This document shows positions 1 to 26,810 of a stretch of 26,810 nt of DNA, piece after piece. Positions within the stretch are counted from its first letter, which is position 1. Each line of letters starts with the position of its first letter. Source of the stretch: a virus; the IMG/VR virus record IMGVR_UViG_3300025917_000053, positions 1 through 26,810 of that record, one strand, 5' to 3'. Under the pieces are notes generated by a model that searched no databases, was not told where the DNA came from, and saw nothing but the letters and a program-made list of their open reading frames with translations. The position numbers were made by a program, and so were the translations under genes.

Positions 1-767
1 TTCATCAGGCCCGCCATCGCGTTCATCTCTTCCGAGGTCATCGAGAGGATCTTCTCCGACCGGCGCTCGATCGAGCCCGAGAGTTTCCGGCCGGTCCGGT
101 TGTACCCGTAGAACCCGGCATGGAAAGCCCGGGGCTGTGCCGGGTACACCGTCACACCGCGCTCGCGCTCCCGGATGCGGTTGAACAGCCCGTCCTGTTC
201 GGCATGCCCCGGCGGAATCTGGGTGCCGGGGAAGGTCCGGCGGCAGTACCCGACCATGTCGCCGTAGTAGACCGGCTTGTTGTGCTCGACCGCCTTGCGT
301 GCCACCGCCGGGCGGAAGGAGACGCCGAGGGACTGGTAGGAGGGGTGCCGGTACGCCGCCGCCGGGGGCTCGCCCGTCAGGTTCTGGTTCCGACACGCGC
401 TCACCGAGAAGACGTCGGGGGCAGCCGCGTGCGCGGCCTCGTGGTACGCAAAGTAACCGAGCGAGACCATAATGTCGTCCTCGACCACGTGAATCAGATC
501 GGCCTCGATGGACAGAGCATCCTTGAGGCCCGACAGCACGTTGTAGGAATTCCCGTGGAACTGGTGATGGTGCATCACGCGCAGGAATATTTCAGAGAAC
601 GACGTAGAAAAGGACTCGGCCACCTGGCGGCATTCGAGAGTCCCCTTCCGGTCGAGCGTGACCACCACCCGAACGTTGTATCCGGCCGCCGCCTTGGCCA
701 GCCTGGTGAGGCAGGCGTGGAGCATGTCGGGCCTGCGCCACGCCGGAACCAGAACCGTGTGCTTCAC
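1..767 (-). CDS. GT-A fold glycosyltransferase-like protein (3' end outside window)
   Basis: The frame is open for 255 codons from a GTG whose last bases overlap the TGA of the gene before it (GTGA overlap). It continues past the left edge, so the C-terminus is missing. The N-terminus KHTVLVPAWRRPDML resembles the first strand of GT-A (GT2-like) glycosyltransferases. Residues 93-98 (HVVEDD) resemble the acidic DxD-type metal and sugar-nucleotide site, and a later HAEQDG segment near residue 188 suits the catalytic-base region. The likely role is sugar transfer from a nucleotide sugar. Tight coupling to a second glycosyltransferase behind head-tail genes suggests virion glycosylation, which is inference. 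The sugar and acceptor cannot be read. Confidence 0.8.
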   Translation of the reverse strand, partial: MKHTVLVPAWRRPDMLHACLTRLAKAAAGYNVRVVVTLDRKGTLECRQVAESFSTSFSEIFLRVMHHHQFHGNSYNVLSGLKDALSIEADLIHVVEDDIMVSLGYFAYHEAAHAAAPDVFSVSACRNQNLTGEPPAAAYRHPSYQSLGVSFRPAVARKAVEHNKPVYYGDMVGYCRRTFPGTQIPPGHAEQDGLFNRIRERERGVTVYPAQPRAFHAGFYGYNRTGRKLSGSIERRSEKILSMTSEEMNAMAGLM

Positions 768-1678
768 CGCTCCACCAGCCTCAGTGCGATTTCCCTGAAC
801 TCTGCATTGCGCTTCAGGAAGCGGGCGCGTGCCGCGTTCCCGATCTGCTCGCGACGCTCCGGCGTGAGAGCAGCGGCCCGCCGGACCGCCTCGGCGATCA
901 GCGTCGGGGAGGTGTACGTGAGGATCGCCTGGTGGTGATTGCGCGTGCTGGTCACCCCGACGAGGTAGCCCCACTCCGGTCTGATGTGCTCGTTCATCGG
1001 GGACGCGTCGGTCGTCACCACGATCGCCCCCACCGACATGGCCTCGGTGATGTAGTGGCCCCACCCCTCGGCGATGGAAGGGCAGACGTGGATCTGCGCC
1101 TCGTTCATCAGCCGGTTGCGCTCCTCGTCGGAAGGCGACAGGACGACTGTGATGCGGTCCTCCAATCCGGCGGGAATGTGCACCTCGTCCTTCGAGATGA
1201 TCGTAAGCGGGGGCAACGTGGAGTCCTTCTGCCAGGCCCCGATCACCTGCTCGGTGCCCTTCATGCCGGACCTGCCGCGCAGGTGCATGCACTTCAGCTC
1301 GCGCTTCACGTCAGGGTCATGGAGATCCGTCCCCAGAAAGCCCGTGAGCTGGACGTTCTTGCCTCCCCGGTTGCGGCAGAACCGCAGGGCGTAGTGGCTT
1401 TTCGCCCAGATCTGGTCGAACGCCGGAAGGTACTTCATCCACTCCCGTGGATACCATTCCAGATTCAGAATGGCGATGTTCTTGTCGGCGAACTGAGCGA
1501 GATTCCGGCTGACCAGCTCCAGGTGAAAGGCGACGTCCGTCCTGGGCATCTCCTTGGCCTGCCAGTCGTGGAATTCGACCTCATGCCCAGCCGACTCGAA
1601 AAGCTCGGTGAGCAGAGCGGTATCCAGCGACAGGCCCACGCCATTATCCCGGCTGAGCAGCGCAATCTTCAGGCCCAC
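764..1678 (-). CDS. GT-B fold glycosyltransferase, GT4-like
   Basis: A 304-residue protein with a GTG start preceded by GAGAGG. The N-terminus (KIALLSRDNGVG) fits the first Rossmann strand of a GT-B enzyme. The C-terminal half carries PSIAEGWGHYITEAMSVGA, in which E204 and E212 form the EX7E motif of GT4 retaining glycosyltransferases, followed by VVTTDASPMNE. It probably transfers a sugar from a nucleotide donor in the cytoplasm. It starts 19 bases after the head-tail gene to its right and overlaps the next glycosyltransferase by four bases, so it appears to be part of the late operon. Modification of a capsid or tail protein is the natural guess but is not shown by the sequence. Confidence 0.9.
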   Translation of the reverse strand: MGLKIALLSRDNGVGLSLDTALLTELFESAGHEVEFHDWQAKEMPRTDVAFHLELVSRNLAQFADKNIAILNLEWYPREWMKYLPAFDQIWAKSHYALRFCRNRGGKNVQLTGFLGTDLHDPDVKRELKCMHLRGRSGMKGTEQVIGAWQKDSTLPPLTIISKDEVHIPAGLEDRITVVLSPSDEERNRLMNEAQIHVCPSIAEGWGHYITEAMSVGAIVVTTDASPMNEHIRPEWGYLVGVTSTRNHHQAILTYTSPTLIAEAVRRAAALTPERREQIGNAARARFLKRNAEFREIALRLVER

Positions 1679-1697
1679 GTGGCTACCTCTCCCCTGG

Positions 1698-2267
1698 TCA
1701 AGGACCCATCACCCCGTTGCTCAAGGTGGTGACCTCCATGGTGAAAGGAGGCGGCAGCGTCTGCGGATGCGCCGCGTCCACGTCACAGAGGACATTCCTC
1801 AGCCATGCGTTCGAGGACATGAGCGGGTTGCGTACGTGGAAAAGGTAATGGACCAGTTCCGGATCTCCGAGGACCAGATGACCGAGTTCCGGATCGTTCG
1901 GGTCCGGTTCGAGGGCGCGCACCAGATCGTTGGCATGGACCGGGGGGCACGTACGGATCGGCACCTGGACGCGGATCGCGTGGTCCGTACCCATGTCGCC
2001 GCGCTGGGTCCTGACCCGGGCACGCCAGTCCTTGTTGTTCGCGATGCGGCCCGGACCCCGGTAGAGCAGGATCAGCTCAGGGAACTTCTCTCCACCCTGC
2101 CCATCGGGAATCGTCAGGCCGCCGGAGATGGGGTCGAAGCCGTACTCGCCACCCTGCGACGGCCTGCGGAAGATCTCCACCGCCGCGTTCATGTGGCCGC
2201 GAGGAACCGACCGCTGGTGCAGTTGCCAGCGGGGATCCAGGGCGCTGCGCCTGTTGAGTGAGGCCAT
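1698..2267 (-). CDS. Head-tail region protein, DUF6093-like
   Basis: A 189-residue protein. I chose the ATG that gives MASLNRRSALDPRWQLHQR because the in-frame stretch upstream runs into the preceding gene. The sequence resembles actinophage proteins annotated DUF6093, which lie among head-tail connector genes and are thought to be minor virion or connector components; this is recognition from memory. It has a conserved-looking core around PELILLYRGPGRIANNKDW and no signal peptide or membrane segment. It sits between a 62-residue gene and the two glycosyltransferases in a compact minus-strand run. The ribosome site is weak, so translation may be coupled to the gene ending six bases upstream. 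Confidence 0.75.
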   Translation of the reverse strand: MASLNRRSALDPRWQLHQRSVPRGHMNAAVEIFRRPSQGGEYGFDPISGGLTIPDGQGGEKFPELILLYRGPGRIANNKDWRARVRTQRGDMGTDHAIRVQVPIRTCPPVHANDLVRALEPDPNDPELGHLVLGDPELVHYLFHVRNPLMSSNAWLRNVLCDVDAAHPQTLPPPFTMEVTTLSNGVMGP

Positions 2268-2272
2268 GGGGC

Positions 2273-2461
2273 CTATTCTGCACGCAGACGCCCCGGAAGA
2301 TCGCACTTCAGCGCGTTGAAGATGCGACAGGCGAGAGGCGGGGTCCCACTGGGTACCGGGCCGTTCTCGGGGATGGAGACTTCGGTCTGGTCGTAGGAGA
2401 TGGTGATCTTTCCACCTCCTTCGGTGACGATGATCGGCGGCTCGTAGTCCTTCTTTTCCAT
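2273..2461 (-). CDS. Small hypothetical protein in head-tail operon
   Basis: A 62-residue protein starting MEKKDYEPPIIVTEGGGK at an ATG preceded by GGGAGAGCAGGG. Its stop lies six bases before the next start, consistent with co-transcription. It has a proline-rich middle and a cysteine-containing tail (CRIFNALKCDLPGRL). I do not recognise a family. Its place between the connector-like gene and the DUF6093-like gene suggests a small virion or assembly component. A longer in-frame start upstream exists but lacks a ribosome site. Confidence 0.65.
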   Translation of the reverse strand: MEKKDYEPPIIVTEGGGKITISYDQTEVSIPENGPVPSGTPPLACRIFNALKCDLPGRLRAE

Positions 2462-2563
2462 GGTCCCTGCTCTCCCAGAAGCTGGATCCACGGAAGCTAC
2501 CCGGCTACGCACCAGTAGGATCCAAGTTCGGGGAATCTTCACCCGTATCCCTGGATCCCCTTG

Positions 2564-3052
2564 TCACAGCCAGCGCGCGAAGGTAGGACCGCCGATCCCT
2601 GCGGTCCACCCCTGGGGGAATCCGTGCAGACTGTAGGGGAAACCGTCCTGCGGCACCGGCTGGAAGTCGACGATCATCATGATCTCGGAATCCTCGTCGG
2701 CGGCATCCGCCCGGTCTTCGAGCTGCTTCGCCCCGGCGAGCAGGGCGCCCGCCAGCTTCGCGCCGTCGGTCTGGAGGTCTTCCGTACGGATGACCTTCTG
2801 GATCAAACCTTCGGAGACGGCCAGCGCCCGGAGCGCCGAGGCCGCCGCCCGGTAGATCCGCGCCGACCCCTCGCCGATGGCGATCGTGTACAGCCCTCGC
2901 AGGTGCGCGTCGCTGAACATGTACTCGGCGATCCCCGAGTCCGAGTAGTCGACCTGCTCGACGTCCGGGATGAGCGCCCGGATCTGGCCGATCACGGAGC
3001 CGAAGTCGACGGGGTACACGTCCTGCGAAGCGGTCGTTCCAACGGCTGCCAT
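2564..3052 (-). CDS. Probable head-tail connector protein
   Basis: A 162-residue protein. The ATG giving MAAVGTTASQDVYPVDFG has the strong site GGGAGG upstream; the frame extends further upstream but without support. The helical segments around IGQIRALIPDVEQVDYSD, EYMFSDAHLRGLY and ASALRALAVSEGLIQKVI resemble actinophage head-tail connector (gp6-like) proteins that bind the portal ring. It is the first late gene after the plus-strand insertion, with 877 bases in front of it, so it probably has its own promoter. No transmembrane or signal sequence is visible. Confidence 0.75.
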   Translation of the reverse strand: MAAVGTTASQDVYPVDFGSVIGQIRALIPDVEQVDYSDSGIAEYMFSDAHLRGLYTIAIGEGSARIYRAAASALRALAVSEGLIQKVIRTEDLQTDGAKLAGALLAGAKQLEDRADAADEDSEIMMIVDFQPVPQDGFPYSLHGFPQGWTAGIGGPTFARWL

Positions 3053-3267
3053 GCCTGCCTCCCGGGTCTGTTGTCCCTGATCGTACGGGGTGCGATACCG
3101 GTGGTCAGCCCGTTGTTCACGCCCTTCGAAGGTACGAAGATTCTCCCACGATGCCCCAGTTTGACGGGCGGGTTGCACCCTCGACTTGACATGGCGCCGA
3201 CAAGAACAGCCCGAGTTGATGAGTTTATTACCAATAAGTCCGAATTAATACCCTCCATGGGTATGGC

Positions 3268-3618
3268 TCATCTGACCTGCGGTTCTCGGTGGTTCGGGGA
3301 CTGAATCAGACTTGGAAGCTGAGGGGTAACCCGAATCTGCCAGGGGGCAGGCATCCGCATGCTGCCGTACATGCAGGTCAGAACGCGCGTGTCGCGCAGT
3401 GCGATCAGGGCTTCCGATGTCGACATTGAGCCTTGACCGAGGATGGATAGGGAGGGGTATGCCCTGTCCGATTCATACCCATTCATGGTGATTTTCTTTG
3501 GCTGCCAGTTCTCGGAAAAACGAGAGTATTGAACCCCTACTTGCGCCCTGACCTGCGGAACCACCCACTCTTTAAGAACAGAAACATCCTCCTCTCTCCT
3601 GTCTGTACCTGTAGGCAA
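3268..3618 (-). CDS. Doubtful hypothetical protein
   Basis: An open frame of 116 codons with a TTG start only. A purine-rich AGAGAGGAGGA run lies inside the frame near its 5' end, just before an out-of-frame ATG. The predicted sequence has plausible composition (for example LRDTRVLTCMYGSMRMP), but its codons use A or T in third position far more than undisputed genes here. It may be a recently acquired gene, a decayed gene, or chance. No family is recognised. Confidence 0.25.
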   Translation of the reverse strand: MPTGTDRREEDVSVLKEWVVPQVRAQVGVQYSRFSENWQPKKITMNGYESDRAYPSLSILGQGSMSTSEALIALRDTRVLTCMYGSMRMPAPWQIRVTPQLPSLIQSPNHREPQVR

Positions 3619-3622
3619 GGGC

Positions 3623-3653
3623 CCGCCATCCGGGCTGGCGCCCGGCCTGGCGG
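3623..3653. terminator. Nested GC-rich hairpin
   Basis: CCGCCA (3623-3628) pairs with TGGCGG (3648-3653), and inside it CCGGGC (3630-3635) pairs with GCCCGG (3640-3645) around a TGGC loop. There is no T-run on either side, so it may be a structured RNA or a barrier to transcription rather than a classical terminator. Confidence 0.45.
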
Positions 3654-3876
3654 CGGAGGACGGAGGACTCGCTTCGCTCCAAAAAGATCTGGTGGCTGAG
3701 GCGGTCGGCAGGGTGTGGGTCAGAAGGGGGCTGAGCGCCGCTCCAGGGCGCGCGTAGGGGGCGCTGCGGCCCTGCGTCGGTCGGTGGGCGGCTGAGGCCG
3801 TCAGGCGGGCGCAGGTGGCTTCGTGGCGGAGGAGGTACGTGATGAGGGCGGCCTGAGAAGTGCTTCTCGCTAACCC

Positions 3877-3907
3877 TTGCGCTCGGCTCTGGAAAAGGGT
3901 GTACTGT
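3877..3907 (+). promoter_or_regulatory. Candidate promoter of the plus-strand operon
   Basis: TTGCGC (3877-3882) and TACTGT (3902-3907) are separated by 19 bases. TACTGT fits the TAnnnT form of actinobacterial housekeeping -10 elements; the -35 match is partial and the spacing is one to two bases long. The start codon of the first gene is 23 bases downstream with GGAAAGGAG between, which suits a leadered transcript. Confidence 0.45.
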
Positions 3908-3929
3908 GGTTCTCGGAAAGGAGAAGCAC

Positions 3930-4286
3930 ATGCAGCCGACCGACCGCGTCCTTGCGGCAGCCCTGACCCCGAACCTTCCGCACGGCGCCTTCCGGCTCTA
4001 CGCGATTCTCGACGCCGCCTCCCGAGAGGCCGACGCCGTGGACGAGTACTTCCCGGTGACCCTGGAAGGGCTGATGCGGCTTCACCCGGGTATCGCCGGA
4101 CGCAACGCCGGGGCCACCACGATCATCAAGCAGATCGCCGCACTGCGCGGGGCCGGTCTCCTGGACACCCGGGCGGCCATGCACCGCAACGAACCGAAGA
4201 TGCCGGTCCTCGTGAAGCTCTTCGCTCCTCACGTCGGGCCCGGCGAGAAGCCGGTTTCGGTCGCATCGGTGGCGAACTCGCAGTAA
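3930..4286 (+). CDS. Winged-helix-like protein, first gene of plus operon
   Basis: A 118-residue protein. The ATG giving MQPTDRVLAAALTPNL has AAAGGAG eight bases upstream; an earlier GTG in frame overlaps the promoter. Residues about 20-95 look like a winged helix: GAFRLYAILDAAS, then VTLEGLMRLHPG, then a recognition-like TTIIKQIAALRGAGLLD and a basic strand. Such folds occur in phage replication initiators and transcription regulators. As the leading gene of a 7-kb operon it could regulate that operon, but this is inference. The C-terminal tail is short and has no clear domain. Confidence 0.7.
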   Translation: MQPTDRVLAAALTPNLPHGAFRLYAILDAASREADAVDEYFPVTLEGLMRLHPGIAGRNAGATTIIKQIAALRGAGLLDTRAAMHRNEPKMPVLVKLFAPHVGPGEKPVSVASVANSQ

Positions 4287-4391
4287 CCGGACACCTGCAT
4301 ATCGAACATTCCTGTTTCACAAGCAAGTTCCGTTCGAACAGTGCGCTATTCTCCATGCGGCCCGGCTCGCCGGGTGGAAGGGAGGAAGCGC

Positions 4392-4556
4392 ATGTGCACG
4401 GACGCAGAAGGCCCGCCGGACGGGGTTGACCCGGGCCAGTGGGCTCTCGACCAGTACAGAGCATGGAGGGTCGTTACCTTCGGGGACGGCCGCACCCCGC
4501 CGGTCAGCTCGATGGATGAGCTGTTGGCGCGGATGAGAGAAGAGCCGCCCGTTTGA
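4392..4556 (+). CDS. Small acidic hypothetical protein
   Basis: A 54-residue protein starting MCTDAEGPPDGVDPGQW at an ATG preceded by GGAAGGGAGGAAG, an excellent ribosome site. Upstream in-frame codons lack support. There are single aromatic clusters (QWALDQYRAWRVV) and an acidic C-terminal helix (MDELLARMREE). A 105-base gap separates it from the first operon gene. No family is recognised. Confidence 0.65.
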   Translation: MCTDAEGPPDGVDPGQWALDQYRAWRVVTFGDGRTPPVSSMDELLARMREEPPV

Positions 4557-4583
4557 CGGGCGGAACCGGAGAGGAGAAGGAAC

Positions 4584-4877
4584 GTGGCGACGAAGAGGCC
4601 GACCTACACCTGGAAGTACGTGCCGTTCACGGCAGCGGCGCCCCTACCGGAAAAGAAGTTCCGCTCGAAGCCGACCTGCTACGCGGGCATCAACGGTGAG
4701 CGCGAGCTGATCCGCGAGGGCTCCAGCCGGGTCATTCGCGTGACGGTCTACGAGTGGCAGAAGGACACCGGCCGCTGGATGACCTACGAGCGCCTGGACC
4801 TGAAGGCCGACATCGACGCCGAGAAGGCCCACCAGGAGAAGCTGGCGAACGAGGCCGTGAAGGGTGACGAGAAGTGA
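4584..4877 (+). CDS. Hypothetical protein, lysine-rich
   Basis: A 97-residue protein from a GTG preceded by GAGAGGAGAAGG. It opens MATKRPTYTWKYVPFTAAA and ends in a charged helix (AEKAHQEKLANEAVKGDEK). The middle has alternating strands (VIRVTVYEW, RWMTYERLDL), suggesting a small beta-rich domain. It shares its stop with the GTG start of the next gene (GTGA), so translation is probably coupled. I do not recognise the family. Confidence 0.8.
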   Translation: MATKRPTYTWKYVPFTAAAPLPEKKFRSKPTCYAGINGERELIREGSSRVIRVTVYEWQKDTGRWMTYERLDLKADIDAEKAHQEKLANEAVKGDEK

Positions 4878-5374
4878 AGCTCGCCGTCGCGCTGATGTCG
4901 CTCACCGAGGGGTCGAACACCGTCTACGTCTCCCGCAGGGCGAGGCGTTTCCACGAGGACCCGGAGTGCCGTGCCCGGGGGGCCGGTCACATGATCTTCG
5001 CTTGCCGGTGCGGAGACCCGTATTGCGGGTGCGTGGCCGACAAGCCCCCGGCCGCCGAGGCGATCTCGATCGACCTGGCCGCGATCCGCGACCTGGAGCC
5101 CTGCGCCGTCTGCTACCCGCGCTTCCAGGAGATCGCGGTCCAGCTCGTTGCCGACGACGACTTCGGCCACCGGCCCACCGACGAGTACGGCGCGAACCGC
5201 GCGAACGTGAGCCGGAAGGTCTGCACCCGGTGCATCGACTGGAAGTGGGTCAAGGTCCGCAACCAGGAGACCGGATCCGACGAGATGTACCGCATGGGCC
5301 GCCGCGTTTCCTGGCCCTGCACGAGCGCCCAGATCCTGAACATCGCACCCCGCCAAGAGGAGTGGATTTCGTGA
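4874..5374 (+). CDS. Cysteine-rich putative zinc-binding protein
   Basis: A 166-residue protein with a GTG start overlapping the previous stop by four bases. Several metal-ligand clusters are visible: FHEDPECR, CRCGDPYCGC, EPCAVCYP and CTRC. The H-x4-C plus C-x2-C arrangement is like small zinc-binding modules in many actinobacterial proteins. The tail VSWPCTSAQIL adds another cysteine. It could bind nucleic acid or a host protein; the function is unknown. It is coupled by GTGA overlap to the following gene. Confidence 0.8.
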   Translation: MKLAVALMSLTEGSNTVYVSRRARRFHEDPECRARGAGHMIFACRCGDPYCGCVADKPPAAEAISIDLAAIRDLEPCAVCYPRFQEIAVQLVADDDFGHRPTDEYGANRANVSRKVCTRCIDWKWVKVRNQETGSDEMYRMGRRVSWPCTSAQILNIAPRQEEWIS

Positions 5375-5709
5375 GGCAGTACGCGAGGGGTTACCTGGCT
5401 TTCTGCGTGAAGGTAGGCAGCCACTTCAAGGAACTCCTGGAGGAGAAGGGCGCCCTGCGCGAGTACAACGCGCAGACGGGCGCCGACCTCGGCTACCTGG
5501 AGGCGGGCAGCTACTCCACCCAGGAGCTGTTCATCACCACGTACTGCGAGAGCGTCGAGCCACTGGAGCCGAAGCCGGTCGACATGGCCGACTTCACCGA
5601 GGAGCAGATGGCGGTGTGGCGCGGTCAGATCCAGCGCTTCCTGCGACAGGCCGAGATCCCGCCGGTCAACGCGATCGGATTCCGGATCATCGCGGACCTG
5701 AGCAACTGA
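5371..5709 (+). CDS. Hypothetical protein
   Basis: A 112-residue protein starting at the GTG that overlaps the previous TGA (5371-5374), with GAGGAG upstream. It is largely helical and mixed-charge (SHFKELLEEKGALREYNA; FTEEQMAVWRGQIQRFLRQ), with no membrane segment. The longer open frame that extends upstream in this frame is antisense or shadow coding. The stop overlaps the next ATG by one base (TGATG). I do not recognise a family. Confidence 0.75.
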   Translation: MRQYARGYLAFCVKVGSHFKELLEEKGALREYNAQTGADLGYLEAGSYSTQELFITTYCESVEPLEPKPVDMADFTEEQMAVWRGQIQRFLRQAEIPPVNAIGFRIIADLSN

Positions 5710-6140
5710 TGGCGATCCTCGACATGGGGGAAGTCGAAGCTGCCAGAGCCGACATCAGGGCCGCCCGGAAGATCCTCATGCGGTTGTACACCGCGTCGGG
5801 CAACAGCTCCGGAATGGACTGGCAGCTCGCGGTCGAGGAGGCCGAGGACGACCGGAACGTGGTTGGGGTGATGAACGAGCGCGGCGACATGGTCATGGGC
5901 GAGTGCATGGCGGACTCGAACAACGAGGTCATGGTCGCCGACGCCCAGCTCATCGCCCTCATGGACCCTCGCTTCGTGCGGATGGTCATCGACCTGTTCA
6001 ACTCGGCGCTGGAGGAGATCGACCGGTATGGCGCCTTCGAACATCTGGTGATTCATGCCAGGCGCATGGCCCAGAAGATCGTGAAGCAGTGGGAAGGAGG
6101 GGTGAACAATGAGCCAGCGAAAGCCGCTGAGCAAGGGTGA
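5709..6140 (+). CDS. Hypothetical actinophage protein
   Basis: A 143-residue protein starting MAILDMGEVEAARADIRAA at the ATG overlapping the previous TGA. The chosen start gives a compact helical protein with a conserved-looking stretch, ALMDPRFVRMVIDLFNSAL, that resembles uncharacterised actinophage proteins. It overlaps the next gene by 32 bases because that gene's ribosome site lies inside its 3' end. No catalytic motif is seen. Confidence 0.75.
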   Translation: MAILDMGEVEAARADIRAARKILMRLYTASGNSSGMDWQLAVEEAEDDRNVVGVMNERGDMVMGECMADSNNEVMVADAQLIALMDPRFVRMVIDLFNSALEEIDRYGAFEHLVIHARRMAQKIVKQWEGGVNNEPAKAAEQG

Positions 6141-6429
6141 CGTGATCCACGGATTCGGAGCCGGAGCTTTCGGCCGCGACCATTGGGGGTGCGTCAGAAT
6201 CTCCGAGACGGGGGCCGACTGGGTTCGCGCCACCGACGAGGACGGCCGGATCTCCTCCGCCGAGGGGGTGCGCAGCCTGATGATCCTCATGCGCGAGCGC
6301 GACGAGGGCAAGTGCCCGTCCCGGCAGGAGGGCGACGAGTGCCCGATGGACTCCTTCGTTCAGCTCACCGACTCGGGCCAGTTCGTGATGGTGGACAAGG
6401 ACGAGCTGTGGGGGCTGAAGAACCTGTGA
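6109..6429 (+). CDS. Hypothetical protein
   Basis: A 106-residue protein with a strong site (GGAAGGAGGGG) before ATG, giving MSQRKPLSKGDVIHGFG. The first half looks like a small beta barrel (GDVIHGFGAGAF, WGCVRISETGADWVRATD), and a CPSRQEGDECP pair could hold a metal or be chance. The last 20 residues are acidic. It ends in a GTGA overlap with the next gene. Confidence 0.75.
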   Translation: MSQRKPLSKGDVIHGFGAGAFGRDHWGCVRISETGADWVRATDEDGRISSAEGVRSLMILMRERDEGKCPSRQEGDECPMDSFVQLTDSGQFVMVDKDELWGLKNL

Positions 6430-6731
6430 GGATCCACGAGGTTCCCGAAGGGGAGGCGAAGGCGACGCTGTGCTGCGGCACGTTTCCGTCCCTCCTCCCC
6501 TCCGGGGATCTGGTCACCGAGCACGCCGAGATCGTCACATGCGACAACCGGGTGCCGCGCTGCCCCGACTGCAAGGGCGACGCGGGCTACATCGGCATGC
6601 GGACCGAGCCGCCCGAGTTCGCTACGGGCGATGCGCTGGTCATCATGAAGGTCGATCCCTGCGCGCACGAGTTCCGGGTGAGGGTCGGCATCCAGGATTC
6701 CAAGATCCGACTGGAGAAGAGGAACACGTGA
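6426..6731 (+). CDS. Putative zinc-ribbon protein
   Basis: A 101-residue protein from a GTG overlapping the previous stop. Cysteines occur as ATLCCG, VTCDN, RCPDCKG and DPCAHEF, so one or two C-x2-C type knuckles could bind zinc. The C-terminus is beta-rich and basic (KIRLEKRNT). It sits inside a run of coupled genes and shares GTGA with the following one. The function is unknown. Confidence 0.75.
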   Translation: MRIHEVPEGEAKATLCCGTFPSLLPSGDLVTEHAEIVTCDNRVPRCPDCKGDAGYIGMRTEPPEFATGDALVIMKVDPCAHEFRVRVGIQDSKIRLEKRNT

Positions 6732-7351
6732 GCGAGGCGACGGAAGGTCTGGGCGCCGTTCTGCTGGAACTGCTGAAGCAGGTCAGCCCGAAGAGCGCGA
6801 AGAAGCTCCCCGAACCGCAGGCGCAGGAGGTGGTCGAAGCCCTCCTGGAGGACGCGGTCGCCCAGCGGTGGATCACCGAGCAGATGGCGCAGGTCGGCAT
6901 CCGGGCCGCCGAGTACCGTAACGGCACCGCGACGATGGACCTGGAGCCCGCCCGCGAGATGGTCGCGATGTGGGTCGGGGCCTGCCGTGGTCTGATCGGT
7001 GCCGGGCCGAACTACTCCGAGACGGTCCTCACCGACCGCGTGGATCACCTGGCCAACCGTGGCGACAAGGTGGAGATGGGCGTGAAGGTCGCCGAATCCA
7101 CCGACAAGTACATCATCACGGTGCAGCGCGACGCCTTCGGCACGATGACGCCGCATGAGGCGCGCGTGAAGGCCGAGCAGCAGCGCGACGAGCTGGTGAA
7201 GACGGTCTGGAAGTGGATCGCCGACGTCAACGACGGCGCCGGATACGACACGGGCGACCTGGGCTGGGCTCTGGAGAAGATGGGTTTCCCGCCCCCGCCC
7301 GACGAGGAGGAGGAAGGCGATGAAGAAGAGGGTCGCCCGACGCTGCCGTAG
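6728..7351 (+). CDS. Hypothetical protein with acidic tail
   Basis: A 207-residue protein from a GTG overlapping the previous TGA, with GAAGAGG upstream. It is mainly helical (GAVLLELLKQVSPKSAKKL; QEVVEALLEDAVAQRW) with a central beta section (KVEMGVKVAESTDKYIITVQ) and a conserved-looking WKWIADVNDG. The tail is proline then glutamate rich (PPPPDEEEEG). The 3' end overlaps a 29-residue gene in another frame. I do not recognise a family. Confidence 0.75.
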   Translation: MSEATEGLGAVLLELLKQVSPKSAKKLPEPQAQEVVEALLEDAVAQRWITEQMAQVGIRAAEYRNGTATMDLEPAREMVAMWVGACRGLIGAGPNYSETVLTDRVDHLANRGDKVEMGVKVAESTDKYIITVQRDAFGTMTPHEARVKAEQQRDELVKTVWKWIADVNDGAGYDTGDLGWALEKMGFPPPPDEEEEGDEEEGRPTLP

Positions 7352-7409
7352 GTGCGGCTGGATCAAGATCCTGACGCCACTCGGTCCCGAGTGCGGCTGC
7401 ACGTACTGA
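7320..7409 (+). CDS. Tiny zinc-knuckle protein (29 aa)
   Basis: A short frame starting MKKRVARRCRRCGWIKIL, ending ECGCTY, with GAGGAGGAGGAAGG directly upstream of its ATG. The ribosome site is supplied by the glutamate repeat of the overlapping upstream gene, so it could be incidental. Two cysteine pairs (C-x2-C and C-x-C) about 14 residues apart fit a minimal zinc ribbon, and the first 13 residues are very basic, fitting nucleic-acid binding. It fills most of the gap before the nucleotidyltransferase. It is easily missed because of its size. Confidence 0.55.
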   Translation: MKKRVARRCRRCGWIKILTPLGPECGCTY

Positions 7410-7429
7410 AAGACGGAAAGAGGAGAAAC

Positions 7430-8125
7430 GTGAATGTTCTGCTGAAAGGTGTTGTGGGTTCCACGGCATACGGTCTGAACCACGAGAATTCCGATGTGGA
7501 CTACATGGGGGTTTTCGCGGCGCCGACGAGTGAAGTTCTCGGGCTGAACGACGTGAAGGAATCGGTGGTCACCAAGGACCCCGACACCACCCTCCACGAG
7601 GCGAAGAAGTTCGCCGTGCTCTGCCTGAACGGCAACCCCTCGGTCTCCGAGCTGCTGTGGCTGGACCAGTACGAGGAGGTCTCGGACCTGGGGGCCGAGC
7701 TGCTGAACCTGCGAGTCGACTTCCTCTCGAAGGCCCGGGTCCGCGACGCCTACCTGGGATACGCGACCAGCCAGTTCACCCGGCTGAAGGACCGGGGCGA
7801 CGGATCGTTTTCCGCCGACACCCGCAAGCGCACGGAGAAGCACGCCAGGCACCTGGTGCGTCTGGTCGAGCAGGGCTACCGCCTGTACACCAACGGCGAA
7901 CTGGTCGTCGACCTGCGCAGCAGTGCCAGCGAGATCACCCCGGAGCGCGTTTTCGAGCTGGGGCAGGCCATCGCGCAGGATCCGGCGCGGGGTGAGAAGT
8001 ACATGCGTATGGCCGAGATCCGGTTCGACCGGGCCCACAGTCCGCTGGCGGAGCGGCCCAACAGGGAGGCCGTAGAGCGCTGGCTCATCCGGGTAAGGCG
8101 CGCGGACTGGGGGCTGAACGGATGA
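7430..8125 (+). CDS. Predicted nucleotidyltransferase (COG3541/YcgL-like)
   Basis: A 231-residue protein from the GTG at 7430, chosen because AAAGAGGAG lies just upstream; the frame is open further upstream but overlaps the 29-residue gene. The N-terminus carries GSTAYGLNHENSDVDYMGVF: the Gly-Ser pair and D22-x-D24 are the catalytic signature of the polymerase-beta nucleotidyltransferase fold, and E57 or a nearby acid could be the third metal ligand. The segment NPSVSELLWLD is typical of the COG3541 family. Members transfer a nucleotide to an unknown acceptor, and some phages and bacteria keep them beside RNA-repair genes. No ligase or kinase partner lies next to it here. The rest is helical. 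Confidence 0.85.
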   Translation: MNVLLKGVVGSTAYGLNHENSDVDYMGVFAAPTSEVLGLNDVKESVVTKDPDTTLHEAKKFAVLCLNGNPSVSELLWLDQYEEVSDLGAELLNLRVDFLSKARVRDAYLGYATSQFTRLKDRGDGSFSADTRKRTEKHARHLVRLVEQGYRLYTNGELVVDLRSSASEITPERVFELGQAIAQDPARGEKYMRMAEIRFDRAHSPLAERPNREAVERWLIRVRRADWGLNG

Positions 8126-8466
8126 TCATCCCGTCTCGCACCGGGTGGGAATTCCGGCTCTCCGACGACGGCCGCACGATGGCCTTCTACGACCCGGGCA
8201 ACGGCCCGTGGTTCGTACCCGTGGCCAACATGCAGGGCCGGTTCTACGACGGGGTCTCGCTGGAGTTCCTGAAGGACCACAACGGCCAGAAGATCGACTG
8301 GGTGCGGTTTCTGCCAACTGACAAGGCGGCCCGAGAGGTTCTGAAGATCGTCGCCGAATGGGCCGAAGGCGAGCCCGCAGACAGTGAAGCGGTAGGCCGT
8401 CTCGCCTTCCAGCTCGGCCGCAAGGGCTACCGGATACCGGAGTCCGGAGAGGAAGACGATGAGTGA
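8122..8466 (+). CDS. Hypothetical protein
   Basis: A 114-residue protein starting MIIPSRTGWEFRLSDDGRT at an ATGA overlap with the nucleotidyltransferase stop. The first half is beta-rich and aromatic (MAFYDPGNGPWFVPV); the second is helical and acidic. Coupled translation with the nucleotidyltransferase suggests a shared process, but nothing in the sequence shows what it does. The last eight bases overlap the next gene. Confidence 0.75.
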   Translation: MIIPSRTGWEFRLSDDGRTMAFYDPGNGPWFVPVANMQGRFYDGVSLEFLKDHNGQKIDWVRFLPTDKAAREVLKIVAEWAEGEPADSEAVGRLAFQLGRKGYRIPESGEEDDE

Positions 8467-8710
8467 CGAGCGTGCCCGCGCCCTGGAGATCAGCCTGCGC
8501 CAGCTCCGCGTGGCCAGCGCCCTGCTGATCGACGAGTACGAACGTGTGCAGAAGACCGGCCAGTTCGAGAATCCGCAGCTCGCGGCAGCGGCGCTGCACG
8601 AGGTGGATCAGATGGTCACCTCGCTCGGAGTGGCCGGTCTGGACAAGGTCAGGTACGACGGCAGCCACGTGAACGAGCTGCGACGCCGTGGCGAGGAGGA
8701 AGAATCGTGA
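8459..8710 (+). CDS. Small helical hypothetical protein
   Basis: An 83-residue protein with GGAGAGGAAG before its ATG (MSDERARALEISLRQLRVA). It is predicted to be almost entirely helical with charged faces, ending in RRRGEEEES. It overlaps both neighbours (8 bases upstream, GTGA downstream). No recognised family. Confidence 0.7.
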   Translation: MSDERARALEISLRQLRVASALLIDEYERVQKTGQFENPQLAAAALHEVDQMVTSLGVAGLDKVRYDGSHVNELRRRGEEEES

Positions 8711-9087
8711 GCGAGGACAAGACGGTCGGCGACGAGGACACGATCAGCGTGCCCCTGCCGGAGACCGAGCCCGAGCAGAAGGACGAGCAGCCCGAGGAGG
8801 ACACCGCCGCCCGCCTGGAGAAGCTGGCGGTCGACCTCACGGACGTACGTGCCGCGATGGAGTCGGTGGGCCGCGCCCTCGCGGTCCTGTCGACGGAGTT
8901 CGAGCGGCTGAGCGTGCTGGTGATCGGCGAGGAGGACACGATCGTCCACGCCTGCCCGCCCGACGGGTCCGGGCTGATGCCCTGCTGTGGCCGCAGCCCC
9001 ATCGACGTGCCGCTCACCGAGCGCATCTCCATGGACGGCACGGCCGTCACCTGCCCCGGCGTACCGAAGGCGCTCCCGCCGAGCTGA
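8707..9087 (+). CDS. Acidic coiled-coil protein with CCG motif
   Basis: A 126-residue protein from a GTG in a GTGA overlap with GAGGAGGAAG upstream. The first 40 residues are strongly acidic, followed by a helix (ARLEKLAVDLTDVRAAMES). The C-terminal ACPPDGSGLMPCCGRSP followed by a conserved-looking DVPLTERIS resembles a short cysteine motif found in many uncharacterised Streptomyces proteins; this is recognition from memory. The role is unknown. Confidence 0.75.
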   Translation: MSEDKTVGDEDTISVPLPETEPEQKDEQPEEDTAARLEKLAVDLTDVRAAMESVGRALAVLSTEFERLSVLVIGEEDTIVHACPPDGSGLMPCCGRSPIDVPLTERISMDGTAVTCPGVPKALPPS

Positions 9088-9099
9088 AGGAAGTGAGCC

Positions 9100-9507
9100 A
9101 TGGCCAGTCACCAGAAGAACGCGCTCCGGGATTTCTCCGCGTCGCTCGGCTGCGTCGTCGTGAGCGTTCTGTTCATGGTGGCTGGCCTGTGGCCCCTCTC
9201 CATCATCACGCTGTATCTCGCGACCTTCCTGCTCTGGAGCGGCTGGCGGCAGAAGGGCAAGGCGGATCGACGCGAGGCCGAGATCGAGTGGTGGGATCGG
9301 GCAAAGAAGGGGATTGAGCAGGATCCCCTGAATCCCTGCTGCCTCCAGTTCGACGAGACCGGCTATCTGCACGACGAGGCAGTCTGTACCCGGTACAGGT
9401 ATCGGCGGCCCAGGCCGATCACGCGCGAAGAGCGCATGGAGATCGATCGGGAATGGCAGCAGATCATCTCGCGTCTGCGCGATCCCGAATACGGAGAAGA
9501 GGCGTGA
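9100..9507 (+). CDS. Small membrane protein
   Basis: A 135-residue protein with GAAGGAAGTGAG before ATG. Residues about 14-48 (from LGCVVVSVLFMVAGLWPLS into TLYLATFLLW) form one long or two short hydrophobic helices. The rest is cytoplasmic, charged and carries NPCCLQFDETG. It is the only clear membrane protein of the plus operon and might act on the cell envelope or anchor a partner. The stop overlaps the next ATG (TGATG). Confidence 0.75.
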   Translation: MASHQKNALRDFSASLGCVVVSVLFMVAGLWPLSIITLYLATFLLWSGWRQKGKADRREAEIEWWDRAKKGIEQDPLNPCCLQFDETGYLHDEAVCTRYRYRRPRPITREERMEIDREWQQIISRLRDPEYGEEA

Positions 9508-10139
9508 TGCTGGAAGACCTGAACACCGTGCAGGATCTGACGAAGCAGATCGAACAACTGCGCACCGGGGAAGACCGCAGTGAGCCTGCTGAGGGCGTGC
9601 ACCTCACGCCCGGCCAGTGGTGGCACCGGCTCCTGGAGCTGAGCCCGCAGGCCCGGATGACCCGGCTGGAAGAGCTGCTGAAGTGCGCCGACAAGGGTCT
9701 CGCCTGCGAGGCGTACATGCACGAGGAGAATCTGGAAGACCTCCGTCAGCACGCCGTTCTGGTGTCGCACCGGAGCCAGCAGTGGCAGACGGCCCGGCGG
9801 CTGCTCAGCATCTACGTCCAGACCCTGCGCAAGGACGCCGAGGGCGACATCGGCAGAGGTCACGTGGCCGACAAGCTGGAGCTGTTCCTGACGTCGGGCG
9901 AAGAGCTGGTGGACAACCGGTGCCGTCGCGTTCTCTGCGGTCACACCTGGACGGAGGCGGGCCGCACGTTCGAGTGCGCCGAACCGGTGGGCCCGGACGG
10001 CGGTCACTTCGGCGAGCACTACGCGTACGTGCGCGAAGGGTCGGCTGCCGATGAGGAGCTGCGGATGCAGTACCTGGAGGAGGAGAATCGTGAGCTTCGT
10101 GCCCGTCTGGGTCTCCCGCCGAACCCCGCCCGGACGTGA
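9507..10139 (+). CDS. Hypothetical protein with C-terminal coiled coil
   Basis: A 210-residue protein starting MLEDLNTVQDLTKQIEQLR at the ATG overlapping the previous stop. It includes LTPGQWWHRLLELSPQARM, a helical middle, a cysteine-bearing beta segment (CRRVLCGHTWTEAGRTFEC) that may bind metal, and a short coiled coil near the end (EELRMQYLEEENRELRARL). The arrangement resembles uncharacterised Streptomyces phage proteins. No catalytic motif is clear. Confidence 0.75.
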   Translation: MLEDLNTVQDLTKQIEQLRTGEDRSEPAEGVHLTPGQWWHRLLELSPQARMTRLEELLKCADKGLACEAYMHEENLEDLRQHAVLVSHRSQQWQTARRLLSIYVQTLRKDAEGDIGRGHVADKLELFLTSGEELVDNRCRRVLCGHTWTEAGRTFECAEPVGPDGGHFGEHYAYVREGSAADEELRMQYLEEENRELRARLGLPPNPART

Positions 10140-10263
10140 ACCGGCGCTGGATCGGCTGACCGAGCTGTGGTGGGCGGTGTTCTGCTGGCCGGAGAGCGAG
10201 AGGGAGCTGGCCCGGCGTGACGTGAATCGGCAGAGGCGCGATGGGGCGGCGGCTGATGGGTGA
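10090..10263 (+). CDS. Small tryptophan-rich hypothetical protein
   Basis: A 57-residue frame from a GTG with GGAGGAG seven bases upstream, overlapping the previous gene by 50 bases in another frame. The middle LTELWWAVFCWPESER is unusually aromatic and could be a short membrane-associated helix. The ribosome site also encodes the upstream coiled coil's glutamates, so it may be incidental. No family is recognised. Confidence 0.5.
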   Translation: MSFVPVWVSRRTPPGREPALDRLTELWWAVFCWPESERELARRDVNRQRRDGAAADG

Positions 10264-10365
10264 GCATGCCGCACCTCGGACTCGCGGACCGCGTTCCGCG
10301 TGGAGGAAGCTGATGCGCTGCCTGCGGTGGCGTACGGCGAAAGAGCTTTCAGAGAGGTGGGGCGG

Positions 10366-10602
10366 ATGGCGCCGCCCCTGAGAAAGGAAGACGTGGAGAG
10401 CTTTACGGCGCAAGGGCGCTGGAACGAGCAAGGCAAGAAGTGGGTCGTCTCCGTGGACAACCCGCCGCACTTCGGTGCGGCGACCGCAGAAGGTCACAGC
10501 AGGACGGAGGCCAAGGACGGCATCACCGATCTGCTGGCCATGCTGCTGGGTCACCGCAACTTCAACGTGCAGGTGTCGTTCGAGGAGGAACTTCGTGGGT
10601 GA
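10366..10602 (+). CDS. HicB-like small protein
   Basis: A 78-residue protein from the ATG giving MAPPLRKEDVESFTAQG; AGAGGTGGGG precedes it. A GTG at 10393 behind GAAAGGAAG is an alternative start. The pattern of a strand (SFTAQGRW), a strand (KKWVVSVDN), a Gly-rich turn (GAATAEGHSRTEAKDG) and a helix (ITDLLAMLL) is that of the HicB partial-RNase-H fold, used by HicB antitoxins and many solitary relatives. No HicA-type toxin gene is adjacent, so it is more likely a stand-alone domain. It overlaps the next gene by eight bases. Confidence 0.6.
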   Translation: MAPPLRKEDVESFTAQGRWNEQGKKWVVSVDNPPHFGAATAEGHSRTEAKDGITDLLAMLLGHRNFNVQVSFEEELRG

Positions 10603-11023
10603 CGTGAGGGATCCCGAGAGGGATCAGCCCGCCCCCAAGCCGGGCAAGCTGCCGGTGCAGGAGATCATGATTCTGGCGATTCAGGAGCGCCGGGCCTACG
10701 GCAAGAAGAAGTACGGCCGGGTCCTGGAGACCGACAACGGGCGCGACGCCCTGAAGGACGCCTGGGAAGAGGCGCTGGACCTCTTCACGTACCTCACCCA
10801 GGCCCGTCTGGAACGCGGTGACCACATCGAGGGAATGGAGAACCTGGCTGGATCACCTGAGCTGGAGTTCGATCCTGGTCAGGGCCTGGCCGAGCGGCGT
10901 GTCGTCACCGGGGCCAAGGCGCTGATCCCCGACATGTGCCCCCTGTGCAAGCACGAGCCGCACGTACCCGGGCGGTGCCGTTTCCCTGCGCAGGATCTGG
11001 GATCCTCCTGCATCTGCATGTGA
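10595..11023 (+). CDS. MazG-like nucleotide pyrophosphohydrolase
   Basis: A 142-residue protein from a GTG with CGAGGAGG upstream. Residues about 24-70 (QERRAYGKKKYGRVLE, NGRDALKDAWEEALDLF, TYLTQARLE) match the all-alpha NTP pyrophosphohydrolase pattern, with acidic EE and D residues on the metal-binding helix. Such enzymes hydrolyse dNTPs or NTPs to the monophosphate and are common phage tools for nucleotide-pool control. The C-terminal part adds CPLCKHEPHVPGRCR and a final CICM, a possible zinc site not usual in this family. It is the last gene of the operon and is followed by a strong terminator. Confidence 0.8.
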   Translation: MGDVRDPERDQPAPKPGKLPVQEIMILAIQERRAYGKKKYGRVLETDNGRDALKDAWEEALDLFTYLTQARLERGDHIEGMENLAGSPELEFDPGQGLAERRVVTGAKALIPDMCPLCKHEPHVPGRCRFPAQDLGSSCICM

Positions 11024-11028
11024 GCAGG

Positions 11029-11065
11029 CCGAAGGCCCGGCCCCTCGGGGGAACCGGGCCTTCGG
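11029..11065. terminator. Strong bidirectional hairpin terminator
   Basis: CCGAAGGCCCGG (11029-11040) pairs perfectly with CCGGGCCTTCGG (11054-11065), and the 13-base loop contains a further CCCC/GGGG pair. It lies between convergent stops at 11023 (plus operon) and 11077 (minus Ig-domain gene), so it probably ends both transcripts. There is no long T-run, which is usual for actinobacterial terminators. Confidence 0.85.
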
Positions 11066-11076
11066 TGTCTTCCGGG

Positions 11077-11892
11077 TCAGGCGGTGAACGGAACCGTCAC
11101 GGCCTGGCTGCCACCACGGGTGGCGTTGTCGTCGTCGGTGACCACGAGGGTGTAGTCGCCCGGCGCCGCGTAGGCGTGGGTGACCGGCGTGCCGTCGCCC
11201 GGGTTGGCCAGGACGCCGCTGCCGTCACCCGGATCCACGGAGACCGAACCCTCGCCCTTGTTGTCGACGGTGACGGTGACCGTCATGCGCGAGGTGTCGG
11301 AGGTGTCCTCGGTGACGGTGAGCGCCAGCGGGTCGGGCTGCGGGTCCTGCTCCGGCACGGCCGGACCGGCGTTGATCTGGACGGTCGCGGTTCCGGCGGG
11401 AACCACGTCCACGGCCAGGGTCGCCTCCAGGGCGGGCTCGACGTCGGTGACGCGTACCGTCAGCACGGTGCTGCCCGGGGCGCCGGAGATGACCCAGCCC
11501 TTCTGGTCGTCGCCTGCATCGAGGACGACGGTTGCCACGGTCTCGTCGGCGATGGACCACTCCACGGTGGCGTCGGTCGGGTAGCCCGCCGCGTCCCGGG
11601 TGTCGATCGCGACGCTGAACTTCTCGCCAGTGTTGATCTGCACGGTTTCTCCCTCTTCGGCAGTGTGCTTCGGCCAGGTCACGTCGGAGTCTTCGCCGAC
11701 CGCTGGGCCGACTCTGAGGATGAGCCGGGTTACGCCAACGAGCCAGCCGTAGAAGCGGTTCGCCCTCTCCAGCATCACCGCTGTAGCCGAGTCGGTGTAC
11801 TCACCCGGCTCCGGCAGGGTGGTGGCGAAGGTGCCCGCCGCTTCCCGGAGAGCTGCGATCCTGAGATCCCGCGTCTCGTCGGGTGTTGCCAC
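11077..11892 (-). CDS. Two Ig-like-domain virion protein
   Basis: A 271-residue protein from the GTG giving VATPDETRDLRIAALREA; AAGGAG lies five bases before it. After an N-terminal helical part (to about residue 70), residues about 75-165 look like a bacterial Ig-like (Big2-type) domain (SVAIDTRDAAGYPTDATVEW, then GAPGSTVLTVRV). Residues about 185-271 look like a PKD-type Ig domain, with SVDPGDGSG and HAYAAPGDYTLVVTDDDN. Such domains often decorate phage capsids or tails and may hold weakly to cell-surface carbohydrate. It follows the capsid gene, but three hairpins lie between them, so its dose is probably set separately. Confidence 0.8.
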   Translation of the reverse strand: MATPDETRDLRIAALREAAGTFATTLPEPGEYTDSATAVMLERANRFYGWLVGVTRLILRVGPAVGEDSDVTWPKHTAEEGETVQINTGEKFSVAIDTRDAAGYPTDATVEWSIADETVATVVLDAGDDQKGWVISGAPGSTVLTVRVTDVEPALEATLAVDVVPAGTATVQINAGPAVPEQDPQPDPLALTVTEDTSDTSRMTVTVTVDNKGEGSVSVDPGDGSGVLANPGDGTPVTHAYAAPGDYTLVVTDDDNATRGGSQAVTVPFTA

Positions 11893-11967
11893 GGTCACTC
11901 CTTGTCTCTCAGGAGGAGCGTACGGCATTGAGGGCGAACACCTGGAAAACGGCCCAGAAAATCCGGA

Positions 11968-11991
11968 AGCCCCCACCTTGCGGCGGGGGCT
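11968..11991 (-). terminator. Hairpin before the Ig-domain gene
   Basis: AGCCCCC (11968-11974) pairs with GGGGGCT (11985-11991), and inside it CC/GG pair around TTGC. On the minus strand it is followed by the T-bearing stretch TCCGGATTTTCTGG, which fits an intrinsic terminator or attenuator for transcripts coming from the capsid gene. Confidence 0.6.
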
Positions 11992-12011
11992 CTTCGGAAA
12001 GGAGAAGAAAC

Positions 12012-12074
12012 GTGGCCGTGACGGAGTCCTGGGGACTCGCACAAGGACGGTTCCTTCTTGGGCGGGGAGGGTGA
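12012..12074 (+). CDS. Possible 20-residue peptide
   Basis: A GTG with the very good site GGAAAGGAGAAGAAAC upstream opens a 20-codon frame, MAVTESWGLAQGRFLLGRG plus one glycine. The site looks like those of undisputed plus-strand genes here (for example before 4584 and 7430). It lies antisense in the space between two late genes, with no clear plus promoter. It could be a true small peptide, a leader, or a chance purine run. Confidence 0.3.
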   Translation: MAVTESWGLAQGRFLLGRGG

Positions 12075-12139
12075 GTCCTCGCCACACCCATAAGATACCC
12101 GAGGTGGGGGGCTTTACGCCAGTTCCTACTGGCTCTCAT

Positions 12140-12153
12140 CGTGCAATTGCACG
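12140..12153. promoter_or_regulatory. Perfect 14-bp palindrome
   Basis: CGTGCAATTGCACG is its own reverse complement and sits two bases from the terminator hairpin. Perfect AT-centred palindromes of this length in GC-rich DNA often bind dimeric regulators. No regulator can be assigned. Confidence 0.4.
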
Positions 12154-12155
12154 CG

Positions 12156-12191
12156 AAGAGGGCCCCCCAGTCGCACATGGGGGACCCTCTT
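12156..12191 (-). terminator. Terminator after the major capsid gene
   Basis: A 14-base arm AAGAGGGCCCCCCA (12156-12169) pairs with TGGGGGACCCTCTT (12178-12191), with one mismatch and an 8-base loop. Placed about 80 bases after the capsid stop, it probably limits read-through into the Ig-domain gene or protects the capsid mRNA 3' end. Confidence 0.75.
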
Positions 12192-12192
12192 G

Positions 12193-12220
12193 CTGCCCGG
12201 CAGGAACGGAGACCGGGCAG
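12193..12220 (-). terminator. Second hairpin after the capsid gene
   Basis: CTGCCCGG (12193-12200) pairs with CCGGGCAG (12213-12220) around a 12-base loop. It directly abuts the stronger hairpin at 12156-12191, giving a tandem structure. Confidence 0.5.
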
Positions 12221-12268
12221 GGGCGGTCGGGATCAATCCCGGGTCACCCGCCGCCCGGCTTCACCGGT

Positions 12269-13582
12269 TCAGGAACCCGAGGGACCCGAGACCGAGCCGC
12301 CGCCGATGGAGGCCATGGACAGCGCCGCCTCCTCGCCCGTGCCCAGCGAGACCGCCACCGCCGAGGCGTCGATACCGGCAGCGCCGATGATCGAGCGGAC
12401 CCGGTACTGGATGTCGTCGTGGGAGAACGAGCCCTCGAAGGCGTTGATCTCGCCGCCGCCGAGCGCACGGCCCGTGTCGCCCATCACGCGGACCTCGGGG
12501 GTCTCGTGCCCGCGCAGGAACGCGGTCACGATGGCCGGGCCGCGCTCCGTCTGGCCACCGGCCGGAACCAGGTACCAGGTCGTCGAGGCGTTCGCCGAGG
12601 TGTCGATGAGCGGCAGCCACGGGGACTCCACCACCGTGAAGCGGCCCGCGACCGGCGAGGAGACGTTCTGGCGCATCTCCGTGCCGTCGGGAAGCTGGCG
12701 CACCCGGAGATACGTGGTTCCCTGGGCGATCTCCTGCGCCGTGAGCGCGAGGGACGGCGGAACGAGGAGCACGAAGTTCTGCACCCGGACCTGGCGGCCG
12801 TTGACCTGCCGCATCCCGATGTAGTTGATCGCGTGCTCCAGCGCGTCGAGCGTCAGCGGCGGGTTGCCCGGCACGTAGTTGCCCGCCGGGGCCTGACCGC
12901 CGAAGTCCTCGGTCGTGTTGAAGAAGTCCGCGTTCGGGCCCGTCGCCGTGGCCAGAACACCGGTCGTCAGCACGTCCTCGGTGTCGCGCGCCCACCGTGC
13001 CATCTCGGTGGGGAGCTGCTGGAGAACGCGCAGCTCGTCGTTCATGAACGCTTCCCACGAGAAGGGGAAGCGGGCGCCGTACTTGTTGACGAAGTAGTCC
13101 GTCCCCTCGGTGGTGAGGTTGAAGGTCGGGTACTCCGTCAGTTCCGGGATGCGCGGCAGCGCCCGGACGTGGCGCTCGGCGCCGCCGTTGTAGTCGGTCG
13201 TCTGCGACTGACCGGCCACGGTGTCCCAGCGGACCATGCGGGCCGGACGGAAGTCCGGAACCGTGGTGCGCACCGAGAAAGTCGGCCACTGCTGGGGCAG
13301 ATCCGCGTACTGGCCGAGCATGCTGGCCTGCGAGATCGACTGGAACAGCAGCGGGAAGTCACCGCTGGAGACGGCCTCGCGCAGACGGCCCATCGCGACC
13401 GGCGAGCCGAACTCCGCCTCACGCTTGAGGCGCAGGAACTCGACGGCCTTGTTGAGCTTCAGCAGACGGGAGTCCGCAGACTCGCGGATGGCGACCCGAC
13501 GCTTGTTGTGGGCCTCGGCGATGCGCTCGAACTCGGGGTTCGTGGTCGCCTTGATTCCGTCGAGGAAGGTGATCGCGCTCAT
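12269..13582 (-). CDS. Major capsid protein
   Basis: A 437-residue protein with GAGAGGAGG upstream of its ATG (MSAITFLDGIKATTNPEF). The length, position after the protease-scaffold and decoration genes, and motifs such as VPDFRPARMVRWDTVAGQ, FPFSWEAFMNDEL and QLPTEMARWARDTEDVL fit the HK97-fold capsid family related to Mu gpT-type head subunits. Its copies form the icosahedral head. The C-terminus is glycine and serine rich (ASIGGGSVSGPSGS), perhaps an exposed arm. It is followed by tandem terminator hairpins, consistent with very high expression of this cistron. Confidence 0.93.
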   Translation of the reverse strand: MSAITFLDGIKATTNPEFERIAEAHNKRRVAIRESADSRLLKLNKAVEFLRLKREAEFGSPVAMGRLREAVSSGDFPLLFQSISQASMLGQYADLPQQWPTFSVRTTVPDFRPARMVRWDTVAGQSQTTDYNGGAERHVRALPRIPELTEYPTFNLTTEGTDYFVNKYGARFPFSWEAFMNDELRVLQQLPTEMARWARDTEDVLTTGVLATATGPNADFFNTTEDFGGQAPAGNYVPGNPPLTLDALEHAINYIGMRQVNGRQVRVQNFVLLVPPSLALTAQEIAQGTTYLRVRQLPDGTEMRQNVSSPVAGRFTVVESPWLPLIDTSANASTTWYLVPAGGQTERGPAIVTAFLRGHETPEVRVMGDTGRALGGGEINAFEGSFSHDDIQYRVRSIIGAAGIDASAVAVSLGTGEEAALSMASIGGGSVSGPSGS

Positions 13583-13599
13583 GTCTCAGATTCCTCCTC

Positions 13600-14088
13600 T
13601 CAGGAACCGGTGGCCAGCTTGTCGGCCACTGCGTTGGCGTCGCCCGGCGTGGGCTGGACGACTCGGACGATCGGAACCCCGGCCGTGGTCTGGCCGACGA
13701 TGACGCCGAACCACCCGTCGGCTTCGGAGTTCGCGACGAGGGTGGCGCGCGTCGAACCGGCGGCGACGTTGATGCCGACCGGAGTACCGGAACCCATCTC
13801 CTCCGCGTCCCAGCCGGTGACCGGGAAGGCGAAGGCGCCCGTGAGGGCGATGGAGGCCCAGCCGGGCTCCAGCGAGTTCGCGGTGTTGCGCGCGACGGAG
13901 ACCGTGGTCATGCCGGTCGTGTAGGAAACCGGCTTGCCGCCGACCTCCTGCGCGAAGCCGACGATCGAACCGATCTTGACCGGGTCGCCGTTGATCGTGG
14001 GGTCGTCGTTGACCGCCGGGTCACTGCCCCGGAGCGGCAGCGGAAGGGAAATCCAGTCCGCGTACTTGAAGATCTCGTTCGTGGCCAT
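13600..14088 (-). CDS. Capsid decoration or stabilisation protein
   Basis: A 162-residue beta-rich protein starting MATNEIFKYADWISLPLP at an ATG overlapping the previous TGA by one base. The stretches VKIGSIVGFAQEVGG, ALTGAFAFPVTGWDA and GVIVGQTTAGVPIVRVVQP resemble the DUF2190-like decoration proteins that commonly sit just before phage capsid genes. It probably binds the outside of the head. It lies 17 bases before the capsid gene, so the two are co-expressed. Confidence 0.85.
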   Translation of the reverse strand: MATNEIFKYADWISLPLPLRGSDPAVNDDPTINGDPVKIGSIVGFAQEVGGKPVSYTTGMTTVSVARNTANSLEPGWASIALTGAFAFPVTGWDAEEMGSGTPVGINVAAGSTRATLVANSEADGWFGVIVGQTTAGVPIVRVVQPTPGDANAVADKLATGS

Positions 14089-15167
14089 CAGTAGGTACCT
14101 CCGCCCAGCAGGCTCCGGATCTCGGCGAGATCGCTGTCGCCCGTGGAGGGGAAGGACGTCGAGGACTCCGTCAGGCCGAGGCCCGACGGCTCGCGGCCCT
14201 CGCTGAGCGCGCCGCGCTCGGTCTCCCGTCGGAGCTGCTTCAGGTACTCGCGCTCGTGGGTGATCGACTCGTGCAGGTCCTGGTCCGGACGGTAGGACTG
14301 CGCGATACGGATCATGGAGGGAAGCGGCAGCTTCGCCTCCAGCAGTTCGGTGAGGACGTCACCGGTCGTCTTGCTCTCCTTGAGCGCCTTGTCGGCGGTC
14401 TCGGCGCGGTCACGCAGGTACGTGATCGTCTCCTGGAGCTTGACGCGCTCCCGCATCTGCTTCTCGGCCTCGCGGCGCGACTCCTGAAGCTGCGAAGACA
14501 TGCGCGCGACGTCGACCGAAAGCTGCTCGACGCGGTCGGAGAGGGTGTCCTTGAGGGCGGCGACCTCGCTGAGGAGGGTGCCGGTTCCGATGGTGGACGG
14601 AATCGCTGCACTCGCGGCCGGGGCGGCGGTGCTCGCGGTCTGCTCGGCCGGAGGGGACTCCGGCGTGGCCGACTCGGTCATGGTGACGAGCCTTCCTCCC
14701 GCTCCAGCGCGGGTGACGAGGTCAACAGAGAGACCTTGCTGAATGCTGCGCACAATACGCTGCCCAGCGGTCTCCTCGATCTGGCCTGCTGCACGGATCG
14801 AGAGACCGATCACGCTGTGCAGCTCCTTGGCGATCGGCTTGGCCTTCTCCGTGAACTGGATTCGGGAGAAGAGCCCGCGTCCTTCTGGTGTCTCTTCGAA
14901 GGTCGCGTCGTCGAGAAGGTACCCGGCGATTTTCAGGACGCTGCGTTCGGGGAGGTCCATCTCTTCCGACTCGGAAGGGTGGTCGAAGTAGATGTGAGTC
15001 CCGGCGGGAAAGGCGCGAGCGCCATCCCGCTTCAGCACTTCGGCGGGGTAGTACCCACTGGAGCCCTGCACGTCGGCAGCGATGAGGAGTGCACGCCAGA
15101 TGCCCTTCTCCGGCGACTGGGCGTCCTCGGAGAGGATCGCGGTTTCCCGCAGGGTTTCCGTGGACAT
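14088..15167 (-). CDS. Capsid maturation protease fused to scaffold domain
   Basis: A 359-residue protein; I chose the ATG giving MSTETLRETAILSEDAQ because GAGGGGG lies just upstream. Residues about 20-160 look like a prohead serine protease: FDHPSESEE carries H63 and IGLSIRA carries S123, the usual His-Ser pair. After an Ala/Pro linker (about 165-195), residues about 205-310 form a long charged coiled coil (DRVEQLSVDVARMSSQLQ and following) typical of a scaffold. Such fusions assemble the procapsid and then degrade the scaffold from within. The stop overlaps the decoration gene start (TGATG). Confidence 0.88.
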   Translation of the reverse strand: MSTETLRETAILSEDAQSPEKGIWRALLIAADVQGSSGYYPAEVLKRDGARAFPAGTHIYFDHPSESEEMDLPERSVLKIAGYLLDDATFEETPEGRGLFSRIQFTEKAKPIAKELHSVIGLSIRAAGQIEETAGQRIVRSIQQGLSVDLVTRAGAGGRLVTMTESATPESPPAEQTASTAAPAASAAIPSTIGTGTLLSEVAALKDTLSDRVEQLSVDVARMSSQLQESRREAEKQMRERVKLQETITYLRDRAETADKALKESKTTGDVLTELLEAKLPLPSMIRIAQSYRPDQDLHESITHEREYLKQLRRETERGALSEGREPSGLGLTESSTSFPSTGDSDLAEIRSLLGGGTY

Positions 15168-15202
15168 GAGCCCCCTCACTGATCATCGACGAGCACAGCG
15201 TA

Positions 15203-15239
15203 ATAGCATCCGAGGCCAAAAGTCTCGGCAGGATGCTAT
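15203..15239 (-). terminator. Hairpin spanning the portal stop codon
   Basis: ATAGCATCC (15203-15211) pairs perfectly with GGATGCTAT (15231-15239), with extra GAG/CTC pairing inside. The right arm contains the TAG stop of the portal gene (15236-15238). It probably reduces read-through or protects RNA ends, setting the portal-to-protease ratio. Confidence 0.6.
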
Positions 15240-16975
15240 GAAGTTGATTCGTCTCGCAGTTCGTGGTCCGCGTAGGACATCGGTTCAGGCTGCTTCGGGG
15301 CGTCGGTTGAACGGGAATTTCCCGCCTTCAGGGGTGCTGGAGCACCGGGGCCGCCCGTACCGGAGGTTCCAGTTTCTTCGGAATTACCGGGGGTTTCCGA
15401 GGAATTAGAGTCCTCCGTCTTCGGAGGTTCACCCTGGCCGCCTCCGCCAGCGACGTAGGGAAGTTCCTCAACATCGGGCGCCTCGCGGCCGAAGTCCTCC
15501 CACTTGTCGCCCCACGCATCGACAACCATGGCCCGCGCCTCATCGGCCGAGAAGAGGCCGAGGCGGATCGCCATGTCGAGCGCCTGGAGCCGACGGTGAA
15601 CCGGCTCTTCGGAGATCTCGGGCCACCGGAGGCGGACCTTCAGGCCCAGCGTCTTGAAGATCTCGCGGAACATGTCGTCCATGACCTTCTGCCGGGCCTG
15701 CATCACGAGAATCGTGGAGGTGTCCAGAGAGGTGGCCGCCGCGTTGTTCGCGATCGAGGGATCCTCCAGCAGGGCTGGAAGGGGAACGTCGAGAGCGGCT
15801 GCGATCATCGCGGCCAGAGGGCGACCGGCGTCGAAGTCCACCTTCGTGTTGCCGCCGACGGCCGACAGATCCTGCCCGGCGCCCAGCACGGCCGAGGCTC
15901 CCACGTTCAGCGGCTGACCGGTGGAGGGGTCGGTGCGCGGAGCCTGGGCCATCGCGGCGGCGGTACGGCGTACGGACCGCGACCGGTCCGATGTCACCTT
16001 CCAGGCGAACCTGGCGTACGCCTTGGTGAGCGTGGCGCAGTTCTCCAGGTACTCCTTGTATGCCTTCGTCCACCAGACAGCGGGCAGCACATCCGGGATT
16101 CCCCAGCGCCATCCGGTGAGCCGGTTGAAGGGAACATGGACGAGCACCTTCGTGTGATCCACCTTGTCGCCCGCGATCTGCGCGGCACCCCGGTTGCGGC
16201 CGAGCGCCCGGATGCCAGCAGGCGTCGGGTACCAGACGTCGCGGAAGGAGAACCCGGCCCGGGTGGATCCCCCTGACGGGCTGTCCCGGTCGGCCTTCAT
16301 CCAGGTGCGCCCGCGCGCTGCCGCCTTCGGGGCGGTGATCGGATTCAGCTCGATGTTGGCCTCGAAGTCCAGCTCCAGATCCCAGTCGTTCCAGGTGCGC
16401 CGGATGTACAACAGGCGTTCCCGGTTGCCTCGCTGGCTGACGCCTTCCGTGATCTCCTCGAACGGCACGCGCAGGACTTCCTTGGTCCGGCGGTCCACGA
16501 GGAAGAAGAGGTTGCCGTCGGTGCCCGAGGTTCGCTCCAGTTCGAGCTGGGCGAGCGTGCCGGTCAGCACCTCGTTGATCCCCTCGGGAAGCTCGGGCTC
16601 CAGGTTCACCGTCCTGGGCCGTCCCGGTCCCTGAATGAACTCCTTCGGCACGACGGAGACGCCGGACCCCCAGACGTAACCGGTGCGCACGCGCAGGCCA
16701 CGGCCGACGAGAGGGTTCACGGTGGCGACGGCCCGGCACAGCTCGCTCGCGTGATGCAGGGAGTCAAGCGTGAAGGAGTTCGCGCTGTCGGAGAGGCCCA
16801 TCAGCGGGCGCCACCCGATGTCTTCGAGGGCGAGCTGGGCCCGGCCGAATTCACCGGCCTCCCGCATCTCGTCGGAGACCAGACCCATCAGCTCCTCGTT
16901 GCGCGCTTCGAGGTTGCTCACGAAGGTCGTGATTTCCGTGTGAGACATCTCTTCGAGGGGCTTCGGCATCTGCAT
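15236..16975 (-). CDS. Portal protein
   Basis: A 579-residue protein starting MQMPKPLEEMSHTEITTF with AAGGTG upstream. Position just after the terminase group, size, and segments such as HHASELCRAVATVNPLVGRG, WRWGIPDVLPAVWWTKAYKE, FDAGRPLAAMIAAALDVPL and LDTSTILVMQARQ support a dodecameric portal that docks the terminase and forms the DNA channel. The last 75 residues are low-complexity and rich in Ser, Thr, Gly, Pro and Glu (SNSSETPGNSEETG), encoded with more A and T than the body, suggesting a flexible and less conserved tail. Confidence 0.92.
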   Translation of the reverse strand: MQMPKPLEEMSHTEITTFVSNLEARNEELMGLVSDEMREAGEFGRAQLALEDIGWRPLMGLSDSANSFTLDSLHHASELCRAVATVNPLVGRGLRVRTGYVWGSGVSVVPKEFIQGPGRPRTVNLEPELPEGINEVLTGTLAQLELERTSGTDGNLFFLVDRRTKEVLRVPFEEITEGVSQRGNRERLLYIRRTWNDWDLELDFEANIELNPITAPKAAARGRTWMKADRDSPSGGSTRAGFSFRDVWYPTPAGIRALGRNRGAAQIAGDKVDHTKVLVHVPFNRLTGWRWGIPDVLPAVWWTKAYKEYLENCATLTKAYARFAWKVTSDRSRSVRRTAAAMAQAPRTDPSTGQPLNVGASAVLGAGQDLSAVGGNTKVDFDAGRPLAAMIAAALDVPLPALLEDPSIANNAAATSLDTSTILVMQARQKVMDDMFREIFKTLGLKVRLRWPEISEEPVHRRLQALDMAIRLGLFSADEARAMVVDAWGDKWEDFGREAPDVEELPYVAGGGGQGEPPKTEDSNSSETPGNSEETGTSGTGGPGAPAPLKAGNSRSTDAPKQPEPMSYADHELRDESTS

Positions 16976-16984
16976 GCGATCACC

Positions 16985-17233
16985 TTAACTGCTCGATTGA
17001 CCTGGCGACCTGCGTCTGGCGGAGGGGTTTCCCGGGGATTGGCGGACCTTTTCCACCAGGGCGATCGCATTGTCGCAGGAGTCGGCCAGCTTCTTCAGGG
17101 CGCTGGTTCTGAGTGGTGAATCAGGGCCGGTCATAAGGAGGTTCGCGAGTTCCACGTACTTCCTGCCGACCGGTCCGGCATCCCGAGACCTGGCGATGAT
17201 CCTGCGGCGGGCCGCTTCGGCGTGGTCGTACAT
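16985..17233 (-). CDS. Small hypothetical protein before portal
   Basis: An 82-residue protein starting MYDHAEAARRRIIARSRDA at the ATG overlapping the previous TGA (a GTG three bases earlier is possible). It is helical and basic (YVELANLLM; SALKKLADSCDNAIALVEKV), with a disordered Ser/Arg-rich tail. It ends nine bases before the portal start, so it belongs to the packaging operon. No family is recognised; a small packaging or assembly factor is possible. Confidence 0.7.
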   Translation of the reverse strand: MYDHAEAARRRIIARSRDAGPVGRKYVELANLLMTGPDSPLRTSALKKLADSCDNAIALVEKVRQSPGNPSARRRSPGQSSS

Positions 17234-17655
17234 CACGCCGATCCGTTGCCGGGTACCGGATCCTCCGGCGCGATCCGCATGAAGAACGGCAGCACGTAGA
17301 AGTGCCCCGGGTAGGAGATCTGCATGATCTGGCGGTTGTAGAGGTCGATGAACTGCTGCTGCTGAGCGCCCGACAGGTGCTGGTAGTAGAACTTCGCCCG
17401 GACCTCATGGGATTGCTCGCCGTCCTTGCCGCGCGGCGGGTGCAGGTACGCCTTGTAGTTCTTGTCGGTCGGCCCCACCTCCCACCCCTCGGCGATCAGT
17501 TCCAGGAACTTGCCCGGGTGCAGAGATCCGCAGAACGAGCAGTACGGCACCGCCTCGCCGTCCCGGCGAGGCTCGTCACGCCACTCGTCCTGGCCACCCG
17601 ACTTCTCCCAGGGACCCATCTCCCGCATCCGGCGCGGGCAGGTCTGGATGTCCAC
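17233..17655 (-). CDS. Putative zinc-finger phage protein
   Basis: A 140-residue protein from a GTG with AAGGAGG four bases upstream (VDIQTCPRRMREMGPW). The middle YCSFCGSLHPGKFLELIAEG has C-x2-C with a nearby His, and GPTDKNYKAYLH follows; this combination occurs in uncharacterised actinophage proteins near terminase and portal genes. The C-terminal half is helical then beta (HLSGAQQQQFIDLYNRQIM). It may be a structural zinc protein acting in packaging; that is inference. Confidence 0.75.
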   Translation of the reverse strand: MDIQTCPRRMREMGPWEKSGGQDEWRDEPRRDGEAVPYCSFCGSLHPGKFLELIAEGWEVGPTDKNYKAYLHPPRGKDGEQSHEVRAKFYYQHLSGAQQQQFIDLYNRQIMQISYPGHFYVLPFFMRIAPEDPVPGNGSA

Positions 17656-17718
17656 TCGTCCTCCTTGAGTTCCGTGCACATGGTGCTCCTGGAACTACAG
17701 CTCACTTTGAGGATTCCG

Positions 17719-20088
17719 TCAGTAGGGCGAGATCATCTCCTCGGCGAAGTACTCGTTCTCCTCGACCAGCGAACCGGCCATGTTCTCAGCCGTCTCGGTG
17801 AGCACGTCTCCCTGTTGAAGACCCTCGGCTACCGGGGCGACCGCGTAGGCAATGGCGTCGGCGTAGTCGGGGGACTTGCCGTACTCCTTGCGCATGTCCT
17901 CCTTGGAGGCGATGAGAAGGCGCCCGTTCTTGATCGAGTAGAAGACCATCTTCAGGTCGTCAGAGATCAGCTCGTCGGGGTCGATGAACTTCACCGAGCC
18001 GTTGCGCATCTTCTGCCGGACCTGCTCGAACCAGTACGCCCTTGCGTTGTAGAAGCCGTAGACCGAACCGCCGACGTTTACCGGGGGTGCGGCCGATCCG
18101 TGCATCTCGTAGACCGTGAACCAGGGGTCCGGCAGCAGCATCGCTCGGGCGTTCAGGGTGTCGACGACACCGGCACCCAGGCCGACGGCGTCCACCCGGA
18201 TCTCCACCCAGGGCGCCTTGCGCTCTTCCTTCAAGCGCTCGGCGATCTGGAGAACCTTGTGAGCCGAGGACACCGTGTCAGTCCCGGACCAGGACTCCTC
18301 GATCTGCGCGGTCACGCCGGAGTACGAGGCGACCACCGTCTTGTCGGAGCCGAAACGCGCGACGTCGACACCCAAGCGCAGTACCGAGTACAGCGACGGA
18401 GTCGGGGGTTCGTCGACCGCGTCGGCCACCAGGGAGGGGGCGAACAGCGACGACATGCTCTGCTCGGGGAACTTGGCCAGCACCTTCGCGATGTAGCGCG
18501 GGTCCTTCTCGCCCCAGTCGTCCAGACGCTCCTGCACCCAGTCGCGCGAGACGAGGACTTCGTTCAGCAGCTTCGGCACCGGCTCGCCCGTGAAGTTCGG
18601 CGTGCTCGACGCCGGGATCGAGATCCGGTTCCACAGGTGCGCGGTCTTCTGCTCCATGAAGTTCTTGCCGAAGTCCGTGTTCCGGTCATCGGGGTTTCCG
18701 ATGGCCAGGATCCGGCAGCCGATGTTCGTGGTGATGGCCTCGACACCGGTCCAGATCTCCTCGGGGATACCGCACGCCTCGTCGAGCAGGGCCAGCACGT
18801 ATCGGCGGTGGATACCGTGGAAGGAGTGGCGGTCACCCTTGGCGGGCTTCCGGCCGAAGCCGACGATCTGCCCGTCGCCCAGCTTCCACTCATCGGCCTG
18901 GGTCACGCGGCCCGGCATCGGGTATTCGCCGCGCGAGGCGTTCGAGTGGTGCTTGCGGATCTCCTCCCAGAGGATCTTGTTGACCTGGGCGTAGGTCGGC
19001 GCCGTCGAGACGACGATCGCCTGGCCCGGCGGCTTCGTCGACACCCACCAGCACGCGAGCACCGAAGCGATCATCGAGTTGTGGGTGGGAATCCCGCGCT
19101 CGCCGCAGAGGTAGAGGTGGTCGGGCGAGTCCACCTGGATGCACTGCACGTCCCGCTCGCCGACTGGCTTCACGGACGTGATCCGCCAGCCGTCGTCACC
19201 CCAGGATCCCTGGGTCAGCAGAAGGTGCGACAGGGCGATGGCCCGCTGATTGGCATCCGGCAGAAGGGTCGGGGCGTGAGATCCCATCAGCGCCAGGTGC
19301 CGCATGGTGATGCCGTACTGCCGCTCGCGCCGGTAGATCGTCTGGACGCCCGCCTCGCGCATCCGGGCCCGCACCGAGGAGATCTCCTCCGGCTCGCCCT
19401 GGCGCGTCTTCCAGAGCAGCGCGGTACGCCCGTGAGGATCGAGTCCGCCGCGTTCGGCGAGCAGAGCCTGCATCGCCTCATCTGCCGACCACGTCAGACC
19501 CCGGGGAAGGATCTCCGGAGCCCGGCCGGGAACAACGACCGTGCCGGGCCGCAGCTTGGCGATCTGCTTGGTGGCCATGGTCTTCGCCTTGTGCATCCAC
19601 AACCCGGTCTCCACCGGTACACCCGCTCGGTCGGACTTGAGCTGGATGTCGGCGAGACCCTGAAGGTCGAGCACCGGCCAGACGTGATCGGCCGAGGCGA
19701 TGATCTCCTCGTGAGCACCGCCCCTTTCCAGACGGACGACGTAACTCTCGGCCTTGTGCTCACCCGTGACGGCCACCACCTCGACCGGCGAGCCGTCGGA
19801 GCCCAGCACCTTCGTGCCCTCGGTGATCTCCCCCATCCTCACGGGGCCCGACGGGGTGTGGACCAGCTCGTCCAGCCCGAGCGCCTTGCCGGTGCCGTGA
19901 CAGGAGGCGACCACCGTGCGCTTGTTCCGGATGAGGGAGGAGCAGATTTCTTGCTGCTTGCTCCACAGATGGACACCGAGAACATCCCTGGCCCACCCCA
20001 CGGGATTGTTGACCCATCCGGCCTGCCGCGCCTGATTGCGGAAGTATGCCTCCGCCTCGGCGGCGATCCGCTCTTCGTGTGAGGACAT
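17719..20088 (-). CDS. terL: Terminase large subunit containing an intein
   Basis: A 789-residue precursor from the ATG giving MSSHEERIAAEAEAYF, with GAAAGGA upstream. Removing the 269-residue intein leaves 520 residues, the usual TerL size. The ATPase domain has the P-loop SCHGTGK|S (residues 62-68 and 338), split by the intein, and Walker B VLALLDE at 431-437. The nuclease domain shows acidic residues at D575 (LGVDVARFGSDKT), D633 (VDAVGLGAG) and D741/D744 (SPDYADAIAYA). The enzyme cuts concatemeric DNA and pumps it through the portal. ATPase activity should need intein excision, because the catalytic Lys and Ser are separated in the precursor. Confidence 0.95.
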   Translation of the reverse strand: MSSHEERIAAEAEAYFRNQARQAGWVNNPVGWARDVLGVHLWSKQQEICSSLIRNKRTVVASCHGTGKALGLDELVHTPSGPVRMGEITEGTKVLGSDGSPVEVVAVTGEHKAESYVVRLERGGAHEEIIASADHVWPVLDLQGLADIQLKSDRAGVPVETGLWMHKAKTMATKQIAKLRPGTVVVPGRAPEILPRGLTWSADEAMQALLAERGGLDPHGRTALLWKTRQGEPEEISSVRARMREAGVQTIYRRERQYGITMRHLALMGSHAPTLLPDANQRAIALSHLLLTQGSWGDDGWRITSVKPVGERDVQCIQVDSPDHLYLCGERGIPTHNSMIASVLACWWVSTKPPGQAIVVSTAPTYAQVNKILWEEIRKHHSNASRGEYPMPGRVTQADEWKLGDGQIVGFGRKPAKGDRHSFHGIHRRYVLALLDEACGIPEEIWTGVEAITTNIGCRILAIGNPDDRNTDFGKNFMEQKTAHLWNRISIPASSTPNFTGEPVPKLLNEVLVSRDWVQERLDDWGEKDPRYIAKVLAKFPEQSMSSLFAPSLVADAVDEPPTPSLYSVLRLGVDVARFGSDKTVVASYSGVTAQIEESWSGTDTVSSAHKVLQIAERLKEERKAPWVEIRVDAVGLGAGVVDTLNARAMLLPDPWFTVYEMHGSAAPPVNVGGSVYGFYNARAYWFEQVRQKMRNGSVKFIDPDELISDDLKMVFYSIKNGRLLIASKEDMRKEYGKSPDYADAIAYAVAPVAEGLQQGDVLTETAENMAGSLVEENEYFAEEMISPY
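19078..19884 (-). other. Class 3 intein in terminase P-loop (269 residues)
   Basis: Intein numbering begins at the Ala after GTGK. It lacks an N-terminal Cys or Ser (ALGLDELVHTPSG) and carries the three class 3 marks: W69 in block B (ASADHVW), C248 in block F (DVQCIQVDSPDHLYL) and T267 in block G (GIPTHN followed by Ser). In class 3 inteins the block F Cys forms the branched intermediate, then Asn cyclises. The central region has no intact LAGLIDADG motif; QALLAERGGLDPHGR (139-153) looks like a worn copy lacking the acidic catalytic position, so homing activity has probably been lost. The splice junction is between Lys68 and Ser338 of the precursor. Confidence 0.9.
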
Positions 20089-20212
20089 GCCGTTCCTTTC
20101 TGCTGCGACGCGTACAGCATTCCTCACCGGGGAACATTTTCGGTAACCTTGTGATGCCCCACCCGCGCAGCACTGGGCAGCGCGGACTCCACTTCCTGGG
20201 GCTGAGACTCAC

Positions 20213-20241
20213 GGGGGCCCGGCCGATTGGCCGGGTCCCTT
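20213..20241. terminator. Hairpin between terminase and the 20260 gene
   Basis: GGGGGCCCGGCC pairs with GGCCGGGTCCC around a GATT loop, with one mismatch. It lies 19 bases before the plus-strand gene start and upstream of the terminase start, so it could insulate the divergent units or end a plus-strand transcript. The rest of the gap (20089-20212) shows no clear element. Confidence 0.5.
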
Positions 20242-20259
20242 CCTCATGAGGAGGCAAGG

Positions 20260-20427
20260 GTGGCTGCTGAACTGGGGCGTGTGGCATACGAGGCGTACGG
20301 AGAGAGCGTCGGCTGGACCACGTTCTCGGGTACCAAGATGCCCACCTGGGAAGAGCAGAACGAACGGCTGAAGCAGGCATGGAACTTGGCCGCCGCAGCC
20401 GTGGAAGCGCGAGTGCGCGAAGAGTAG
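20260..20427 (+). CDS. Small actinophage protein
   Basis: A 55-residue protein from a GTG with GAGGAGGCAAGG upstream. The pattern AYEAYGESVGW, KMPTWEEQNERLKQAWNLAA resembles a small conserved phage family that pairs an aromatic N-terminus with a MPxW and KxAW helix; this is from memory. It lies divergent from the terminase. The function is unknown. Confidence 0.7.
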   Translation: MAAELGRVAYEAYGESVGWTTFSGTKMPTWEEQNERLKQAWNLAAAAVEARVREE

Positions 20428-20496
20428 CGAGTTCCCTGAACTTCCCGCCCCCAATCGGACTTTCCTTTTGCGGCACGGTGTGTCATCCTCAAAAAC

Positions 20497-20868
20497 ATGA
20501 GGAATATGTACCCGAAACCATGTGGCGTCTGCCAGGGACGGGTGCCAGCCGGAGAGGGCAACGTCCAGGGGTCGCACGCATCCGGCTGGACCGTCACGCA
20601 TGACGTCTGCCCGCGCGGATCGGTCCGTCACGGCCACGCCCAGGCGTACGCGCGCCGGGTGATGGGCGTGCTGCGCCGCAAGGAGTCCACTGCCACCGAC
20701 ATCGCCGAGGCCCTGACGGGTCTCGCTGCCCTCATGCGCACGGGATGGACCAGCCGTGAGGGGTGCGAGAAGGTCATCCTCCGGGCCCCGGCGTTCAGTG
20801 ATCTGGATCGCCTGGAGGTCGAGGAGATCCTGAACCGGTCCCTCTCCGAGGAAGGAACGCGCTGCTAG
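20497..20868 (+). CDS. Hypothetical cysteine-containing protein
   Basis: A 123-residue protein; the ATG at 20497 or the one at 20506 could be the start. A small inverted repeat (CCTCA, six bases, TGAGG) covers the GAGGA just before the second ATG. Near the N-terminus PKPCGVCQGR forms a C-x2-C, with SHASGWTVTHDVCP after it, giving a possible zinc site. The rest is helical (DIAEALTGLAALMR; LDRLEVEEILNRSL). It is followed by an intrinsic terminator. No family is recognised. Confidence 0.75.
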   Translation: MRNMYPKPCGVCQGRVPAGEGNVQGSHASGWTVTHDVCPRGSVRHGHAQAYARRVMGVLRRKESTATDIAEALTGLAALMRTGWTSREGCEKVILRAPAFSDLDRLEVEEILNRSLSEEGTRC

Positions 20869-21056
20869 CCACGCAGTCCGAGAGCTTCGAGAAGTTCAGA
20901 GAGGGCGGCCTTCGGGCCGCCTTCTTCTGTTTCCGACCGCAGCGCGTACGACGCCATGTTCAGCATCGCCCTCCTGCGACAGGGCTCACACTGCCCGCAG
21001 GGTACGTCTCCGCAGGTTCGGGGAATCGTGATCGTGCCGACCGGGGCGATATCCAT
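20865..21056 (-). CDS. Small cysteine-cluster protein
   Basis: A 63-residue protein starting MDIAPVGTITIPRTCGDV, with CGAGAAG upstream of the ATG. The cluster CGDVPCGQCEPC followed by RRR could bind zinc or a metal cluster. Its C-terminal codons (EEGGPKAAL) coincide with the terminator hairpin of the convergent gene, so the same bases serve both. It overlaps that gene by four bases. The function is unknown. Confidence 0.65.
   Translation of the reverse strand: MDIAPVGTITIPRTCGDVPCGQCEPCRRRAMLNMASYALRSETEEGGPKAALSELLEALGLRG
20904..20934 (+). terminator. Intrinsic terminator of the 20497 gene, inside opposite gene
   Basis: GGCGGCC (20904-20910), loop TTCG, GGCCGCC (20915-20921), then TTCTTCTGTTT. 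This is the best T-tailed terminator in the window. It lies 36 bases past the plus-strand stop and within the coding part of the minus-strand gene 20865-21056. Confidence 0.8.
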
Positions 21057-21148
21057 GACTTCTCGCTTTCGTGGAACTTGAATTTGGCCTAGGTCATGTG
21101 GTCTGATGGATACAGCAAGCCCCCACTTCGGAGAGGAACCCCGAGAGC

Positions 21149-21613
21149 ATGAACAAGAAGACCATCGCGGCCGGTGCCGCCGCTGTCGCCCTGACCGGCT
21201 CTCTCGCCTTCGCGGGCACCGCCGCCGCCGACTCCACCTGCGGCCCTGGCGCCGAGGCCAAGGTCACCTACGAGATGGTGACCAACCCGCAGACCGGCAA
21301 GAAGGAGCGCGCCAAGGTCACCACGTGCCCGGACGTCACGATCAAGAAGGAGTCCGGCGGCGAGCGCTACGCGAACGCTCCGGCGCCCGGCACGGGCGGC
21401 CTGATCTTCCGTGACCAGAACGGTCGCGACCTCGGTTCCGGCATGGGTGAGGGTGACACCTTCCAGTACCTCGACCGGAAGACCACCACCGCCGACGGCA
21501 CCAAGCTCATCTACGTCAAGCAGATCACCAAGGGCAACGGCGGCTGGGGCAACCTGTACCAGGGCTGGGTCCGGCAGCAGTTCGTCGGCGTGCCCTCCGC
21601 TTACGACAACTGA
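21149..21613 (+). CDS. Sec-secreted protein
   Basis: A 154-residue protein from the ATG giving MNKKTIAAGAAAVALTGSLA, a textbook signal peptide: basic start, alanine-rich core, and AAA before D28 as the likely cleavage site. The mature part (about 127 residues) has two cysteines (C31, C60) that could form a disulfide, and a beta-rich C-terminal half (FQYLDRKTT, KLIYVKQITKGNGGWG, GWVRQQFVGVP) resembling small SH3-like domains of secreted Streptomyces proteins. Such a product would be exported by the infected or lysogenic host. A 92-base gap upstream holds its promoter, though no clear consensus is visible. Confidence 0.85.
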   Translation: MNKKTIAAGAAAVALTGSLAFAGTAAADSTCGPGAEAKVTYEMVTNPQTGKKERAKVTTCPDVTIKKESGGERYANAPAPGTGGLIFRDQNGRDLGSGMGEGDTFQYLDRKTTTADGTKLIYVKQITKGNGGWGNLYQGWVRQQFVGVPSAYDN

Positions 21614-21616
21614 CCC

Positions 21617-21841
21617 GTGCGGGTCACCTGGATGGCACCTGCCTGGCAGGCTGTGGAGGATTCTGACCCTGCGATCCGTGGCCGGATCGAGTCCGAGATC
21701 CCGGTGATGTTCGCCGACTCGGTTCCGGCCTCGGCCGTCCACCGGTCGATGAACGTGCTCATGGTCGAGCTGCCCTGCGGGGTGGAGCTGGACTTCGAGC
21801 GGACCGGTGACGGGGTCCGGATCCTCTACGTGGCCTTCTGA
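21617..21841 (+). CDS. Small hypothetical protein
   Basis: Up to 74 residues from a GTG at 21617, or 69 from the ATG at 21632 (MAPAWQAVEDSDPAIRG). Neither has a clear ribosome site. The GTG lies in the loop of a small hairpin, TGACCC-GTGC-GGGTCA (21611-21626), that includes the previous stop, so read-through or coupled translation may be controlled there. The body is alpha then beta (VHRSMNVLMVELPCGVELDF, GVRILYVAF). It ends in a 16-base overlap with a convergent gene. No family is recognised. Confidence 0.6.
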   Translation: MRVTWMAPAWQAVEDSDPAIRGRIESEIPVMFADSVPASAVHRSMNVLMVELPCGVELDFERTGDGVRILYVAF

Positions 21842-21957
21842 ATCTCCGGCCGCTTCACCCACGGCTTCACGGCCGTGCACGACGGCGCCTGGACGGTGCG
21901 CCACCAGGGCGCATGGTGCCGCCCGCAGATGCACCGCCAGCGCGTCATCGCCCACAT
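21826..21957 (-). CDS. Tiny Trp/Cys-rich protein (43 aa)
   Basis: A short frame starting MWAMTRWRCICGRHHAPWW. Its ATG overlaps the previous TGA (TGATG) and AAGGAG lies five bases upstream, supplied by the end of the previous gene. The C-x-C-G-x-H-H cluster could bind metal, and the protein is basic and aromatic. It is the last gene of a three-gene unit with the methyltransferase. The excellent ribosome site argues that it is real despite its size. Confidence 0.6.
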   Translation of the reverse strand: MWAMTRWRCICGRHHAPWWRTVQAPSCTAVKPWVKRPEIQKAT

Positions 21958-22262
21958 CACAGCTCCTTCGGTCCGGCCCCGCTCACGAGCGGGGCCACCG
22001 GCTTTTCCGGCCAGTGCCAGGTGCCCGGGGTCGCCTCCCCGTTCAGAGCCAGTCGCTCGACGTCGAAGACGACGTCCTTCGCGAACTGGAAGCCCTCCGG
22101 GTTCATGACCGTGAGGTGCACGATGCCCGCCGCCAGATCGACGACCTCGGTGATGGTGGCCGCCCGGCACTTCGAGAGGTACTGCTGGACGCCGTCCTGC
22201 GGTGCGGACCCCAGCGAGGTGTAATGCACGGCGCGGCCGACGGAAGCGATGTCCTTGCTCAC
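21957..22262 (-). CDS. Conserved actinobacterial/phage hypothetical protein
   Basis: A 101-residue protein from a GTG overlapping the methyltransferase stop (GTGA), with CAGGAG upstream. The pattern RAVHYTSLGS, SKCRAATITEVVD, VHLTVMNPEGFQF and GTWHWPE matches a small family seen in Streptomyces genomes and phages (usually VHYVSYG, CRAAIVTEV, VLNPTG, GTWHWPE); this is from memory. It is probably a beta-rich single-domain protein of unknown role. The coupling suggests expression with the methyltransferase. Confidence 0.8.
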   Translation of the reverse strand: MSKDIASVGRAVHYTSLGSAPQDGVQQYLSKCRAATITEVVDLAAGIVHLTVMNPEGFQFAKDVVFDVERLALNGEATPGTWHWPEKPVAPLVSGAGPKEL

Positions 22263-22819
22263 GAGATCTCCTGGACGAGAATGTCGCGGGTGTCCCACGG
22301 GGTGTGCCGCTTGCGCAGCTTGAAGTCGGCGCCGGATTCGCGCAGGTAGGGAATGAGCACCCGGCCCTTGCGGACCTCGCGGTGGTCGGTGTTCATGTCG
22401 TCACCCATGATCAGGCCCGGACTGGTGACGAGGTCGAGCGCCAGCAGGTACTCCCGCATGGTGGCCGCGCCGTCGTTGTCGGCGTCGAGGTAGATCACGT
22501 CGAACTTCTCGCCGTCGATCTTCAGCTCCTCCATGGTGGCCACGGAGTCCCCGGCGTAGAAGTCGCAGAAGTGGCCCAGGCCCTCCGAGTCCACGGCACG
22601 CCGTGCCTCGTGCGGCTCCAGGTCGATGCCGACGTACGCGCTTCCCGGGTGTTCCTTCAGGAGGCGGGCGAAGGCGAGGGTCGAATGACCATCACCCTTC
22701 AGGTGGTCGTCGTCCAGATTCCGCAGAACGCCGACTTCGAGGATTCGGAGAGTTTTCTTGCCGGTCCGCTCCATGAAAGCGGGCAGCTCGTCATAGATGA
22801 TTTCGCCGATGGTCGTCAC
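22259..22819 (-). CDS. Class I SAM-dependent methyltransferase
   Basis: About 186 residues from the GTG at 22819; a GTG at 22840 is an alternative with no better ribosome site. TACCAT lies seven bases before the 22819 start, so the mRNA may be leaderless. Motif I is LRILEVGV with a glycine-bearing insertion (DDDHLKGDGHS) before the usual serine; then YVGIDLEPHEAR supplies the acidic ribose-binding residue, followed by FYAGDSVATMEEL, FDVIYLDADNDG and GLIMGDDMNTDH. This fits the Methyltransf_24 / O-methyltransferase-like group. The substrate is unknown. No target-recognition domain is present, so a DNA modification role is unlikely. Confidence 0.85.
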   Translation of the reverse strand: MTTIGEIIYDELPAFMERTGKKTLRILEVGVLRNLDDDHLKGDGHSTLAFARLLKEHPGSAYVGIDLEPHEARRAVDSEGLGHFCDFYAGDSVATMEELKIDGEKFDVIYLDADNDGAATMREYLLALDLVTSPGLIMGDDMNTDHREVRKGRVLIPYLRESGADFKLRKRHTPWDTRDILVQEIS

Positions 22820-22863
22820 GAGAAGATGGTACAGCTCCACCCAGGAAGGACGTGAGGGGCGCG

Positions 22864-23091
22864 ATGAACAAGCGCTATCGCAAGCAGATGCGACTGAAGT
22901 CCCGGCACTACCGTCAGGGCCACAACCAGTTCTGCAAGTGCTGGGAGCTGTGGCAGAACTTCGGGCTCGCCCTCAAGAGACGGATGGAGTCGGGCGAGCC
23001 CCTGCCGCGCCGCCGGGTCAGGGCGAGGTCTTCTGCGCCAGCTTCGCCACGTGCTGGTGTGAGCAGCCCAGCATTGCCGCCACGTCCCTGA
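22864..23091 (+). CDS. Small basic hypothetical protein
   Basis: A 75-residue protein from the ATG giving MNKRYRKQMRLKSRHYRQG (a GTG at 22852 behind AGGAAGG is an alternative). The first 30 residues are strongly basic, followed by NQFCKCWELWQNFGLALK. Its last 25 residues overlap the convergent helix-turn-helix gene by 74 bases and look like antisense coding (ARSSAPASPRAGVSS), so the functional part is probably the first 50. It could be RNA or DNA binding; this is inference. Confidence 0.55.
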   Translation: MNKRYRKQMRLKSRHYRQGHNQFCKCWELWQNFGLALKRRMESGEPLPRRRVRARSSAPASPRAGVSSPALPPRP

Positions 23092-23410
23092 CGGTCGCCC
23101 GTTTCGTGAGTCCGCGTGCCGCAGCCCCCAGGGCGGCGTCGTAGTGGAACTTGGCGTCCCGCAGAAGGCCCCGGGTGCGGTGCACCTCGTCGACCAGTTG
23201 CTGAAGTTCCGGATCCTCCAGCCTGAGATCGACCGTCACCGATCCGGGCGGAGCCTTCAGTGCCAGTTCGGCCGCCTGCTGGAGGAGAGCCTGGGCCTGC
23301 TTCCAGTTCTTCCCCATGGACAGGGCCTGCTTGCCGTCAGGCAGCCCCTGCGTGCTCGTCAGCCAGGAGTCTTCGCCGCGTGTCGCCAGTCCGTTGACTA
23401 TCTGCTTCAT
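23018..23410 (-). CDS. Helix-turn-helix DNA-binding protein
   Basis: A 130-residue protein starting MKQIVNGLATRGEDSWLTS. The C-terminal RATVRDVAAMLGCSHQHVAKL is a classic helix-turn-helix (helix, G-C-S turn, recognition helix with QHV). The middle is helical (QAQALLQQAAELALKAPPG; QQLVDEVHRTRGLLRD), with a VTVDLRLEDPE strand that could aid dimerisation. It begins six bases after the previous gene. It may regulate a phage promoter, or its HTH could be a packaging-initiation domain; the target is unknown. Confidence 0.75.
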   Translation of the reverse strand: MKQIVNGLATRGEDSWLTSTQGLPDGKQALSMGKNWKQAQALLQQAAELALKAPPGSVTVDLRLEDPELQQLVDEVHRTRGLLRDAKFHYDAALGAAARGLTKRATVRDVAAMLGCSHQHVAKLAQKTSP

Positions 23411-23415
23411 GCGGT

Positions 23416-23760
23416 TCAGTCAACAGCAGGCGACAGAGTTTGTCCATTCGTATCATGAACGCAGTCGCCACCACAGGGGCACGCGAGAGCCTTCGCGGCG
23501 CAGCAGCGGCAGAAGTACCAGAACGATTCGGGGCAGTCGTCGAACAGACCGGTCAGCCCCTCCCAGAAGAACGTGATGCCGCAGGTCTCGCACTCCATCA
23601 GATCACTCGGGCAGGAGACCCCCTTCCGGCGCGGCAACCAGGCGTTCTTCAGCGACTCGCAGTCCTGGTCGTGGGCGAGGATCAGGTCGCGCTGACCGGT
23701 GAACACGCCGCCGCCGTCGGGGTTCTGCGCCCAGCGCTCCACGTACGCATCGAGGGGCAT
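23416..23760 (-). CDS. Cysteine-rich hypothetical protein
   Basis: A 114-residue protein starting MPLDAYVERWAQNPDGGG at an ATG overlapping the previous TGA. The second half is cysteine-rich: CPSDLMECETCG, WYFCRCCAAKALACPCGGDC. At least two zinc sites are plausible. TCGITFFWEGLTGLF is typical of a zinc-ribbon hairpin. It is translationally coupled to the helical protein upstream. The function is unknown. Confidence 0.75.
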   Translation of the reverse strand: MPLDAYVERWAQNPDGGGVFTGQRDLILAHDQDCESLKNAWLPRRKGVSCPSDLMECETCGITFFWEGLTGLFDDCPESFWYFCRCCAAKALACPCGGDCVHDTNGQTLSPAVD

Positions 23761-24353
23761 CAGTCGAACTCCTCCATCACCGGCTCCAGCTCGATGGGTC
23801 CGGTCGTGCTGTTGCCGCCCACCTTGACGATCGCGGCCGAGTTGCGGGCGATGGCGTCGGCGGCCATGGCGGGGAAGACCTCGCCCCACATCTGCTCGAC
23901 GGCCTCCCGGGATTCCTCGGGCAGCAGGTCGACGACCTTCTCCAGCATGCCCACCCGGATGGCCTCGATCGCCGTGGTGACGAGCTGGGTCTGCGCCTGG
24001 GTGAGCCGGATCTGTTCGTCGCGCAGCCGGTCCTTCTTCAGGTCCATCAGCTCGGTGATCTCGCGGACCGTCTCGATCAGGTTCTTCGCGTTGCGCCCCT
24101 GGGTGAGAAGGTCTCCGTCCATCACCTGCTGCCACAGGGCGCCGAGAATCCTCTCCAGCCGGGCGAGCTGGAGCATGCGCATCTGCACGATGGACATGCT
24201 CGTCGCCTGGTCTTCGAGGTACGCGTTCATCCGCTCGTGGACGGCCTCGATCTCCATCCCAGTCCGGGCGGCGATCTGCGCAAGCGTCATGCCCTGCGCG
24301 GCGTAGTCCACCATCACCTGAGCGAGCGAGTCGTGTGCCAATGTCCTCACCAC
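23760..24353 (-). CDS. HTH/coiled-coil protein, candidate small terminase-like
   Basis: A 197-residue protein from one of two tandem GTG codons (24353 or 24350); no strong ribosome site is present. The N-terminus holds GMTLAQIAARTGMEIEAVHER, a helix-turn-helix of small-terminase style, followed by a long helical region (MRMLQLARLERILGALWQQV; LIETVREITELMDLKKDRL). HTH plus coiled coil is the usual build of TerS, which recognises the packaging site. No other TerS candidate lies beside terL, but this gene is 4 kb from it, so the call is tentative. It is divergent from an RHH gene. Confidence 0.6.
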   Translation of the reverse strand: MVRTLAHDSLAQVMVDYAAQGMTLAQIAARTGMEIEAVHERMNAYLEDQATSMSIVQMRMLQLARLERILGALWQQVMDGDLLTQGRNAKNLIETVREITELMDLKKDRLRDEQIRLTQAQTQLVTTAIEAIRVGMLEKVVDLLPEESREAVEQMWGEVFPAMAADAIARNSAAIVKVGGNSTTGPIELEPVMEEFD

Positions 24354-24359
24354 TTCAGT

Positions 24360-24388
24360 TTCGATTCAGTGCCGATTCGGTGTAACCT
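24360..24388 (+). promoter_or_regulatory. Promoter with tandem direct repeats
   Basis: TTCGAT (24360-24365) and TAACCT (24383-24388) are 17 bases apart and fit -35 and -10 elements for the RHH gene. Between and over them lie two direct repeats, CGATTCAGTG (24362-24371) and CGATTCGGTG (24373-24382), 11 bases apart, about one helical turn. A dimer bound here would block RNA polymerase. Ribbon-helix-helix proteins typically bind such tandem repeats, so autoregulation is likely. Confidence 0.6.
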
Positions 24389-24420
24389 GTGCTCAGGAGA
24401 AGAGACACGAGGAGGATCGC

Positions 24421-24651
24421 ATGGTCGAGGATGTCAAGCCGCTGGTGGGGCGCCGGGCGACGATCGCCTTCACGGTGAGGGCCACGACCGAACTCGACTG
24501 GCTGATGAGCCATGTCCAGCTCAAGCAGGTCGACGTGGTGAACCGGGCCGTCAGCGTGTACGGACTGGTCGAGCGTGAGGTCGACAAGGGCAAGAAGATG
24601 GCCTTCATCAGTGAGGACGGAACGGTCGAGATCGTGAGCATCGTCGGATAA
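24421..24651 (+). CDS. Ribbon-helix-helix (Arc/MetJ-type) regulator
   Basis: A 76-residue protein with GAGGAGGATCGC before ATG. Residues about 13-52 read as strand (ATIAFTVRAT), helix (ELDWLMSHVQLK), turn and second helix (VDVVNRAVSVYGLVEREV), the RHH plan. The tail KMAFISEDGTVEIVSIV is a beta hairpin seen in many actinophage and actinobacterial members. It should act as a dimeric repressor. Its own promoter carries two 10-bp direct repeats, and the divergent gene on the left could be controlled by the same site. Confidence 0.8.
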   Translation: MVEDVKPLVGRRATIAFTVRATTELDWLMSHVQLKQVDVVNRAVSVYGLVEREVDKGKKMAFISEDGTVEIVSIVG

Positions 24652-24671
24652 ACGATCGATGAACGTCCAGG

Positions 24672-24818
24672 TCAGCGCTCGGTTTTCAGTGGCCCTAGGA
24701 TCTTGATACCTCCTTGGTACTGCGGATGCCGGGCCTGGCTCTGGATCTTCTCGAACCACAACCGGACCGCTTCCCGGTCCATGTCCATCACGACGATGAT
24801 CTCTTGGGTTTCTGCCAT
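24672..24818 (-). CDS. Small hypothetical protein (48 aa)
   Basis: The frame runs MAETQEIIVVMDMDREAVRL and ends GIKILGPLKTER. It overlaps the membrane-protein gene by 31 bases and its ribosome site is weak, so translation may be coupled. The sequence pattern, strand then helix then strand, and good codon use support a real gene. The helix WFEKIQSQARHPQ is followed by a Gly-rich turn. No family is recognised. Confidence 0.6.
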   Translation of the reverse strand: MAETQEIIVVMDMDREAVRLWFEKIQSQARHPQYQGGIKILGPLKTER

Positions 24819-25069
24819 GAATCCAGACCATCACGGGCCTGGCCGGATTCAGGAGAAACGGGCCTGCGCCACGCACGGAAGTTCTTGAGATATACCCATC
24901 CGTACGCGCCCGCCGAGACGAGGAAACCGTATTGCCTCGTACTGATGGCGTACGCGAGCCAGAGCCCCTGAGCCGCCAGGCCCACCGCCCAGCCCCAGGG
25001 GCTCTTCCTGCCCGCCAGCCACAGGCCGAAGACGCCCACGGCCGTCAGCACCCAGCTCCACCACTGCAA
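24788..25069 (-). CDS. Small integral membrane protein
   Basis: A 93-residue protein, from TTG at 25069 (MQWWSWVLTAVGVFGLWLAG) or GTG at 25051, which has GGAG upstream. I prefer the longer form because its WWSW start resembles related short actinophage membrane proteins. Three hydrophobic segments are visible: about 3-20, 25-44 (GWAVGLAAQGLWLAYAIST) and 46-62 (YGFLVSAGAYGWVYL). The spacing is somewhat like one half of PnuC-type transporters, but it is too short to be one. The tail is basic and cytoplasmic. Confidence 0.7.
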   Translation of the reverse strand: MQWWSWVLTAVGVFGLWLAGRKSPWGWAVGLAAQGLWLAYAISTRQYGFLVSAGAYGWVYLKNFRAWRRPVSPESGQARDGLDSWQKPKRSSS

Positions 25070-25118
25070 CGCAACGCCCCGTCCTGTTGCCGCGCCGTTC
25101 CACGCGCCAACGGAAGTT

Positions 25119-25145
25119 GTTCGGTCCGGCCCCGGGAAACCGAAC
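25119..25145 (-). terminator. Hairpin after the M4 peptidase gene
   Basis: GTTCGGT (25119-25125) pairs perfectly with ACCGAAC (25139-25145) around a GC-rich 13-base loop. It lies four bases past the peptidase stop and before the membrane-protein start, so it may separate the two transcripts. Confidence 0.55.
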
Positions 25146-25148
25146 CGG

Positions 25149-26048
25149 TCAGATCGAGATGCCGACCTCGGCCCATGCCTCGCGCACCGCAGGGTTCAGC
25201 CCGCCGGAGTGTGTCCACGTGGCCAGCGCGAGCTGCTTGAAGGTCGAGCGCGGTCCGAGATCTTCCATCGCCCGGCGCCACATCGCCAGCGGCCGTCCCC
25301 AGCTCGGCTCCCCGGTCTTCTCGCAGAGCAGGGCGAAGGCCCGGTTGGGGATGCCGGAGTTGATGTGCACCCCGCCGTTGTCGGCCCGGATCTTCTTGTA
25401 CTGGTCCATGTGGCCCGGCTGCGGGTCCCGGCCCAGCACGTCGTTGTCATACGCGGTGCCCGGATTCAGCATGTGCCGGACCGCCGAGTGGCCGTCGACC
25501 AGGATCTCCTCACCGATGCGCCAGTCGTGCTGGTCCTGCTTCACCCACTGCTGGACACAGGCGCCGAAGACGTCGGCCAGGTGCTCGTTCAGGGCGCCGG
25601 ACTCACCGGAGTAGATGAGGCCCGGCCCGAGCGATACGAGGGCGTGGCCGAACTCGTGGGCCATGATGTCGAGCGCCTTGGTGAAGTCGCCGAACACGGC
25701 TCCGTCACCCTCGCCGAAGACGAGGTAGCTGCCGTTGAAGAAGGCGTTGGCGTACTCCCGGCCGTAGTGCACCACTCCGTCGGGGAACTCGTCGGTCCCC
25801 AGGAGCTGGCTGATCAGGTAGGCGTTGCCCTTGACCCGCTCAGCCGCTTCGTCGTCACCGCCTTGGACGAGCGAGCCGGGGATGGCCACCTTGTTGGAGG
25901 CGGTGTAGACGCGGATCGGACCGGAGGGGGCGACGGCGGTGAGCCGGTCGGCCCGCAGGGTGGTGTCGACCTTGATCCCGGCATTGAAAGACTTGTCGGT
26001 CTCGGCGACTTTCTTCGACATGTGCGGAGGGATGAAAGTGCAGATCAT
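25149..26048 (-). CDS. M4 (thermolysin/protealysin-like) metallopeptidase
   Basis: A 299-residue protein starting MICTFIPPHMSKKVAETD. All thermolysin-family marks are present: AHEFGHAL (H131, E132, H135), GALNEHLADVFG (E155 as third zinc ligand, D159), and GGVHINSGIPN (H228, transition-state His), plus HYGREYANAFFNGS before the active site. The N-terminal FIPPHM matches the protealysin-type PPxM motif, but the propeptide is almost absent and there is no signal peptide, so an intracellular or lysis-released enzyme is likely. TAGACT lies six bases before the ATG and no ribosome site is seen, suggesting leaderless mRNA. Such a peptidase is uncommon in phage genomes. Confidence 0.92.
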   Translation of the reverse strand: MICTFIPPHMSKKVAETDKSFNAGIKVDTTLRADRLTAVAPSGPIRVYTASNKVAIPGSLVQGGDDEAAERVKGNAYLISQLLGTDEFPDGVVHYGREYANAFFNGSYLVFGEGDGAVFGDFTKALDIMAHEFGHALVSLGPGLIYSGESGALNEHLADVFGACVQQWVKQDQHDWRIGEEILVDGHSAVRHMLNPGTAYDNDVLGRDPQPGHMDQYKKIRADNGGVHINSGIPNRAFALLCEKTGEPSWGRPLAMWRRAMEDLGPRSTFKQLALATWTHSGGLNPAVREAWAEVGISI

Positions 26049-26054
26049 GACGGC

Positions 26055-26084
26055 AGTCTACGCACCCCCTTCCGCCGGTAGAAT
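26055..26084. promoter_or_regulatory. Divergent -10 elements of the two peptidase genes
   Basis: On the minus strand TAGACT (26060-26055) stands six bases before the M4 peptidase ATG; on the plus strand TAGAAT (26079-26084) stands 24 bases before the next gene's GTG. Both fit TAnnnT. Their -35 regions would overlap in the 18 bases between, so the two promoters probably compete. No good -35 match is seen for either. Confidence 0.45.
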
Positions 26085-26107
26085 CCATCCGGGGAAAGGA
26101 GAACTTC

Positions 26108-26560
26108 GTGGCCCTGGAGAAGTCGTTCCGGGTGAGTACCCGCCATTCCGGCAGCCGCCGGTTCGTTCGGGTCTCCATCTACTCGGACGCGGGATCGATG
26201 CGTGATGCGGCCCTGAAGCACAGCCAGCGCGAGGGGTACATCCGTGAGGACGAGTACTACCTGGCCCACGGCGTGACCCATACGATCGACGTCCTGCGCA
26301 TCGGCGCCGACGGCAGCGAGAAGCGCAGTCCCATGGCGGCCCACATCCGGATGTACGACGGTGCCCTCGGCACCAGCGTGGTCAGCCACGAAGTGGTGCA
26401 CGCGGCGATGAGCATCTACAACCAGGACTGCCTGAAGGACGGCTCGGCCCATGAGGACATGAGCCGGGAGGAGATCCTGGCCTACCTGGTCGGCGACCTG
26501 GCGGCCCGGATCGTGAACAAGATCTACGAGTTCGGCTACTACGGAAAGGGCGAGACGTGA
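26108..26560 (+). CDS. Putative phage zinc metallopeptidase (HExxH)
   Basis: A 150-residue protein from a GTG with GGAAAGGAG upstream. The centre has SVVSHEVVHAAMSIYN, giving H94-E95-V-V-H98, a zincin signature, with MSREEILAYLVGDL downstream offering E121 or E122 as third ligand. This HEVxHA plus EExxAYxxGDL pattern occurs in small phage proteins of unknown role (from memory). The N-terminus is basic (RHSGSRRFVRVSIY) and beta-rich. It is divergent from the M4 peptidase and overlaps the next gene (GTGA). A peptidase role is inferred from motif only. Confidence 0.75.
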   Translation: MALEKSFRVSTRHSGSRRFVRVSIYSDAGSMRDAALKHSQREGYIREDEYYLAHGVTHTIDVLRIGADGSEKRSPMAAHIRMYDGALGTSVVSHEVVHAAMSIYNQDCLKDGSAHEDMSREEILAYLVGDLAARIVNKIYEFGYYGKGET

Positions 26561-26810
26561 TCCTGCTCGAAGGGTATTGCCCCACCTGTGGCAATCAGAC
26601 GCTCTACGCGGAGGAGATGCGGGTGGTCAACCGCATCATCTGCATGGGCGACGACTGCCCGGACCCGCACTCGGTGCACCGGATCCTCCAGGACGACCAG
26701 ACCGACCATGTGGTGCACTTCAGCGGCGCCGGGTTCACCATCCGCCATCCGCTGCGCGAGCGCATCGACGACGCCCTGATGGACTGCGAACTGCACCTGG
26801 CCCTGATGGG
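26557..26810 (+). CDS. DUF6085-like zinc-binding protein (3' end outside window)
   Basis: The frame opens at a GTG overlapping the previous TGA and runs off the right edge after 84 codons. It starts VILLEGYCPTCGNQTLYAEE; CPTCG, then ICMGDDCPDP, form a four-cysteine zinc ribbon. DHVVHFSGAGFTIRHPLRE and DDALMDCELH follow, matching the common Streptomyces and phage family annotated DUF6085 (recognition from memory). It probably binds zinc through the ribbon. The role is unknown, and it is coupled to the HExxH gene. Confidence 0.8.
   Translation, partial: MILLEGYCPTCGNQTLYAEEMRVVNRIICMGDDCPDPHSVHRILQDDQTDHVVHFSGAGFTIRHPLRERIDDALMDCELHLALM

Follow-up and report, generated by a model that had tools for sequence, protein, structure and literature searches.

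The locus consists of a gene on the minus strand for a protealysin-like metalloprotease of the M4 family and a divergent gene on the plus strand for a small protein with an HEVVH motif. It lies in a 26.8-kb virus record, which we have analysed as a whole (26,810 nucleotides, hereafter the window), and comprises the following features:

25149..26048, minus strand: compact protealysin-like M4 metalloprotease of 299 amino acids, ATG start, equal to Frankenweenie gp14, which is annotated as a metalloprotease
25947..26048, minus strand: shortened propeptide (residues 1-34) with an invariant Cys3, FIPPHM/I (PPL motif) and two predicted helices, from alignment and predicted structure; the boundary is approximate
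25644..25658, minus strand: HEFGH zinc-binding/catalytic motif (residues 131-135), from sequence and alignment
26055..26060, minus strand: TAGACT, a -10-like element located 6 bases upstream of the M4 ATG and a predicted leaderless promoter, from its invariance in relatives
26079..26084, plus strand: TAGAAT, a -10-like element of the divergent gene, kept in close relatives and in contig L013
26095..26101, plus strand: AAAGGAG, ribosome-binding site of the HEVVH gene, matching the S. lividans RRGGAG (PMC6742748)
26108..26560, plus strand: HEVVH protein of 150 amino acids, GTG start, from a family of small phage metalloprotease-like proteins in which H94, E95, H98 and E122 are invariant
24788..25069, minus strand: short membrane protein resembling PnuC, encoded downstream of M4 and belonging to the conserved side of the locus, from neighbour comparison
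23760..24353, minus strand: DNA-binding protein conserved on the M4 side, from neighbour comparison

The M4 product of the window is 100% identical to that of Frankenweenie and the HEVVH protein 99.3% identical, and we assign the window, by sequence, to a Streptomyces phage of cluster BM that is almost the same as Frankenweenie. Frankenweenie is a siphovirus whose genome measures 200 kb and whose prolate head is very long; a temperate lifestyle is unlikely for it (PMC10652959). Matches to the M4 protein were found in 16 of 50,697 phage records, with close full-length relatives only in the seven BM phages, all of which carry the gene; such enzymes are indeed rare in phages, as the earlier note had stated. 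Relatives in other phages, for which that note advised a search, are present in these seven genomes and in 11 IMG/VR contigs (down to 68% identity). Other phage matches came from Listeria, Staphylococcus, Pseudomonas and Enterococcus records, unannotated and partial, and from the faecal record MT836139, whose flanking ORFs look bacterial; we have treated them all as probable host DNA. Plasmid relatives were all below 60% identity and of the bacterial kind. In GenBank, M4 carries the label “metalloprotease” in each of the seven BM phages, and HEVVH is listed as “hypothetical.” A GenBank note on Kradal gp9 (L020:1501-2397) says SprT protease; its sequence is that of an M4 enzyme and SprT is unsupported.

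The gene had been described as complete, of the protealysin type and without a signal peptide, and each of these points was upheld. The protein matched Pfam Peptidase_M4_C (E=1e-34) and Peptidase_M4 (E=1e-13), its nearest solved structure was the protealysin precursor 2VQX (E=3e-51), and direct reading of the N-terminus revealed no hydrophobic signal segment. The AlphaFold2 model (mean pLDDT 92) also had 2VQX as its best PDB match, with a TM-score of 0.88 over 324 alignment columns, compared with 0.76 for thermolysin. We have then inspected 12 positions in an alignment of 96 sequences, comprising phage proteins and bacterial relatives from among the matches listed. Eleven of them were identical in 96/96 sequences, among them HExxH, the zinc ligand E155, N101, Y146, D159, R191, D223 and H228, while N105 was N or D. 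As read from this alignment, the active site is intact and the residue set of peptidase family M4 complete. The dN/dS of the gene was 0.06-0.28 for pairs down to 78% identity, indicative of selection to keep the protein; the value of 0.51 to the most distant relative (L015) is a poor estimate at that distance. Closest homology and fold to the protealysin precursor, a short propeptide with the PPL motif and the lack of a signal peptide all place the protein with the protealysins. It is a protealysin-like member of the M4 (thermolysin) family in a shortened form specific to phages, with protease activity predicted from its sequence.

The enzyme, which begins with MICTFIPPHM, had been described as having almost no propeptide, and its short N-terminus with PPHM as suggesting an unusual activation route. 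The first claim was too strong, since residues 1 to ~35 of the model form a strand and two helices bearing the PPL motif. As to the second, PPHM is not an oddity but a form of the standard motif typical of protealysin-like propeptides (PMC6778150): PPx occurs in 72 of the 80 bacterial relatives (the best 80 among the matches listed), with counterparts such as FCTIVPPHL, YCSIVPPYM and similar. In the phage enzyme, a helix follows the motif and a second helix carries VDTTLRA-R, the counterpart of the bacterial TL--D--LR--R. The Pfam model PLN_propep (PF16485) did not match the phage M4 protein even at E 10; the model appears narrow, because the Streptomyces relative L047 fell below its cut-off and L039 had no match. 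What differs is length. The stretch from PP to LPG comprises 50 residues in the phage enzyme versus 58-90 (median 67) in 79 listed bacterial relatives. Compared with the same 79, two segments following LPG, which are catalytic-domain loops, are ~9 and ~6 residues shorter, and the part after HExxH has 169-171 residues in the phage enzymes versus at least 178. The propeptide is thus retained, and the trimmed part is mainly the processing linker, plus some loops. Given the mature N-terminus of Serratia protealysin (PMC7311988) and the alignment to 2VQX, the missing stretch would correspond to the position where the mature Serratia enzyme begins. An altered activation route is therefore possible on account of the shortened linker, not of PPHM, and linker loss could mean that the precursor is never fully matured.

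In a tree of the phage proteins with the best 80 bacterial relatives listed (Actinomycetota, Pseudomonadota, Cyanobacteriota and others), the phage M4 proteins formed one group with a support of 100/100 and a stem length of 2.0. Bacterial identity to the phage enzyme was ~40% at best among the matches listed. The single clade on a long stem and this low identity suggest an old, deeply diverged phage lineage and not a recent host capture; the tree with these 80 bacterial matches led us to reject recent capture from a Streptomyces host.

In Serratia, the protealysin operon also encodes emfourin, a protein that inhibits the protease; uninhibited Serratia protealysin cleaves FtsZ and RecA (PMC9505478). 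An emfourin gene was found in 18/19 actinobacterial genomes with a relative, each directly downstream of the protease at a distance of 33-130 bases. The same search for PF20242 that was positive in these 18/19 bacterial controls yielded no match above the cut-off in the window, in four complete BM genomes or in eight further BM-like contigs. The earlier observation that no emfourin-like gene lies beside M4 hence stands and extends to four complete genomes of relatives. One sub-threshold match in one contig (14.5 bits, cut-off 27) contained stops and was rejected as a hidden emfourin. Satis-type phages carry an extra gene of 95 amino acids directly after M4 (L003:5963-6250), with no Pfam match; a part in controlling the protease is conceivable.

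The two divergent genes are separated by 59 bases, and their -10-like elements, TAGACT on the minus and TAGAAT on the plus strand, span exactly 30 bases, in agreement with the earlier note, which had placed both within that length. TAGACT was invariant in 14/14 upstream regions, 6 bases before the ATG (7 in L014), while the surrounding sequence differs entirely from group to group. The pattern TAGACT-N5-8-RTG had a single match per genome in four complete BM genomes, at the M4 gene, versus 2-5 matches per genome for a reversed control pattern. A generic sigma-70 scan found no promoter with a -35 element, so the M4 -10 call rests on conservation and not on a consensus match; since -35 elements are not conserved, a phage factor could take part in reading the box, or the box could be a different type of site. 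About 20% of the genes of S. lividans, which is a host of BM phages, are leaderless, marked by a -10 motif immediately upstream of an AUG that replaces the ribosome-binding site, with AUG preferred as start (PMC6742748). The M4 gene starts with ATG and lacks a purine-rich site; HEVVH starts with GTG, preceded by AAAGGAG. Based on TAGACT 6-7 bases before the ATG, the lack of a purine-rich site and the S. lividans rule, the M4 mRNA is predicted to be leaderless.

The HEVVH protein probably carries a zinc site, as H94, E95, H98 and E122 were invariant in 11 sequences of its family. It gave no significant match in Pfam or NCBIfam and no PDB fold at E<=0.001, so that no solved structure could be assigned to it. 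Fold comparison placed it among small, mostly unnamed phage proteins, one of them called a metalloprotease, and the comparison with SprT, IrrE/ImmA and minigluzincin gave weak IrrE/SprT-like BFVD matches. Its size, HExxH...E pattern and predicted fold are common to small phage metalloprotease-like proteins (phrog_1365; Weirdo19 and ctwHj1 “Metalloprotease” in BFVD).

The earlier note had proposed that the two genes act as a pair and advised checking their co-occurrence. A two-protease module expressed from a shared promoter would be compatible with their adjacent, divergent arrangement in the window, in Frankenweenie, in the Satis group and in five contigs. In all, HEVVH faces M4 in the window, in 5/7 isolated BM phages (Frankenweenie, Satis, Kradal, Quantum and EhyElimayoE) and in about half of the 11 contigs. 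In the two other phages and six contigs a different gene takes its place with M4 intact: a DNA methyltransferase in JustBecause, Kela, L009 and L010, ThyX in L011 and L015, a DUF6085-like gene in L013 and another small protein in L014. Furthermore, the presence of HEVVH on the M4 tree needs at least two changes, and relatives of HEVVH without M4 were found in the records searched (a Gordonia phage and seven viral contigs, several of these fragments). The neighbour comparison therefore largely refutes the module, which we reject on synteny and consider highly improbable. On the M4 side, M4 continues to be followed by the DNA-binding protein and then the O-methyltransferase, with PnuC in most. 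Because the divergent neighbour varies while the M4 side stays, the HEVVH gene appears to be an independent neighbour at the boundary of two transcription units, a place of changing gene content. The region L013:5900-6009, followed by the DUF6085-like gene, keeps a TAGAATCC box and a GGAAAGGAG site resembling the ones that precede HEVVH, an arrangement suggestive of the insertion or loss of HEVVH as a cassette.

A role in the virion, with the enzyme processing or riding in the BM particle, for instance by trimming head or tail proteins, was also among the earlier suggestions. M4 is conserved in every BM phage and is the first gene of a strand that continues into terminase, portal and capsid, a position that a late or structural role would fit as well. 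However, most of the genes that separate M4 from terminase are non-structural, the close relatives of M4 are soluble cellular enzymes, and a separate protease/scaffold-like ORF (14088-15179), judged by position and reading, precedes the capsid gene. The usual order of head genes (portal, protease/scaffold-like ORF, capsid) is present without M4, and virion processing by M4 found no positive support; we regard it as improbable. The N-terminal half of this ORF, which lies on the minus strand between portal and capsid, resembles a head maturation protease/scaffold, with no convincing family match. The large terminase ORF (17719-20127, minus strand) appears to be interrupted within the Walker A motif by an intein of ~269 residues (CHGTGK / ...GIPTHN / SMIAS); its match to the NCBIfam intein C-terminal model is weak (12.4 bits versus a cut-off of 15.6).

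Taken as a whole, the locus is probably best explained by a shortened phage protealysin-like protease that would be translated from a leaderless TAGACT mRNA, fold as a precursor with a PPL propeptide and cleave host proteins, with HEVVH an independent neighbour. Its identity, fold, intact active site, conservation, clade, missing emfourin, -10 box and neighbour exchange were computed directly; we infer its expression, activity, activation and targets. In an infected Streptomyces cell, the enzyme would be translated in the cytoplasm from the leaderless mRNA with its TAGACT -10 box, and would fold as a precursor whose short propeptide bears the PPL motif. As the phage has no emfourin gene, control would be exerted by the propeptide and by timing. 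Most likely, the enzyme would cleave proteins of the host, either within the infected cell or while lysis is opening it. Protealysin of Serratia resides in the cell, where it builds up as an inactive precursor, and becomes active after lysis (PMC6778150), a mode that would suit a phage, while the missing emfourin would suit action inside the cell.

Two further readings can be considered, the first of them a narrower version of the explanation above. The enzyme could be stockpiled as a zymogen until cell opening activates it, and then digest cytoplasmic or envelope proteins, aiding release of the very long virions from the mycelium or blocking re-adsorption to debris. The retained PPL motif and propeptide helices and the unusual length of BM virions (capsids of ~285-330 nm) agree with this. 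On the other hand, the linker that is processed in the Serratia enzyme is shortened and M4 was not seen in a lysis cassette here, and this version is tentative, a possibility somewhat on the unlikely side. We view as rather unlikely that BM phages use an inhibitor-free, autonomous protealysin for host takeover, cutting core proteins of the host (for example those of cell division or DNA repair, like FtsZ or RecA), and that its divergence and trimmed loops possibly make it insensitive to host emfourin.

Protealysins are intracellular enzymes with a poorly understood natural role, and the inhibitor accompanies them in the actinobacteria examined. A phage protease kept by selection and lacking the inhibitor makes two things testable: the effects of uninhibited protealysin in a cell, and host emfourin as an anti-phage factor. 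The “metalloprotease” label was already available in GenBank; the phage-only clade, the missing emfourin and the invariant TAGACT box are new.

Compared with protealysin of Serratia proteamaculans (2VQX), the phage enzyme has in common the catalytic domain with its full active site, the lack of a signal peptide, the PPL-motif propeptide and the overall precursor fold, whereas it is ~34% identical in structural alignment, phage-borne and without an emfourin gene. With the chromosomal protealysin-like M4 enzymes of Streptomyces (e.g., L047 and L064, with emfourin downstream), it shares the family and an FCTIVPPH-type N-terminus, but the phage clade sits on a long stem, has no inhibitor gene and is not nested among them. 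The gluzincin catalytic core is common to the phage enzyme, to secreted M4 peptidases of the thermolysin/aureolysin type and to the M4 protein of Paenibacillus phage Callan; these differ in possessing a signal peptide and a long propeptide, and the protein encoded by Callan, with 520 amino acids, is of the secreted type.
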